From Sulfurospirillum sp. SCADC (GTDB lineage Bacteria; Campylobacterota; Campylobacteria; Campylobacterales; Sulfurospirillaceae): DNA of 64,000 nt. The notes under the pieces are model-generated. The model saw only the letters and a list, made by a program, of their open reading frames with translations, had not been told where the DNA came from and ran no database searches. The stretch spans positions 1-64,000 of the forward strand of contig NZ_JQGK01000010.1 of assembly GCF_000743525.1 (NCBI RefSeq), in the 5' to 3' direction. Positions within the stretch are counted from its first letter, which is position 1, and each line of letters opens with the position of its first letter. The position numbers and the translations under genes are program-made. This document shows positions 1 through 64,000 of this stretch, in pieces.

Positions 1-25
1 ATGTATTTTGATGGGGGAGTAATAA

Positions 26-1385
26 GTGCGATATTTTTTACTCAAATTTATAATAAGTCTTATTTTTTTAACAGTCAATCTTTATCTTTCTTTTGCGATT
101 GCAGACATTTTTTTAGAGATAGATTTGCATTATTCTTTTTTTCACTATAGCTGGATGATTGTTATTTATTTATTAGGTTATTTTTATTTGCGCTTGATGA
201 CCAATCGAATGGTAACGGTTAATGCCATTACGTTATCGCTCAAAGCAAACTTTTTTGCATTAGCAGTTATTTTGATCGTGATTGCACTTGCAAAAATGAA
301 TGATACAACTTCACGGGCAATAGTATGTATATTTTATCTTCTTAACAATTTGAACGCTCTATGGTCTTACTATCTTAAAAAAGTTTTTTTTAAATTTCAC
401 TATTTTAGGCTACCTGTTTTTGTGATTTGCGATGATCTAGGACTGAAAAACATTCGAAAATGGTTTGCAAAGGGTAATCCCTTTGGTTACGATATCCAAG
501 AAATCATCAATGTGACGCAACTTTCGCCTCAAGCGGTCAATGATGCGATAGACCAATTATTAGAAAAAAATTATTATGATTCTGCCGTTATTGATTTGGA
601 AGATAATTCATTTTTTGATCTCAATGTTTTGGTTAATCATATTCAACGGCGTGTTCGTAAAGTCATTGTTTTGCCCAAAATGACAAAAGTTCCTATTATT
701 AATGGAGAGCTTATTAGTTCGATTTATCATAAAGGAATGGCTTTTTATATAAAAAATAACCTTTTGAGTCCTGTGGAGCAAACGATTAAACGACTCTTTG
801 ACATGAGTGTCGCTTTTGTTGCGTTATTGCTAACAGCTCCTTTTTTAATATGGCTCTACAGCGTTGTGTATGTGGCAACCAAAGGTCATCCTATCTTTGC
901 ACATGAGCGTGTTGGTTTGGGGGGGGCGAAAGTTTAAAGTTTACAAGTTTCGCACGATGCACATTGATGCGGACGATCGCCTTGAAGAGCTCTTAGAAAC
1001 CTGTGAAGAAAGTAAAGAAGAGTGGGAGAGAGACTTTAAACTCAAAGATGACCCACGCATCACCAAAATCGGTCAATTTTTACGTAAAACTTCGTTGGAT
1101 GAACTTCCCCAACTCATTAACGTGTTAAAAGGGGAGATGTCTTTGGTAGGGCCTCGTCCTATCACAGAGGCTGAGATCCAAAAATACGGTGAGTATTTTG
1201 AGTATTTTACAGCAGTCAAACCTGGTATCACGGGTCTTTGGCAAGTGAGTGGGCGCAATGACATTGACTATGATGAGCGCGTTCAGCTCGATGTTTGGTA
1301 CGTGAGAAATTGGTCTATAGAGCTTGATATACAGATATTGATTAAAACGGTTCTTGTTGTTTTGGGTAGAAAAGGGAGTTACTAA
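26..1385 (+). pseudogene. wbaP: WbaP-like polyprenyl-phosphate hexose-1-phosphate transferase, out of frame at a G8 tract
   Basis: Membrane enzyme expected to move a hexose-1-phosphate from a UDP-sugar to undecaprenyl phosphate, the first step of O-antigen, capsule or glycan assembly. Frame 1 opens at a GTG behind GGGGGAG and encodes several N-terminal membrane segments and a middle domain. It stops at 937, just after a run of eight G (919-926). The next frame carries the catalytic half, with KVYKFRTMH, DELPQL, GPRP and GLWQVSGR, and ends at 1385. Removing one G (G7) joins the halves into about 452 residues reading RVGLGGRKFKVYKFRTM, close to WbaP length. The catalytic domain is therefore off in this sequence; phase variation or a sequencing error are both possible. 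An upstream frame ends at 22, perhaps the tail of a preceding gene. Confidence 0.85.
919..926 (+). repeat. Homopolymeric G8 tract inside the WbaP-like gene
   Basis: Eight consecutive G lie exactly where the reading frame breaks. It is the longest G or C run I saw; others in genes reach six. Poly-G tracts of this length cause phase variation of surface-glycan genes in Campylobacter and Helicobacter. Seven G (or ten) would be the ON state. Confidence 0.9.
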
Positions 1386-1458
1386 GAGCTCGGAAAGAAT
1401 CATACGAAATCTTAGAAGTGTTTTGCAAAATTATTGATTTTTAAGAAATGAAGTTTGG

Positions 1459-1534
1459 TGGTGGCTGGAGACGGAATCGAACCGCCGACACGGAGATTTT
1501 CAGTCTCCTGCTCTACCGACTGAGCTATCCAGCC
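1459..1534 (-). tRNA. tRNA-Phe (GAA anticodon)
   Basis: The reverse complement folds as a 76-nt tRNA. The acceptor stem pairs GGCTGGA with TCCAGCC, followed by discriminator A and an encoded CCA. The T loop reads GGTTCGATTCC and the anticodon loop CTGAAAA gives anticodon GAA. A second CCA directly follows the first. Confidence 0.97.
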
Positions 1535-1586
1535 ACGCTTTGAAGAGTTGAAATTATAGCTTAAAAACTTTAAGAGTAGCTTAGCC

Positions 1587-2780
1587 CTAGGCTAAAGCCA
1601 ACTCTTTAAAGCGATCACCTCTGTGAGCGTAGGATTTGAACTGATCTAGGCTCGCTGCTGCTGGAGAGAGTAGGGCTACGGTTTTGGTGGTGTGCACGGC
1701 GTGAATCTGTTTCATTGCCTCTTCGATGACGAAGCATTTATGAAGTTGTATGCCTTCTTTTTCCGCAAAGGAAGCAAGTCTTTCGGTGTTCGTGCCAATG
1801 GCAAAAATCGTTATATGTAAAGGCTTCATAAAATCAAAAAGCTCTTGTAAATCAACGCCTTTGTCATCACCCCCTAGGACAATGAGGATTTCATCGTTTT
1901 TGTAGCGTTTGAGTGCTTCTATTGTGGCATCGACATTGGTTCCCTTGGAGTCATCGACCCAAAGACGTCCTTGTGTGTCATGAAACTCTTCGATTTTGTA
2001 ATGATCGATTTTAAAGGTGTTCAGAAGTTCGTAATCGACGGTGTCTAAAAGAATTTTTTGAGCGCAGGTTGCAAGAACAGCATCGAGTAAAAACGGTGTT
2101 TTAAAACGTATGTTTGCGATGTCGATGTCCATCTGTTCTGCTAAATCTTCTTCGGTGTCGTACGCAATGACATGTGCGAGTGTTTTGAGATTCGCGTACG
2201 CTTTAGGAAGGATGGCAACACTGCCTTCGCGCATACGCGCAAGCGGAGAAAGTTTGGCGTCGATGTAGGCTTCCATACTTCCGTGCCATGTTAAATGGTC
2301 AGGTTTGATGGGAAGGAGCAAATAGATATCAGGTGCCGTTATTTTGGTGTAGTGAAACGTAAATGAACTGGTCTCCAAGACCCAAATAGGCGCGTTTGCG
2401 TCAAGCTCTGCTAGAGGTGTTCCGATATTGCCACCGGCTTGCGCACCTTGTGCTTGCAAAAGAAATTCGCACATTTGCGTTGTGGTCGTTTTCCCATTGG
2501 TTCCGCTGATCCAAATGGAAAATGGCATCGATTCTTTAAAAAAATCGTATTCACTGGTGACGTGAAGGGCTTTTTGAATGAGAGGGTGATGGGCCGGAAA
2601 TCCAGGACTGGGGATCTCGACGCTACTGCTGTTTGGATCGAATTCTGAGGGAGGTAACAAGAGGTTACCCAACGCGTCTGTATTTTTACATGTAAAGTTG
2701 TCGTCAAAAATTTGACATTGCCCTGCAAAGCGTTTTGCGATGGCTTTGGTTGTTTTTCCGTGTCCGAAGAGTGTTATCAT
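1587..2780 (-). CDS. murD: UDP-N-acetylmuramoylalanine--D-glutamate ligase MurD
   Basis: Cytoplasmic peptidoglycan ligase that adds D-glutamate to UDP-MurNAc-L-alanine using ATP. The ATP-binding motif SGTNGKTTT, the central Mur-ligase region and the C-terminal VLGGDDKG motif are visible. The frame is open further upstream, but the ATG at 2780 is chosen because [13 protein letters not shown] begins the usual N-terminal domain and because ATGA overlaps the mraY stop codon. This gives 397 residues, slightly short for MurD as in other Campylobacterota. Coupled to mraY on the same transcript. Confidence 0.95.
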
Positions 2781-3841
2781 CTGATTTTGAGTGCCGTAAG
2801 TGCTAAAAGATTTGACATGAGCGCGATAATCCAAAATCTCACGATAATCTTGTTTTCTGGCCAACCTTTCACCTCAAAGTGGTGATGGATCGGCGCCATA
2901 AGGAAGATGCGTTTTTTGCGCGTTTTAAAACTTCCTACCTGTAAAATAACCGAAACCGTTTCTAAAACAAAGACAAAACCGATTAAAAGCAATAAAATTT
3001 CATTTTTAGAGATGATCGCCATGTAGCCGATGAACGCACCAATGCTAAGGCTTCCACTGTCGCCCATAAAGATCTCCGCTGGGTAGCAGTTAAACCATAA
3101 AAAGCCAACCAGTGAGCCCATCACAGCGGTTGCGACGATAACCACTTCACCACTGCCACCCACTTTTGGAAGGAGTAAGTAGCTGCTTAAAAAGGCGTTA
3201 CCGCCCACGTAAACAAACACAGCCAGTGAGAGAATCGAAAGGATGGAAGGAACCGTTGCCAAACCATCCAGTCCATCTGTGAGGTTGACCGCATTGCTGG
3301 CTGAGATCATCACCAGTATCCAAAATCCAAGGGCTAGAAGTTTCATATCAAACAGCGGAAATTTGTAAAAAGGGACAAAAAAGGTGGTATCAAGGTCAAG
3401 CGCTATGTACAAAATCAATGCGATAATAGACGATGCGAGAATCTGTAAGCCAAGTTTTGCGCGAGGTGTCAGTCCTGCGGTGTTGCTTTTACCTAAAATT
3501 TTGGCAAGATCATCTTTCATCCCAATCAGTCCAAAAAGCAAAATACAAGCAAGGGCTGAGAGTACGAAAAGATTGTTCATACGCGCACACATCAGAACAG
3601 AAAGTGTTGCGGCACATAAAAAAACAATACCACCCATCGTTGGCGTCTTACTCTTTTGCTGATGAGTTTGTGGGGCGAGCGAGTAGATCGGTTGATTGGC
3701 ATTGCGTGATTTGGCCCATTTGATAAATTTTGGCATCAAATAGATGGTCAAAATAAAGGCTAAAAAGAAGGCGACGCCTGCACGTACAGTGATGTATTGG
3801 AAAAGATTAATGGAGGTGAGTTTGTAAAGAGCATATAGCAT
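2777..3841 (-). CDS. mraY: Phospho-N-acetylmuramoyl-pentapeptide transferase MraY
   Basis: Integral membrane enzyme that transfers phospho-MurNAc-pentapeptide from UDP to undecaprenyl phosphate, forming lipid I. The protein has 354 residues and about ten membrane segments. Family motifs are visible: [21 protein letters not shown] and the APIHHHFE motif near the C-terminus. Its stop overlaps the murD start. It is divergent from gpmI, with about 90 bp between the start codons. Confidence 0.97.
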
Positions 3842-3933
3842 GAATGTTACTTCCAGCTTCTAAGAGATATATTTTTATAAAAGCAACATTTTAGTAAGAT
3901 ATTGCTTATAAGCTTATAACAAAAGGTACCATT

Positions 3934-5433
3934 TTGAAACCAGAGGTTCAGAAAACCGTATTGATTATTACCGATGGCATTGGACACAATGTGAGCCAAA
4001 CCGCCAATGCTTTTGCCGCCGCGCATAAACCGACGTATGACACACTTTTCAAGGATGTTCCTTACAACTTTATCGCTACTTCTGGGCTCAGTGTTGGGCT
4101 TCCTGATGGGCAAATGGGTAATAGTGAAGTGGGACACATGTGCATCGGCAGTGGGCGTATTTTGTACCAAAATCTAGTCAAAATCTCTTTAGCGGCAGCG
4201 GATGGTTCGCTTGCGACCAATCCAGCCTTAACCAAGCTTTTACATGTAAAGGGTGCGATTCACATTATTGGGCTTGTCAGCGATGGTGGCGTGCACTCGC
4301 ATATCGATCATATCATCGATCTTGCGAAGATTGTGCAAGCGCAAAAAAAACGTGTGTATCTGCATGTGATCACCGATGGGCGCGATGTTTCACCTACTTC
4401 TGGGATTACGTTTTTAGAGCAACTCTTAGCCATTTGCAATGAAAATATTAGCATCGCTTCGATTTCGGGGCGATTTTTCAGTATGGATCGTGACAATCGT
4501 TGGGAGAGAGTTGAGCAGGGATACCGCGCGATGGTCGACGCGAAGCCTCAAACGGCTTTACATGTAAAAGCATATTTACAAGGCATGTATGACCAAGGTA
4601 TCACCGATGAGTTTGTGGAACCTGTGGCATTTGAACCTTATAATGGCATGCACCGTAACGATGGTGTGATCTTTGCCAACTTTCGCAATGACCGTATGCG
4701 CGAGCTCTCGAAGGCGATTGGGTTTAGTGAATTTGGAGAGTTTTCGCGTACCCTAAACGGTGTGGCGTCCATCACCATGACCGAGTATGACAGCAGTTTT
4801 CCTTTTCCGATTATGTTTCAAGCTGATACGCCACACAATACACTGTGCGATGTGATTTCGCGCTTCGGACTAACGCAGTTTCATACCGCTGAAACTGAAA
4901 AATATGCGCATGTCACGTTTTTCTTTAATGGTGGCGTCGAAGAGCCAAAAGTGGGTGAGACCAGACTTCTGGTTCCCAGTCCTAAAGTCAAAACGTATGA
5001 TTTGCAACCACAGATGAGTGCAGCTTTGGTCGGTGACGCGGTGTTAAAAGCGATGGATGAAGCGTATGATTTTATCGTGGTGAATTTTGCCAATGGCGAT
5101 ATGGTGGGACATACAGGCAGTTTAGAAGCGGCAACGCGCGCCGTGGAAGCGGTGGATCATGAGCTTGGAAGAGTGTTTAGGAAAGCGAAAGAGGCTAACT
5201 ATTCGATCGTATTGACCAGTGATCATGGCAACTGTGAACAGATGTTTGATGATACGGGCGCTAGATTGACCAATCACACAACGTTTGAAGTGTACGGTTT
5301 TGTCATGGATAAACGCGTTCAAAACGTGCAAAAAGGTGGGTTGAATAATATAGCGCCGACCGTTTTAAAGATAATGGGACTTCCCATTCCAAGCGAAATG
5401 GATCAACCTTTAGTCGAGTTTTCTGGCTCGTAA
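3934..5433 (+). CDS. gpmI: 2,3-bisphosphoglycerate-independent phosphoglycerate mutase
   Basis: Glycolytic and gluconeogenic enzyme that interconverts 3- and 2-phosphoglycerate using two metal ions. The N-terminal metal site ITDGIGHN and catalytic serine motif GNSEVGHM are present, as are the C-terminal metal-binding SDHGNCEQM and NHTTFEVY. Length of 499 residues is normal for GpmI. The start is TTG behind AAGG; no ATG lies before the first motif. The stop codon falls in the loop of the first hairpin of a dispersed intergenic repeat. Confidence 0.96.
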   Translation: MKPEVQKTVLIITDGIGHNVSQTANAFAAAHKPTYDTLFKDVPYNFIATSGLSVGLPDGQMGNSEVGHMCIGSGRILYQNLVKISLAAADGSLATNPALTKLLHVKGAIHIIGLVSDGGVHSHIDHIIDLAKIVQAQKKRVYLHVITDGRDVSPTSGITFLEQLLAICNENISIASISGRFFSMDRDNRWERVEQGYRAMVDAKPQTALHVKAYLQGMYDQGITDEFVEPVAFEPYNGMHRNDGVIFANFRNDRMRELSKAIGFSEFGEFSRTLNGVASITMTEYDSSFPFPIMFQADTPHNTLCDVISRFGLTQFHTAETEKYAHVTFFFNGGVEEPKVGETRLLVPSPKVKTYDLQPQMSAALVGDAVLKAMDEAYDFIVVNFANGDMVGHTGSLEAATRAVEAVDHELGRVFRKAKEANYSIVLTSDHGNCEQMFDDTGARLTNHTTFEVYGFVMDKRVQNVQKGGLNNIAPTVLKIMGLPIPSEMDQPLVEFSGS

Positions 5434-5492
5434 GAGCCAAGCTTTAGTGCATAACGCAGCGTAGCCAAAAGAGCTTTGCTTTTTTGGCGTGT
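5422..5492 (+). repeat. Dispersed two-hairpin intergenic repeat, copy 1
   Basis: Hairpin 1 is GGCTC-GTAA-GAGCC and holds the gpmI stop codon in its loop. It is followed by AAGCTTTAGTGC, then CGTAG and hairpin 2, GCCAAAA around GAGCTTTGC and TTTTTTGGC, ending in GCGTGT. The same layout recurs near 26.2, 30.0 and 32.8 kb with different but still pairing stems. It may also terminate gpmI transcription. Confidence 0.8.
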
Positions 5493-5523
5493 AAAAAATA
5501 AATTACATGTAAAAAGGAAATAA

Positions 5524-6267
5524 ATGAAATTTAGTGGAAAAAATGTTTTAGTCACCGGTGCTGCGAGTGGCATTGGTAAAGAGATCGCCGTCACATTGGC
5601 AGGGTATGGTCTTAAAGTGTGGATCAATTACCGTTCACGCCCAGAACAAGCGGACGCCATTAAAGCAGAGATCGAAGCCAACGGTGGCGTAGCAGCTGTC
5701 ATTGGTTTTGATGTCGCCGATGAAGAGGCGTTTGTGGAAGGTATTAAAACCATCGTTGATGCGGATGGGGAGCTCTCTTATTTGGTCAACAATGCAGGCA
5801 TCACCAACGATAAACTCGCGATCCGTATGAAAAAAGAGGACTTTACCTCTGTCATCGACATTAACCTCACGTCTGCGTTCATTGGGTGTCGTGAAGCGCT
5901 CAAAGTAATGAGTAAAAAACGCTTTGGCTGTGTGGTGAATATTGCTTCGATTGTCGGTGAGACGGGCAATGCGGGACAAGTGAACTACAGTGCCAGTAAA
6001 GGCGGTTTGATCGCGATGACCAAAAGTTTTGCACAAGAAGGCAGTGCGAGAGATGTGCGCTTTAACGCGGTGACGCCTGGGTTTATTGCCACAGAAATGA
6101 CGGATAAATTAAGTGATGAAATTAAAGAATCGTACACCTCAAAAATCCCACTCAAACGTTTTGGAAGCCCTAAAGACATTGCAGAGTCGGTTGCTTTCTT
6201 GCTCAGCAATAGTGCCAGTTACATCACCGGTGAAGTTTTAAAGGTCAATGGCGGCATGTACATGTAA
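5524..6267 (+). CDS. fabG: 3-oxoacyl-[acyl-carrier-protein] reductase FabG
   Basis: NADPH-dependent short-chain dehydrogenase that reduces 3-oxoacyl-ACP in fatty-acid elongation. The nucleotide-binding motif TGAASGIGKE, NNAG, the catalytic YSASKGG and the PGFIATEMT loop are visible in 247 residues. The ATG lies behind AAAGGAAA. It heads the run fabG-acpP-fabF-accA, a common Campylobacterota order. The stop codon lies in the stem of a hairpin built from two TTACATGTAA-like sequences. Confidence 0.95.
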   Translation: MKFSGKNVLVTGAASGIGKEIAVTLAGYGLKVWINYRSRPEQADAIKAEIEANGGVAAVIGFDVADEEAFVEGIKTIVDADGELSYLVNNAGITNDKLAIRMKKEDFTSVIDINLTSAFIGCREALKVMSKKRFGCVVNIASIVGETGNAGQVNYSASKGGLIAMTKSFAQEGSARDVRFNAVTPGFIATEMTDKLSDEIKESYTSKIPLKRFGSPKDIAESVAFLLSNSASYITGEVLKVNGGMYM

Positions 6268-6284
6268 ACGGGAGTTTACATGTA
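6259..6284 (+). terminator. Hairpin over the fabG stop codon
   Basis: TACATGTAAAC pairs with GTTTACATGTA over an 11-bp perfect stem with a GGGA loop. There is no immediate U tract, so it may be an mRNA-processing or partial termination site rather than a strong terminator. The arms are two head-to-head copies of the window-wide ACATGT palindrome. Confidence 0.5.
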
Positions 6285-6311
6285 ACAAATTCAAATTAAA
6301 GGTTTTTTTGA

Positions 6312-6317
6312 TAAAAT
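6312..6317 (+). promoter_or_regulatory. Probable -10 element for acpP
   Basis: TAAAAT follows a T-rich stretch, as in epsilonproteobacterial housekeeping promoters that lack a clear -35. It lies 28 bp before the acpP ATG, which has a strong ribosome binding site AAAGGAG at 6332-6338. Confidence 0.5.
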
Positions 6318-6345
6318 AGTGGAAATTTTTTAAAGGAGCTAGTAA

Positions 6346-6576
6346 ATGGCACTATTTGATGATGTAAAAGCGGTGGTTGTTGAACAATTAAATGTCAATC
6401 CTGACGAGGTAAAAGAAGATTCTAAATTCGTAGAAGATTTGGGCGCAGATTCTTTAGATGTTGTAGAGCTCGTTATGGCACTCGAAGAGAAATTTGACAT
6501 TGAAATTCCTGACACTGACGCTGAAAAAATCGTCACTGTTAAAGATGCTATGTCTTACATTGAAGCACATAAATAA
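6346..6576 (+). CDS. acpP: Acyl carrier protein
   Basis: Small acidic carrier of growing acyl chains. The 76-residue protein has the phosphopantetheine attachment motif GADSLD with serine 36, and the typical four-helix sequence pattern. It has its own likely promoter and a strong ribosome binding site. It is followed by a hairpin before fabF that could set the higher ACP expression relative to downstream genes. Confidence 0.98.
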
Positions 6577-6591
6577 TTTTATAACACACAC

Positions 6592-6609
6592 AACCCGCCA
6601 AGGCGGGTT
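6592..6609 (+). terminator. GC-rich hairpin between acpP and fabF
   Basis: AACCCGCC pairs perfectly with GGCGGGTT around an AA loop. The following bases are pyrimidine-rich (CTCCCTTCCCC) but not a U run, so it may be a leaky terminator or an RNA-stabilising 3' end for acpP. Confidence 0.55.
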
Positions 6610-6647
6610 CTCCCTTCCCCACAAAGATCACTAAAGAGGATAAAAAT

Positions 6648-7859
6648 TTGAAAAGAGTCGTTGTTACTGGTATAGGAATGATTAATTCATTAGGTTTGGA
6701 TAAAGAGAGTTCTTTTAAAGCTATCGTTGAAGGTCAATGTGGCATTAAAAGCATTAGTTCGTTTGACACAGCCGAGCATACCGTAAAAATTGCTGGCGAA
6801 ATTACTGATTTTGATCCGAATACGATTATGAATCCCAAAGAGGTTAAAAAAGCGGATCGTTTTATTCAACTAGGACTCGCTGCTGCTAAAGAAGCGATGG
6901 CGGATGCAAAGTTTGATGCAGCCTATGAAGCTGAATCCTTTGGTGTCAGTTCTGCTTCGGGAATTGGTGGTTTAGTGGTTATTGAGAAAAACTCCGTGAT
7001 CGTTAATGGTGTAGGCCCTCGCAAAATTTCTCCTTTTTTCATTCCTTCAGCGCTTATCAACATGCTTGGTGGCATGGTTTCCATTGAATACGGACTTAAA
7101 GGACCAAACCTTTCATCCGTTACGGCATGTGCAGCGGGAACGCACGCGATCAGTGATGCAACCAAAACGATATTGACCGGTGGCGCTAAAAAGATGCTGG
7201 TTGTGGGTGCGGAAGCGGCGATTTGTGCTTCAGGTATTGGCGGCTTTGCTGCGATGAAAGCACTCTCTACCCGTAATGATGACCCTAAAAAGGCTTCTCG
7301 CCCGTTTGATGCAGAACGCGATGGCTTTATCATGGGCGAAGGTGCAGGCTCACTGGTATTAGAATTTTATGAGGATGCAGTAGCCCGTGGAGCTCACATT
7401 TACGCTGAAGTCGTTGGCTTTGGTGAGAGTGGTGATGCAAGCCATATTACTTCCCCAAGTTTAGATGGCCCACTTCGCGCGATGAAAGCAGCCTATGAAA
7501 TGGCAGGTCGCCCGAAAATTGATTATATCAATGCGCATGGAACCAGCACTCCTGCAAACGATAAAAATGAAACGGCTGCCATTAAAGAACTTTTTGGTGA
7601 GAATGTACCACAAGTCAGTTCGATTAAAGGTCAAATTGGACATTGCTTGGGTGCCGCTGGAGCGATTGAAGCGGTTGTTTGTTTGATGGCAATGCGTGAT
7701 GAGCTTTTACCTCCAACGATCAATTATGAAAATCCAGACCCCGATTGTGATTTGGATTATATCCCTAATGTAGCGCGCAAATGTAGAGCAGAATATACCA
7801 TGAGTAACTCGTTTGGCTTTGGTGGAACGAATGGCTCTGTGATCTTTAAGCGTGTGTAA
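6648..7859 (+). CDS. fabF: Beta-ketoacyl-ACP synthase II FabF
   Basis: Condensing enzyme that extends acyl-ACP with malonyl-ACP. The Cys-His-His triad is visible: cysteine in TACAAGTHA, histidine in NAHGTSTP and histidine in GQIGHCLGAAGA. The C-terminus holds SNSFGFGGTN. Length of 403 residues is close to FabF proteins. Translation starts at TTG after AGAGGA. accA follows after about 9 bp, so the two are probably co-transcribed. Confidence 0.96.
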   Translation: MKRVVVTGIGMINSLGLDKESSFKAIVEGQCGIKSISSFDTAEHTVKIAGEITDFDPNTIMNPKEVKKADRFIQLGLAAAKEAMADAKFDAAYEAESFGVSSASGIGGLVVIEKNSVIVNGVGPRKISPFFIPSALINMLGGMVSIEYGLKGPNLSSVTACAAGTHAISDATKTILTGGAKKMLVVGAEAAICASGIGGFAAMKALSTRNDDPKKASRPFDAERDGFIMGEGAGSLVLEFYEDAVARGAHIYAEVVGFGESGDASHITSPSLDGPLRAMKAAYEMAGRPKIDYINAHGTSTPANDKNETAAIKELFGENVPQVSSIKGQIGHCLGAAGAIEAVVCLMAMRDELLPPTINYENPDPDCDLDYIPNVARKCRAEYTMSNSFGFGGTNGSVIFKRV

Positions 7860-7868
7860 GGAATTGTA

Positions 7869-8807
7869 GTGGCGACTTATTTGGATTTCGAGAATGGGAT
7901 TAAGCAGATTGATGAGGATATTTCCAACGCCAAAATCAAAGGCGATAGCCATGCTGTCGAGATTTTAGAAAAAACGCTCTCTAAAGAGATCTCTAAAACG
8001 TATAAAAATCTCAGTGAATACCAAAAGCTTCAGCTTGCGCGTCACCCTGATCGCCCTTACGCCTTAGATTATATTCGTGCTCTTTTACACGATAGCTATG
8101 AAATTCATGGCGATCGTAACTTTGCCGATGATGCCGCGATTGTCTCTTATATTGGGTACATTGGTGAGCGTAAAGTCGTTTTAATCGGTGAACAAAAAGG
8201 CCGTGGAACCAAAAATAAAATCAAACGTAACTTTGGTATGCCACATCCCGAGGGGTACCGTAAAGCGCTTCGCATTGCTAAAATGGCAGAAAAATTTGAT
8301 CTTCCAATTCTTTTTTTGATTGACACTCCCGGTGCTTACCCAGGTATTGCAGCAGAGGAGCGAGGGCAGAGTGAAGCGATTGCAAAGAACCTTTTTGAAC
8401 TAAGTCGCCTCAATACAAAAAGTATCTCTGTCGTTATTGGCGAAGGTGGAAGTGGTGGTGCTTTAGCAATTGGTGTCAGCGATAGGGTTGCAATGATGCG
8501 TTACTCTGTCTTTTCCGTTATTTCACCGGAGGGTTGTGCTGCTATTTTATGGAATGACCCTAGTAAGCAAGAAAATGCGACCAAAGCGATGAAAATTACA
8601 GCAGAAGATCTGTATCAGCTTAAACTGATCGATGCGATCATTGATGAGCCCCTCATTGGTGCGCACCGTGATAAAGAGAGTGCAGCCAAAGCACTGGGGG
8701 ATTATTTCTTAAAATCTTTAGAAGAGCTTGATCAACTGAGTAACGAAGAGCGTATGGCGAAACGTTATGAACGCATTATCTCTATTGGAGCGTATGAAGA
8801 GCGCTAA
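7869..8807 (+). CDS. accA: Acetyl-CoA carboxylase carboxyltransferase subunit alpha
   Basis: Alpha subunit of the carboxyltransferase that, with AccD, makes malonyl-CoA. The 312-residue sequence shows the AccA motifs [12 protein letters not shown], the DTPGAYPG region and [12 protein letters not shown] (oxyanion-type glycine loop). Start is GTG with AAGGA upstream. It ends the fatty-acid gene run, and its stop codon lies within a perfect hairpin. accD is not in the window. Confidence 0.97.
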
Positions 8808-8825
8808 GAGATAGATCTCTTAGCG
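8802..8825 (+). terminator. Terminator hairpin after accA
   Basis: CGCTAAGAGAT pairs with ATCTCTTAGCG (11 bp, AG loop), overlapping the accA stop. It sits between convergent genes and is followed by a T-rich stretch, so it could serve either strand. Confidence 0.65.
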
Positions 8826-8851
8826 GTTTAAAACTTTCTTTTTCTGCTATT

Positions 8852-9256
8852 TTACCAACCACGAACAAGCGTATGGCAATCGGTACAGGCATTGACGATA
8901 TCTGAAAAGGCACTGTGTGCTTTTTTCATCTGTTTAAGCGCCAAATAGCTTTTCATCTCATCGGCAGCATTATCAATACGTTTTGAGGTAATGAGTGCTA
9001 GATTTTCCATCTGCTTTTTATTTTCAGGCAAAATAGACTTCAAAACATCGCGATTATGGTAGGCAGCGTTTTCTTTTTGCACAATGTTAACACCGTTTTG
9101 AATCAGCTCAAGATTGTTGTACAAAAATCCTTTTTGAATATTGGAGAGACCATTCTCCATGCTCAGCATTGCGATGGCATTCACTTTTTCAGTCTCAGAG
9201 GCGTAAAGAGAGCTGCAAAGAGCAAGGGAAGTGAGTAGTAGTGTGTAGTGTTTCAT
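8852..9256 (-). CDS. Small periplasmic c-type cytochrome with C-terminal haem site
   Basis: Likely soluble periplasmic electron-transfer or stress protein. It has 134 residues, a Sec signal peptide (residues 1 to about 19, ending near SLYA), a helical body and one haem motif CTDCH close to the C-terminus. That placement resembles the cytochrome c'/c556 fold, but no specific family can be assigned by eye. It lies downstream of the cytochrome bc operon on the same strand, separated by a hairpin. Confidence 0.75.
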   Translation of the reverse strand: MKHYTLLLTSLALCSSLYASETEKVNAIAMLSMENGLSNIQKGFLYNNLELIQNGVNIVQKENAAYHNRDVLKSILPENKKQMENLALITSKRIDNAADEMKSYLALKQMKKAHSAFSDIVNACTDCHTLVRGW

Positions 9257-9322
9257 AATTTCCTCCTTTTAATGTTTTACATGTAACTCTCATTGATCGT
9301 AGCGGTTGCATATAGAAGGCAT

Positions 9323-9354
9323 GGACTCCTAGGCGTATTCGTACCTAAGAGTCC
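9323..9354 (-). terminator. Hairpin downstream of petC
   Basis: GGACTC-C-TAGG pairs with CCTA-A-GAGTCC, closing a loop of about ten bases. It lies between petC and the small cytochrome gene, both on the minus strand. There is no U tract, so it may attenuate rather than end transcription. A TTACATGTAA copy lies at 9277-9286. Confidence 0.5.
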
Positions 9355-9373
9355 CAAAGAGGCAATAACGTTT

Positions 9374-10249
9374 TTAGTGAACTTCTCTCCAGATTTTCAC
9401 TTTCCAAGCATAGGCAAGGAGTGTAAAGAGCACCATATAGCCAATGAGTTTATACCCAAGGTCTTCTCTCTCAGCTTTTTTGCGATCACCCACTTTTTCC
9501 ATATAGGCAATGACTTGGCTTTGAGCTTTTTCAGTCAAACCAACGCGAGGCATAGAAGTGCCTGCAAGTTGTTTTTGTGGATTGTTGATAAAGGTTGAAA
9601 GATACTCAGCACCTTTAGCACGAATCATGATAGAAAGATCAGGTGGTACGGTTCCCATATAGGCCATTAATGCCGCTTTATCGGTCGTACTCATCAATTT
9701 GTCATACTTCATATCATGGCATCGTTGGCACGCATCTGCATAGACTTGTTTGTCATCCATTGGAGCAACAGGAGCAATGCTTTGAAGGTACGCAACAATG
9801 TCTGCTACTTCTTGATCAATATCGCCACCCAAACCAAAGAACGCGATCATCGGGTGAGGACGAGACTCATTAAACTTATGCTCGACTTTAAGCGCTTTGG
9901 TTGGATCTTTAATCAACGCTGCGAGGAAGTTTTTATCATAGATCGCACCTGCCGTGCTAAGATCAGGTGGTACAACACCAAAGCTCGCAGAAGCACTGGC
10001 ATTATCCATGGGTGCTGCCATACCTTGTGAACTCACACCATGACAGCCAATACAGCCCGCATTTAAGAAGGTTTCAGCCCCTTTGGCTGCATCGCCTTTT
10101 TTTGCAGAGACACCTAGGTCTTTAAAGGCAAAATCAGCGGGTGCTACATGAGGGTGCATTTGGGAATGCGCAAAAGGTTCAACACCCCAATAGACCACCG
10201 CCGTAAAGAAGATGACAACGGCTAATATCTTTAACTCTCTCATTTGCAA
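9374..10249 (-). CDS. petC: Dihaem cytochrome c subunit of the cytochrome bc complex
   Basis: Membrane-anchored cytochrome that accepts electrons from the Rieske protein and passes them to soluble cytochrome c. In 291 residues it has an N-terminal membrane segment, two haem motifs (CIGCH and CQRCH) and a C-terminal membrane anchor. The dihaem form, rather than monohaem cytochrome c1, is typical of Campylobacterota. Its start overlaps the end of petB by ten bases. Confidence 0.9.
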   Translation of the reverse strand: MQMRELKILAVVIFFTAVVYWGVEPFAHSQMHPHVAPADFAFKDLGVSAKKGDAAKGAETFLNAGCIGCHGVSSQGMAAPMDNASASASFGVVPPDLSTAGAIYDKNFLAALIKDPTKALKVEHKFNESRPHPMIAFFGLGGDIDQEVADIVAYLQSIAPVAPMDDKQVYADACQRCHDMKYDKLMSTTDKAALMAYMGTVPPDLSIMIRAKGAEYLSTFINNPQKQLAGTSMPRVGLTEKAQSQVIAYMEKVGDRKKAEREDLGYKLIGYMVLFTLLAYAWKVKIWREVH

Positions 10250-11505
10250 CCTCCAGTATTACATTTACAGTTCGCTTCCATTTTCGTAATGATTGGAAGC
10301 AGAATAAATAAGACAAGAAACGTAATGGTCGCACCAAAGCCAACCCATGCGTTGTTACCCGTTGGAGGAAGTTTGCCATAAACGGTTAAAACGATCATAT
10401 CGATTAACAGTAACCAGAACCAAACAAAAAAGAGCGGTCGTTTATGGGCAGGTGCGGTATGTTCTGTATTTCTATCCAAGAAAGGAAGCAACATAAAAAT
10501 CACGTTTGCAAAACCAAACGCTGCTAAACCAATGTCCATCGCCGCAACGCCACCAATATCAAAGAAGAAACCACGAAGCACTTCATAACTCCATAAGAAG
10601 TACCACTCAGGGTAGATGTGCGCAGGTGTTTTCATATTGTTTGCAGGTTCAAAGTTAATAGGATCCATTGCAAAGTTAAAGTGGAAACAGACCAAATAGA
10701 AGAAAATGGTGAGTGCTACACCTACAACAAAGAAATCTTTGGAGAGGAACACTGGCCAGAATGGAACCACTTTAGATTCTACTTTTTTACCATCAAGGTA
10801 TTTTTTAGCTTCTACATCAAAATCTAACTCTTCAGCCTCTTGGTTATTGACATGAGGTATTCTTAAAGAGTAGAAGTGAACGGCAATGAGTAAGAGAATA
10901 ACCAGTGGCAATAAGAGTACATGTAACATGAAAAAGCGTGTTAATGTAGCATCTGCAACCAAGAAGTCACCTCTGATCCAAATAACTAATGATTCACCAA
11001 TGAAAGGGATACCGCCAAAAAGGTTGGTAATAACTTGGGCTGCCCAGTAGCTCATCTGTCCCCATGGAAGCATATAACCGCTAAACGCTTCTGCTGAGAA
11101 CATACCAAAAAGTGCCATACCGGTTAACCAGATAATTTCACGCCCTTTTTTGTACGAGCCATAGTAGATACCTGTAAACATATGGATGTAAATCACAAGG
11201 AAAATAGCAGACGCTGCAACACCGTGCATATGTCTCCATAACCAGCCATACTCTACCTCTTGCATGATGGTGTAGTTAACACTGTCAAAGGCGAGTTTAA
11301 TGTCTGGTTTGTAGTACATTAAAAGGAAGATTCCTGATACGATAAGAATCATAAAGAGAACCATTAAAACAACACCCATTGCCCAAAGGAAGTTGATGTT
11401 TTTAGGAATCCAATACTCCGTCATCATCACTTTGATGAATTTATTAACGGCTAATCGTTGATCGAGCCAATCGATAAAGCCTGTCGCTTTTTTAATTTCT
11501 GCCAC
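10240..11505 (-). CDS. petB: Cytochrome b subunit of the quinol-cytochrome c reductase
   Basis: Core quinol-oxidising membrane subunit with two b haems. It has about eight membrane segments in 421 residues. Histidine pairs for the haems are visible in WRHMHGVAASAIF and YIHMF, and in MLHVLL and AVHFYSLRIPH. The quinol-site motif PEWYFLW is present. The C-terminus has the cysteine sequence CKCNTGGCK. Order Rieske-cytb-cytc is the usual petABC operon. Confidence 0.95.
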   Translation of the reverse strand: MAEIKKATGFIDWLDQRLAVNKFIKVMMTEYWIPKNINFLWAMGVVLMVLFMILIVSGIFLLMYYKPDIKLAFDSVNYTIMQEVEYGWLWRHMHGVAASAIFLVIYIHMFTGIYYGSYKKGREIIWLTGMALFGMFSAEAFSGYMLPWGQMSYWAAQVITNLFGGIPFIGESLVIWIRGDFLVADATLTRFFMLHVLLLPLVILLLIAVHFYSLRIPHVNNQEAEELDFDVEAKKYLDGKKVESKVVPFWPVFLSKDFFVVGVALTIFFYLVCFHFNFAMDPINFEPANNMKTPAHIYPEWYFLWSYEVLRGFFFDIGGVAAMDIGLAAFGFANVIFMLLPFLDRNTEHTAPAHKRPLFFVWFWLLLIDMIVLTVYGKLPPTGNNAWVGFGATITFLVLFILLPIITKMEANCKCNTGGCK

Positions 11506-11516
11506 GTTTGTCTCCT

Positions 11517-12023
11517 TTACGCTTTCTTAGCTACCAGTTTTTTATATTCTGGTCCTTCTTCACCAAGAACAAGCTTCGCTCCATCTATTTTAAACGGAGG
11601 AATGTCCATTGGTCTTGGTGGTGGTCCAAACGTATTGACACCACTGGCATCAAACTCGCCACCATGACAGGCGCACTTAAATTGTTTTGTGGAAGGTGTC
11701 CATGTTGGAATACATCCTAGATGGGTACAAAGTCCTATCATTACGGAATAGCTACTACCACCAGCAACAACGTCACGTTTCTCATTTTTTGGCATATCCG
11801 CACTTTTTTTCAAAATGAAAATCGGCTTGCCCCTCCATTGGATCGTTTGGACTTCTCCCTCTTTCATAGGAGAGAGATCAACGGTGATGAATCCAGCAGA
11901 TTGTACACTTGGAAGTGGGTCCCAAGTCTTTTTCATAGCGCCAAGGGCTATAACACCACCTGCCGCTGCAAAACCGCCGAATGCCATGCCTATAAAGTCT
12001 CTTCTGCTTGTTTCAACAGCCAT
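11517..12023 (-). CDS. petA: Rieske iron-sulfur subunit of the cytochrome bc complex
   Basis: Periplasm-facing 2Fe-2S subunit that takes the first electron from quinol. The N-terminus has a twin-arginine-like motif SRRDFIG before a glycine- and alanine-rich membrane segment. Cluster ligands are CTHLGC and CACHGG. Length of 168 residues is normal. It is the first gene of the pet operon, and three ATTGAC-type direct repeats lie upstream. Confidence 0.95.
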   Translation of the reverse strand: MAVETSRRDFIGMAFGGFAAAGGVIALGAMKKTWDPLPSVQSAGFITVDLSPMKEGEVQTIQWRGKPIFILKKSADMPKNEKRDVVAGGSSYSVMIGLCTHLGCIPTWTPSTKQFKCACHGGEFDASGVNTFGPPPRPMDIPPFKIDGAKLVLGEEGPEYKKLVAKKA

Positions 12024-12093
12024 TCTTTTTCCTTTCGTGTAGTTTAATTTGTGACAATTTTATCGCATCATTTATTAAGAATCTATGACATGT

Positions 12094-12130
12094 GTCAATT
12101 ATGACAGATTTACGTCAATCTTGCGTCAAT
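12094..12130 (-). promoter_or_regulatory. Three direct ATTGAC repeats upstream of petABC
   Basis: Read on the minus strand, ATTGAC occurs at 12130-12125, 12119-12114 and 12099-12094, with spacings of 11 and 20 bp. A TGTCA half-site at 12106-12102 faces the last copy. The 11-bp phasing suits an activator or repressor; the copy nearest mnmG overlaps its stop codon. No regulator is named. Confidence 0.4.
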
Positions 12131-13997
12131 TATTTTTTTTATTATGTATTTTAATATATACATGTAAAATATCTAAAGCCGCGGGTGTAATACCGCTGAT
12201 CTCACTGGCAGCAAAGAGTGTGGGAGGGCTGAAGCGTTGTAACTTCTCCACCACTTCGTTACTCAGCCCTGAAATCGAACTAAAATCCATCATCGCAGGA
12301 ATCTTAACGTTGATCATCTCTTTCATCGTATCGATTTGATCTTTTTGCTTCTCAATATAGTTTTTATACTTCGCTTCGATGAGAATTTGCTCTTTTGCAT
12401 CTTCGTTAAATGCGCTGAGCATCGGTGCTAACTTTTCGAGCTTTTCTACGGTAAATTCAGACCTTGCCACGATCTTTTGAAGTGTGACTTTATCGGTGAT
12501 TTTCTCCTCACCAATACTCGCTAAAAAGGCGTTGTTCTCATTGGAAGGCGTGAGCGTCGTCTCTTCAAGGTAGGCAAGTCCTTCATTTAACTGCATCTGT
12601 TTTTTGACCACGTGTTCATGCGTTTGTTCATCGATTAGGCCAATTTTATAGCCATACGGTGTGAGCCTCAAATCAGCATTGTCTTCACGAAGCAGTAAAC
12701 GATACTCCGCGCGCGACGTAAACATACGGTACGGCTCTTTCGTGCCTTTAGTGACCAAATCATCGATCAACACACCGATATACGCTTCATCGCGTCTTAG
12801 AATCAACGGCTCTTCTTCTCGTAAGCTCAATGAGGCATTAATGCCTGCCATCAGCCCTTGCGCCGCCGCTTCTTCATAACCTGTCGTTCCGTTAATCTGA
12901 CCTGCGCAGTACAAACCTGAGACTTTTTTAGTCTCAAGCGTATGCCTAAGCTCGGTTGGATCAACATAGTCGTACTCAATGGCATACCCAAAGCGAACTA
13001 TCTTTGCATTTTCCATTCCTTCAACCGAATGGATCATCCCCAGTTGTGTATCGGTTGGAAGGGAGGTGCTAAAACCATTGATGTAATACTCGGTCGCTTC
13101 ACGTGTGTGGGGCTCAATAAAAAGATGGTGACGCTCTTTGTCACGGAAACGGTTGATCTTATCTTCGATGCTAGGGCAATAACGTGGACCTATGCCGTTG
13201 ATTTGCCCTGTAAACAGAGGGGCACGGTGGAAATTGCTCTCGATGATCGTGTGCGTCTCTTCGTTGGTGTAGGCGATGTAACAAGGGAGTTGAAACGGTT
13301 TAAAGCTTGCGCGATCGGTTCTAAAGCTAAATGGCAGGGGATTCTCATCGCCTGGTTGAAGCTCCATTTTGGAAAAATCAATCGTTTTCGCATCGATGCG
13401 CGCACAGGTTCCTGTTTTAAGGCGTCCCATCATGATGCCCAGTGAACGGATAGAATCAGAGAGCTTGATGGAGGGAAATTCTCCGACACGACCCGATTCG
13501 TGTTTGTACTCGCCAATGTGAATCAGTCCTTTTAAAAAGGTTCCCGTGGTGATGATGATTTTGTGTGCGTGGTAGTGGTTGCCCATCGCCGTAATAACGC
13601 CGGTGACTTTTCCCTCTTCGGTAAGAATTTGCTCGGCAACTTCTTGAGCGACACTGAGATTTTCAGTGTTTAAAATGATGGTTCGCATATAGATGCGGTA
13701 TCTGTCCATATCGATCTGCGCGCGACTGCCTCTGACCGCTGGACCTTTGGAGAGATTGAGCGTGCGAAATTGAATGCCCGTAGCATCGGTTGCGAGTGCC
13801 ATTTGTCCACCAAGTGCGTCGAGTTCTTTGACCAAATGACCTTTGGCGAGTCCTCCAATAGCAGGATTACAACTCGCGGCGCCAATTTGTTCCGCTAAAA
13901 TAGAGATAAGAAGGGTCTTATGCCCAAGCCTTGCGGACGCTAAGGATGCTTCAATGCCTGCGTGTCCACCACCAATTACGATAACGTCATATTTCAT
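12126..13997 (-). CDS. mnmG: tRNA uridine-5-carboxymethylaminomethyl modification enzyme MnmG
   Basis: FAD-dependent enzyme that, with MnmE, modifies U34 of several tRNAs. The FAD site [17 protein letters not shown] is at residues 8-24. Family motifs [26 protein letters not shown] and GYEEAAAQG are visible. Length of 623 residues matches MnmG (GidA). The gene lies on the minus strand just upstream of the pet operon promoter region. mnmE is not in the window. Confidence 0.97.
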
Positions 13998-14085
13998 AAT
14001 ACTTATACCTTCAATACATACATAGTTTGGATCATTATACTATGAATTGACTGTATATTAGGCGTAGGGTTCACGTTAAAATTGC

Positions 14086-14091
14086 TACAAT
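14086..14091 (+). promoter_or_regulatory. Probable -10 for the two-component system
   Basis: TACAAT preceded by ATTGC, 27 bp before the kinase ATG, in the divergent spacer between mnmG and the kinase. No convincing -35 is seen. Confidence 0.4.
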
Positions 14092-14117
14092 AGCTTAAAA
14101 TAAATATTGGGTCAATT

Positions 14118-15992
14118 ATGTTTGAAGAGAAGCATTTAGCAAAACTTATTTTTCTAACGCCTATTGTGACCATTGGGCTCTTAACGCTCTTTACACTCTC
14201 TTTTTTCATCTCAATAGAGCGTGCCAATCTGAATGTAGAGAGTCAGGCGTTAGAGCAAAAACTGTTACAACAGCAAAAAACGGTGTTGGTCAATGAAATT
14301 CAAAAAGTATTTCAATACTTTGAATACCACTTGGCAATGATGCACCGTACGATTGATTTGGAGTTAAAAGATCGCGTGGATGATGTGCATATGATGGGGA
14401 TCAATCTCTTTGCGAAAGGCTCGCAGAACAAGTCCTTGCAGGTCTTGCGACAAGAGCTTTTGCTGATGCTCTCTTCTTTACATGTAAGCGGTCATCGAGG
14501 GTACTATTTTGTCTTGGATGCGAAAGGAAATATTCTTTATCCTTTAGAAGAGTTGGGGGATCGCATAGGACTTCAAAGTGCAGTCCATGAGGCTTTAAAA
14601 CAAGAAGGATATGCTACCAGCGAAGTAGGGCGACCAAGGCGTGTGTATGTCAAACCATTAGCGCCTTATGGATGGAGTATTGGGGCGGCAGAGTATCTGG
14701 ATATTGCGACTTCAAGGCTGAAAGATGAGATGATCTCGTGGAGCGAGTCTTTACGGTACGGTGAAGGTGGGTATATGTGGATACACACCACAACCCATAC
14801 GCTTTTAGCGCACCCTTTTAGAGCAGAGAGTATTGGAAAAGATGACACACTGCTCAAAGATCAGTCTGGAAAAATGATCATCCAAACGTTTGTCAAAACA
14901 GCGTTGGAAAAAGAAGAAGGTGGTTTTGTAGAGTATTTTTGGCGTAAACCTTATGCGGAAACTCCGTCTAAAAAAATCTCGTATGTGGCACAGTTTAAGC
15001 CGTGGCATTGGGTGGTTGGGACGGGTGTGTATGGGGATGATGTACAAAAAGAGATTGCTTTGAAAAAAGAAGAGATGAAAGCGAAGATGGATCGCTATAT
15101 CTTTGGTGTGATTGTGATAGCACTTGTCTCACTGCTGTGCGTGGGGTTTCTCTCTTTCTTGGTCACGAAGCAGATTAATCGTGCCCTTGAGAGTTACCGT
15201 GAACGGGTGCGTCATAAAACCGAAGCGCTCAAAGAGTTTAATGCCACACTGCGCTTTAAGATCACCAAAGCTCTCGAAGAGTCAAAGCAAAAAGATATGG
15301 CACTGCTTCAGCAGTCGAGGTTAGCGCAGATGGGTGAGATGCTGAGCATCATCGCTCATCAATGGCGGCAGCCTTTGAGTGAAGTTTCAGGCATTTTTAT
15401 GGAGCTTGAAACCGCTTCAAAATTTGGACAAGCCGATACCAAACTGATCCAAGAGAGTGCCAAAGAAGCGGATAAACTCTTAAGCTATATGTCCCGGACA
15501 ATTGATGATTTTAGGCATTTTTTTAAACCTTCCAAAGAAAAAGAGAGCTTTTGGATTCAAAAGGCGTGTGAGGAGGCATTTAGCTTAGCGCAAGCGGTTT
15601 TGAAAAACTCCCATATTGCTTTACATGTAACGATTTTTGATTCGCCTAAAATTGAAGGATACCCCAATGAATACGCCCAAGTTATTCTCAATTTGATCCT
15701 CAATGCGAAAGATATTTTGATGGAGCGAAAAATAAAGGAGCCGCAGATTTGGGTGGAGATAGGCCGCACACCAGAGGGCAACGCTTTGGTCTGCGTGATG
15801 GACAATGGAGGCGGCATTAACGAAAGCCATCTCAAAATGGTGTTTGAACCCTATTTCTCAACGAAAAAAGCTTCAAAAGGCAGTGGTCTGGGACTTTACA
15901 TGGCAAAAATGATTATTGAGCAAAGTATGGGTGGAAAGATCGAAGTGGAAAATGACGCTTTTGGGGCAAAATTTAGGGTAGAGGTGTCGTGA
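14118..15992 (+). CDS. Cache-domain sensor histidine kinase
   Basis: Membrane sensor with a periplasmic ligand domain. There is a membrane segment at about residues 10-33, then a double-Cache type region (HRGYYFVLDAKGNILYP and a second part with GGYMWIH), then a second membrane segment near 315-335. The cytoplasmic part has the phosphoacceptor motif IAHQWRQPL, N-box NLILNAKD, DNGGGI and GSGLGLYMAK. The gene overlaps the response regulator, and a TRAP transporter operon follows. By position it probably senses the TRAP substrate (inference). Confidence 0.9.
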   Translation: MFEEKHLAKLIFLTPIVTIGLLTLFTLSFFISIERANLNVESQALEQKLLQQQKTVLVNEIQKVFQYFEYHLAMMHRTIDLELKDRVDDVHMMGINLFAKGSQNKSLQVLRQELLLMLSSLHVSGHRGYYFVLDAKGNILYPLEELGDRIGLQSAVHEALKQEGYATSEVGRPRRVYVKPLAPYGWSIGAAEYLDIATSRLKDEMISWSESLRYGEGGYMWIHTTTHTLLAHPFRAESIGKDDTLLKDQSGKMIIQTFVKTALEKEEGGFVEYFWRKPYAETPSKKISYVAQFKPWHWVVGTGVYGDDVQKEIALKKEEMKAKMDRYIFGVIVIALVSLLCVGFLSFLVTKQINRALESYRERVRHKTEALKEFNATLRFKITKALEESKQKDMALLQQSRLAQMGEMLSIIAHQWRQPLSEVSGIFMELETASKFGQADTKLIQESAKEADKLLSYMSRTIDDFRHFFKPSKEKESFWIQKACEEAFSLAQAVLKNSHIALHVTIFDSPKIEGYPNEYAQVILNLILNAKDILMERKIKEPQIWVEIGRTPEGNALVCVMDNGGGINESHLKMVFEPYFSTKKASKGSGLGLYMAKMIIEQSMGGKIEVENDAFGAKFRVEVS

Positions 15993-16669
15993 TGGAAGCA
16001 TCCTTAGAAGCATTAAAGTCTATGAGCGTTTTATGTGTGGAAGATGAGGAGGGCATTCGTGCACGATTGGCAAAAACCCTCTCCTACTATTTTGGAACCG
16101 TCTATGAAGCCCGTCATGGATTGGAAGGGTTAGCGCTTTATGAGGCACACCATCCCGATCTGATCATTAGCGATATTGGGATGAATGGCATGAGCGGCGT
16201 GGAGTTGGTTGCAGCGATTCGCCAAAACGATAAACAAACCCCTATTATTATGCTCACGGCGTACAGTAAAGAGGAGTATTTGATGGAGCTCATTAATCTT
16301 AAGATTGATCATTTCATTCTCAAACCTGCCAATGCGGAGCGCCTTTTAGAAGGGATTACAAAAGCACTGGATGGCAAATTGCTTGGGCGCATCAAACTGG
16401 GGCGTGATCTTTTGTTTTCTCCCTTAGAGCGAAAACTGTTTTTGAACGAGTTTGAAATTAGCCTCAACAAGCGTGAAAAAGATTTTTTACTGTTACTGCT
16501 TCACAATCAGAAAAAAATCACAACCTATGCACAGATCGAAGATACCCTTTGGGATGGAAAAGTCATGAGCAGTGAAGCCCTTAAAACATTTATTAAAGAG
16601 TTGCGTAAAAAGGTAACAATAGAGTTTTTAGAGAATCTCCCACAAGAAGGGTATCGGCTTATTTTTTAA
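15992..16669 (+). CDS. OmpR-family response regulator
   Basis: DNA-binding partner of the kinase. The receiver domain holds acidic residues VEDEE near the N-terminus, phosphoacceptor aspartate in LIISDIGMNGM, threonine/serine in MLTAYS and lysine in ILKPA. The C-terminal part is a winged helix ending EGYRLIF. TGATG overlap with the kinase stop favours the ATG at 15992, although a GTG three bases earlier is possible. It ends 80 bp before dctP, where an 11-bp tandem repeat could be its operator. Confidence 0.9.
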   Translation: MEASLEALKSMSVLCVEDEEGIRARLAKTLSYYFGTVYEARHGLEGLALYEAHHPDLIISDIGMNGMSGVELVAAIRQNDKQTPIIMLTAYSKEEYLMELINLKIDHFILKPANAERLLEGITKALDGKLLGRIKLGRDLLFSPLERKLFLNEFEISLNKREKDFLLLLLHNQKKITTYAQIEDTLWDGKVMSSEALKTFIKELRKKVTIEFLENLPQEGYRLIF

Positions 16670-16682
16670 GCAATGTAGCTCT

Positions 16683-16720
16683 TTTTTCCCCACTTTTTCC
16701 CCACCACACTCTGTTAAGAT
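16683..16720 (+). promoter_or_regulatory. dctP promoter with tandem 11-bp operator-like repeat
   Basis: TTTTTCCCCAC occurs twice head-to-tail at 16683-16693 and 16694-16704, exactly one helical turn apart. It ends ten bases before a -10-like TAAGAT at 16715-16720. OmpR-type regulators commonly bind such direct repeats over the -35. The ribosome binding site AAGGAG lies just before the dctP ATG. Confidence 0.6.
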
Positions 16721-16749
16721 GTGTTCAAAACTTTTTTAAGGAGTGCAGT

Positions 16750-17709
16750 ATGTTACGAAAATTGGTTCTTCTTTCATGTACGGTTGGCGCCTTGATGGCG
16801 GCTACGATTAAAATGGATCTTAACGCCATTTATGGGGCAAACAACGTCCATACAAAAGGTGCTGAACAGTTTGCCGCGTTGGTGGATGAGTACACCAAAG
16901 GGAGTGTGAAAATTACGGTTCATGCGGGAGGTTCCCTCGTCAAAGGTAGTCCGCTTCAAGCGGTCAAAGATGGCACGGTTGCCATGACCGATATGTTTAT
17001 CCCTTTCACGGCAGGTGGCGGTAAAGTGTTTGGCATTTCTGCGTTACCGTTTGTAGCAAATTCGTATGATGATGCGTATAAACTCTACCAAATATCAAAA
17101 CCTGCGTATGAAAAAGCCGCCGCCACATGGAATCAAAAAATGCTCTACGCTGTCTCTTGGCCACCGAGTGGGCTTTACACTAAAAAGCCGATGAACTCTA
17201 AAGCAGATTTTAGTGATCTTAAAACCAGAACTTACGATAAAAACTCGGCTGATTTTATCACCATGGTGGGGGGAAGTTCTGTGGCATTGCCTTGGGGTGA
17301 AGTCTATTCCGCTTTGAGTACGGGTATGGTGAACTCTGTGGTGACATCATCAGCTTCAGGAAAAGATGGAAAATTTTGGGAAGTTTTGAGTGATTTTACG
17401 AAGATCAATTATGCCTATCCATTGCAAGCCGTGACGATCAATTTAGACTACTGGAAAAGCTTAGATAAAGCACAACAAGACGCACTTCTGAAAGCGGCTG
17501 AGACAATTGAAAAAGCGCAATGGGAAGCGAGTAAAACAGAAGATGCTGTAGCATTAAAATTGATCTCCGATAATGGCATTAAGATAAAAGAGGCAAGCCC
17601 TGAGCTTAAAAAAGAGTTGGATGTTGTTGCTCAAAAAATGCTGGATGCGTATCTGAGTGATGCCGATCCAATGATCAAAAAAATCTTTACTGAGTACAAA
17701 AAGCAATGA
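16750..17709 (+). CDS. dctP: TRAP transporter solute-binding protein, DctP family
   Basis: Periplasmic receptor for an organic acid. It has 319 residues with a signal peptide ending near residue 17 (ALMAA). The family core includes LKTRTYDKNS, whose arginine normally binds the substrate carboxylate, and ALPWGEVYSALSTGMV. It opens a tightly overlapping run with dctQ, dctM and pxpABC. The pairing with 5-oxoprolinase suggests 5-oxoproline (pyroglutamate) as ligand, which is inference only. Confidence 0.9.
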   Translation: MLRKLVLLSCTVGALMAATIKMDLNAIYGANNVHTKGAEQFAALVDEYTKGSVKITVHAGGSLVKGSPLQAVKDGTVAMTDMFIPFTAGGGKVFGISALPFVANSYDDAYKLYQISKPAYEKAAATWNQKMLYAVSWPPSGLYTKKPMNSKADFSDLKTRTYDKNSADFITMVGGSSVALPWGEVYSALSTGMVNSVVTSSASGKDGKFWEVLSDFTKINYAYPLQAVTINLDYWKSLDKAQQDALLKAAETIEKAQWEASKTEDAVALKLISDNGIKIKEASPELKKELDVVAQKMLDAYLSDADPMIKKIFTEYKKQ

Positions 17710-18197
17710 GACATCTTTTTATTGAGATAGCACGGAAGCTCTCCCTTGGGGGAGTTTTCGTTGCTTCAATTCTGTTAATTTCTCTTGTAGTTCTCATTTT
17801 GGTGGAGATAACCTTGCGCTATTTTTTTAACACCTCGACGATGCGTGCGGATGAGTACAGTGGGTATCTCTACTTAGCCCTTGTCTGTTTTGGTTTTGGG
17901 CACACGTTTTTACGCGATGGGCATATTCGTATTACCTTTTTGACGGCGAAGTTATCGACTAAAGCCTCTTCATGGGTTGATATGTTTGCAGGTCTTGTGA
18001 GTGTGGGGTTGCTGTTATTTATTTTTTATCGTACGGCATTGCTGACATGGGATTCCTACCAAACTGGCGTTGTGTCTGAGGGTGTATCGGCTACGCCACT
18101 TTTCATACCCCAACTGGCACTACCACTTGGTTTTGCACTGTTTAGTCTTGCTGTGATTGCATTTATACTGCAAAGGATGGGACCTCATGATTGCTGA
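17706..18197 (+). CDS. dctQ: TRAP transporter small permease, DctQ family
   Basis: Small membrane subunit of the TRAP transporter, 163 residues with four membrane segments. The RADEYSGYL and GHTFLRDGHIRI stretches are typical of DctQ. The start codon overlaps the dctP stop (ATGA), and dctM begins inside its end. Confidence 0.9.
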   Translation: MRHLFIEIARKLSLGGVFVASILLISLVVLILVEITLRYFFNTSTMRADEYSGYLYLALVCFGFGHTFLRDGHIRITFLTAKLSTKASSWVDMFAGLVSVGLLLFIFYRTALLTWDSYQTGVVSEGVSATPLFIPQLALPLGFALFSLAVIAFILQRMGPHDC

Positions 18198-19521
18198 TCC
18201 ACTGTTATTATCCGCTGTGCTGATTGGTGTGATGTTTCTCTTTTTACTCTCATCCATTTGGATTGGTGCGTCGCTTTTTCTCACCGGTATTTTTGGAATG
18301 CTTATTTATGATCATCACCTTCCTCCTGCGATTAGCATTATCAACAAGATAGGCAATTTACTGGCGGGTTCTATTTATGACTCTATGAATTCATGGTCGC
18401 TTGCCTCATTGCCTATGTTTATTTTAATGGGTGAGATTTTGCACTACTCCTCTATCTCCAATAAACTTTTTAACGGGTTAGTTCCTTGGCTTAGCAATGT
18501 TCCTGGGCGATTACTGCACATCAATGTCGCAGCTTGTTCCCTCTTTGCCGCAGTTTCTGGCTCATCGGCGGCGACTACGGCAACGGTTGGAAAGATTACA
18601 TTGGATGAATTGCATAAAAGAGGCTATAGTAAATCTCTTGCCCTTGGCTCACTGGCTGGCAGTGGAACGCTAGGTTTTTTAATTCCTCCTAGTATCATTA
18701 TGATTATTTACGGCGTTTTAGCCGACGTCTCCATTGGTCGACTGTTTATCTCAGGCATTATTCCTGGTCTTTTGCTGGCAACGTCGTATTCGCTTTATAT
18801 TATGATGATAGCATTTTTGGATAAACGCGTTGTTCCTGCCGGCAAAGAACATTTCACCTGGGCGCAAAGAGTAGCCTCTCTTAAAGAGCTTTTCCCCGTA
18901 CTCCTCCTCATTACCGTAGTGATTGGCAGTATCTATGCAGGCATCGCGACACCGACGGAAGCAGCGGCACTTGGCGTTTTCTTTTCAATGATCCTTGCGC
19001 TCTATTTTAAAAGCTTTAGTGTTGCTATTTTTAAAATAGCGCTTGCCAATACCATTAAAACCACGGTAATGATCAGCTTCATCATCGCAGGGGCAGGCTT
19101 TTTATCGCAAGTCGTCGGTTTTTTAGGCATTGCGCGTGCTATCAGTGAATTTATCGCTTCTATGGGATTAACGCCTTTGATGCTTATTGTGGTTATAGCG
19201 ATCATGTATATCATTCTTGGCATGATGTTAGATGGCATCTCCATGGTGGTTATGACGCTGCCTATTGTCCTTCCTATTGTCACGTTAGCAGGGTTTGATG
19301 CGCTTTGGTTTGGGATCTTTTTAGTGTTTATGGTCGAGATGGCACAGATCACGCCACCCGTCGGTTTTTCACTTTTTGTCATTCAGAGCATCTCTGGTGA
19401 AAAAATAGGCTTTATTATTCGAGCAACAATTCCCTTTTTCCTTATAATGGTTTTAATTACGGCTATGGTAACATTGTTCCCAGAAATAGTCTTTTATTTA
19501 CCCAATAGGATGATCGGATGA
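18187..19521 (+). CDS. dctM: TRAP transporter large permease, DctM family
   Basis: Sodium-coupled large membrane subunit with about twelve segments. Motifs GSSAATTATVGKI, GTLGFLIPPSI, IATPTEAAALG and ITPPVGFSLFV are characteristic of DctM. The ATG at 18187 is preferred to an in-frame one ten codons upstream because it follows AAGGATGGG and starts directly before the first membrane segment. This gives 444 residues. It overlaps dctQ and pxpA. Confidence 0.93.
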   Translation: MIADPLLLSAVLIGVMFLFLLSSIWIGASLFLTGIFGMLIYDHHLPPAISIINKIGNLLAGSIYDSMNSWSLASLPMFILMGEILHYSSISNKLFNGLVPWLSNVPGRLLHINVAACSLFAAVSGSSAATTATVGKITLDELHKRGYSKSLALGSLAGSGTLGFLIPPSIIMIIYGVLADVSIGRLFISGIIPGLLLATSYSLYIMMIAFLDKRVVPAGKEHFTWAQRVASLKELFPVLLLITVVIGSIYAGIATPTEAAALGVFFSMILALYFKSFSVAIFKIALANTIKTTVMISFIIAGAGFLSQVVGFLGIARAISEFIASMGLTPLMLIVVIAIMYIILGMMLDGISMVVMTLPIVLPIVTLAGFDALWFGIFLVFMVEMAQITPPVGFSLFVIQSISGEKIGFIIRATIPFFLIMVLITAMVTLFPEIVFYLPNRMIG

Positions 19522-20249
19522 GTATAAAATTAAACTGTGATGCGGGTGAGAGTTTTGGCTCTTGGAAAATGGGGCTTGATGAGGCGATAATGCCTTTTGT
19601 GGATATGGCAAATTTTGCGTGTGGGTTTCATGCGGGCGATCCTTTGATTATGGATCGTTCTATTAAGTTGGCGCTGAAACATGGCGTGAGTATTGGTGCG
19701 CACCCTGCGTATCCTGATTTAATGGGATTTGGTAGACGAAGCATGGTTTGCTCTTTGGATGAAATCGAAGCGATGGTGATTTACCAAATTGGAGCCCTTC
19801 AAGGCTTCGTCACTGCCAATGGCGCAACACTTTCGTATGTCAAACCGCATGGCGGACTGTACAACGATATGATGAAAGATGAGCGCATTTTTAAAGCCGT
19901 CGCAACAGCCGTAGCGCGGGTAAATCCAAAACTAAAACTGATGATTCTCTCGATGGTGGATACTTCCAAGCAAGAAATGATTGCTAAAGAGCTTGGTTTA
20001 GAGCTGATCTATGAAGTCTTTGCCGATCGTGCGTACGATGAGAGTGGTTTGTTGGTGCCACGTACGCAAAAAGGTGCTGTGTTACACGATGTTCAAGCGG
20101 TGATCGAGCGGTTGAAATTGCTTCAAAAAGAGGGGCTTTTAGAGACTATTACTGGCAAAAGAATCGCTCTGAGAGCCGATACCTTATGTGTTCATGGCGA
20201 CAATGAAGCTGCGGTTGCCATGGTAGAAACCCTTAGGAAAAGCATGTGA
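19518..20249 (+). CDS. pxpA: 5-oxoprolinase subunit A, LamB/YcsF family
   Basis: Subunit of the ATP-dependent PxpABC 5-oxoprolinase, which opens 5-oxoproline to glutamate. The family signatures LNCDAGESFG, ANFACGFHAGDP, GAHPAYPD and VKPHGGLYN are visible in 243 residues. ATGA overlap with dctM places it in the transporter operon. Confidence 0.95.
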   Translation: MSIKLNCDAGESFGSWKMGLDEAIMPFVDMANFACGFHAGDPLIMDRSIKLALKHGVSIGAHPAYPDLMGFGRRSMVCSLDEIEAMVIYQIGALQGFVTANGATLSYVKPHGGLYNDMMKDERIFKAVATAVARVNPKLKLMILSMVDTSKQEMIAKELGLELIYEVFADRAYDESGLLVPRTQKGAVLHDVQAVIERLKLLQKEGLLETITGKRIALRADTLCVHGDNEAAVAMVETLRKSM

Positions 20250-20929
20250 GTAGACGTTATGCCATTGCCTCAGAATCGTCCGTTATTGTCTATTTTGGAA
20301 CCTCCATCGATCCTGTGATCTCCCAAGAGGTGCAAAAAGCCTATCATGCGCTCAAAGCCAAGGCTCAGGAGAGTTTTTACGAGATCATTCCTTCTTACGC
20401 ATCATTGATGGTCAGTTACGATGTGATGCGTTTTAGCTTTGATGCGGTGTGTGAGATCATCGAAAACAGCATTCATCAAGCAGAATCCATCGCGGTGAGT
20501 GAGCCTAAAATTATCACGATTCCAGTCTATTATGGACGCGAGGTTGGGCTTGATTTGGAGCTATTGGCGCAGGAGAAAAACCTCAGTGCGGAGGAGATTA
20601 TCGCTTTACATGTAAACGAGGTTTACACAGTCTATGCGATTGGGTTTGCCCCAGGCTTTGCCTATTTGGGTGAGATCGACGCGCGTTTAGCCACGTCTCG
20701 TTTAGCGAGTCCGAGAAAGGCAGTTCCCAAAGGCAGTGTCTCCATTGCTGATCGCCAAACCGCGGTGTATCCTACCCAAAGTCCAGGAGGCTGGAAAGTG
20801 CTGGGGCGAACACCCACCGCGATGTTTGATGCTTCGTATGATGGGCTTTCCCTTTTACATGTAGGCGATCACGTGCGTTATCAATCCATCTCCAAAGAGG
20901 AGTTTTTAAGCTTAGGAGGTGAGCTGTGA
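20246..20929 (+). CDS. pxpB: 5-oxoprolinase subunit B, KipI-like
   Basis: Second 5-oxoprolinase subunit, 227 residues. Family features include the N-terminal SESSVIVYFG, the central IPVYYG, GFAPGFAYLG and SPGGWKVLGRTP. GTG start overlaps pxpA. PxpB and PxpC form the ATP-binding, carboxyltransferase-like half of the enzyme in characterised bacteria. In Bacillus the homologous pair KipI/KipA was first studied in sporulation. Confidence 0.95.
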   Translation: MSRRYAIASESSVIVYFGTSIDPVISQEVQKAYHALKAKAQESFYEIIPSYASLMVSYDVMRFSFDAVCEIIENSIHQAESIAVSEPKIITIPVYYGREVGLDLELLAQEKNLSAEEIIALHVNEVYTVYAIGFAPGFAYLGEIDARLATSRLASPRKAVPKGSVSIADRQTAVYPTQSPGGWKVLGRTPTAMFDASYDGLSLLHVGDHVRYQSISKEEFLSLGGEL

Positions 20930-21855
20930 ACGGTTTTATCGTTGAAAACGGTGGACTTCAAAGCTCGATTCAAGATGCAGGGCGCAGAGGTTTGAGTGAC
21001 ATTGGCTTGACGCAAAGTGGTGCGATGGATGAGATGGCGTTTGGGTATGCGAATTTTCTTGTGGGCAATGCGTTTAACACACCTGCCATTGAGATCGCCA
21101 TGGGCGGTGCTTCGTTTAAAGCCAGAAGCGAGATGTGCATCGCTATTTGTGGGGCTAATATGCAGCCTACCTGTAACGGCCACAGCATCGCTTTGTGGCA
21201 GACCCATCTGCTGAGGCGTGGGGATGTGATTGCCTTTGATTTTGCCAACGAAGGGCAATTTGCCTACATCGCCGTTGCGGGAGGATTTCAAACGCCTTTT
21301 GCGTATGGAAGCTATTCTACCAGTTTGAAAGAGGGGCTAGGTGGGCTTGAGGGGCGTAAGCTCAAAACGGGAGATCTGTTGCACACTTTGGGAAATAGGT
21401 GTCCTATGGACAGACGAAAACTGGAGCGAAAATTTATCCCTAAATACCCTGATTCCATTACCGTGCGTCTGGTCAAAGGCTACCAAGAAGCGATGTTCGA
21501 TACCAAAGCACAAGAGACATTTTTCAACAGCACTTACACGTTTAAAGGCGAGGGTGATCGCATGGGATACCGTCTCAGTGGCGAAAAAGTTGTGCCTTCC
21601 TCTACAGGCATTCTCTCTGAGCCTATCTGTTATGGTGCGGTGCAAGTGCCCAGTCATGGCGAACCGATTGTGCTCTTAAAAGAGCGACAAACGATTGGTG
21701 GGTATCCTAAAATGGGTTCTATTATCGCCGTGGACTGTTTTAAACTTGCCCAACTCAAAGCAGGTGGAAAAGTCAAATTTAAAGAGGTAAGTTTGAAAGA
21801 GGCGCAAAGGGCAACAAGAGCTTTTTACATCTTTTTTAAAGAGCAAGAAGCGTAA
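20926..21855 (+). CDS. pxpC: 5-oxoprolinase subunit C, KipA-like biotin-dependent carboxyltransferase domain
   Basis: Third 5-oxoprolinase subunit, 309 residues. The N-terminal SIQDAGRRGLSDIGLTQSGAMD and the C-terminal GYPKMGSII regions are the family hallmarks. GTG start overlaps pxpB. It ends the TRAP/Pxp operon at a symmetric hairpin shared with the convergent chemoreceptor gene. Confidence 0.95.
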   Translation: MNGFIVENGGLQSSIQDAGRRGLSDIGLTQSGAMDEMAFGYANFLVGNAFNTPAIEIAMGGASFKARSEMCIAICGANMQPTCNGHSIALWQTHLLRRGDVIAFDFANEGQFAYIAVAGGFQTPFAYGSYSTSLKEGLGGLEGRKLKTGDLLHTLGNRCPMDRRKLERKFIPKYPDSITVRLVKGYQEAMFDTKAQETFFNSTYTFKGEGDRMGYRLSGEKVVPSSTGILSEPICYGAVQVPSHGEPIVLLKERQTIGGYPKMGSIIAVDCFKLAQLKAGGKVKFKEVSLKEAQRATRAFYIFFKEQEA

Positions 21856-21865
21856 TGCTTCTTGC
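21843..21865. terminator. Bidirectional terminator between pxpC and the chemoreceptor gene
   Basis: GCAAGAAGC pairs with GCTTCTTGC (9 bp, GTAAT loop) between two convergent genes, covering the pxpC stop. On the minus strand it is followed by T-rich sequence. Confidence 0.65.
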
Positions 21866-21867
21866 CA

Positions 21868-23820
21868 TTAGGTTCTAAAATTTCCTAAAACGTTGTTGAG
21901 TTTTTCGGTGAGGGCACTGAGATGTTCGGTCGCACTGCTGACCTCTTCCATGCTGCGTGTGTTGCTAACGGTAATCGTGTTGATCTCTTCGATTTTAATG
22001 ACAATATCATCGATTTTCTTGCCCGTGTTAATGTAATCGTGCACGGTATTTTCACTTGAAACGGTTGCATTGTCCATAATCACGGCTGTTTCGTGGATGT
22101 TTTTTTCCACTTCCGTTGCAATCTTGGTTAGATTTTCCATGCTTTGTGAATTGATCTTCATGTGATCACTGGCGTCATTAATCGCTTGGACAATGACATT
22201 GATCGTCGCGTTAATTTCTGTCAGGCTTTTTTGCGTGCGCTCGGCTAAGTTGCGGACTTCATCGGCAACAACGGCAAAACCTCTTCCATGTTCACCGGCA
22301 CGTGCGGCTTCAATGGCGGCATTGAGGGCGAGTAAATTGGTTTGATCGGCAATGTCGGAGATAACGCTCAACACCCCTTTGACTTGGTCGGCATCATTGC
22401 TCAGTTGTAAAATTTTATGTGCCAGTTCCACTTCCGTGCTTGCACTGGATTCTACCTGATTGGCAAGTTTTAAGATCTGATTTTTGGCATTGGTCAGCTT
22501 GGCATGCGCTTCGGCGATCTCAACTTCAGACTGTTTCGCCTTTTGCAAGGAGAGGGAGAGCTCTTCTTTGATGGTGCGTGACATGTCATTCGTTGCATTG
22601 ACGATCAACGAAGTCTTTTCTGCACGTTTTCCTACTTCAAGGGCGGTGGAGCTAAGCTCATTGGCAACGGAGGCATTCTCATTACTCGAAGATTTTGCGA
22701 TGCTCACGGTGTTTCTCACTTTATCGATGAAAAGGTTAAAGGCAATGGAAGCTAGACCTATTTCATCACCACTTTTGATCTCCATTTTTTTGGTGAGATC
22801 GCCATCGCCACTGGAGAGGTTCTCAGCACGCATCTTAAGCTCTTTGACAGGGTCAATCACCGATTTTTTAAGTGTAATAACCAGCATCGCCATAACCAGT
22901 ATCGTAATGATGGACATCGTTATAATGAGTTTAATGACAGCCGATTGCGCTTCATGAACAACCGCTTTGACTGCTGTGATCTTTTTAGCGATTAAGACTT
23001 CGCCTGCTTTGCTTCCATCGAAGGCTTTTAGTTCATCTCGAACCACAAAGTAAGAGGGGGTAAAGAAACGACTCCCTTGGGTGGTGAGATCAAGATCTTT
23101 GATCTCTTCAAAGAGTTTCATGTCGGTGATCTCTTTTTTTTGTGAAAGGGCTGTATCTTTGGCAAGCAGTGCATCTTTAGCCGTTGCGCTGAGATTGAGC
23201 TGTTTTTTCTCGGTCAAAAAAAGCACGCTCGCCCCAATATCGTCTTTGGCGTTTTGAACCGCGGCATCAAAGGTGTCGATAAACTCGACTGAACCCAAGT
23301 ATTCGCTATCTTTAACGATAGGCGCAACGCCTCGCAACGACATGCCTGCAACGCCCATTTCGATAGCGGTGAGTGGCTGTTTGGTCTCTTTGACTTTTTT
23401 GATGGTATGACGAAAACCAGAGAGATCATCGCCAAATTTTTTAGGCATCCACTCTCTGAGAAAACTTTTGATGTCGTGTGTGTGAATGTGAATCTGCGCC
23501 TCTTTAAAATCGGTCTTCTCTTTGTAGAGTTTGGTCAGCTCTGCTAAGCCTTTGATGGCAATGTCACGGTCCTTGTTGAGAAGCGCTTCGATGACGTAAT
23601 AATTAGACGCAATCGTAATCGCGTTGGTCAGTGCAACGTCGTATTGAGTTTCGAGTTGGTTTTTGACATAGACACTCAGCTCTCCTTGCTCTTTAGCATA
23701 CACATCTTTCTCGATGCCTTGAATGCTTAGATAGGAGGTAAAAAGTATGAGGATAAGCCCAATCAAGAGCCCTCCAAAGAGAGGAATGTAAATCTTTTGC
23801 GCAATGGTCCACTTCTTCAT
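21868..23820 (-). CDS. Methyl-accepting chemotaxis protein
   Basis: Membrane chemoreceptor of 650 residues. One membrane segment is at about residues 12-32, followed by a periplasmic sensor of Cache type of roughly 250 residues, a second segment near 293-315 and a HAMP domain. The cytoplasmic signalling tip reads [24 protein letters not shown] in overlapping parts, with the [13 protein letters not shown] continuation. Ligand unknown. It is convergent with the pxp operon. Confidence 0.93.
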
Positions 23821-23939
23821 AACGGCATCTCCTGCAAGAACATTTTAAGTGATTATACTCATATTTTTTTAAGAAAATCTTTTTGAAATGCCTTTTTTAG
23901 GGCTTTTGCTCCCTTAGAATAGTTCAATGATAAAAGCGT

Positions 23940-23945
23940 TATAAT
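23940..23945 (+). promoter_or_regulatory. -10 element for ribE-pgeF
   Basis: Perfect TATAAT 33 bp upstream of the ribE ATG, with AAAAAGG as ribosome binding site between them. Confidence 0.6.
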
Positions 23946-23977
23946 AGACTATAGAAATAGTAAAAAGGTGTTTACTC

Positions 23978-24586
23978 ATGTTTACAGGGTTGATTCGAGA
24001 ATTTGCCGAAGTGGTTAGCTATAACGCTCCTCTTTTAACACTTCGTGCGACGTATAAGCCAAATATTGGCGATAGTATCGCGATTCAAGGTGCATGTTTG
24101 ACCGTTGTCTCCCTTTTTGCTGGCGGTTTTAGTGTGGAGCTCTCGCACGAGAGTCGCTCTTTGCTGGCGGTTGAAAACCTCAAAGGCAAGGTGCACATTG
24201 AGCCAGCGCTTGCTTTAGGAGACCGTCTGGATGGGCATATGGTACAAGGTCATGTGGATTGCGTGGGTGTGATTGAGAAGCTGAATCAGAAGGAAAATGG
24301 GCTGGACATTGAGGTGAGTATTCCTTCTAAACAGCTGATTTATGTGATCCCCAAAGGGAGCATTACCATCGATGGCGTGAGTTTGACGGTCAATGATGTG
24401 AACGAAAAAAGTTTTCGTTTAACGATCATTCCTCACACCTTAGCGCAGACATTGATTGGCACCTATAAAATCGGACGCAGAGTCAACGTCGAGACCGATA
24501 TGTTTGCGCGCTATTTGCATCATATGTTCTCTCAAAAAGAGGGACTTGACTGGAACAGCGTGGATCGCATTATGGCGATTTACTGA
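23978..24586 (+). CDS. ribE: Riboflavin synthase alpha chain
   Basis: Final enzyme of riboflavin synthesis, joining two molecules of 6,7-dimethyl-8-ribityllumazine. The tandem lumazine-binding repeats are visible: MFTGLIREFAEV with GACLTV, and MVQGHVDCVG with SITIDGVSLTVN. Length of 202 residues is normal. Its stop overlaps the pgeF start. Confidence 0.95.
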   Translation: MFTGLIREFAEVVSYNAPLLTLRATYKPNIGDSIAIQGACLTVVSLFAGGFSVELSHESRSLLAVENLKGKVHIEPALALGDRLDGHMVQGHVDCVGVIEKLNQKENGLDIEVSIPSKQLIYVIPKGSITIDGVSLTVNDVNEKSFRLTIIPHTLAQTLIGTYKIGRRVNVETDMFARYLHHMFSQKEGLDWNSVDRIMAIY

Positions 24587-25260
24587 TGCAGCATTTTTTT
24601 ACCAACCGTTTTGAAGGGGTGAGCGAAGCGCCGTTTGCGAGTCTCAATCTGGGGTTACATGTCAACGATACGGCTTTACATGTAAACCAAAATCGCGCGA
24701 GAGTCAAAGCAAAACTGGGCGTTCCAAAACTGGTGTTTATGGATCAAGTTCATGGCGATAGGGTTGTGCAGATCCACAGTGGTGATGAATTGCCCGTGTG
24801 CGATGCGATGATCACCAATGTTTCAAACATCGCGCTTGCGGTGATGGTAGCAGATTGCATTCCTATTTTGTATTATGATGAGGTGCATCAGGCGATTGGC
24901 GTGGCACATGCAGGGCGTGCTGGAACGCTTTTGCAGGTTGGGCAAAAATGTGCTCGTGCGATGACTGAACACTTTGGTACGCGCCTGCAAGAGCTTAAAA
25001 TTTGGATGGGACCTTCGATTCGTTCGTGCTGTTATGAAGTAGGATATGAGGCAACCCAAGGGCTTGAATCTTTTTTACATGTAAAGAATGGAAACTACTT
25101 TTTGGATTTGCAAAACGCGAATTTAGAGGCGTTTTTAGCGATGGGCATACCGAGGGAACATATCAGCCTCTCAGAGGTCTGCACCTGTTGTGACCATGCC
25201 TATTTTTCCTACCGAAGGGATAAAATCACAGGACGTTTTGCAGGAGTGATCGCGCTATGA
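24586..25260 (+). CDS. pgeF: Purine nucleoside phosphorylase of the YfiH/LACC1 family
   Basis: Member of the former laccase-domain (DUF152) family, now known to act on purine nucleosides; some members edit peptidoglycan precursors. Motifs MVADCIPI, GVAHAGRAGTL and the C-terminal VCTCCDHAYFSYRRD carry the metal-binding histidine and cysteines. It has 224 residues. Two ACATGT-type palindromes lie close together near its start. Overlaps ribE and the following small gene. Confidence 0.9.
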   Translation: MQHFFTNRFEGVSEAPFASLNLGLHVNDTALHVNQNRARVKAKLGVPKLVFMDQVHGDRVVQIHSGDELPVCDAMITNVSNIALAVMVADCIPILYYDEVHQAIGVAHAGRAGTLLQVGQKCARAMTEHFGTRLQELKIWMGPSIRSCCYEVGYEATQGLESFLHVKNGNYFLDLQNANLEAFLAMGIPREHISLSEVCTCCDHAYFSYRRDKITGRFAGVIAL

Positions 25261-25505
25261 TCAACAGAGGATTATCGCACTACCAACGTGTGCAAAAAAG
25301 TGTTACTGAGCTTGAAAATAGGGCTTTTTTGGAAAAAATGATGGAAAAAGGAGCGCTGTATAACATCGCTTTTTTACAGAACAGGGCGTTGATGGAGATG
25401 ATTTTAGCACTGCCTGAAGAGAAGATCGATGCGCAGCGTGTGGCTCACCTCAAAAAGCTCCTCTCGTGGCTTTGTCAGACACAAGAGGAAGCCAGAATTA
25501 GCTAA
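25257..25505 (+). CDS. Small protein of unknown function
   Basis: Unrecognised 82-residue protein, predicted largely helical, rich in leucine, glutamate and lysine, without membrane segment or cysteine pair. Its ATG overlaps the pgeF stop (ATGA), so it is probably translated with ribE and pgeF. It ends immediately before the convergent tpx gene. Confidence 0.65.
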   Translation: MINRGLSHYQRVQKSVTELENRAFLEKMMEKGALYNIAFLQNRALMEMILALPEEKIDAQRVAHLKKLLSWLCQTQEEARIS

Positions 25506-26054
25506 TTAGCGTGCGCCACAACCGCATGTGTGTCCGCCACTAGGCGCTGCCGCTTCTTTAAGTGCGCAGAGAGCACCTTCGTAGTTTGGCTCTTCGGTAA
25601 TTTCAGGGCAGATCTCTTTGTAAATGACTTTTCCCTCTTTACTGACCACAAAAATAGCGCGTGCGCTTAAGCCTTTAAGTGGGCCATCTGCGATTAAAAC
25701 GCCATAAGCGCTGGCAAGTGCTTTGTCTCTAAAGTCACTACCGACTTGAAGGTTTTCAATGCCCTCTGTGGTACAGAAACGTCCCATCGCAAAAGGAAGA
25801 TCCATGGAAGCAACGATGACGGTTGCATCAGAAATAGCCGCAGCTTTGGTGTTAAACGTACGTGTCTCTTGCGCACAGACGGCTGTGTCCAGTGAAGGAA
25901 CGATGACGATGATTTGTGTTTTCTCGCTTGCGCCACCGACTTTGATCTCACTGAGGTCTTTTGCGACAAGTGTCACAACGGGTGCTTTATCGCCAACGTT
26001 AATGTCTGCGCCCAAGAGTGCGACTGGATTGCCTTTAAGTTTGGTTGATGCCAT
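25506..26054 (-). CDS. tpx: Thiol peroxidase Tpx
   Basis: Peroxiredoxin that reduces hydrogen peroxide and alkyl hydroperoxides. The peroxidatic cysteine is in DTAVCAQET and the resolving cysteine in GRFCTTEG. Family core residues 1-165 are conventional. At 182 residues it is longer than usual because of a C-terminal tail ending HTCGCGAR with two further cysteines, which may bind metal or take part in redox exchange (inference). Confidence 0.93.
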   Translation of the reverse strand: MASTKLKGNPVALLGADINVGDKAPVVTLVAKDLSEIKVGGASEKTQIIVIVPSLDTAVCAQETRTFNTKAAAISDATVIVASMDLPFAMGRFCTTEGIENLQVGSDFRDKALASAYGVLIADGPLKGLSARAIFVVSKEGKVIYKEICPEITEEPNYEGALCALKEAAAPSGGHTCGCGAR

Positions 26055-26183
26055 GGTGTGTCCTTTAGAAAAGATATATAGATGCGAAAATTATAGCTAA
26101 CTCGGATAAATCAACTCTTAATTTAAAAAGTTAGAGAATTTGACTGAGAAAGCAATAGACTTTTTGCAAAACAGAAATAAAAA

Positions 26184-26262
26184 GCACCAAGGGTGCGTGG
26201 GCATTGCGCCAAGCATTACTCAGTGTTAACGTAGTTTTTAAAGCTTTGCTTTAAAAACGTGT
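26184..26262 (+). repeat. Dispersed two-hairpin intergenic repeat, copy 2
   Basis: Contains GCACC-AA-GGGTGC, then a short GGC...GCC stem followed by AAGC, then AACGTAG and the hairpin GTTTTTAAAGCTTTGCTTTAAAAAC, ending CGTGTCA. The final bases include the stop codon of the minus-strand HD-domain gene. The first hairpin is the most divergent of the four copies. Read from the minus strand the second hairpin may end that gene's transcript. Confidence 0.7.
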
Positions 26263-27431
26263 CACAACGAGATTGAGCAGTACGCTTCGACTTTTGCTTC
26301 AAGGCTTTTTTCCAACTGATAGGTTTCCACCATCTGTGCCAGCAAAGCAGACGCTTCTTCCCTCTGCCCACGCTCAAATGTGGTGGCAATGGTTAAAATA
26401 AAAACATCTAAGGGCATGGATGTGTGGGCACTTAGGCGAGAATACGCTTTGGTGTGTGATGGCGTGTAGTGCATGGCGACGATCTTTTTAATGGTTTCAA
26501 ACCCTTTGATCTGCCCTAAAATAATCTGCGCATCAAACCCTTGTCGCCTTAGATGAGAAGACTCTACATCATTCAGTGGTGCTGTTTTGGTGGCAATGTC
26601 ATCGGGGATGCGCAGTTTCCCTAGGTCGTGCAAAAGCGCTGAGAGTTCAATGCTCTCTTGATCACGCAAGGAAAGTCCTGCAAAATGGGCAATATAACGC
26701 GCAAGGGAGGCTACATGTAACGTGCGCTCTTTGTGTATGGATTCTTTGGCATCGACGATTCCTGCAAACATTAAGGCTATTTTTTTCAGACTATCAAACG
26801 GAACCGCTTGAATATCGCCTTGATCAACCCAATCTTTGAAGTAATAAGGCAGCGCTGATGATTCTAAATAGTACCAAAAAAATTCCATCTGAGAAGCCTC
26901 TTTGAACGCATCATACAGCTGGGGTGAAAACATCGAAGGTGTGTGCTGTTGAATGATGGCGCGAATCGTCTCTTTTTCGTGATGCAGGTGCGCTCCAAAT
27001 TGCGAACGCAGTGCATCGATGCGGTCTGAGAGGTAAATGAGATTGGCGTACAGTTTGATCTCTTCATCGATATGCGACGAAAATGCTTCCCAATGGGTGT
27101 GATGAAACGCGATAACATCGACAAAATCGCTGTATTGAGGCACTTCTTCAAGCAAACTAGCCCCTTTGGCGCAATGCACATACGAATCTTCCCAGTCCAA
27201 TTGGCTCACAATCGCATGATGCACGTCCGTGGAAGAGACCCCACAATCATGCAGCATCGCCATCAGCATCACTTTATCCAGCTTTGATTGTCTCCATCCC
27301 AGTTGCTTACCGATTTCACAGGCAATGTACGCGACACGTTTACCATGCAAGATGTCATCAATTCCTACATAATCGAGTGCTTCTGAGAGAGCGTAGGTGA
27401 GTTCTCTTAGATTGAGTTGGTACAGCATCAT
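26262..27431 (-). CDS. Tandem HD-domain protein, HD-GYP-like
   Basis: Cytoplasmic protein of 389 residues with two HD metal-dependent phosphohydrolase modules. The first has HGKRVAYIA and AMLHDCG; the second has LHDLGKLRIPDD followed later by MHYTPSH. The second resembles cyclic-di-GMP phosphodiesterases of the HD-GYP class but lacks a recognisable GYP, so activity on cyclic-di-GMP is uncertain. It could be a signalling phosphodiesterase or a degenerate regulator. Divergent from the EamA transporter. Confidence 0.75.
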   Translation of the reverse strand: MMLYQLNLRELTYALSEALDYVGIDDILHGKRVAYIACEIGKQLGWRQSKLDKVMLMAMLHDCGVSSTDVHHAIVSQLDWEDSYVHCAKGASLLEEVPQYSDFVDVIAFHHTHWEAFSSHIDEEIKLYANLIYLSDRIDALRSQFGAHLHHEKETIRAIIQQHTPSMFSPQLYDAFKEASQMEFFWYYLESSALPYYFKDWVDQGDIQAVPFDSLKKIALMFAGIVDAKESIHKERTLHVASLARYIAHFAGLSLRDQESIELSALLHDLGKLRIPDDIATKTAPLNDVESSHLRRQGFDAQIILGQIKGFETIKKIVAMHYTPSHTKAYSRLSAHTSMPLDVFILTIATTFERGQREEASALLAQMVETYQLEKSLEAKVEAYCSISL

Positions 27432-27493
27432 GGCTCCTTGAAAGATCTTTTTAAAAGTCTATCCCTGTTGTGTTGCAATGGCGTTATATTTGT

Positions 27494-27499
27494 TATAAT
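27494..27499 (+). promoter_or_regulatory. -10 element for the EamA transporter
   Basis: TATAAT 24 bp before the preferred ATG at 27523. The ribosome binding site AAAAGGA occupies 27511-27517, so an ATG at 27517 lies within it and is unlikely to be used. Confidence 0.6.
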
Positions 27500-27522
27500 C
27501 ACGCTTCATAAAAAGGATGCAA

Positions 27523-28419
27523 ATGTACGTTTATCTACTTTTGGTGTTGTGTGTACTTTTTTGGTCTGCCAACTTTGTCTTAGGACGTTTTGTCGCAGGC
27601 GCCATCGAACCTTTGGAGTTGGCTTTTTTTAGATGGTTTGGGGTTTGGCTCATCATGCTTCCGTTTTTACTCTTACATGTAAAGAATATTTGGGCAGCGC
27701 TTCAAAGCCATTTTGGCATCTTAGCTCTTCTCTCAGCCCTTGGTATCGCGAGTTTCAATACACTTTTGTACGTGGGTTTACAGCACACGAGCGCAACCAA
27801 TGCGCTGCTGATTAACTCCTCCATTCCCATCATCATTCTGTTTCTCTCTTCGCTGATTTTAAAAACCACCATCTCGCGCAAACAGATGCTTGGCATCGTG
27901 CTCTCAACGCTGGGTGTGATCTTTTTAGTGCTCAAAGGCAATGTGCTGAGCCTTCGCTCTTTAAGTCTCAATCCAGGCGATTTTTGGGTGATCGCCTCTT
28001 CTCTTTGTTGGGCGAGTTACAGTGTTTTGGTCAAGTTTCGCCCTCAAAGCTTAAGCAGTATGGAGTTTTTTATCACCACGGTGAGTTTGGGTGTGCCCAT
28101 GTTGTTACCTTTTTACGTGGCGCAAGGGTATAGTTTCGAGCGTGAAATGGCGATTATCACACAGTACACGTGGGTGATTGCCTATGTGGTGATCTTTACA
28201 TCGATTGTTTCGTATTATTTGTGGCACAAAGGTATTGCGTACATTGGAGCGTCTAAAACGGGGCAATTTACCCATTTGATGCCACTGTTTGGCAGTTTTT
28301 TAGCCTATATTTTTCTTGGAGAACGCTTGGAGTGGTACCATTTAGGTGGCGTTGTTTTGATCTTTGGTGGGATTTATCTCTGTTTACATGTAACGAAAAA
28401 AGAGCGTGTTACGCATTGA
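27523..28419 (+). CDS. EamA/DMT-superfamily transporter
   Basis: Inner-membrane exporter with ten membrane segments and two EamA repeats in about 298 residues. Typical features are FWSANFVLGRFV in the first helix, the glutamate in IEPLELAFFRW, and a second repeat starting near WVIASSLCWASYSVLVK. Substrate unknown; relatives export amino acids and other metabolites. The 3' end converges on the EAL-domain gene and overlaps it by about ten bases. Confidence 0.85.
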   Translation: MYVYLLLVLCVLFWSANFVLGRFVAGAIEPLELAFFRWFGVWLIMLPFLLLHVKNIWAALQSHFGILALLSALGIASFNTLLYVGLQHTSATNALLINSSIPIIILFLSSLILKTTISRKQMLGIVLSTLGVIFLVLKGNVLSLRSLSLNPGDFWVIASSLCWASYSVLVKFRPQSLSSMEFFITTVSLGVPMLLPFYVAQGYSFEREMAIITQYTWVIAYVVIFTSIVSYYLWHKGIAYIGASKTGQFTHLMPLFGSFLAYIFLGERLEWYHLGGVVLIFGGIYLCLHVTKKERVTH

Positions 28420-29827
28420 TCGGAAGTTTTGGGTTGGGTTTGCCGATGTAAAAGCCTTGTGCATAATCAATCCCAATCGATTCAACACATTCAAGAACCT
28501 CTTTGGAGTGAACATACTCTGCAATTGTTTTGATATTGAGCTCTTTGGCAAAATTGACAATGGTTTTAACGATAATCTTGGTCTCTTCGTTTTGATGGAT
28601 ATTTTTAATCAAGCTTCCATCAATCTTAATAAAATCAACCCTAAGCTCCGTCAATCGTTCAAAATTGGAGTAGCCTGAGCCAAAATCATCAATCGCAATC
28701 TTCGCCCCATACGACTTTACTTGGTCAATAAATTTGGCAATCGCTTCATAGTTTTCAATACCATCGCTCTCCAAAATCTCAAAAATAACCCAAGGTCCTA
28801 CATTAAACTCTTCGAGTTTTTCGATGATAAAAGTGGTGGTCACCAGGTTGGTCATATCGAGGTAAGAGAGGTTGATGGAGAAGCTATTGGAGGAGATTTG
28901 AAAGGTTTCAAATGCCTTTTGAATCAATGCCATCGAGAGTTTTGAGTAGATTTTTGAGTGCTTCGCAACGTCTAAAAACTCAGCCGGCATATAGTAGGTT
29001 CCATCCTCTTTTTTGATGCGCATCAGTGTTTCAAACTTCTCAATCTCATGGGTGTGAAGGTTCAAAATAGGCTGGAAAAAAGGGATGACATAGTCTTTGG
29101 CAAGTGCTTCTTTAAGGGTGTGGTTCATCATCATATTGTGATGGTACTCTGCTTCTTTGAGGCTGCTTTTTTCGTAAATCATAAAAGGCAAGCGTTTGTT
29201 TTTAGCCTCTTTACAAGCGATGGAAGCGAGTTTGAGGATATTCTTTTTACCTTGATGCGCGCCGATGGAAAGCGTTGTGTCGACTTCAACCTCTTCACAA
29301 ATGATGCGATCTTTGGTGATTTTCATTGAGATTTTTTTGAGGTATTTTTTGAGGTTGTATTCACTAAAAGGCACTCGAATCAAAATGGCGTAAATGTCGG
29401 CTTCAAATTTATAGAGGGTGGCATCTACGGGTGGAAGATTGTTGAAAAGCCACTCACCGATCACTTTAAGAAAATTGTCGCCAAAATTGTGACCGTAAAA
29501 GTTGTTTGTGTTTTGAAATGAGTCAATATTGATAATAATCAACGTCGAATCAATGTTAGGGTCGAGCTTTTTGTTATCTTTTAAGAGTTTGAGTCGGTTG
29601 GGGAGTTTCGTGTTAAGGTCAATGTAGAGATTTTTGCGTAGCTCATTTTGTAAATGGGCATTGCTCTTTTGTAATTTTGTAACAAAAAAGAAGCACAGGG
29701 TACTAATGACACTCAAAAGTGCATAGGCAAGAAAGGTATAATGATACGAGATAGCGATATAAATAGGGCATAAGATTAGTGTTAGGAAAAATCCTGTTTT
29801 AAGATAGAGTTTTTTAGTATTCTCCAA
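28409..29827 (-). CDS. Membrane GGDEF-EAL protein with degenerate GGDEF
   Basis: Predicted cyclic-di-GMP phosphodiesterase. Two membrane segments lie at the N-terminus, followed by a GGDEF-like domain whose signature is replaced by FEADIY, so cyclase activity is unlikely. The EAL domain appears intact: FETLMR for EALLR, SINLS, the ES in ILESDG, IDDFGSGYSNF and FIKIDGSL. The frame extends upstream to 29884, but a TTG at 29827 follows AAGGGAAGG and is preferred, giving 472 residues. Start remains uncertain. Confidence 0.85.
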   Translation of the reverse strand: MENTKKLYLKTGFFLTLILCPIYIAISYHYTFLAYALLSVISTLCFFFVTKLQKSNAHLQNELRKNLYIDLNTKLPNRLKLLKDNKKLDPNIDSTLIIINIDSFQNTNNFYGHNFGDNFLKVIGEWLFNNLPPVDATLYKFEADIYAILIRVPFSEYNLKKYLKKISMKITKDRIICEEVEVDTTLSIGAHQGKKNILKLASIACKEAKNKRLPFMIYEKSSLKEAEYHHNMMMNHTLKEALAKDYVIPFFQPILNLHTHEIEKFETLMRIKKEDGTYYMPAEFLDVAKHSKIYSKLSMALIQKAFETFQISSNSFSINLSYLDMTNLVTTTFIIEKLEEFNVGPWVIFEILESDGIENYEAIAKFIDQVKSYGAKIAIDDFGSGYSNFERLTELRVDFIKIDGSLIKNIHQNEETKIIVKTIVNFAKELNIKTIAEYVHSKEVLECVESIGIDYAQGFYIGKPNPKLPINA

Positions 29828-29946
29828 ACGCCTTCCCTTGACCCAATGATGCGTACACTTACATGTAGGGACGCACTTTAGCACAAAGGTTTTGAAAAAA
29901 AAATAAAGCCAACCGTTCTATCAGGTTCATCACAAAAAAGTCACGC

Positions 29947-29952
29947 TATAAT
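29947..29952 (+). promoter_or_regulatory. -10 element upstream of ccoI
   Basis: TATAAT in the spacer between the EAL gene and ccoI. A transcript from here would carry repeat copy 3 in its 5' leader of about 110 bases. Confidence 0.5.
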
Positions 29953-29975
29953 AATATTTAATGACAAAAAAAGTT

Positions 29976-30050
29976 TCTGCCTTAATATGAGGCAAGCTTC
30001 AGTACCATAGCGGTTAGCGTAGTTTTTCAAGCTTTGCTTGAAAAGCGTGT
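29976..30050 (+). repeat. Dispersed two-hairpin intergenic repeat, copy 3
   Basis: TCTGCCT...AGGC forms hairpin 1, followed by AAGCTTCAGTACC, then GCGTAG and hairpin 2 with CTTTTC-type arms around AGCTTTGC (TTTTTCA...TGAAAA), ending GCGTGT. It lies 20 bases before the ccoI ATG in the leader, unlike the other copies, which sit at gene 3' ends. Confidence 0.8.
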
Positions 30051-30070
30051 AAAAAATATGAAAGATTAAT

Positions 30071-32494
30071 ATGAATAAACAACGTTGCGATCACTGCCAT
30101 TTAGAATATGACGCCTCCGTGTTACTTCGCGATACAACTTTTGAAACTCCCAAATTTTTTTGTTGTAAAGGATGTCAAGGGGTTTATCACCTTTTAAAAG
30201 ACGAAGGACTCGATACGTTTTACGCCAAAATGGGCGATGAAACAACCTTGGAGCCTCCCAAAATCAATTTGGATGATACCAGCCGTTTTGATTTGGAGGG
30301 TTTTATCTCCAAATACGTTAAAACCAATAAAGAGGGGTTGAATGAAATTGCCCTCATTATCGAAGGTATTCATTGCAGTGCGTGTGTTTGGTTGAACGAA
30401 AAGGTGCTCTCCAAACAAGAGGGCATTGTGGAAGTTTCCATCAACTACACCAATCACAAAGCCAAGATCGTGTGGGATGGCGCGGTGATTAAGCTCTCCC
30501 AGATCATTGAAACGATTCGGAGCATCGGGTACAACGCTTACCCATACGATCCTAAAAGTGGGGAAGAGCGCGCTACGGCCCAACGCAGAGAGTACTACTC
30601 CAAACTGCTCGTGGGTATTTTTGCGACGATGAATGTAATGTGGATCGCCATTGCACAGTATGCGGGGTATTTTACAGGCATGGAGCGTAATGTCAAAAGT
30701 ATTCTCAATTTTGCGGAGTTTATCCTCGCCACGCCCACACTCTTTTACACGGGTTCGGTCTATTTCAAAGGGGCATATTATGGTTTGAAAAATCGTTATA
30801 TTACGATGGATTTTCTCGTCGCCACGGGTGCGACTCTGACCTATGTTTTTTCACTCTACGCGATGTTCACACGCAGTGCTGAGGTCTATTTTGACTCGGT
30901 GACGATGATCGTCACTTTTGTCTTTGCAGGCAAATACTTAGAAGTGCTCACGAAGAAAAAAGCGGTTGATACGCTGGATGCTTTTGGGAGTGCGATGCCG
31001 AGCGAAGTGACCCTGATCAAAGGCGACGAGAAGATTTTAAGCAGTGTGGACTCGGTTGAAATTGGCGAGATCATTGAAGTTAGAGCCGGCGATAAAGTGG
31101 CAATTGATGGGGTTATCTTGGAGGGAGAAGGCTCGTTTGATCTCTCAAGACTTAATGGCGAATCGATCCCTGTTTTATCCCAAAAAGGCGATAAAATTCT
31201 CAGCGGTTCTATCTGTTTGGACAGTGTCATTCGCTACCAAGCGACCAATACCTTCTCCTCCTCAATGCTCTCCAAACTGGTTACCTTACTTGAAGATGCG
31301 ATGAATAAAAAGCCAAAGATCGAAAAATTGGCGAATCAAATTTCAGGGTATTTCTCACGAACCATTCTTTTATTAGCGTTTTCAACCCTGATCTTTTGGT
31401 TTTATCAGAGTGGCTCTTTTGAGACAGGCTTGATCGTTGCCATTTCGGTGATTGTGATCGCGTGCCCGTGCGCACTCTCTTTAGCAACGCCTGTGGCAAC
31501 CTTGGTAGGACTTGGTTTGGCAGCGAAGCGAGGCATTTTATTTAAAGAGGCGGGATTTATTGAGAGCATGGCAAAATGCGATACGCTCGTTTTGGATAAA
31601 ACCGGCACGATTACCAAAGGCAAGCCTGAAGTGGTTGAAACCGCGTATGTGCAAAACTTTGATCGTTCCCTTTTGTACGCTTTGGTTTCTAGCTCCACGC
31701 ATCCCATTAGCCAAGGCATTGTAAGCTTTCTGAAAGAATCCGCTGAGCCTTTACATGTAAAGCATTTAGAGCAGGTCAAAACCGTAGAAGCCAAAGGGGT
31801 GAAAGCTCTTTTTGAAGGCCATACTCTTGTGGGTGGCAATGCTAAAATGATGCACGAAGAGGGTGTTGAACTTCGCATCCCTCCAACACTTGAATCCTTA
31901 AGTCACTACTTTTTTGCCATCGATGGCGTTTTGGTGGCTATTTTTGGACTCAGGGATAGCTTGAAAGAGGGTGCACGTGAGAGCATCGAGGCGCTTAAAA
32001 AACTGGGTCTTGAGATCGTGATGCTCAGTGGCGATCATCTCAGCGTGACGCAAACGATTGCCAATGAAGTGGGCATCGAGACGTATGCAGCCGCTCTTTT
32101 ACCGCATGAAAAGGCAGCCTACATCGAAGTGTTGCGCCAAAAAGGCAAAAAAGTGGTCATGGCAGGCGATGGCATCAATGACACGCTAGCCCTCTCTCAA
32201 AGTGAGATCGCCATTTCCATGGGCAGTGGCGCGGATGTTGCAGTCGATGTGAGTGATGTGGTGCTGACCAATGACAGTGTTAAGAGTTTGTATGAAGCCT
32301 TTGTGATAGCGCGCAAGAGCCTTCGCGTGGTCAAAGAGAATCTACTCTTTTCCTTGCTGTACAATGTCATCACCATTCCTTTAGCCATGAGCGGACACGT
32401 CATTCCTCTTTTCGCAGCACTGTCGATGTCGCTGAGCTCTTTGGTGGTGGTTGGGAATTCCATGCGTATTAAAAACGTTTTAAAAAGGTCGTAG
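30071..32494 (+). CDS. ccoI: Copper-transporting P-type ATPase CcoI, cbb3 oxidase assembly
   Basis: Exports copper across the inner membrane for assembly of the cbb3 oxidase. The N-terminus has a cysteine-rich metal-binding part (CDHCH, FCCKGC) and an HMA domain with HCSACVWL. The transport core has IACPCALSLATP, phosphorylation site DKTGTITKG, TGE-loop equivalent NGESIPV, HP motif THPISQG and MAGDGINDTLAL. Length of 807 residues and the adjacent ccoS identify the FixI/CcoI subclass rather than CopA. Confidence 0.93.
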   Translation: MNKQRCDHCHLEYDASVLLRDTTFETPKFFCCKGCQGVYHLLKDEGLDTFYAKMGDETTLEPPKINLDDTSRFDLEGFISKYVKTNKEGLNEIALIIEGIHCSACVWLNEKVLSKQEGIVEVSINYTNHKAKIVWDGAVIKLSQIIETIRSIGYNAYPYDPKSGEERATAQRREYYSKLLVGIFATMNVMWIAIAQYAGYFTGMERNVKSILNFAEFILATPTLFYTGSVYFKGAYYGLKNRYITMDFLVATGATLTYVFSLYAMFTRSAEVYFDSVTMIVTFVFAGKYLEVLTKKKAVDTLDAFGSAMPSEVTLIKGDEKILSSVDSVEIGEIIEVRAGDKVAIDGVILEGEGSFDLSRLNGESIPVLSQKGDKILSGSICLDSVIRYQATNTFSSSMLSKLVTLLEDAMNKKPKIEKLANQISGYFSRTILLLAFSTLIFWFYQSGSFETGLIVAISVIVIACPCALSLATPVATLVGLGLAAKRGILFKEAGFIESMAKCDTLVLDKTGTITKGKPEVVETAYVQNFDRSLLYALVSSSTHPISQGIVSFLKESAEPLHVKHLEQVKTVEAKGVKALFEGHTLVGGNAKMMHEEGVELRIPPTLESLSHYFFAIDGVLVAIFGLRDSLKEGARESIEALKKLGLEIVMLSGDHLSVTQTIANEVGIETYAAALLPHEKAAYIEVLRQKGKKVVMAGDGINDTLALSQSEIAISMGSGADVAVDVSDVVLTNDSVKSLYEAFVIARKSLRVVKENLLFSLLYNVITIPLAMSGHVIPLFAALSMSLSSLVVVGNSMRIKNVLKRS

Positions 32495-32496
32495 CG

Positions 32497-32736
32497 ATGG
32501 ATGGTTGGGTTGTTGGTATGATGTTGGGAGCTTCCACACTCTTAGGCGCATTTGGTTTGTGGGCGCTTTTGTGGGGCATTCGTAGTGGTCAATTTGATGA
32601 TCATAAAAAATTTATCGATGGTGCGCAGTTTGACAGTGAAGAAGCGTTGAGGGATGCGGTCATGATGGAGCGTAAAAAAGCGGATATTTTAAAAGAGAAG
32701 AAGCAGCGAGAGAGCAAATACGCCCCACCTGATTAA
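32497..32736 (+). CDS. ccoS: cbb3-type cytochrome oxidase assembly protein CcoS
   Basis: Small membrane protein (79 residues) needed for cofactor insertion into the cbb3 oxidase. One N-terminal membrane segment is followed by FALLWGIRSGQFDD-like sequence (here LLWGIRSGQFDDHKKF), the CcoS hallmark, and a charged tail. It starts two bases after the ccoI stop, so it is co-expressed. The oxidase genes ccoNOQP are not in the window. Confidence 0.92.
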   Translation: MDGWVVGMMLGASTLLGAFGLWALLWGIRSGQFDDHKKFIDGAQFDSEEALRDAVMMERKKADILKEKKQRESKYAPPD

Positions 32737-32790
32737 TGGATAACTACAAGAGATTTGTTTTTAAGTGATTGATAAAAAGGAAGTTGAAAT

Positions 32791-32860
32791 TCTGCCTCAA
32801 AGAGGCAAGCTTTAGTGCCTAGTGCAACGTAGCTACAAGAGCTTTGCCCTTGTAGCGTGT
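32791..32860 (+). repeat. Dispersed two-hairpin intergenic repeat, copy 4
   Basis: GCCTC-AAA-GAGGC is hairpin 1, then AAGCTTTAGTGCC, CAACGTAG and hairpin 2 GCTACAAG around AGCTTTGC and CTTGTAGC, ending GCGTGTCA. It sits between convergent ccoS and a cytochrome gene and probably acts there as a terminator on both strands. Confidence 0.8.
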
Positions 32861-32870
32861 CATAATAGGC

Positions 32871-33167
32871 TTATTTATAGGAAGAAATCGTCGCAGCAAC
32901 GGCTTTAAGATCGTCTTCGCTTAGACCACTTGCGATGGGTTTCATAACACCTTTCATTGGGCCACCCTCGCCATTTTTATACCCATTAACCGATGCAATA
33001 ATTTTTGCTGCATCCCAACCGGCAATAATTTGTGATTTATTTAAAGCTGCTTTAGAAGCTTTGTCTCCATGACAGGAAAAACACTTCGATTTGTAGATCG
33101 CTTCGCCATCGGCTGCCATCAAACTTGTTACTGCCGCAATTGCTAAAATTGTGCAAATTTTTTTCAC
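32871..33167 (-). CDS. Monohaem cytochrome c, class I
   Basis: Small periplasmic electron carrier, plausibly linking the cytochrome bc complex with the cbb3 oxidase (inference from family). The frame is open far upstream, but GTG at 33167 is chosen: it follows AAAAGGGG and starts a signal peptide KKICTILAIAAVTSLMAA. The mature part has the haem motif CFSCH and a methionine-containing GGPMKGVMKP stretch. The protein has 98 residues. Confidence 0.9.
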   Translation of the reverse strand: MKKICTILAIAAVTSLMAADGEAIYKSKCFSCHGDKASKAALNKSQIIAGWDAAKIIASVNGYKNGEGGPMKGVMKPIASGLSEDDLKAVAATISSYK

Positions 33168-33279
33168 GTAGATACCCCTTTTAAGTTGTGTGTGAAAAAT
33201 TATAACCAACCATACTTTAACCCTGCTTAGTTTTTCCCTGCGTATCGAAAGTTCTATTTTCATTTCTGTAAAAGTTGGG

Positions 33280-33285
33280 TATAAT
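33280..33285 (+). promoter_or_regulatory. -10 element for the TPR-gmhB-hld operon
   Basis: TATAAT about 31 bp before the GTG at 33317. It supports that start, since a longer reading would begin at or before the promoter. Confidence 0.55.
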
Positions 33286-33316
33286 CGAGTCCATCTTACA
33301 GTGCATAGAGGTTCAT

Positions 33317-34021
33317 GTGTTTCGAGGGATAGTCGTATGGATCTGTGTTTTAAGCGGTTTAATGGCTGCAACGCACAGTGTGTGTGAAGTGGAACGCACG
33401 GATACACAAAAGGCAAAAGAGTCGATTGAGATCATTCTTGCCAGTGAACCAACTAACACAACGTGCATGCTTCAGCTTGCCAATATTTACCTCAAACTTG
33501 GCAAAATTGCTAAAGGATTTGAAATCTTAGTGGATGCCTATTCGATTGATCCGCACAATGTTCAAAACAGCCGCATCGCAACGGTACTTCCTTTTGCGCT
33601 TAAAGTGACCAACCTTAAACAGCAAGCCGCAACAACCAACGATAAAGAGATTTGGAATAAATTGGGGGATGGCTATTATGAAATGGGCATTTTCAACGAA
33701 GCTGCGCAAATGTATAAAAAAAGTATCCAAGTGGATGGACTGCAACATATGATACGTCTTAAACTTGCCCTTTCCCTTCAAAAAAACTTACAAATTTACA
33801 CCGCCATTGAAGAGGTTCAAAAAGTACTTGTCAAAGAGCCAACGCACCTTTATGCGAACTATTATATGGGAAAATTTTTAGCATACGATCTTAAAAACCG
33901 CGAAGAGGCAAAGCTCTTTTTTGCCAAGGCCAAAAGCTCATTGATCGCCCAAAAAGATGCTTTTGATTATTTAGAATACACCAATTTGCTCAGCGATATT
34001 ACGAAAGAGTTGGGAGAGTAA
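33317..34021 (+). CDS. Exported TPR-repeat protein
   Basis: A 234-residue protein with an N-terminal signal sequence (residues 1-19, ending LMAAT) and tetratricopeptide-like helical repeats, for example QLANIYLKLGKIAKGFEIL and KLGDGYYEMGIFNEAAQMY. It probably acts as a periplasmic scaffold; no partner is evident. The GTG follows AGAGG. Its stop abuts the gmhB start, so it leads the heptose operon. Confidence 0.75.
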   Translation: MFRGIVVWICVLSGLMAATHSVCEVERTDTQKAKESIEIILASEPTNTTCMLQLANIYLKLGKIAKGFEILVDAYSIDPHNVQNSRIATVLPFALKVTNLKQQAATTNDKEIWNKLGDGYYEMGIFNEAAQMYKKSIQVDGLQHMIRLKLALSLQKNLQIYTAIEEVQKVLVKEPTHLYANYYMGKFLAYDLKNREEAKLFFAKAKSSLIAQKDAFDYLEYTNLLSDITKELGE

Positions 34022-34528
34022 GTGCAAAAGGCGGTTTTCCTAGATCGTGATGGTGTGATTAATGTCGATAAAGCGTATGTGTCAAAGATTGAAGATTTTG
34101 AGTTTTGTGAAGGTGTTTTTGAAACCTTACGCCATGTTCAATCGTTGGGGTATCTGCTCATCATCGTCACCAACCAGTCAGGCATTGGGCGAGGGTATTA
34201 CAGCGAAGAAGACTTTCAAAAACTAACGGCTTGGATGCGCGAAAAGCTTTTACATGTAAACATCACAATCGATGCAGTTTACCACTGTCCGCATACGCCT
34301 GAGGCGAATTGTACCTGTCGAAAACCCAAAAGTGGCATGTTTAAAGAAGCCATTAAAACTTTTGATATTGATGTGACACATTCATGGATGATTGGTGATA
34401 AACCCAGTGACATCGAAGCGGCACATGGTGCTGGGATTGAGCAAACGATCCTTCTTGGAAATGCCCAATCGTCTCATGCTAAATATAGGGTTAATTTTCT
34501 TTTGGATACAATTAATTTCATTAAATAA
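34022..34528 (+). CDS. gmhB: D-glycero-beta-D-manno-heptose 1,7-bisphosphate 7-phosphatase
   Basis: HAD-family phosphatase of ADP-heptose synthesis. Catalytic motif FLDRDGVIN, the second motif VTNQSGIGRG, the zinc-binding CPHTPEANCTC and GDKPSDIEAA are all visible in 168 residues. GTG start directly follows the stop of the TPR gene. Confidence 0.95.
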   Translation: MQKAVFLDRDGVINVDKAYVSKIEDFEFCEGVFETLRHVQSLGYLLIIVTNQSGIGRGYYSEEDFQKLTAWMREKLLHVNITIDAVYHCPHTPEANCTCRKPKSGMFKEAIKTFDIDVTHSWMIGDKPSDIEAAHGAGIEQTILLGNAQSSHAKYRVNFLLDTINFIK

Positions 34529-34539
34529 TAGGGTTAAAC

Positions 34540-35550
34540 ATGCATTATTGCGAAACAGATTTCAATCATAAAAGTATTTTGATTACGGGTGGGGCTGGAT
34601 TTATTGGCAGTAACCTTGCTTTTTATTTTCAAGAAAATTATCCTACATGTAACGTCGTTGTCTTTGATATTTTTAGGAGCGAAGCTACATTCTCCAATGG
34701 CAATCTTAAAAGTTTTGGGCATTTTAAAAACCTCATAGGTTTTAAGGGTGAAGTTATAAGCGGTGACATCAATGATGAAGAAGCATTAAAAAAACTTGCC
34801 ACGTATCAATTTGATTATATTTTTCATGAAGCAGCCATCTCCGATACAACCGTTTTAGATCAAGGCACTATGATCAAAACCAATGTGAATGCGTTTAAAA
34901 ATATTTTGGAACTCGCTCAAAAAAGTAACGCAGTCGTGGTATATGCTTCCAGTGCTGCAACGTATGGGGATGCCGCCTCTCCTCAACGTGTTGGGTATGA
35001 GCAACCTCAAAATGTGTATGGGTTTAGCAAACTCGCTATGGATCATTTAGCCCGTGAATTTTCAAAACAAAATCCAACTATGAGTATTATAGGACTTCGT
35101 TATTTCAATGTTTATGGCCCAAGAGAATACTTCAAAAATACAACAGCTTCCATGGTTTTACAGCTTGGTCTTCAGATTTTAAGTGGTAGAACACCGCGAC
35201 TTTTTACAGGGTCTGATAAAATTGTACGCGATTTTATTTACATTGACGATGTTATCCAAGCCAATATTAAAGCAGCAACATCGGGCAAAAGCGGTGTTTA
35301 CAATGTGGGAACAGGAAAGCCTAGAAGTTTTCAAGACATCGCCGATATTTTGCAAAAAGAGTTAGAGACGAAGCTTGGAACAGAGTATTTTACCAACCCC
35401 TACAGTGCATATCAGATGCACACGGAAGCGGATATTTCCTTTACATGTAAAGATTTGGGCTATGCGCCACGGGTTAGTTTGGAAGAGGGTATTAAAGCGT
35501 ATGTTCCTGAGATTCAACGTATTTTTAAAAGCGAAGTGAACCATGGATAG
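34540..35550 (+). CDS. hldD: ADP-L-glycero-D-manno-heptose 6-epimerase
   Basis: NADP-dependent epimerase that produces the heptose donor used in LPS inner core. The nucleotide motif GGAGFIGSNLAFYF, the EAAISDTT stretch and the YGFSKLAMD catalytic tyrosine-lysine pair are present in 336 residues. It overlaps hldE by eight bases. Confidence 0.95.
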   Translation: MHYCETDFNHKSILITGGAGFIGSNLAFYFQENYPTCNVVVFDIFRSEATFSNGNLKSFGHFKNLIGFKGEVISGDINDEEALKKLATYQFDYIFHEAAISDTTVLDQGTMIKTNVNAFKNILELAQKSNAVVVYASSAATYGDAASPQRVGYEQPQNVYGFSKLAMDHLAREFSKQNPTMSIIGLRYFNVYGPREYFKNTTASMVLQLGLQILSGRTPRLFTGSDKIVRDFIYIDDVIQANIKAATSGKSGVYNVGTGKPRSFQDIADILQKELETKLGTEYFTNPYSAYQMHTEADISFTCKDLGYAPRVSLEEGIKAYVPEIQRIFKSEVNHG

Positions 35551-36961
35551 ATTAAGAACGTACCAGCCTTCTATTTTAGTTATTGGTGATTTAATGCTCG
35601 ATCATTACCTCTGGGGAAAGTGTGAACGTATCTCTCCTGAGGCACCGGTTCAAGTTGTAGATATTCAAAACGAGAGCACGGTTTTAGGCGGTGCGGGTAA
35701 TGTGGTCAATAACCTTTTAAGCCTTGGTGCTAAAGTCAATGTTCTGAGTGTGGTGGGAGAGGATGAAAACGGCAAAGAGTTATTGTGTATGCTTGAAACC
35801 TTAGGGGCAGTTGTTAAAGGTATTGTACAGCAAACAGGACGTAAAACCAGTAAAAAAAGCCGTGTGATTGCCTCTCACCAACAAGTCGTGCGTTACGATA
35901 GCGAATCCAAAGAGGAGATCACTGAAACTTCAGCAGAAGCCCTTTTGGCGCAATGCATTGCTTGCATTCCCTCGGTCGATATTATTTTGCTCTCCGATTA
36001 TGGCAAAGGTGTTTTGACACCAAGTTTTACATGTAAAGTGATTGAGTTGGCTAAAAAACATCAAAAGCCTATTTTTGTCGATCCTAAAGGGGATGATTAC
36101 CACAAATACAGTGGAGCGACGCTGATTACACCCAATAAAAAAGAGGCGAGTATCGCAACCAAAATTGCCATAAACGATGATGAAAGTCTGCAAAAAGCAG
36201 GAAGACTTTTGAAAGAGAGTTTGGGTCTGGAATATGCGATCATTACACTCTCGGAAGATGGTATGGCGATTTTTGGTGAGCAATTTCTCAAAATGCCAAC
36301 CGTCGCCCGTGAAGTGTACGATGTTACGGGTGCTGGCGATACTGTACTGGCAGCTTTAGGGTATGCGTATGCTTCTGGGCAAGGTATTCAAGAAGCAGCT
36401 TCTTTTGCCAATAAAGCCGCAGCCGTGGTTGTGGAAAAACTTGGAAGCGCAACGGTGACACTGGATGAAATTGATGCGTATGAGCATAGCCTTAGAAGTG
36501 CAACGGCTGAGAGTAAACTTAAAAGCATCGAAGAGATCACACGCCTTCTTCACACCAAAAAACATCAAAAAATTGTATTTACCAATGGCTGCTTTGACAT
36601 TTTACATGTAGGGCATGTCAAGTACCTTGAGATTGCTAAAAGCTTTGGCGATGTTCTCATTGTTGGGCTTAATTCGGATGATTCGATCAAGCGCCTTAAA
36701 GGGCAAAGTCGTCCGATCAATCCGCTGGAAGATCGAGCATACATTTTAGCAAGCCTTGAGTCTGTAAGTTATGTGGTTCCTTTTGAAGAAGACACCCCAC
36801 TTGAGCTTATTTCTGTCCTTAAACCCGATATTTTGGTTAAAGGGACTGATTACGAAGGCAAGGAAGTTGTGGGAAGTGACATTGCTAAAGAGGTGCGATT
36901 GGTTCAGTTTGTTGAGGGCAAAAGTACGACTAGAATCATTGAAAGGATTCAACAAAAATGA
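35543..36961 (+). CDS. hldE: Bifunctional heptose 7-phosphate kinase/heptose 1-phosphate adenylyltransferase
   Basis: Two-domain enzyme of ADP-heptose synthesis. Residues 1 to about 315 form a ribokinase-type kinase ([26 protein letters not shown]). The C-terminal nucleotidyltransferase starts near 340 with [18 protein letters not shown]. The total of 472 residues is normal for the fused enzyme. Two TTACATGTA sites lie inside. Stop overlaps gmhA. Confidence 0.96.
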
Positions 36962-37533
36962 TGGAGATGATTTACAACGAAATTCAGGCGCATAAAGAGG
37001 TCGTTGAAAAAACACTTGCGAATTTACAAAGCCATATTTATACCGCCTCTATCATTGCGATTGAAGCACTGAAAAATGGCAATAAAATCTTACTGTGTGG
37101 TAACGGTGGAAGTGCTGCGGATGCGCAACATATCGCAGCAGAGCTCAGTGGACGTTATAAAATTGAGCGGCGAGGACTTGCCGGAATTGCTCTGACAACC
37201 GACACTTCTGTTTTAACGGCCGTTGGAAATGACTATGGATTTGATCGTATCTATGATCGTCAAGTGGAAGCGTTAGCCAAAGAAGGCGATGTCCTCATTG
37301 GTATTTCGACCAGTGGGCATAGCAAAAATGTCGTACGAGCGCTCAGCCTAGCCAAACATATGGGGTGTCGAACTATCGGATTCAGTGGACGAGATGGAGG
37401 TGTCATGAGTGAATTTTGCGACATAAATATCATTGTCCCCAGTGAAGATACACCTCGCATTCAAGAGATGCACATTATGATCGGGCATATTATGTGTCAA
37501 GCAATCGATACCCATTTTAAAACAAATGTGTAG
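36958..37533 (+). CDS. gmhA: Sedoheptulose 7-phosphate isomerase
   Basis: First step of ADP-heptose synthesis, converting sedoheptulose 7-phosphate to D-glycero-D-manno-heptose 7-phosphate. The SIS-domain motif [16 protein letters not shown] and the [11 protein letters not shown] loop are visible in 191 residues. With gmhB, hldD and hldE it completes the pathway. Either of the first two ATG codons may be used. Confidence 0.95.
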
Positions 37534-37545
37534 GGTGGACAAGCA

Positions 37546-38559
37546 TTGCAAACCTACATTCGTGTTAAGATAACAGAACGAGGAAGTCGAAACAATCAAG
37601 AGAGTACCTTTAAAAAGCAGACACCTCACAGTCATGCTATTTGGGGAAAGTGCCAGTTTACGTTTGATCCACTCGATCAAAATTATGATTGGATTGTTGT
37701 CCTTGATGATATTGCTAGCATAGTCCCTCATAAAGTTGAGTCCTTACAGTGCCCTAGAGAAAATACCATTTTTGTAACGACGGAGCCTAGTTCCATTAGT
37801 TACTATGGTAGAGCATTTGCAAGACAGTTTCACTATCTCATCACCAACCATAATGCCAAAACATTACCGCATCCCAATGCAATTCGTTCACAAACTGGCA
37901 ATACCTGGTTTTATGGCAAAACGTATGATGAAATCCTTCTTGTGGCAAACCCTGCTAAAACTAAAAAAATATCAACGGTCTGTTCCAATAAGCAACAAGG
38001 GCATACCATGCACAAGTTGCGGTATGAATTTACCCAAAAATTGCAAGAGGCGGTGCCTGAACTTGAGCGTTTTGGCAAAGGATTTAAGTGGATTGATCTC
38101 AAAGCAGATGCACTGGATCCGTATCAATTTCATGTTGCCGTTGAAAATCATATTGAAAAACATGTTTGGACCGAAAAGCTTGCCGATGCGTTTTTAGGAT
38201 GGTGTGTCCCTATCTATTGTGGATGTCCTAATGTGTATGACTATTTTCCTAAAGAGAGCGTGATTCAAATCGATATTCACGATATGGAAGCCTCCATTGC
38301 AACCATCAAGGAAGTCATAGCGCAAGAGGGAGAATATGAAAGGCGTTTTGAAGCGGTGAAAGAGGCTCGAAGAAGGGTCATTGAGGAGTATAATTTACTT
38401 GCAATGATCGATAAAATCGTGCAAAACTCGGAACCTTCCATCTTTGTGCCTAACCAAAAAATCTATTCAAGAAGAGTGATGAGAGTGCGACACTTGAGCG
38501 ACTTGATGCGATTCTTTTGGTTTAGAGCAAAAGGTTTTATGAAAACAATTCGTGCCTAA
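37546..38559 (+). CDS. Glycosyltransferase, GT10 (fucosyltransferase-like)
   Basis: Putative LPS or glycan fucosyltransferase. In 337 residues, the C-terminal half shows the GT10 donor-site pattern VENHIEKHVWTEKLADAFLGWCVPIYCGCPN followed by VYDYFP (written here in parts of the family alignment; catalytic region about residues 203-240). A TTG start follows AGGGTGG. GDP-fucose genes gmd and fcl lie further along the cluster, so the donor is available. Acceptor unknown; another GDP-sugar donor is possible. Confidence 0.75.
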   Translation: MQTYIRVKITERGSRNNQESTFKKQTPHSHAIWGKCQFTFDPLDQNYDWIVVLDDIASIVPHKVESLQCPRENTIFVTTEPSSISYYGRAFARQFHYLITNHNAKTLPHPNAIRSQTGNTWFYGKTYDEILLVANPAKTKKISTVCSNKQQGHTMHKLRYEFTQKLQEAVPELERFGKGFKWIDLKADALDPYQFHVAVENHIEKHVWTEKLADAFLGWCVPIYCGCPNVYDYFPKESVIQIDIHDMEASIATIKEVIAQEGEYERRFEAVKEARRRVIEEYNLLAMIDKIVQNSEPSIFVPNQKIYSRRVMRVRHLSDLMRFFWFRAKGFMKTIRA

Positions 38560-38571
38560 ATAAGCGATTGC

Positions 38572-39459
38572 TTACACAAGATACGCCGACAATGTGACTA
38601 ACGCTTGATCGATACAGATGTGATCAAAATAGTTATTGTGTTCCATTAAACTTTTCATGGGTGGTATGGGATTTGCATAAAATTGCGTATCATACACCAC
38701 CGTTGACCACGGTCCATAAGGAGCTGTTCTTATCCAGTTCGTAGGTCCAAAAAGACCAATGGTCGGTGTTTTTTGAACAGCGGATAGATGCATCGGACCA
38801 GAATCGGTGGAAACCGTTAAGAAAGCCTCACTGAGAATTTTTTTGAGATCTTGAAGCGTCGTATTCCCTGCAACACTCTTTTTCTCTCCGACGATTGATT
38901 TTAATATCTCTTCAACGTATTCCTTCTCTGACAGGTCACCCGTTAGGATAAAGGGTAGATGAAATCGCTCATAAAGTAGGGCACTGATCTCGTGCCATTT
39001 ATGGGCTGGAAGACGTTTGGAAGCCCACTTGGGGCTTGAACCACAATTTAAGACAATGTAAGAGCGCTTTTTAGGCACAAAGGTCGTATCTAGTGGGTTA
39101 ACAAGCGACGTTTTTTGTGCAATTTCATATAAAATTGTGTTAATGTTTTGTGTCAGTACAATGTTGTCATGGTTGGCAATATGTGTAGCATTGGAAAGGT
39201 AATCAATCAAACGACTTCTATCGTTGTTTTGTAAATCAATCAACCAATCAAACTTCTGTTTTCGAATCTTCCAAATCAGTTTGGCCAGCGTGAGTGCTTT
39301 TTTATTAGATAAAATCATAAAATCATCAAATTCATCTTGAAGCAAAGCTTTGCCAAGAGGCGACGTAATAATGGTTGGCGTCTGTTTGAACGCTCTTAAA
39401 ACAGGTAAACTCTCAGCAATATCGCCAAGAGCACTAAATTTGATAACAGCTAAATTCAT
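38572..39459 (-). CDS. waaC: LPS heptosyltransferase, GT9 family
   Basis: Adds heptose to Kdo in the LPS inner core. The N-terminus MNLAVIKFSALGDIAESLPVL and C-terminal STDSGPMHLSAV and IGLFGPTNWIRTAPYG are the GT9 motifs; RTAPYG-type ends are typical of heptosyltransferase I. Length of 295 residues is slightly short. It converges with the GT10-like gene. The alternative is a second heptosyltransferase (WaaF). Confidence 0.8.
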   Translation of the reverse strand: MNLAVIKFSALGDIAESLPVLRAFKQTPTIITSPLGKALLQDEFDDFMILSNKKALTLAKLIWKIRKQKFDWLIDLQNNDRSRLIDYLSNATHIANHDNIVLTQNINTILYEIAQKTSLVNPLDTTFVPKKRSYIVLNCGSSPKWASKRLPAHKWHEISALLYERFHLPFILTGDLSEKEYVEEILKSIVGEKKSVAGNTTLQDLKKILSEAFLTVSTDSGPMHLSAVQKTPTIGLFGPTNWIRTAPYGPWSTVVYDTQFYANPIPPMKSLMEHNNYFDHICIDQALVTLSAYLV

Positions 39460-39546
39460 CGTTTTAAATACCTTTAGAGTTGGTTAAGATTGTCGAAAAT
39501 TGTATTAAATCAAACGTTACATGTAACGTTGATAGAATCATTTGGG

Positions 39547-40521
39547 TTATGAATCTAATGACTGATCTATCGTGTGAATAAAATGCTCAAAACGTTTTTG
39601 CGTCTGTTGATACAGCTCGCTAAAGGCTTGGTAGCCATTGGTTTGATACTGTTGCAATAATGCCGTGTCGTGGATCAGTTTTTTCATCGCCTCTGCCAAA
39701 GCTTCGGGGGTATTTGGACACATGAGGATTTCATGATCATTAAAAAATTCATACATCGTAGGGGTCGTCATCGTAATCAATGCCTTTTGACATGCAAGTG
39801 CTTGGTATGCTTTATTGGGAATCACTGAAAAAGCTTTTTGGCTATGGCCAAAGATACCAAGAACAATGTCGGCTTTTCGTATCTCATCGACCAGTGCTTG
39901 CTCATTCATAAAAAGACCATCCATTTTGACATTGCAAAGATGAAGGTTTTCATGTAACGCTTTCATTGCTGAAAACATTTGCCCTTTGCCAATGACCTGC
40001 GCTTGAAAAGCAATCTGTTCTTTTTCAAGCAGTGCGAAAGCTTTTAAGATAACATCAATACCATGTAAAGGGATAAAGGAGCCATAAAATAGAATACGTT
40101 TTGGTTCATCTATGCGCGGGTCTTTCGCAGGATAGTAAAGCGAGGTATCGGCTAAAACTGGTAATACAAAATGCTCTCCTTTAAAGGCTCCAAAGAGTTT
40201 TTGCCAATAGTCAAAATGTGCTTGTGTATCCGAAAGAAGATATTTTGAAAATCTAAAATTAACCCAATCTTGAAGGTATTTCCACCATGCTCTTGGATTG
40301 TATTTGCTAATTTTTTCTCTATCGTAGACGTAGGTGTCATAGTTTGAGATAAAAAAATCATTGACAATGCGGTTACGTTTAAAAAAATGTTTGAAAAACT
40401 GGTTCTTGGAAAAAGGCAATAACATAAAAATATCATTTTTACATGTAACATCGTTTAAGAGATGTTTAATAATATTAAAACGTGAATAATCTTTATTGTG
40501 TCTAAAAAGGTAGTGAAGCAT
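39547..40521 (-). CDS. Glycosyltransferase family 4-like
   Basis: GT-B fold glycosyltransferase of 324 residues. The donor half has ILFYGSFIPLHGIDVILKAF, VIGKGQ and the FSVIPNKAYQALAC acidic-less loop near residue 240, then MTTPTMYEFF. The N-terminal half is poorly conserved. It lies between waaC and an O-antigen-ligase-like gene, so LPS core assembly is the likely role. A TTACATGTAACG palindrome separates it from waaC. Confidence 0.75.
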   Translation of the reverse strand: MLHYLFRHNKDYSRFNIIKHLLNDVTCKNDIFMLLPFSKNQFFKHFFKRNRIVNDFFISNYDTYVYDREKISKYNPRAWWKYLQDWVNFRFSKYLLSDTQAHFDYWQKLFGAFKGEHFVLPVLADTSLYYPAKDPRIDEPKRILFYGSFIPLHGIDVILKAFALLEKEQIAFQAQVIGKGQMFSAMKALHENLHLCNVKMDGLFMNEQALVDEIRKADIVLGIFGHSQKAFSVIPNKAYQALACQKALITMTTPTMYEFFNDHEILMCPNTPEALAEAMKKLIHDTALLQQYQTNGYQAFSELYQQTQKRFEHFIHTIDQSLDS

Positions 40522-40628
40522 GAACTATCTCCGATAAAATAAGCTTAGAGTTCCAAGTATAACCCATTTTGAATGATAACGACCTAAAATAAGTGCGCAG
40601 AACATTTGCAGGAGGTTTTTCAATCTGC

Positions 40629-40634
40629 TATAAT
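40629..40634 (+). promoter_or_regulatory. -10 element for the O-antigen-ligase-like gene
   Basis: TATAAT 36 bp upstream of the ATG, in the divergent spacer; AAAGGA is the ribosome binding site. Confidence 0.55.
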
Positions 40635-40669
40635 TCCTGCACACAGTTAACGTGGCATAAAGGATACAC

Positions 40670-41878
40670 ATGGCAATAAATCGCGATAAAATTTTAGAAT
40701 ATCTGTTTTACCTACTCTCCCTTAGCTTTTTCATTGGAAAGTCTTATAAGGCTGTGACGGGGGTGATCGTTTTGGTTTTTTTGATTGATGTGATTGTAAA
40801 AAGGCGTTGGGATGTTTTTAATGATCCTATTTTTATTGCCTTGGCATGTTGGTGTTCATACATCTTTAGCAGTGCACTGTGGGCCGTAAATCCCTACAGT
40901 GCTATGCGTAGCGCACTTCAAGTTTTTTTATGGTGTTTACTTTATGTTGCCATCAAATCAACGTTTATAACCAAAGCCTATATCGATCGCTATATACGCG
41001 TACAAATGATCGTTATTTTGTTTATTGTGGCGAATGCCCTTATGCAATTTATCATTGGTTTTAATCTTTTTGGTACACCGATCCAAGCCTCACGTGTTAC
41101 AGATTTGTTCGGGCACAACAGAATTTTTGCTTATAGCTTTCCTCTTTGGATTGGTTTTTTTGGTGCTTTATTGGCACTGAAGGGACAGAAAACAAAAGAG
41201 TACCTTCTTTATGGTGTGGTACTGATGGGTATGCTTTTGACAATGCCTTTATCGGGAGCACGAGGGCCACTTCTTTTACTTGCCATCTTTTTACCGTTCA
41301 TTGCATGGGTCAGCCCGTATCGTAAATGGGCCTTTATGGCATTAGGGAGTTTTTTAGTCATCTCAGCGGTTGTCGTTTCGATGACGCCTCAATTGCAAGC
41401 ACGCATCTTAACATTGGCTCATCCCTTTGAAGATCAAAAGCATACACGTGTTTCCATTTGGCTCACAGCCTTTGAAGAGTTTAAAGATAATCCCATTTTA
41501 GGGGTTGGTTTTAAAAATTTCCGCGATAGACAGTTTGAATATTACAAAGACTCTTTTGAAAGTCATGAGATCAATCCCAAAACGGGAGAAGGGCAGTTCC
41601 ATGCGCATAGTCCGTGGATGGATATTTTAGCAGAACAAGGTCTTGTAGGAATTGCATTTGCTTTTTTCTTACTTTTTACAATTGCAAAAATAGTCTACCG
41701 CTCAGGTCCAGTTGTCTTAATTGGAAGTATGGGCGTGTGGTACTCTTTCTCGCTACTCAATAGCGGATTTTCGCTCTCAAGTGGAACATGGTCCTTCTTT
41801 ATGATCTTATCGATTTCTGTTTTTGCGATGATTTTCAATTATCAAAAGGCGTATTTGCAGGAAAAGAGACCTTTATAA
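40670..41878 (+). CDS. waaL: O-antigen ligase/Wzy-family membrane protein
   Basis: Polytopic inner-membrane protein of 402 residues with about ten to twelve segments and one large periplasmic loop. The Wzy_C region includes SGARGPLLLL and the loop motif FHAHSPWMDILAEQGLVG, whose histidines are typical of O-antigen ligases. Placement among LPS core genes favours ligase over polymerase, but the two families are hard to separate by sequence alone. It converges with a glycosyltransferase gene. Confidence 0.75.
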   Translation: MAINRDKILEYLFYLLSLSFFIGKSYKAVTGVIVLVFLIDVIVKRRWDVFNDPIFIALACWCSYIFSSALWAVNPYSAMRSALQVFLWCLLYVAIKSTFITKAYIDRYIRVQMIVILFIVANALMQFIIGFNLFGTPIQASRVTDLFGHNRIFAYSFPLWIGFFGALLALKGQKTKEYLLYGVVLMGMLLTMPLSGARGPLLLLAIFLPFIAWVSPYRKWAFMALGSFLVISAVVVSMTPQLQARILTLAHPFEDQKHTRVSIWLTAFEEFKDNPILGVGFKNFRDRQFEYYKDSFESHEINPKTGEGQFHAHSPWMDILAEQGLVGIAFAFFLLFTIAKIVYRSGPVVLIGSMGVWYSFSLLNSGFSLSSGTWSFFMILSISVFAMIFNYQKAYLQEKRPL

Positions 41879-42976
41879 AGCCGAAGAGAATGTGGTGTAA
41901 ATCGCCACATTTTTTTCCACCATTTGCTCCAATGAAAAATGTGTTTTGGCAAAAGCTTGAATCTGCTCTTTATCAAAGGGGTGGGTAAGCGCTTTTTGCA
42001 TCAAAATGCAGAGTTCATGCGGCGCTTTGGGAGCAAAGAAAAATCCCGTTTCGCCTTCTTTGACATAATCTTGTGTTGCTCCAATCGGTGTTGCCAAAAG
42101 CGGTACGCCCATCGCAAGACTCTCCACATTCGCGCGTCCAAAGGTTTCAGGTTTAGTGGAAGATGAAATTGTAAGATCGGCTAGGGCATAGAGCTCTTTC
42201 ATCTTGGATTGGCTTCCAAGAAAAACAATATCTTCCGCAAAGTCAGAATCAGCTACTAAACGTTGAAGCTCCTCATAATACGAGATACGCTTAGGATCAA
42301 TACCGCCCACAAAAAAGAGTTTGATGTCATCTCTTTTTGCGCGAAGTTCTAAAAAAGCACGAATCGTCGTGGCTTGATCTTTCCAGTGCGTAATGCGAGC
42401 TACATGCAACATAACACGCTTTTGGGCTAACTGATGCTCGTGTTTAAAGGTCTCCATAAACGTTGTGTCTAATTCATGGGTGTTGAAGTAGTCAAAATCA
42501 ATGCCTCTAGGAATGAGATGAATTTTAGAAGGCTCAGCATGAAAATGTTTGATGATGTGATCGATTAAAAACGAGCTCGCGCAGATAATCTGATCCGCTT
42601 TAACCATAATGGCGCTGTAGCGATTGACCGAGTTAAAGCCGTGTACGGTTGAGACAACGGGAAGGTGCAACAGTTTATTGGCAAAAAAGACCATCCAGGC
42701 GGGCACGCGACTTCTTACATGTAAAAGGGTAGGGTTGATTTTTTTAAGGGCGCAGTAGAGTTTCCAGATGCGCCAAGGAGCGCTCAGGATATTTTTTGAG
42801 CAGACATTGACCTTTACATGTAACGATCCATCTCGTTCTAATGGTTCGACCAATTTGCCGCCATTGCTGATCACAACACTCTCAAACCCTCGTTTGACCA
42901 ATTCGCGTGAGAGCTCAACAACTCCTCTCTCTACGCCACCTTCATTGAGTTCGGGGATGAGTTGAACGATTTTCAT
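41873..42976 (-). CDS. Glycosyltransferase family 4
   Basis: GT-B transferase of 367 residues. The N-terminal MKIVQLIPELNEGGVERGV, the central LHVARITHWKDQATTIRAF, and the donor-site TKPETFGRANVESLAMGVPLLAT region (with E-x7-E geometry) place it in GT4. It overlaps the upstream ELM1-family gene by four bases. Two TTACATGTAA copies lie within. Probable LPS core or O-chain transferase; sugar unknown. Confidence 0.85.
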   Translation of the reverse strand: MKIVQLIPELNEGGVERGVVELSRELVKRGFESVVISNGGKLVEPLERDGSLHVKVNVCSKNILSAPWRIWKLYCALKKINPTLLHVRSRVPAWMVFFANKLLHLPVVSTVHGFNSVNRYSAIMVKADQIICASSFLIDHIIKHFHAEPSKIHLIPRGIDFDYFNTHELDTTFMETFKHEHQLAQKRVMLHVARITHWKDQATTIRAFLELRAKRDDIKLFFVGGIDPKRISYYEELQRLVADSDFAEDIVFLGSQSKMKELYALADLTISSSTKPETFGRANVESLAMGVPLLATPIGATQDYVKEGETGFFFAPKAPHELCILMQKALTHPFDKEQIQAFAKTHFSLEQMVEKNVAIYTTFSSAL

Positions 42977-43866
42977 GCGTTTACCTTTTGTGCGTAGTGG
43001 TGAAAGTCTATTTTTCGACTATTATGAGCGAGAGTGCCATCAAACAGATGCAGGTATTCTTCTTTTTCAAGGGTTTGGGTCATCGTGAAAAATTTATTGT
43101 TTTGCGTTTTTCCCAGTGGCAGTATCTCAACGCATGACGTTCCGTAACTGATTGCTTCGCTGATCATCGATGTGGAGTCAATCGTGATAAAAACGACCTC
43201 ACACTGCGCTACAAAATCGGCAATGGGATTGATCTTAGTGTTTGAAAAAATCACACTGTACGCAAACGGGTAGTTTTCCACTAGCCTCTCGATCTCTTGG
43301 GGCGTTCTTGGCGATGTGGTGACAGCGATTTCATAGCCTTGAAACTGTTCAAAGATAAAGTCCAACTGGCTTTTGAGAAGAGTTTTATCCATCTTAAAAA
43401 GCGCGTTGTTCCCCCCGATAATAATTCCCACGGATTTGCCTTTAGGTACGAAAAGTCCTTTAGGTTCCACGTAACTAAAATTGGCAGGAAGTGCGATGAT
43501 ATTCTTTTGCTTAGGAGGATGGTCGTGTGCTTGCGCAAAGATCAGATCAAAATCATAACGGTAGCTTTGCGGCAACATCATTGTGACGGATTTAATGCCC
43601 AATGTTCGAGCGAGCGTTTTGTTCGCATAATACGTGCTTGAACCTGCAGAGACGAGGAAATCGTAACTTTGCTTTAGAGGCTGATCCAGTTTAAACAAAA
43701 AAGTCGTGTAGATTTTGAGGCGATCCAGTAGGTAAGAGAGCAGTTTGTACGCTTTACATGTAAAGTGCACAGAGCGTATCTCGTAGTGAGCTCCTAGGTG
43801 TTTGGCAAGGGCTATAGACTGGTTGAGGTGTCCCATGCGCCCATCACTTAATATGAGCAGGGTCAC
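42973..43866 (-). CDS. ELM1/DUF1022-family protein
   Basis: The 297-residue protein starts with ILSDGRMGHLNQSIALAK, the hallmark of the mitochondrial-fission ELM1 family, which has a GT-B-like fold. Other motifs are VGIIIGGNNALFK, VTTSPRTPQEIE and TIDSTSMISEA. In bacteria such genes often sit in LPS loci and may be glycosyltransferases; the exact reaction is unknown. Overlaps genes on both sides by four bases. Confidence 0.75.
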   Translation of the reverse strand: MTLLILSDGRMGHLNQSIALAKHLGAHYEIRSVHFTCKAYKLLSYLLDRLKIYTTFLFKLDQPLKQSYDFLVSAGSSTYYANKTLARTLGIKSVTMMLPQSYRYDFDLIFAQAHDHPPKQKNIIALPANFSYVEPKGLFVPKGKSVGIIIGGNNALFKMDKTLLKSQLDFIFEQFQGYEIAVTTSPRTPQEIERLVENYPFAYSVIFSNTKINPIADFVAQCEVVFITIDSTSMISEAISYGTSCVEILPLGKTQNNKFFTMTQTLEKEEYLHLFDGTLAHNSRKIDFHHYAQKVNA

Positions 43867-44753
43867 TTAAAGAGTCTCCATCGATCATGCATCCAAAACC
43901 ACTGTTCGGGATACTCTTTAATGACCGCTTCGATGATGTCGTTGTAATGTTGAGTGAGACGTGCTATTTTTTCCACTTCGCTGAGCTCTTCTGGCAAAGC
44001 AATCTCTTGGGTTGAACCGATGATAAGCTTGTACCGTCCATCGCTTTGGCGAGCCATAAAGAGCGGAACAACGGAAGGGTTATAGCGAAGTTTAAGCAGT
44101 CCAATCGAGTTGATGGTATCGGCAGGATGTCCAAAAAAATTGGTTTTAATGCTACTGGCACCACCTGATTTTTGATCGATCAGCATCCCTGCGATTTTTT
44201 TTTGCGTAAATGCCTTTACGATGGCTATCATAGCTTTGCTTTTATGAGCCAGTGTGTTGCCATAACGTGTGCGAAAAGGGGTCGTGATGCGCTCTTCAAT
44301 GAGGTGATTATTGCCTTTTCTCCCGATGACGACCATAGGATAGCCATGTTTAGCCAGAAAGTGTGCCAGCAATTCCCAGTTCCCAAAATGTGCGGTAAGA
44401 AGGAGTTTGCCTCTGTTGGCATCGTCAAAATAGAGCTTTAACTCATGAAGTGCTTCTTCATAGTTTGAAACCATGTCATCAATGTCGAGCCGTTGGTGCA
44501 TCATAAGCAGTATTTCTGCAATGCTGATGGCAACATTTTGATAAATAGTTTTTGCCAATGTGTAGCGTTCATGTTCTGTTTTGTGGGGGTAGGCAAGGGC
44601 TAAGTTTTGAAGGGTAATGGCACGTCTTCGCTTATCGAGCGTAAAAAAAAGTGCTGCTAGGAGCTTACAAAACCCATAAATCAAAGGTATGGGCAACAAT
44701 TTGGTTAAGAGTAGAACACCTTTGAGGGCGTAGTATTCCAAAAAAATTCTCAT
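43863..44753 (-). CDS. lpxL: Lipid A acyltransferase, LpxL/HtrB family
   Basis: Membrane-associated late acyltransferase of lipid A synthesis. It has an N-terminal hydrophobic anchor, the catalytic HX4E motif in HFGNWELLAHF, the IGRKGNN segment and a C-terminal WFWMHDRW. Length of 296 residues fits. An A9 run in the coding strand near 44195-44203 could be slippage-prone but the frame is intact here. First gene of a three-gene minus-strand unit. Confidence 0.88.
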   Translation of the reverse strand: MRIFLEYYALKGVLLLTKLLPIPLIYGFCKLLAALFFTLDKRRRAITLQNLALAYPHKTEHERYTLAKTIYQNVAISIAEILLMMHQRLDIDDMVSNYEEALHELKLYFDDANRGKLLLTAHFGNWELLAHFLAKHGYPMVVIGRKGNNHLIEERITTPFRTRYGNTLAHKSKAMIAIVKAFTQKKIAGMLIDQKSGGASSIKTNFFGHPADTINSIGLLKLRYNPSVVPLFMARQSDGRYKLIIGSTQEIALPEELSEVEKIARLTQHYNDIIEAVIKEYPEQWFWMHDRWRLFK

Positions 44754-44780
44754 CTCATCACTTTCAAAATTGAATTAAGG

Positions 44781-44786
44781 TAAAAT
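44781..44786 (+). promoter_or_regulatory. -10 element for the exonuclease-manB-rml operon
   Basis: TAAAAT after an A/T-rich stretch with TTGAATT upstream. A start near 44793 would place a long hairpin at the very 5' end of the transcript. Confidence 0.5.
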
Positions 44787-44798
44787 TAGACTTCTTTC

Positions 44799-44871
44799 AT
44801 CACCCTTGAAAAGATAAAGAGTTTGTTCAGAGTGATGTGCTATGGACATGACTCTTTTTTCAATGGGTGAT
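44799..44871 (+). promoter_or_regulatory. Long imperfect hairpin in the 5' leader of the exonuclease gene
   Basis: ATCACCC and TTGAAAA pair with TTTTCAA and GGGTGAT around a single T bulge; after a GAT bulge, AAAGAGT continues the stem with ACTCTTT. That gives about 20 pairs closing a loop of some 28 bases. It lies between the likely promoter and the ribosome binding site, where a terminator for the divergent neighbours would have no purpose. Confidence 0.55.
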
Positions 44872-44914
44872 TAAAAAAGTCTATTCTATCTAAACTGAGC
44901 CAAAGAGGTACTTA

Positions 44915-45703
44915 ATGATCTGTGTATTCGATATAGAGACCATCCCTGATACCACGCTAATTCGAAGTGTCCTAAGCCTTGAAGGAGACGATCATGAGGT
45001 TTCGCTTTTAGCGCAAAGTGAACAAGAAGCAAAGAGTGGAAGCAGCTTCTTACCGCTTTGCTTTCATAAAATTGTAGCGATTTCGGCTGTGATTGCTGAT
45101 GATTTTGGCATCTTTCGCAAGGTGAGTAGCATTGAGGGAGTCAGCGAACATGAGATGATCAAAAGTTTTTTAGGCTTCATCAACAAACACAATCCAAAGT
45201 TAGTCAGTTTTAACGGGCGTAGCTTTGATATGCCACTTCTCATGCTTCGTGCTATGCAATACAATCTTACATGTAACGCGTATTTTGAGCAGGATAACAA
45301 AGAGCTCAATAAAAACAAATGGGAAAATTACCGTGCGCGCTACAGTGATCGCTTTCATGTGGATTTACTCGATCATCTGTGCGAATTTGGCGCCGTGCGT
45401 GGGCTTAAACTCGATCACGTCTGCTCGATGGTCGGACTTCCTGGCAAATACGATGTCCATGGCGATCAAGTGATGGAGCTTTATTATGCGGGTGAAATCG
45501 AAAAAATCAAGGAGTATTGCGAAAGCGATGTGCTTAACACCTATTGGCTATTTTTAAAGTATGAACTCTTAAAAGGGAACCTCATTATAGAGGATTATCA
45601 GCGTGCATTGGTTACAATGCAGGAAAATTTGCACGTCGATAAGTCTTATACAGACGTCTTTGGCATCGCAATTGAAGAAGAATTGTACAAGGAGAACCAT
45701 TGA
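44915..45703 (+). CDS. 3'-5' exonuclease, PolB-like DEDDy family
   Basis: RNase H-fold exonuclease of 262 residues. Acidic residues are visible in VFDIETIPD, SFNGRSFDMPLLMLR, VDLLDHL and YCESDVLNTYWL, matching the predicted PolB-like exonuclease family PF10108. Substrate in the cell is unknown. It leads the manB-rml run, and its stop overlaps the manB start. Confidence 0.85.
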   Translation: MICVFDIETIPDTTLIRSVLSLEGDDHEVSLLAQSEQEAKSGSSFLPLCFHKIVAISAVIADDFGIFRKVSSIEGVSEHEMIKSFLGFINKHNPKLVSFNGRSFDMPLLMLRAMQYNLTCNAYFEQDNKELNKNKWENYRARYSDRFHVDLLDHLCEFGAVRGLKLDHVCSMVGLPGKYDVHGDQVMELYYAGEIEKIKEYCESDVLNTYWLFLKYELLKGNLIIEDYQRALVTMQENLHVDKSYTDVFGIAIEEELYKENH

Positions 45704-47070
45704 AAACGATTTTTAGAGAGTATGACATTAGAGGCATTTACGAAAAAGAGTTGAATGAGCAAACGGTTAAACTCATTGGGTATTTTTTAGGAAAGCAGAT
45801 TGTCAAAGTGGGCAAAAATGTTGCGATTGGCTATGACGCGCGTTCACATTCACCGATTTTGTGCGAGTATCTTACGAGTGGTTTGAACAAAGCAGGGTGT
45901 AAAGTTTTGACGATGGGACTGGTTGCAACGCCGGTCAATTACTTTAGTAACTTTCAAAACTTCGATGGTGTGAACCCTAACGCTTCTATTATGATCACCG
46001 GTTCTCACAACCCAAGTGAATACAATGGTTTTAAAATCACGATTGATAAAAAGCCCTTTTTTGGCGAAGATATTTACGCGCTGGGTCGTGAAATTATCCA
46101 AAATTACGAGTTGGAAATCGAAGATGATTTAAGCTCTGCGTTTATCAATGCCAAAGAGCGTTATATCGCCTATCTTATCAAAGAGTTTGACCATCTTAAA
46201 GGCTTTAAACAGCCGTTTGTCTATGACTGTGGCAATGGCGTCGCAGGCGTTGTGGTGCAAGATGTTTTCAAAGCTTTAGGCTTTACATGTAAAGGTTTGT
46301 ACACAGACCCAGATGGCACGTTCCCAAATCACCACCCCGACCCAACCGTAGAGAAAAATCTCAAAGATATTAAAAAAGAGCTTGAGGGTGAGTATGCGCT
46401 TGGGTTTGCGTATGATGGCGATGCCGATAGATTGGCGTTTTTGACGAAGCACAATAATGTCAAGGGTGACATTATGGCAATTCTTTTCTCCAGTGCTATG
46501 AAAAACCCAACCGTTATCGGTGAAGTGAAATGTTCGCAAGTGATGTACGATGAGATCAACAAGCGTGGCAAAGCGATTATGTATAAAACAGGGCATAGTA
46601 ACCTTAAAGTGATGATCGCTCAAACCAATGCCGATTTTGCAGCGGAAGTCAGTGGTCACCTCTTTTTTAATGACCGTTATTTTGGTTATGACGATGCGAT
46701 TTATGCAACACTTCGTATGATTGAAATGGTAAAAAATGGTTTGGATGTCGATGCTGAAATCGCCAAATTACCTGTGGTTTACTCCACCGAAGAGCTTAAA
46801 GTCGAGACCAATGAAAGTGATAAATTTCCCCTCGTTGACAAGGTCAAAGAGCTTCTTAAAAACCCTCCAAAAGATTTTCCTGCTATTAAAGAGATTGTCG
46901 ATGTCGATGGTGTCAGAGTGATCTTTAACGATGGTTGGGGATTGGTCAGAGCGAGTAATACAACACCCGTTTTAGTGACTCGTTTTGAATCGACCAATGC
47001 GGATAACGCGAAATTGTATGAGAAAAAGTTGAACGAGCTTATTGCAACGGCGAAAGCAGAGCTTCACTAA
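45700..47070 (+). CDS. manB: Phosphomannomutase/phosphoglucomutase
   Basis: Interconverts hexose 6- and 1-phosphates, feeding GDP-mannose and glucose 1-phosphate. The phosphoserine loop [13 protein letters not shown], metal loop DGDADRLAF and C-terminal RASNTTP are visible in 456 residues. It resembles the AlgC/ManB type. TTG start after AAGGAG overlaps the exonuclease stop. Confidence 0.93.
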
Positions 47071-47071
47071 A

Positions 47072-47935
47072 ATGAAAGGCATTATCCTAGCAGGAGGAAG
47101 TGGAACGAGACTTTATCCTGTGACGCAAACGATCAGCAAACAGCTGTTGCCCATTTACGATAAACCGATGATCTATTATCCGCTTTCTGTCTTGATGTTG
47201 GCAGGAATTCGTGAAATCTTGATTATCTCAACACCTCAGGATATTGGCAAATTTGAAGAGCTTTTTGGTGATGGAAGTCATTGGGGACTTTCCCTTTCCT
47301 ATAAAATTCAGCCGAGTCCCGATGGGCTTGCGCAAGCGTTTCTTTTAGGCGAAGCGTTTATCGGAAACGATAGTGTCTGCTTGATCTTGGGCGATAATAT
47401 CTTCTACGGGCAAGGCTTTACCCCACTGCTTCAAAATGCAGCCAAACTCGAAAAAGGTGCGATTGTGTTTGGCTATCAAGTCAAAGATCCGCAACGTTTT
47501 GGTGTCGTGGAATTTGATGAAAATCAAAAAGCAATCAGCATCGAAGAAAAACCTAAAAATCCCAAATCTCCTTTTGCCGTCACGGGGCTTTATTTCTACG
47601 ATAATAGTGTGATTGAAATCGCAAAAGCGGTTAAGCCAAGTGAGCGTGGCGAGTTAGAAATTACCGATGTGAATGATGCGTATTTGAAACGTGGAGATTT
47701 ACAGGTAGAAGTATTAGGACGTGGATTTGCGTGGCTCGATACGGGAACGCATGAGAGTCTGTTGGAGGCTGGTTTATTTGTCCAAACGATTGAAAAACGC
47801 CAAGGTTATAAGATCGCTTGTTTGGAAGAGATCGCTTACAATTATGGCTGGATTAGCAAAGAGCAAATTTTAGAGATCGCTAAGCCTCTGAGTAAAAATG
47901 GATACGGTGAATACCTTAAGGAGTTGGTTAAATGA
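47072..47935 (+). CDS. rmlA: Glucose-1-phosphate thymidylyltransferase
   Basis: Makes dTDP-glucose. Motif [27 protein letters not shown] and ITDVNDAYL fit RmlA. The ATG at 47072, one base after the manB stop, is chosen because the longer reading adds residues with no family match. This gives 287 residues. With rmlB it yields dTDP-4-keto-6-deoxyglucose; rmlD is absent from the window. Confidence 0.95.
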
Positions 47936-48954
47936 GTCAAAAGTACATCTTAGTTACCGGCTGTGCAGGGTTTATCGGCTCCAACTTTGTCCCTTATTTC
48001 TTAGATCAATACCAAGAGTATCACCTCATTAATTTAGACCTTCTCACGTATGCTGGAAATGTAGAAAACCTTAGCGAAGTGGAAGATGAACCGCGGTACA
48101 CCTTTGTACAAGGCGATATTTGCGATCGAGCTTTAGTCGAATCCTTGTTTGAAAAATATTCAATCCAAGGTGTGATTCACTTTGCCGCAGAGTCGCATGT
48201 GGATAATTCCATCAAAAATCCAGGTGTGTTTATCGAGACCAATGTGAATGGAACCTTTACCTTGATTGACGTGGCGTATAAAACGTGGATGGAAAAACCC
48301 TTTGTGCTTAAAGAAGGATATGAGGAGTGTCGTTTTCATCATATCTCTACCGATGAAGTCTATGGAACATTAGGGGCTACGGGACTTTTTACAGAAACAA
48401 CCAGTTACGCACCTAATTCTCCTTACTCCGCGTCCAAAGCAGGAAGCGATATGATCGTACGAGCCTATCATCACACCTATGGGATGAATACGGTCATCAC
48501 CAATTGTTCCAATAACTATGGTCCTAAACAACACGATGAAAAACTCATTCCTACCATCATACGAAAAGCGCTAAGCAATCAACTCATTCCCATTTACGGT
48601 GATGGTCAAAATATCCGCGATTGGCTGTATGTCTTAGATCATTGCAAAGGCATCGACCTTGTTTTTCATGAGGGAAACAGAGGCGAGACCTACAATATCG
48701 GTGGACGCAATGAGCGCGATAATCTTTATATCGCGCATAAAATCTGTGAAATTTTAGACACTTTAAAACCCAAAGCGACCTCGTACAAAGAGCAGATCAG
48801 CTTTGTGGAAGATCGAGCAGGGCATGACAGGCGTTACGCCATTGATGCGACGAAGATTGAGACCAAACTGGGCTGGGAAGCGGAAGAAAATTTTGAATCG
48901 GGCATACTTAAGACGATTCAATGGTATTTGAAAAAATACAAAGCAGAGGCATAA
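47932..48954 (+). CDS. rmlB: dTDP-glucose 4,6-dehydratase
   Basis: NAD-dependent dehydratase of 340 residues. [14 protein letters not shown] binds [26 protein letters not shown] and YSASKAGSD are the family motifs. It overlaps rmlA and abuts the DNA ligase gene without a gap. Confidence 0.95.
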
Positions 48955-49773
48955 ATGAAGCGATTGATTCTCTCTTGGCTCGTTTTAATCAGTGCGCTGT
49001 TCGGTGCCAAGCCTGAGCTGATGCTTTTGCAAGAGTTGAAGGATCAAAATGTCTCTGGGTGGTTGATGAGTGAAAAGATGGATGGCGTGAGAGCCTATTG
49101 GGATGGGCAAAAACTGATCTCACGTGGTGGTATTGAACTCTCTGCTCCTGCTTGGTTTACCGAAGGATTTCCTCCTTTTGCGGTGGATGGCGAGCTTTGG
49201 AGCAAACGAGGCGATTTTGAAAACATCATCTCCATTGTCAAGAAAAAAGAGCCCCACGATGGCTGGAAAACTATCGCGTTTTACGCCTTTGATGTTCCCA
49301 CTGAAAACGGTGGTTTGATCCAGCGTTTAGGAAAGTTAGAGTATTATCTCAAACTCAATCAAGCGGATTATCTTAGAATTGCAAAACAGTTTACATGTAA
49401 AGATAATGATGATCTCAAACGCTTCCTTACTGAGGTTGAAAAAAGTGGAGGAGAGGGCATTGTCGTGCGCAATCCCGATACCAAATACGTCGCCAAGCGT
49501 GACCCAAATAGCCTGAAAGTGAAAAGCTTTCAAGACGCCGAATGCGAAGTTGTGGAGCATCACAAAGGTGAAGGCAAGTACAAAAACAGCTTCGGCTCGC
49601 TTACATGTAAAACGGACAAAGGTGTGATGTTTGACATCGGCTCAGGTTTTAGCGAATCTGAGCGTAAAAATCCTCCTGTCATTGGCGCGAAGATTACCTA
49701 TAAATTTCAAGAGATTACCAAAGGCGGAAAGCCACGTTTTCCTGTGTATATAAGAATGAAAGAAGAGATATAA
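48955..49773 (+). CDS. Exported ATP-dependent DNA ligase (Lig E-like)
   Basis: Minimal ATP-dependent DNA ligase with a Sec signal peptide (residues 1-18, ending LFGA). Nucleotidyltransferase motif [10 protein letters not shown] holds the nucleophilic lysine 41; [18 protein letters not shown] and LKVKSF are further motifs. The C-terminal OB domain follows. Length of 272 residues fits the Lig E group, which is thought to act in the periplasm or outside the cell. Its place in a nucleotide-sugar operon is unexplained. It holds two TTACATGTAA copies. Confidence 0.9.
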
Positions 49774-49786
49774 GGATGAGAATTTA

Positions 49787-50953
49787 ATGAAAATAGCCAT
49801 AGTTGGAACAGGGTATGTCGGGCTTTCAAACGGTATTTTATTGGCACAACATCATGACGTGGTAGCCCTTGATATTATTCCTGAAAAAATAGAGATGATT
49901 AATGCCAAAATCTCTCCGATTGAGGATAAAGAGATTGAAGCGTATTTAAGAGAAAAACCACTTCGTTTTAGAGCAACGCTGGATAAAGAAGAGGCGTACG
50001 CAAATGCCGAGTTTATTATCATCGCAACACCAACAGACTATGACCCTGAAACCAATTACTTTAATACCAAATCGATTGAGAGTGTCATTAAGGATATTTT
50101 GACCTATAATCCGAGCGCAACGATGGTGATCAAATCAACCATTCCTGTGGGTTACACCAAAAGTATACGTGAGCGTTTCAATACTCAAAACATTATTTTT
50201 GCTCCTGAATTTTTGCGTGAAGGCAAAGCGTTGTATGACAATCTCTACCCTTCACGCATTGTCGTGGGAGAAAAGAGCGAGAGAGCACACACGTTTGCAG
50301 CCTTACTGGTTGAAGGTGCCATTAAAAAAGATATTGCCGTTGAGTTTACCGAATCAACGGAAGCGGAAGCCATCAAACTGTTTGCTAACACCTACCTTGC
50401 TATGCGCGTTGCCTTTTTTAACGAGCTTGACTCCTATGCGCAGATTCATGGACTGAACACCAAAGAGATTATCGAAGGCGTTTGTTTAGACCCTCGCATT
50501 GGGAATTTTTACAACAATCCTTCTTTTGGTTATGGTGGATACTGTCTGCCCAAAGACACCAAACAACTTTTAGCCAACTACAATGAAGTGCCCAATAATC
50601 TTATTCGTGCCATTGTGGATTCCAATAGTACGCGTAAAGATTTTATCGCAGATTCTATTATCAAAAAGCATCCAAAAGTCGTAGGCATTCATCGCCTTAT
50701 TATGAAAGCAGGAAGTGATAATTTTCGAACCTCTTCCATTCAGGGTGTAATGAAGCGCATTAAAGCCAAAGGGATTGAAGTCGTCGTGTATGAACCTGTT
50801 TTAGAAGAAGAAAATTTTTTTAACTCTCGCGTAGTAAAGAATTTGGATGAGTTTAAAAAAATATGTGATGTCATTGTCTCAAACCGCCTCTCCTCTGAAC
50901 TTGAAGATGTTGAAGAAAAAGTGTATACGAGAGATTTATTTGGTAAAGATTAA
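49787..50953 (+). CDS. ugd: UDP-glucose 6-dehydrogenase
   Basis: Oxidises UDP-glucose to UDP-glucuronate. N-terminal [13 protein letters not shown] binds NAD and the catalytic cysteine is in [14 protein letters not shown]. The 388-residue length matches the short Ugd class of enteric and Campylobacterota species. It follows the ligase gene by 13 bases. Confidence 0.95.
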
Positions 50954-50964
50954 AAGGGAAAAAT

Positions 50965-52296
50965 GTGACTAATTTAATACTCTGTGGTGGAAGTGGCACA
51001 AGGTTATGGCCACTCAGTCGTACGCTCATGCCAAAGCAATTTGTAAAATTATTCGAGCATAAGTCTCTTTTTCAGTTGACGATTGAGCGTAATAGCACTC
51101 TTTGCAGCGAGCAATTTATAGTTTCTAACAGTGAGCAATATTTTTTAGCACTCGATCAACTCGAAGAGCTTGGAAAATTCAACAATCGCTATTTACTCGA
51201 ACCCATTGGTCGCAATACGGCTCCTGCTATTGCGCTTGCTTGCATGGCTTTAGATAAAGAAGAGATCGTACTGGTAACGCCAAGTGATCATTTGATTAAA
51301 GATCAAAAAGCCTATAAAAAAGTGATTGAGGAAGCTAAGATTTTAGCCAAAGAGGGTTTTTTAGTGACCTTTGGTATCAAACCCACCTTTGCTGAGACAG
51401 GATTTGGATATATAGAAGCAAGTGGCACCGATGTGAAAGCTTTTCATGAAAAACCTGATTGTAAAACGGCAGAGGCGTATCTTAAAGCTAGAAATTACTA
51501 CTGGAACAGTGGTATGTTTTGCTTTAAAGCCGGTGTTTTTTTGAGTGAACTTGAAGCGTATGCACCGCAAATTTTTCTTACATGTAAAAAAGCGTATGAA
51601 AATGCGAAGAGTGATGGCATGATTCGTATTCTTCATGATGATATGCTTTCTATTCCTGAAGATAGCATTGATTATGCAGTGATGGAAAAAAGTCAAAAAG
51701 TGAAAGTGGTTCCTAGCGATATAGGCTGGAGTGATGTAGGAAGCTTTGATGCGCTTTGCCAAGAACTGGACAATGATGCGAGCAATAATTTTATTATGTC
51801 CTCTAAACATGTAAGCCTGATTGATGTGCACGATTTGATTGTGATCGATACCGAAGATGCACTGTTGATTAGCCATAAAGGGAGTTCTCAAAAGGTCAAA
51901 GAGATTGTAAATGCGCTTAAAAAAGAGAATGTTGAACTCACGACAACGCATAAAACGACGCATCGTCCTTGGGGAACATTTACCGTATTAGAAGATAAAT
52001 TAGGCTATAAAATTAAAAAAATTATGGTGAAGTCAGGCAAACGTTTGAGTCTTCAAAAGCACTTTCACCGAAATGAACACTGGATCGTCGTGAGTGGAAC
52101 AGCAACGGTTCAAGTCGAAGAGAAGATCTTTCTTGTGAGAGAAAATGAATCGACTTATATTAAGGCTGGAGAGATTCACCGTCTTGAAAATCAAGGCAAA
52201 ATCCCACTGATTCTTATTGAAGCACAAGTGGGCAGTTATACAGGTGAAGATGATATTGTAAGAATAGAAGATGATTATAAAAGGGGAAATGTATGA
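50965..52296 (+). CDS. manC: Mannose-1-phosphate guanylyltransferase/mannose-6-phosphate isomerase
   Basis: Bifunctional enzyme giving GDP-mannose. The pyrophosphorylase domain starts with [14 protein letters not shown] and includes FHEKPD. The C-terminal cupin isomerase has [10 protein letters not shown] and [15 protein letters not shown]. It has 443 residues with a GTG start. It precedes gmd and fcl, completing GDP-fucose supply. Confidence 0.95.
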
Positions 52297-53411
52297 ATCA
52301 AAAAGTTGCACTTATTACAGGGATCACAGGGCAAGATGGCAGTTATTTAGCAGAATTTTTGCTCAAAAAAGGCTACATCGTTCATGGTCTAAAACGACGA
52401 AGTTCACTTTTCAATACTGATAGAATCGACCATCTTTACCAAGACCCCCATGTTGAAAATAGAAACCTTATTTTGCATCATGGCGATATGACCGATAGTA
52501 TGAATTTAACGCGTATCATCCAAGAAACGCAACCTGATGAGATTTATAATCTTGCGGCGATGAGTCACGTGGCTGTTTCGTTTGAAACACCTGAATACGT
52601 AGCCAATGCCGATGGTACAGGAACGCTTCGTATCTTAGAAGCGGTGCGTCTTTTAGGGTTAGAAAAAAAGACAAAAATCTACCAAGCGAGTACCTCAGAA
52701 CTCTATGGTAAAGTGCAAGAAACGCCTCAAAAAGAAACCACACCGTTTTATCCGAGAAGTCCTTATGCCGTAGCTAAAATGTATGCCTATTGGATTACAG
52801 TAAATTACAGAGAAGCGTATGGGATGTTTGCCTGCAATGGCATTTTATTTAACCATGAAAGTCCTGTACGTGGTGAGACCTTTGTCACCCGTAAAATCAC
52901 ACGTGCGGCGAGTAAAATCGCCCTTGGATTACAAGATAAACTCTACCTTGGAAACCTCAATGCCAAACGTGATTGGGGGCATGCAAAAGATTACGTGCGT
53001 ATGATGTGGATGATTCTCCAAGCAGACGAACCCGAAGACTGGGTAATCGCTACTGGTCAAACAACAATGGTGCGCGATTTTGTGCGTATGGCATTTGGGT
53101 ATTGTGGCATTGAACTTGAGTTTAAAGGCGAAGGTGTCAATGAAATGGGTGTCGTAAAATCGTGTTCCAATCCACTTTATCAAGTAGCAATTGGTAAAGA
53201 GGTCGTGGCGGTTGACCCACGCTATTTTAGACCAACCGAAGTCGATCTGCTTTTAGGAGACCCCAGTAAAGCAGAGCAAAAATTAGGATGGACAAGAGAA
53301 CACAATCTTGAAGATTTGGTTAATGACATGATGAAAAGTGATCTTAAATTGATGACCAAAGATGTTTACCTCAAAGAGGGTGGCTATAAAATTATGAGTT
53401 ATTTTGAGTAA
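52293..53411 (+). CDS. gmd: GDP-mannose 4,6-dehydratase
   Basis: Converts GDP-mannose to GDP-4-keto-6-deoxymannose. [40 protein letters not shown] and [15 protein letters not shown] are characteristic; 372 residues is normal. Overlaps manC and fcl. Confidence 0.97.
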
Positions 53412-54391
53412 TGAGTAAGATGATGGAAAAAACGTCTAAAATTTACGTCGCAGGGCATCGCGGTCTTGTGGGTTCTGCTATTGTTAAAAACCTTACATGT
53501 AAAGGGTATACAAACATCATCACCCGAACCCATGCTGAGCTTGATTTGACCAATCAACAGGCCGTTTTAGAGTTCTTTGCGCATGAAAAACCTGAGTATG
53601 TTATTTTAGCTGCTGCCAAAGTAGGAGGCATTGTTGCGAACAATACGTTAAGAGCTGATTTTATGTATGAAAATATGCAAATTCAAAATAACGTGATTCA
53701 TCAAAGCTATGTACATGGCGTCAAAAAATTGCTCTTTTTAGGCTCTACATGTATTTACCCTAAAAATGCACCACAGCCAATGAATGAAGACGCTTTGCTC
53801 ACAAGTGAGCTTGAATATACCAATGAGCCTTATGCAATAGCCAAAATTTCAGGTATCAAAATGTGTGAGAGTTATAATCTTCAATACGGGACCAACTTTA
53901 TCTCTGTTATGCCTACGAATCTCTATGGGCCTAATGATAATTTTGATCTTCAAACATCGCATGTTCTTCCTGCACTTATTCGTAAAATTCATGAAGCAAA
54001 ACAAAAAGGCGATAAAGAAGTCGAGATTTGGGGAAGTGGAAAGCCAAGACGAGAGTTTTTATACTCTGAAGATATGGCAGATGCGTGTGTTTTTATTATG
54101 GAAAAGGTTGATTTTAAAGACGTTGTGCAAGGTAAACAAGAAGCTCGTAATACACACATCAATATAGGGACAGGCACAGATGTCAGCATTCAAGAATTAG
54201 CGGAATTGATTCAAAAAGTTATTGGATATGAAGGAAAGCTTGTTTACAATACCTCAAAACCAGATGGAACTATGTTAAAACTCTGCGATTCTTCAAAATT
54301 GCATGCTTTGGGATGGAAGCATAAGATGGAATTGGAAGAAGGTGTCAAAACAGTCTATGGGCTTTTTGTATTGCAAGGACTACAAAAATGA
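53411..54391 (+). CDS. fcl: GDP-L-fucose synthase
   Basis: Epimerase-reductase finishing GDP-L-fucose. [25 protein letters not shown], and [13 protein letters not shown] are the family motifs in 326 residues. TAATG overlap with gmd and ATGA overlap with rfbF. GDP-fucose may serve the GT10-like protein upstream. Confidence 0.96.
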
Positions 54392-55161
54392 AAGTATTAC
54401 TATTAGCAGGTGGATTTGGTACGAGACTTTCTGAAGAGACTGATATTCGCCCAAAACCTATGGTAGATATTGGGAGTAAACCCATTTTATGGCATATCAT
54501 GAAAATATATTCTCATTATGGTTTTAATGAGTTTGTAATACTGCTTGGCTACAAAGGTTATTACATTAAAGAATTCTTTGCAAATTATTTTTTACACCAG
54601 AGTGATGTTACGATAGATATGTCTGATGGATCTATGCAAGTACACAATAATTCCAGTGAACCATGGAAAGTCACACTTCTTGATACAGGACTAGATAGTA
54701 TGACGGGTGGACGTGTTAAAAAAGCTCAAGATTTTATTGGTAATAAGCCTTTTATGCTGACCTATGGTGATGGTGTTAGTGATATTAATATTGAAGAACT
54801 TGTCAAATTTCATAAATCTCATGGGAAAGCCATGACAATGACAAGTGCACAACCAGATGCACGTTTTGGCGCTCTCAATATTGCAGACAATAGCCAAGTA
54901 ACACATTTCCTTGAAAAACCAAAAGGTGATGGTGGATGGATTAATGCAGGATTTTTTGTATGCGAACCTAAAGTATTTGATTATATTACGGAGGGAGATA
55001 GTACTATTTTTGAGCAGTCTCCTCTTCAAAACTTAGCTAAAGATGGTGAAATTTTTACATTCAGGCATAATGGTTTTTGGAAACCAATGGATACTTTAAG
55101 AGATAAACAAGAATTACAAAAGCTTTGGGATAGTGGCAAAGCCCCATGGAAAGTTTGGTAA
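54388..55161 (+). CDS. rfbF: Glucose-1-phosphate cytidylyltransferase
   Basis: First step towards CDP-linked 3,6-dideoxyhexoses. [21 protein letters not shown] with [14 protein letters not shown], the metal site TYGDGVSD, and [13 protein letters not shown] identify RfbF/DdhA in 257 residues. From here the DNA becomes more A+T-rich. Confidence 0.96.
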
Positions 55162-56255
55162 TGCAACATCTTTTTGGTGGAATTTATAAAGATAAAACTG
55201 TTTTAGTCACAGGGCATACAGGCTTTAAAGGTTCTTGGCTTGTTTACTGGCTAAAACAAATGGGGGCTAATGTTATAGGCTACTCTTTATCTGCTCCTAC
55301 AACTCCCAATCATCTTGAACTTTTAAATTTGGATATAGTCTCTGTTCTAGGAGATATAAGAGATTTAGAAAAGCTTGATCACACATTTGCAACCTACAAA
55401 CCAGATATCGTTTTTCATCTTGCTGCACAAGCACTGGTCAGACCTTCTTATTCAAATCCAATAGAAACCTATGAGACTAATGTCATGGGTACCCTTAAAG
55501 TCTTTGAGGTGTGTCGTAAACATCAGGTCAAAGCCATTATGAATATCACGAGTGATAAAGCCTATGAGAACAGAGAGTGGGTTTGGGGATATCGAGAAAA
55601 TGACCCAATGGGTGGGTATGATCCTTATAGTGCATCAAAGGGGTGTGCCGATTTGCTAGCAAACTCTTATCGAAACTCCTATTTTAATATCAATGACTAT
55701 AAAAAATCGCATCAAACACTGCTTGCAACGTGTCGAGCAGGGAATGTCATTGGTGGTGGAGATTGGGCTCAAGATAGGCTGATGAGCGATATTATGCTCT
55801 CTGTTTCACAAGGGAAAAAAGTGAGCATCCGCAATCCGAAAGCGACCAGGCCTTGGCAACACGTGCTTGAACCACTTAGCGGCTATTTACAGGTAGGGCA
55901 AAAACTGCTTGAAGAGAAAGTAGCATTTGGAGAGGCTTGGAATTTCGGACCAAGTGATGAAGGAAGTATTTGCGTTGAAGAGGTTGTTTTACATGTAAAA
56001 CAGCATTGGGATAAAATTGACTATGAGATCAATCAAGTACCGAATCAGCTTCATGAGGCTAATCTTTTGAAATTAGATTGTTCAAAAGCGCATATAAAGC
56101 TTCATTGGAAGGACGTTTGGGAGAGTGAAAAAACATTTGAGAAGACTGTAAAATGGTATAAAGCCTTTTACGAAAAAAATGAAATTTTGACGCAAGAAGA
56201 TTTAGAGAATTACATTAAAGATGCTACATGTAAAAAGATTGAGTGGACATTATGA
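55161..56255 (+). CDS. rfbG: CDP-glucose 4,6-dehydratase
   Basis: Makes CDP-4-keto-6-deoxyglucose. TGHTGFKGSWLVYWL binds NAD; ITSDKAYENREW, DPYSASKGCADL and RAGNVIGGGDWA are typical of RfbG/DdhB. The ATG at 55161 follows GGAAAG and overlaps the rfbF stop; an ATG 15 bases earlier is also possible. This gives 364 residues. Confidence 0.95.
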   Translation: MQHLFGGIYKDKTVLVTGHTGFKGSWLVYWLKQMGANVIGYSLSAPTTPNHLELLNLDIVSVLGDIRDLEKLDHTFATYKPDIVFHLAAQALVRPSYSNPIETYETNVMGTLKVFEVCRKHQVKAIMNITSDKAYENREWVWGYRENDPMGGYDPYSASKGCADLLANSYRNSYFNINDYKKSHQTLLATCRAGNVIGGGDWAQDRLMSDIMLSVSQGKKVSIRNPKATRPWQHVLEPLSGYLQVGQKLLEEKVAFGEAWNFGPSDEGSICVEEVVLHVKQHWDKIDYEINQVPNQLHEANLLKLDCSKAHIKLHWKDVWESEKTFEKTVKWYKAFYEKNEILTQEDLENYIKDATCKKIEWTL

Positions 56256-56797
56256 AAATTAATGACACATTCATAAAGGGTCTTAAAATTATAGAGCCCA
56301 ATATTTTTCGAGACAGCAGAGGTATGTTTATCAAAACATTTACCGATAGCTTTTTTCAAGAGAATGGATTAGTCATTGATATTAAAGAGACCTATTATTC
56401 TATTTCGCATCAAGATGTTATAAGAGGGATGCACTTTCAAATTCCTCCTCATGAACATATTAAACTCATTTATGTACCTTGCGGCAGTATTCTTGATGTT
56501 GTTTTAGATATTAGAAAAAACTCTCCGACCTATGGTCACTATTTTTCTACAGAGATCTCTGCCTCTAATGGAAAGGTTTTGATCGTACCGAAAGGTTTGG
56601 CGCATGGTTTTAAATCTTTAGAAAATAACACCAATGTTGTGTATATGCAAACCACAGGTTATAGTCAAGAACACGATTGTGGCATCAAGTACAATTCCTT
56701 TAATTTTGACTGGAAATGTACTGATCCAAAAATGTCAGAGCGCGACAATGCTTTTGCTCCCTTTGACGCATTTGAGTCTCCTTTTATCGACGAGTAG
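56252..56797 (+). CDS. rfbC: RmlC-family deoxy-sugar 3,5-epimerase
   Basis: Cupin epimerase of 181 residues. DSRGMFIKTF, the catalytic-histidine motif RGMHFQIPPHEHIKLIYVP and VPKGLAHGFKSLE fit the dTDP-4-dehydrorhamnose 3,5-epimerase family. It sits between two CDP-sugar genes, so its substrate may be CDP-4-keto-6-deoxyglucose rather than the dTDP sugar made by RmlAB. Which one cannot be told from sequence. ATGA overlap with rfbG. Confidence 0.85.
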   Translation: MKINDTFIKGLKIIEPNIFRDSRGMFIKTFTDSFFQENGLVIDIKETYYSISHQDVIRGMHFQIPPHEHIKLIYVPCGSILDVVLDIRKNSPTYGHYFSTEISASNGKVLIVPKGLAHGFKSLENNTNVVYMQTTGYSQEHDCGIKYNSFNFDWKCTDPKMSERDNAFAPFDAFESPFIDE

Positions 56798-56803
56798 TAT
56801 GGT

Positions 56804-57694
56804 ATGAAAATTTTAATAACAGGTGTCACGGGTTTTATAGGGCAGAACTTGACAAAATGCTTACTAGCGCATAATAATTATAATTTATATGCGCTTGTTA
56901 GGTCTCAAAGTGATATTTTACAGATAGATAAGAGAATTACATTATTTGAATACGATTCAGATATAGAAAAATTGATTGCTTTTTTTAAAGATGAAAAATT
57001 TGATGGAGTTGTCCATTTAGCCTCATTGTTTTTGGCAACACATCGCCCTTGTGATATTCATCCGTTGGTTCACTCCAATATTCAATTTGGCACAGAACTA
57101 TTAGAGGCTTCAAAAGCCACTAATGTGAAATGGTTCATTAATACAGGAACATTTTGGCAAAATTATCACGATGAGCCTTATAACCCTGTCAATTTATATG
57201 CTGCAACAAAAGAAGCATTTTCAATGATAGCGAAGTATTACACTGAAACTTCAAGTCTTGTTTTTTCAACACTTAAGTTATGTGATACATTTGGTAAAGA
57301 TGATACCCGAAATAAAGTATTTAATCTTTGGGATAAAATCTCAAAAAATGGCGATACTTTAGAAATGTCAAAAGGTGAGCAGCTTATTGATATATCGTAT
57401 ATTGATGATGTCGTGTATGCGTATGAGCTTTTAATTGGGCATTTAAATTCTGATAACTGCCAAGAGTTTCAAAATAAAACATTTGCAGTGACATCCAATG
57501 AAAGAATGTCATTACACGATATCTCAAAACTTTTTGAGGAAGCAACCTCAAAAAAACTCAATATCGTTTGGGGTGCTAGAGATTATCGAGAGAGAGAAGT
57601 GATGATACCTTGGACTCAGGGAGAAGTTGTTCCTGGTTGGATACAACGTCATACGTTACGAGATGCAATTAAAAAAACAGTTGGGAATAATTAG
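56804..57694 (+). CDS. CDP-paratose/abequose synthase-like reductase
   Basis: Short-chain reductase of 296 residues with NAD(P) motif TGVTGFIGQNLTK and catalytic YAATKEAF. The preceding NTGTFWQNY stretch resembles RfbS/Prt and RfbJ/Abe proteins of CDP-dideoxyhexose pathways. The adjacent rfbH and tyvelose epimerase make CDP-paratose synthase the most likely role, since paratose is the substrate for tyvelose epimerase. Confidence 0.75.
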   Translation: MKILITGVTGFIGQNLTKCLLAHNNYNLYALVRSQSDILQIDKRITLFEYDSDIEKLIAFFKDEKFDGVVHLASLFLATHRPCDIHPLVHSNIQFGTELLEASKATNVKWFINTGTFWQNYHDEPYNPVNLYAATKEAFSMIAKYYTETSSLVFSTLKLCDTFGKDDTRNKVFNLWDKISKNGDTLEMSKGEQLIDISYIDDVVYAYELLIGHLNSDNCQEFQNKTFAVTSNERMSLHDISKLFEEATSKKLNIVWGARDYREREVMIPWTQGEVVPGWIQRHTLRDAIKKTVGNN

Positions 57695-57695
57695 A

Positions 57696-59027
57696 ATGAC
57701 GAAAGAACAACAGCTAAAACATGAGATTTTAGAAAAAACAAAAGAATATTATGAACTTGTGCATAAAAAAAATCAAACTAAACCGTTTGTTGAGGGAGAA
57801 AGTCGCGTTAATTATGCAGGTCGTGTCTTTGATGAAAAAGAGATGATCAATCTAGTTGATAGCTCGCTTGATTTTTGGTTAACGTATGGGGATTACTCTA
57901 AAAAGTTTGAAAAAGAGTTAGCAAAGTTTTTACATGTAAGATGGGCATTCTTAGTCAATAGCGGCAGTTCTGCTAATTTGCTCGCCTTTTATGCACTCAC
58001 GTCACCATTGCTCAAAGAGAGACAAGTCAAAAGAGGTGATGAAGTCATCACTGTAGCTGCTGGGTTTCCTACAACTGTAGCTCCGATCGTCCAATATGGT
58101 GCAGTACCTGTATTTGTAGATATGGAACTCACATATGCAAATATCGATGTCACAAAACTTGACCTTGCCCTTAGTCCAAAAACAAAAGCTGTTATGATCG
58201 CCCATACTCTTGGAAATCCATTTAATCTAAGAGCGGTAAAAGAGTTCTGTGACAAACACAACCTTTGGCTTATAGAGGATAACTGCGATGCTTTAGGCTC
58301 TACTTATGAGGGAAAACCTACTGGAACTTGGGGAGATATAGGGACAAGTTCATTTTATCCTCCACATCATATGACGATGGGTGAAGGTGGAGCTACTTAT
58401 ACGGACAATCCTCTGCTCAAAAAGATTATGCTGAGTATGAGAGACTGGGGGCGTGACTGTTGGTGTGAAAGTGGTGTTGACAATACTTGTGGATGTAGAT
58501 TTTCTCAAAGTTTTGGGACTTTGCCAAAAGGCTATGATCATAAATACGTTTACAGCCACTTTGGATTTAATCTAAAAGTTTCAGATATGCAAGCAGCGGT
58601 TGGTGTGGCTCAGCTCGAGAAATTCCCAAGCTTTGTGATAAAAAGAAAAGAAAATCAAAAGAAACTCTATGATGGACTTAAAGACTTAAAAGAACTCCAA
58701 CTTGTAGAAACGCAACCAAACGCAGACCCTAGCTGGTTTGGATTTATGATGACACTTGCAGATAATGCAAAATTCACACGAAATGAGATAGTAGAGTTTT
58801 TAGAAGACAACAATATCCAGACTAGAAACCTCTTTGCGGGAAATATGACACGACACCCGATGTTTGATAGCATGGTGCTAAACACAGATTATAGAATAGT
58901 TGGCGAACTGAGTGTGACCGATAAGATTATGACTGATAGTTTTTGGATAGGTTTGTATCCTGGTATGGGTGATGAGGCTATAGGGTATATGGTTGAGAAG
59001 ATTAGAGAGTTTGTAAAAAGCAAGTAA
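57696..59027 (+). CDS. rfbH: CDP-4-keto-6-deoxyglucose 3-dehydrase RfbH
   Basis: PMP- and 2Fe-2S-dependent enzyme removing the 3-hydroxyl group. The aminotransferase fold has histidine where others have the PLP lysine (FYPPHHMTMGEGG), the hallmark of this dehydrase. Cluster cysteines lie in RDCWCESGVDNTCGCRF. ATG at 57696, behind GGGAA, gives 443 residues; the frame is open upstream but that part overlaps the previous gene. The last TTACATGTAA copy of the window lies at 57930. Confidence 0.93.
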   Translation: MTKEQQLKHEILEKTKEYYELVHKKNQTKPFVEGESRVNYAGRVFDEKEMINLVDSSLDFWLTYGDYSKKFEKELAKFLHVRWAFLVNSGSSANLLAFYALTSPLLKERQVKRGDEVITVAAGFPTTVAPIVQYGAVPVFVDMELTYANIDVTKLDLALSPKTKAVMIAHTLGNPFNLRAVKEFCDKHNLWLIEDNCDALGSTYEGKPTGTWGDIGTSSFYPPHHMTMGEGGATYTDNPLLKKIMLSMRDWGRDCWCESGVDNTCGCRFSQSFGTLPKGYDHKYVYSHFGFNLKVSDMQAAVGVAQLEKFPSFVIKRKENQKKLYDGLKDLKELQLVETQPNADPSWFGFMMTLADNAKFTRNEIVEFLEDNNIQTRNLFAGNMTRHPMFDSMVLNTDYRIVGELSVTDKIMTDSFWIGLYPGMGDEAIGYMVEKIREFVKSK

Positions 59028-59037
59028 AGGCAAAAAG

Positions 59038-60060
59038 ATGATAAAGCAATTTTCATTTGAAAAATTTGGACCACTTAGCGAAGTCAAAAGTAGCTCACTA
59101 TCAAATATAAACTTGATAATCGGTTCAAATAGTGTTGGAAAAACATTTTTACTCAAATCTTTATATTCTCTTGTTCGTTCGCAAGAGGAGTATAATAAAG
59201 GTGATGATAGAAGAGAATTTGATGAAGTATTGAGCGACAAGCTTTATTGGACTTTTCAAATCGAAAAATTGAGTGATTTAGTTCAAAAAGGTAGCGGAAG
59301 TAGACTTAAAGCATCTGTGACTATGAGTGATAATACTAGCTTAGCTTTTGAAATAGGACAAGACACAAACAAAAAAATATCATCACTTCATAATAATCTT
59401 TCAAAAAGAGAAGCGAACTCAATTTTTTTACCTCCAAAAGAAGTTCTAACACTTTCAAAAGTGATACTAAAGTCAGGATTGCAAGATAAATCTTTTGGAT
59501 TTGATGCTACTTATGTTGATTTGGTTTTGGCTTTACAAAATCCAACTCAAATGGGAAGAAACTACGAAGCATTTAAAACTTCAAGAAATAGTCTTGAAAA
59601 AATGTTTCAAGGTAAAATAGAGTTTGATACAAGTAGCGACAAATGGATATATAAAAAAGGGAATAGTAAGTTTTCTATCAATACAACAGCAGAGGGAATT
59701 AAAAAAATTGCCATACTAGATACTCTGCTTGGAAATAGATATTTATCTCCATCATCTGTGATATTTATAGACGAGCCAGAATCGGCATTGCATCCTGTAG
59801 CGATAAGCCAATTGCTAGAAATAATTTCTATCTTGGCAGAAAAAGGGATACAGTTTTTTATGGCTACACATTCGTTTTTTGTAGTCAAAAAACTTTATCT
59901 AATCGCGAAGAAAAAGAATATAGATTTACCAATATTTTTACCCAATGAAGATGATGGATGGAAGCAAGAAAACCTCAAAAATGGAATTCCAGACAATGAA
60001 ATAATAAACGAATCCATAAGGTTGTTTGACGAAGAGCTAGAAGTTGGAATAGATGGATAG
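59038..60060 (+). CDS. SMC/OLD-like AAA ATPase of unknown function
   Basis: ABC-type ATPase of 340 residues. Walker A is GSNSVGKTF near residue 29; a signature-like TAEGIKKIAILDTL precedes Walker B VIFIDEPESALHP, and the H-loop is ATHSFF. No TOPRIM nuclease domain follows, so it differs from full OLD proteins. It overlaps the next gene by eight bases. The pair interrupts the CDP-tyvelose operon between rfbH and the epimerase. The arrangement recalls ATPase-plus-effector defence pairs, but this is inference. Confidence 0.8.
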   Translation: MIKQFSFEKFGPLSEVKSSSLSNINLIIGSNSVGKTFLLKSLYSLVRSQEEYNKGDDRREFDEVLSDKLYWTFQIEKLSDLVQKGSGSRLKASVTMSDNTSLAFEIGQDTNKKISSLHNNLSKREANSIFLPPKEVLTLSKVILKSGLQDKSFGFDATYVDLVLALQNPTQMGRNYEAFKTSRNSLEKMFQGKIEFDTSSDKWIYKKGNSKFSINTTAEGIKKIAILDTLLGNRYLSPSSVIFIDEPESALHPVAISQLLEIISILAEKGIQFFMATHSFFVVKKLYLIAKKKNIDLPIFLPNEDDGWKQENLKNGIPDNEIINESIRLFDEELEVGIDG

Positions 60061-60565
60061 AGTTAATATCGTAGAATCTGGAGTGACTTTTGGTGCATTT
60101 AAGCAAGATAATGTATTTCTAATAGAAAAGGTTCTAACAGATCTGGACTATGGTGATGGTATAAATAAAGTAGAATTTATTCTCAAACATAAAACTGGTA
60201 CATCTTCTGTGATTTTTTTAGAAGCAAAAAGTTCTATCCCAAAAGAGTCTGATGGTTTTTTTGAGGAGATTAGACGTAAGATGATTCACTCTTTGACTCT
60301 ATGGGTTAGCACTATTTGTGGAAGACATTCTTCTCTTAAAAACTCTTTGGCAAAAAACCTCAAGAGTAAAGAAGATTTATTGTTGCCGATTAAACTAATA
60401 CTGGTCATACCAAAACTTCCAGATGAATTGTTAGAACAAATAAGTCAAAAATTTAAAAAGTCTTTGGAGATAGAGCGAAAAATATGGGATATCAATTACT
60501 CTCATATTATGGTGTTAAATGAAAGCAGAGCAAGAAAATATAAGTTGATAGGAGCAAATATATGA
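60053..60565 (+). CDS. Protein of unknown function with an E-x-K motif, partner of the ATPase
   Basis: No family recognised. The 170-residue protein has a hydrophobic strand leading to FLEAKSS (E57, K59), preceded by acidic residues D35 and E41. That order resembles the PD-(D/E)xK nuclease core, but the resemblance is weak and unproven. The second half is helical and rich in lysine. It overlaps the ATPase gene and, by four bases, the tyvelose epimerase gene, so expression is coupled to both. Confidence 0.65.
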   Translation: MDRVNIVESGVTFGAFKQDNVFLIEKVLTDLDYGDGINKVEFILKHKTGTSSVIFLEAKSSIPKESDGFFEEIRRKMIHSLTLWVSTICGRHSSLKNSLAKNLKSKEDLLLPIKLILVIPKLPDELLEQISQKFKKSLEIERKIWDINYSHIMVLNESRARKYKLIGANI

Positions 60566-61578
60566 AATACTTAATAACAGGTGGATGTGGATTTTTAGGT
60601 TCAAACATTGCAAGTAAGATTTTAGAACAAGGCGATGAACTTATAGTGTTTGATAGCCTTTATAGATATGGTAGTTATCAAAACAAAGAGTGGCTAGAGA
60701 GTCAAGGTAAGTTTATCTTCATTCATGGCGACATACGAAACACTAACGATGTTGAGCGAACTATAAAAACTCATAAACCTGATGTGATCTATCATCTCGC
60801 GGGTCAAGTGGCGATGACTACCTCTATAGCTGATCCTAGAATGGATATGGAGGTAAATGTAGGAGGAAGTTTTAATCTCTTAAACGCAGTGAGACTCTAT
60901 AGCCCAGAGAGTACAATTATCTACTCGTCTACAAACAAAGTCTATGGAGACTTAGAGCAATTCACATACAAAGAAACGCAGAGTCGATACGAATGTATAG
61001 AGAAGCCAAATGGCTTTGATGAGAGTGTAAATCTTGACTTTCACTCTCCTTATGGAACTTCAAAAGGAAGTGCAGACCAGTACATGCTAGACTTTGCAAG
61101 AATTTATGGCATCAAAACAGCAGTGTTTAGACACTCATCTATGTTTGGAGGAAGACAGTTTGCCACTTATGACCAAGGTTGGCTTGGATGGTTCACTCAA
61201 AAAGCAATTGAGATAAAAACAAATACTCTAAAAGAACCATTTACAATTTCAGGAAATGGGAAGCAAGTAAGAGATTTACTATATGCAAGTGATTGTGTAG
61301 ATTTATACTTAAAAGCTTCACAAAAGATAGATACCATAAAAGGACAAGCTTTTAATGTAGGTGGAGGGATACAAAACTCATCTTCACTTCTTGAACTTTT
61401 TAGTTTCCTAGAAACGGAACTAGATATCAAGATGACCTATACACAACTACCTCCAAGAGAATCAGACCAAAGAGTATTTGTAGCAGATATATCAAAAGCA
61501 AAAGAGTTAATAGGTTGGGAACCAAAAGTTTCTAAAGAAGAAGGTGTGAGAAAAATGATTGAGTGGGTGAGCAAATGA
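60562..61578 (+). CDS. rfbE: CDP-paratose 2-epimerase (CDP-tyvelose synthesis)
   Basis: NAD-dependent epimerase of 338 residues. GGCGFLGSNIASKIL binds NAD; the active site FHSPYGTSKGSADQYM and the unusually conserved RHSSMFGGRQFATYDQG identify the tyvelose epimerase family. It converts CDP-paratose to CDP-tyvelose, the last step of the pathway begun by rfbF. Confidence 0.92.
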   Translation: MKYLITGGCGFLGSNIASKILEQGDELIVFDSLYRYGSYQNKEWLESQGKFIFIHGDIRNTNDVERTIKTHKPDVIYHLAGQVAMTTSIADPRMDMEVNVGGSFNLLNAVRLYSPESTIIYSSTNKVYGDLEQFTYKETQSRYECIEKPNGFDESVNLDFHSPYGTSKGSADQYMLDFARIYGIKTAVFRHSSMFGGRQFATYDQGWLGWFTQKAIEIKTNTLKEPFTISGNGKQVRDLLYASDCVDLYLKASQKIDTIKGQAFNVGGGIQNSSSLLELFSFLETELDIKMTYTQLPPRESDQRVFVADISKAKELIGWEPKVSKEEGVRKMIEWVSK

Positions 61579-62516
61579 ATAGTGAAATTCCATTAGTTAC
61601 TATTGCGATTCCAACATACAATAGAGAGATTCTATTAACAAAACTTGTAAATTCAATACCAAAAGACATTAATATATCTATTAGTGATAATGGATCTTTC
61701 TTGCCTGATAAGTTCAATGAGCAATATGAAAACATTTCTATTGTTAAAAATGAAATTGTTTTAGATATTTTTTATAATTGGAATGCATCGATAAGAAATA
61801 TTGATGAAAGTTGCTATCTAGCTATTCCGTCCGATGATGATTTATATAATATTGGATCTTTTGAATTTATTAAACAAACTATCAATTCTTTAGATGATAT
61901 AGATGTGTTTATTTTTGGAAATAATTTTATAGATGAACATGATAATGTTATTGGTAGTTATTGCCCAAAAGAATTAAAAGTTTATGATTATCCAGAAGGA
62001 TTGAACGAGTTTTTATACGGTGTTAATGTAAGAATGCCTAGTGTGTTTTTTAAAAAAAGTTTTCTAGATAAAATAGGTTATTTTGATGAAAAGAATTTTA
62101 CTCTAACTGCGGCAGATAGTGAATTAATTCAAAGGTCATTATTGCTTGGCAAGGTTGCTTTTATTCCCAAAATAGTCTCTTCTTATAGAGTTTGGAATGG
62201 AAGTTTAACTGATCAAAAAATTGCAACTAATCATTGGATGAATGAGATTGATATTTGGACAAATAAAATAATTGAACTTGCAAAGAGTAAACTTACAGAT
62301 GCTCAAAATACTTTTGATTGGGGAAAATATAAAGATGAAATTTATGCTAGAAATCTTTTAGCAGGATTAAATAATTTATACAAAAATAAAAAATATTCAA
62401 AAGTTTCTGATTACTTTTTATCTTGTAGATATCCTAAGAATGCAATGTTTAAAACAAAAATAAGAATTTTTAAGACATTGATATTATCAAAAATAAAGGC
62501 TTTGTTTGTTAGCTAA
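61575..62516 (+). CDS. Glycosyltransferase family 2
   Basis: GT-A transferase of 313 residues. VTIAIPTYNRE opens the nucleotide-binding domain, SISDNGS follows, and AIPSDDDLY is the metal-binding acidic motif. The start at 61575 makes an ATGA overlap with the epimerase stop. A role in adding a dideoxyhexose or another O-chain sugar is plausible, not shown. DNA is strongly A+T-rich. Confidence 0.85.
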   Translation: MNSEIPLVTIAIPTYNREILLTKLVNSIPKDINISISDNGSFLPDKFNEQYENISIVKNEIVLDIFYNWNASIRNIDESCYLAIPSDDDLYNIGSFEFIKQTINSLDDIDVFIFGNNFIDEHDNVIGSYCPKELKVYDYPEGLNEFLYGVNVRMPSVFFKKSFLDKIGYFDEKNFTLTAADSELIQRSLLLGKVAFIPKIVSSYRVWNGSLTDQKIATNHWMNEIDIWTNKIIELAKSKLTDAQNTFDWGKYKDEIYARNLLAGLNNLYKNKKYSKVSDYFLSCRYPKNAMFKTKIRIFKTLILSKIKALFVS

Positions 62517-63789
62517 AAATTTTTCTTATTCAATAATATACAAGATATTAGGATTATTAATTTCTCTAACACTCGTACCATTATTGATTAATGTTTTAGG
62601 TGTGGAAAAATATGGACTCTGGGTTGCATTTACATCTTTACTAGTATGGATTGGTCTGTTTGATTTTGGACTAGGTTATGCTTTGAAAAATACGGTTTCT
62701 AAATCATTGGCTAATAACACAATTGAAGAAGCACAGCTTGAAACATATCAAGTTTTAAAAATTACATTCTTTTTTTCATTTATTCTTTTGATGCTTTTTG
62801 TATTTTTATTTTCATTTATTGAGATTTTAGCTGATAATATTTATCTTTCATTAATCCTATTTATTCCATTTATTTTGATGTTTCCTATTAAACTAGGTAG
62901 TCCTATATTGCAAGGGGCGAGAAAGATTGCTTTAGAATCAGGACTTTTGTTTTTAAGTACTTTATTGTTTTTTATTGCTATTTTAACAGTAAATTTTTTT
63001 GAATTAAAACTAGAAATAGTTTACCTAGCTATTTTATTTGTTGCAAGTTATATGTTATCAACCTTTTTAATTTGGTTATCAGCAATGAAGATTGTCGAAA
63101 TTAGTTGGATTGATTTTAAGTATATTTCAAGGAGTAAACTTAACTTTTTTAGAATCAAAATGGGCATCAAATTTTTCGGTTTACAACTATCTTCTTTAGT
63201 TCTTTATTCAATGGGAACAATAATCGTTTTTGCTTATTTAAATGCAATAAGTGCAGCACATTTTGATGTAATAAATAAAATATTTCTTGCAGGATTGGGT
63301 GTTTTTAATATAGGTATAGCAGTGTTTTGGCCTGAAATTAGCCATAATTTTGAAAAAAAAGATTTTCATACAATTCTAAAATTATATTTTATCATGATTG
63401 GGTTAGCAATTATTTTTTTCATTTGTAGCATTGCGTTCTCATTTGTAGCTCCACAAATTATTTCACTTTGGACAGATAGTAAAATAAATGTATCCCAAAG
63501 TGAGACAATTTGGTTTGCTTTGTTGGTTTCTATTCAGGCCATTGCTTATTGTGGCGCAGTTGTTTTGAATTCTTTTGAAAAAATTACATATCAACTTTTT
63601 ATATCAATAGCAGCAACAATTATAATGCCACCTTTATCAATATGCTTAATAAATAGCAATTATGAAATTTCTTCTATCCCAATTGCTGCGTTTATTTTAA
63701 CAATACCTGCAGCACTATATTGCAATATACATGCATATAAATTAATTAAACAAGGAATATTACTAAATGATAAAACAAATATTAAATAA
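62506..63789 (+). CDS. wzx: Wzx-type polysaccharide flippase
   Basis: Integral membrane protein of 427 residues with about twelve segments, starting with the family pattern SYSIIYKILGLLISLTLVPLL and GVEKYGLWVAFTSLL. Members of the MOP exporter superfamily flip lipid-linked O-units across the inner membrane. TTG start overlaps the preceding stop. Its presence implies a Wzx/Wzy pathway, although no clear polymerase lies in the window. Confidence 0.85.
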   Translation: MLAKNFSYSIIYKILGLLISLTLVPLLINVLGVEKYGLWVAFTSLLVWIGLFDFGLGYALKNTVSKSLANNTIEEAQLETYQVLKITFFFSFILLMLFVFLFSFIEILADNIYLSLILFIPFILMFPIKLGSPILQGARKIALESGLLFLSTLLFFIAILTVNFFELKLEIVYLAILFVASYMLSTFLIWLSAMKIVEISWIDFKYISRSKLNFFRIKMGIKFFGLQLSSLVLYSMGTIIVFAYLNAISAAHFDVINKIFLAGLGVFNIGIAVFWPEISHNFEKKDFHTILKLYFIMIGLAIIFFICSIAFSFVAPQIISLWTDSKINVSQSETIWFALLVSIQAIAYCGAVVLNSFEKITYQLFISIAATIIMPPLSICLINSNYEISSIPIAAFILTIPAALYCNIHAYKLIKQGILLNDKTNIK

Positions 63790-64000
63790 ACTTTTTTATA
63801 ATCCATATCGATTTATTAAAAAATACCAAAATATTCTGCTTGCTGAGAATACAATTCTTTTGAAATCGTGTACATTTAGGTTTGATGGCAAAGACAAACA
63901 AAATAAAGTAAGTATTGGAAATAATACTATGGTTGGATGTAGTTTCATTTTTGAGTCAGATGAAGGTGAAATAGAAGTAGGAAACAATACCTTTATCAAT
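63767..64000 (+). CDS. Hexapeptide-repeat acyltransferase, N-terminal part (runs off the window)
   Basis: An open frame begins at ATG 63767, inside the end of the flippase gene, and continues without a stop for 78 codons to the window edge. The later part reads VSIGNNTMVGCSFIF and IEVGNNTFIN, the left-handed beta-helix repeat of O-acetyltransferases. It probably acetylates an O-chain sugar. The overlap of 23 bases with wzx is larger than usual in this cluster, so the start is provisional. Confidence 0.7.
   Translation, partial: MIKQILNKLFYNPYRFIKKYQNILLAENTILLKSCTFRFDGKDKQNKVSIGNNTMVGCSFIFESDEGEIEVGNNTFIN

Follow-up and report, generated by a model that had tools for sequence, protein, structure and literature searches.

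What do eight consecutive genes of Sulfurospirillum sp. SCADC, encoding a sensor kinase, a response regulator, a TRAP transporter and the enzyme PxpABC, do together, and which of them travel together? The window is the whole stretch of DNA analysed, 64,000 nucleotides of contig NZ_JQGK01000010.1. We consider it highly probable that these genes form a regulated operon for scavenging 5-oxoproline (pyroglutamate), a cyclised glutamate that is reported to arise spontaneously from glutamate and glutamine (PMC13274462, in part). Periplasmic 5-oxoproline would be bound by DctP, imported through DctQM and opened to glutamate by PxpABC with ATP. The kinase, probably triggered by 5-oxoproline or by a small carboxylate related to it, would phosphorylate the OmpR-type regulator, and this would bind a tandem box at the -35 place of the dctP promoter, switching on dctPQM-pxpABC. 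Gene content, receptor subfamily, linkage, the pattern of presence and absence, a recombination tract and conservation of the box are observed directly; the ligand, its transport, the activity of the enzyme, binding to the box and the signal are inferred.

All eight open reading frames lie on the plus strand, as the earlier note had described, and their Pfam domains score over cut-off (Table 1). Receptor, small and large permease subunits are all present, the three PxpABC subunits are encoded together, and the regulator, a receiver plus winged-helix output, has its kinase partner directly beside it. Neighboring genes overlap by GTGA (kinase/regulator, pxpA/pxpB, pxpB/pxpC) or ATGA (dctP/dctQ, dctM/pxpA); the series of such overlaps claimed from dctP to pxpC holds for four junctions and breaks at dctQ/dctM, which share 11 bases (taking the ATG at 18187 as the dctM start; the frame is open from a TTG at 18157). 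The layout had also been called fused, but no gene is fused and there are overlaps only. Regulator and dctP are separated by 80 bases.

Table 1. Features of the 5-oxoproline locus and its flanks, in window coordinates.
Feature	Position	Strand	Basis
gidA/mnmG, divergent left flank, outside the unit	12126..13997	-	TIGR00136
Sensor histidine kinase, 624 aa	14118..15992	+	Pfam dCache_2 sensor (residues 37-309) + HATPase_c
OmpR/PhoB-type response regulator, 226 aa	15989..16669	+	Pfam Response_reg + Trans_reg_C
Candidate regulator box, tandem repeat CCCCACTTTTTCCCCAC, 11-bp period	16688..16704	+	Cross-locus comparison
-10-like TAAGAT	16715..16720	+	Read from sequence, 10 bases downstream of box
dctP, TRAP substrate-binding protein, assigned to the 5-oxoproline type	16750..17709	+	Pfam DctP (PF03480); sequence and fold matches
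dctQ, small permease subunit	17706..18197	+	Pfam DctQ (PF04290)
dctM, large permease subunit	18187..19521	+	Pfam DctM (PF06808); TIGR00786 over cut-off
pxpA (LamB/YcsF), 5-oxoprolinase subunit	19518..20249	+	Pfam LamB_YcsF; NF003816
pxpB	20246..20929	+	Pfam CT_C_D; TIGR00370
pxpC	20926..21855	+	Pfam CT_A_B; TIGR00724 (domain) over cut-off
9-bp perfect inverted repeat GCAAGAAGC/GCTTCTTGC spanning the pxpC stop	21843..21865	.	Read from sequence
dCache_3 chemoreceptor, convergent right flank	21868..23820	-	Pfam

The chemoreceptor was considered as a member of the unit and is counted as flank, since it adjoins pxpC also in genomes without the transporter. The inverted repeat is a possible terminator common to the convergent pxpC and chemoreceptor genes; it is absent from the output of the terminator scan, and the general scan for promoters and terminators gives no clear excess over shuffled sequence (15 vs 14.3; 11 vs 8.5).

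Among the enzyme subunits, PxpB reaches 169 bits against TIGR00370 (cut-off 145.55) and PxpA 341.6 bits against the subfamily model NF003816 (cut-off 213). PxpA is over subfamily cut-offs only, PxpC scores 224.5 bits against the PxpC_5OPro equivalog (cut-off 500), and neither reaches the strict NCBIfam equivalog cut-offs. A single copy of pxpA is found in the genome, in which Hydantoinase_B gives no match.

DctP is nearest to the solved pyroglutamate TRAP receptors by both sequence and fold. Its best PDB sequence matches are 2pfz (5e-45), 6wgm (3.6e-41) and 2pfy (3.5e-32), the next following at 1.2e-22, and its AlphaFold model (pLDDT 85) superimposes on the same three with Z of 36.8-37.2, against 32.8 for the next structure. 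All three, 2pfz being DctP6 and 2pfy DctP7, are titled as pyroglutamate-binding receptors; as such receptors are already published, the substrate is not new, and the earlier note's proposal of a novel assignment falls away. The site of TRAP receptors is described as an arginine holding the carboxylate in a pocket containing Trp or Tyr (PMC4646407, PMC11574862, both in part); W137, P138 and R160 do not vary among 36 aligned sequences and line up with 2pfz, 6wgm and 2pfy, an alignment that speaks for conservation and not for ligand contact. The two other DctPs of the genome, 20-21% identical and lacking the W-P pair, were rejected as parts of the unit, being also absent from the pxpA contig.

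Across relatives, this receptor stays with oxoprolinase genes. Of 60 related loci, 50 extend 2.7 kb or more beyond dctP; Pxp genes follow in 44 of these, with all three subunits in 37, so that the gene order is more than chance. Only a PxpB-like gene is left in the available DNA after dctM in three loci (L042, L049, L051), and neither Pxp nor HyuAB genes are found there in two others (L030, L050); Escherichia contributes weak matches in five loci (L064-L068, 40% over 57 residues), which are excluded from every count. In 44 genomes of the family, DctPs of the unit's type are at least 66% identical and all others at most 30%. The neighborhood survey proposed in the earlier note places this type no more than 5 kb from pxpA in all 20 cases where the contig continues (G001, G004 and G009 set aside; a contig-end fragment in G001 is also counted as this type), and of the other dctPs listed in the 44 genomes none lies within 10 kb of pxpA, one being 19 kb away. 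In three Desulfovibrio-type loci (L056, L058, L060), Hydantoinase_A genes adjoin dctPQM, joined by Hydantoinase_B in L056 and L060, where it was scanned for; pxpA is not found in these three genomes. Of ten hand-picked plasmid relatives, nine are annotated (31-37% identical); in six of these Pxp or HyuAB genes lie at most 7 kb away, and the other three (L110, L111, L115) list no oxoprolinase gene in that distance. Three partly independent lines, namely the subfamily of the receptor, its linkage to pxpABC and the substitution of HyuAB for pxpABC in the Desulfovibrio-type loci, give good support to 5-oxoproline as the predicted substrate; they strengthen the substrate proposed earlier, and the earlier interpretation as a whole is partly supported.

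Within the genus, enzyme and transporter part ways. pxpABC lies between gidA and the chemoreceptor in all 24 genomes, and the kinase-regulator-dctPQM block is present in 8, leaving 16 that keep pxpABC without the transporter. The parts themselves are of known kinds; what varies is importer and sensor, present or absent together, next to an enzyme that every genome retains. This block has been exchanged between species, and its presence or absence at the gidA-pxpABC locus and its exchange are new here. For G028 a simple, recent insertion of the entire block was considered and rejected; since the left breakpoint falls inside the kinase gene, the better fit is replacement of a block that the species already possessed. 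PxpABC would be genus core, able to act alone in disposing of 5-oxoproline formed within the cell, and the block between gidA and pxpA an option that can be lost, gained or exchanged. We give an even chance to the further idea that the block is an exchangeable 'sense and import' cassette, equipped with a promoter box of its own and repeatedly lost and exchanged at the gidA-pxpA junction, which turns this core disposal enzyme into a food pathway.

The kinase probably responds to 5-oxoproline or to a similar small carboxylate; that it senses 5-oxoproline itself, as the earlier note suggested, is an inference. The membrane-proximal half of its sensor resembles the chemoreceptor Cache sensors 4k08 and 5g4y. 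A competing account, which we regard as possible though the less favored, accepts import and breakdown and has kinase and regulator respond to some different carboxylate or to nutrients in general. Another kinase-regulator pair in fact adjoins a different TRAP operon of the same genome (L090), and the sensor varies between families whereas DctP stays conserved; because the match to the double-Cache sensor of the genus begins only near residue 195 elsewhere, the signal may differ there. Also, no kinase orthologue is found in 5 of the 23 family genomes with the unit's dctP. Against this, orthologues at least 48% identical occur in the 18 other genomes with this dctP, each on the same contig, and in none of the 21 without it (further matches, at 44%, are in G001 and G010), and the candidate box is found mainly where kinase or regulator is present.

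This box, a CYCAC-N6-CYCAC repeat about 60 bases upstream of dctP, is probably, by its distribution, the regulator's own. Of 38 loci with a kinase gene, a regulator gene or both, 35 have it, as do 3 of 20 with neither and 0.7% of shuffles; in these counts the pattern derives from the same loci, related MAGs are not independent, and three loci (L012, L029, L034) are omitted for having too little DNA upstream of dctP. Three loci with kinase or regulator score only 7-8 of 10; L035 has regulator and box, with no kinase match in the 1.5 kb upstream. Its exact 17-base sequence in SCADC has a single occurrence in the genome; at two mismatches, 2 matches compare with 2 for the reversed pattern, which is uninformative. 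In the 16 genus genomes that lack the block, no such box is found ahead of pxpA (G030 was scored in part), and in the 8 that have it none is found ahead of the kinase gene. Since the -10-like TAAGAT follows at 10 bases, the box would stand in for a -35 element; TGTTA is found at the TAAGAT position in 8 of 8 aligned genus loci, and the promoter scan does not report the TAAGAT. In pho boxes, bound by PhoB, an OmpR/PhoB-type regulator, tandem repeats of 11-bp period likewise replace the -35 element; period and place agree with the candidate box, but the sequences differ. The repeat before dctP, tied to the presence of kinase or regulator, is new here.

For the substrate itself, it is improbable that the unit mainly serves cell-wall-derived D-glutamate or 5-oxo-D-proline, DctP taking either, a D-glutamate cyclase supplying the lactam and PxpABC opening it. 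Such cyclase genes do occur between dctM and pxpA, with D-Glu_cyclase (PF07286) and GLUCM-like_C (PF14336) in L010, PF07286 on scanning in L087, and similar reading frames, judged by their starts only, in L088, L101 and L102; a cyclase adjoins a TRAP dctP in L112, and SCADC has a PF07286/PF14336 pair at C4, unlinked to the unit. The cyclase is nevertheless missing from the cluster in all 8 genus genomes with the block, and the solved members of the receptor subfamily are titled as pyroglutamate-binding, chirality not being read from titles. More improbable still is a TRAP transporter for a different small acid (a C4-dicarboxylate or a monocarboxylate) left beside pxpABC for historical reasons, for which speak the many acids covered by the DctP family, the chemoreceptor-like sensor and the transporter-free pxpABC loci, and against which stand the three nearest structures, the linkage of dctP across families to two unrelated oxoprolinase types and the distance of the other two DctPs from pxpA.

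Scavenging of 5-oxoproline through a TRAP transporter has its closest receptors, by sequence and fold, in DctP6 and DctP7 of Bordetella pertussis. Bordetella DctP7 is reported to bind 5-oxoproline with a KD of 0.3 uM and to have an oxoprolinase gene in its vicinity (PMC13274462, PMC11668362, both in part); according to the former, also in part, the enzyme there is of the eukaryotic type and the TRAP receptors bind 5-oxoproline, but its utilisation could not be demonstrated. In SCADC, by contrast, the enzyme is PxpABC, and its genes share a single overlapping operon with those for kinase and regulator. Corynebacterium glutamicum unites 5-oxoproline uptake, PxpABC and a dedicated regulator in one operon (pxpTABC/PxpR), but with an APC-superfamily transporter and a GntR-type regulator in place of TRAP and a two-component system (PMC13274462, in part). 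The HyuAB-TRAP clusters have a related receptor (49-52% identical in L056, L058 and L060, 36% in L109), genes of the other ATP-dependent oxoprolinase/hydantoinase family, unrelated to PxpABC, and no kinase beside dctP, L056 having a weak regulator match 5.6 kb off. Among the papers listed by searches of the open-licence PMC literature, none was seen to describe TRAP and PxpABC genes joined to a two-component system.

TRAP-mediated use of 5-oxoproline is directly testable here, since the genes for receptor, permease, enzyme, kinase and regulator lie in one cluster and sister genomes lack only those for sensing and import; if the cassette idea is true, this variation is a natural with/without experiment on uptake, and the idea of PxpABC alone as a repair enzyme likewise becomes testable. 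Named strains with all five components clustered include Poseidonibacter ostreae SJOD-M-5 (L033) and Sulfurospirillum arcachonense DSM 9755 (L018), the latter with extra genes interspersed.

The eight genes of the unit run in one direction from the kinase to pxpC, as the earlier note had it, and all reading frames are open. The ATGA or GTGA overlaps that it read from dctP to pxpC are present as ATGA at dctP/dctQ and dctM/pxpA and as GTGA at pxpA/pxpB and pxpB/pxpC, but not at dctQ/dctM, where the overlap is 11 bases; GTGA also joins the kinase to the regulator, and 80 bases separate the regulator from dctP. The genome (2.66 Mb, 99.99% complete) holds three DctP matches and one pxpA. In a search of genome contigs, the closest relative of this DctP (97%) lies in a MAG labelled only Proteobacteria and the next-closest (88-90%) in Sulfurospirillum/Sulfurospirillaceae MAGs.

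The best PDB matches of DctP by phmmer are 2pfz (5e-45), 6wgm (3.6e-41) and 2pfy (3.5e-32; next 1.2e-22), all with pyroglutamate named in their titles; an AlphaFold model built on 27 sequences (pLDDT 85.0, pTM 0.83) again has these three on top, both in VIA-align (Z 37.2, 37.1 and 36.8; next 32.8) and in Foldseek. Residues R160, W137 and P138 are unchanged across 36 aligned sequences and align with all three structures; the two other DctPs of the genome have no W-P. W137 may contact the ligand. The substrate class is already known, since Bordetella TRAP receptors have been published with 5-oxoproline (KD 0.3 uM), with a eukaryotic-type oxoprolinase nearby and, in the parts of that report concerned with it, utilisation not demonstrated (PMC13274462); the relevant parts of PMC12344293 and PMC5812351 concur on such receptors. 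For a TRAP-PxpABC operon with a two-component system, the box described below and the presence/absence pattern, we found no publication in the open-licence PMC literature, and these are apparently new.

The survey of dctP neighbourhoods proposed in the earlier note took in 60 related loci, not counting five weak matches in Escherichia. In 50 of the 60 there is at least 2.7 kb past dctP, and the survey upholds the pairing with pxp genes: these lie downstream in 44/50, with all three subunits in 37. The seven partial sets are on short contigs (L012, L015, L019, L029) or consist of dctM followed by a PxpB-like gene only (L042, L049, L051). Among the six loci without downstream Pxp genes, L063 has pxpABC immediately upstream, as has L057 from outside the 50; L056, L058 and L060 have hydantoinase/oxoprolinase genes divergent from dctPQM; and L030 and L050 have neither in the locus DNA examined. 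Genome searches, several of them in MAGs, found pxpA elsewhere for L042, L049, L050, L051 and L052, and none for L030, L056, L058 and L060. In the 44 family genomes, DctPs of this type are at least 66% identical and the rest at most 30%, except for a contig-end fragment in G001; pxpA is within 5 kb in 20/20 cases with contig remaining (in G001, G004 and G009 it stops too early), and no dctP of another type among those listed is within 10 kb of pxpA, one being at 19 kb. Of ten plasmid relatives chosen from 30 listed of 542 records, nine are annotated (31-37% identical), and in six of these genes for PxpA/B/C or HyuA/B lie no more than 7 kb away. The Pxp and HyuAB types are unrelated enzyme families, 5-oxoproline being a known substrate of both; one receptor type beside both is the strongest contextual argument for the substrate.

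Kinase orthologues (at least 48% identical) occur in 18 of the 44 family genomes, always on the contig carrying this dctP type, and in 0/21 without it; none was found in five dctP-bearing genomes (G003, G004, G006, G009, G010), and two further matches, in G001 and G010, are at 44%. Kinase and regulator lie at most 3 kb before dctP in 30 of 46 related loci with at least 2.6 kb of upstream DNA. Outside the genus the kinase match begins at about residue 195, that is, with the membrane-proximal Cache module, which is related to the chemoreceptor sensors 4k08 and 5g4y; the kinase may plausibly sense 5-oxoproline directly.

A candidate site of the regulator, CCCCACTTTTTCCCCAC or a 1-2-base variant, precedes dctP in 8/8 genus loci with the kinase-regulator-dctPQM block. 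In the aligned genus loci, with the geometry read in the window, it forms two repeats spaced 11 bases and then a -10-like element, an arrangement we take to be PhoB-like. Generalised to CYCAC-N6-CYCAC (at least 9/10 positions), the box is found in 35/38 loci having kinase and/or regulator (among the 38, L032 is included for a contig-end kinase fragment and L035 for its regulator alone), usually 54-68 bases ahead of dctP (105 in L059; counted from within the gene in L025), and in 0.7% of shuffles. It occurs in 3/20 loci with neither gene, or 3/15 without five Desulfobacterota-type loci, the kinase being absent genome-wide in these 15; the exceptions (L037, L039, L040) are all MAGs. The Fisher values, 5e-9 and 6e-7 respectively, or 3e-8 and 2e-6 with L035 as kinase-negative, are too strong, the loci being related and the pattern taken from them.

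Within the genus, pxpABC is flanked by gidA and the dCache_3 chemoreceptor in 24/24 genomes, and the block is present in only eight (G000, G017, G018, G024, G028, G029, G032, G033); in the other 16, pxpA is directly divergent from gidA (the G030 junction is pieced from two contig ends and partly N). On the gidA tree this requires four changes, two imposed by well-supported branches. At residues that G028 shares with G000/G017/G018, third codon positions are 80-87% identical in the block, against 59% in gidA, 57-58% in pxpABC and 55-56% for the chemoreceptor; in the other 25 genome pairs, gidA and block differ by at most 9 points. Because identity in G028 is high in the block alone, with edges placed by sliding identity, this stretch is one exchanged between species, and the left edge inside the kinase suggests replacement of a copy already present. 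In G021 and G025, which have no block, the bases before pxpA resemble the window's kinase promoter (0/200 shuffles as good; 11-14/200 in G012, G019 and G030, more in the other 11), a trace to be expected from deletion of the block.

Coordinates of the unit and of neighbouring or variant features
Feature	Location	Strand
Eight-gene unit	window 14118-21855	+
dctM start (ATG)	window 18187	+
Exchanged tract, from within kinase to dctM/pxpA junction	window ~14.5-19.5 kb	
dCache_3 chemoreceptor gene	window 21868-23820	-
PF07286/PF14336 pair, window's genome	C4:22498-24188 (L124:6499-8189)	divergent
ATP:guanido phosphotransferase gene, between regulator and dctP	L088:5504-6622	opposite
KAP NTPase gene, separating dctM from pxpA	L053:5040-7031	
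Extra pxpB-pxpC, upstream of unit	L032:3-1516	
Locus with regulator and box, no kinase match in 1.5 kb before regulator (Malaciobacter halophilus DSM 18005)	L035:1-1494	

The chemoreceptor gene adjoins pxpC genus-wide, block or no block, and its ligand could be a related one. The gidA-pxpA junction of L082 (G034, without block) contains an element of 267 bases whose ends are perfectly inverted over at least 32 bases; it resembles a small non-autonomous transposon. Five loci of one sister lineage (L010, L087, L088, L101, L102) carry D-glutamate cyclase-type genes (PF07286, PF14336) between dctM and pxpA, domain-scanned in L010, with PF07286 also in L087 and the ORF start only in the others; in the window's genome the pair is at another site, with thioredoxin and KAP NTPase genes as neighbours. 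The phosphotransferase gene of L088 (contig of L018, S. arcachonense) is of the arginine/creatine kinase family. L053 comes from a MAG labelled Spirochaetota, and its dctP, 66% identical, appears campylobacterotal. Among Arcobacter-type loci, which include L032, an extra pxpA lies upstream of the kinase in L016 and L026.
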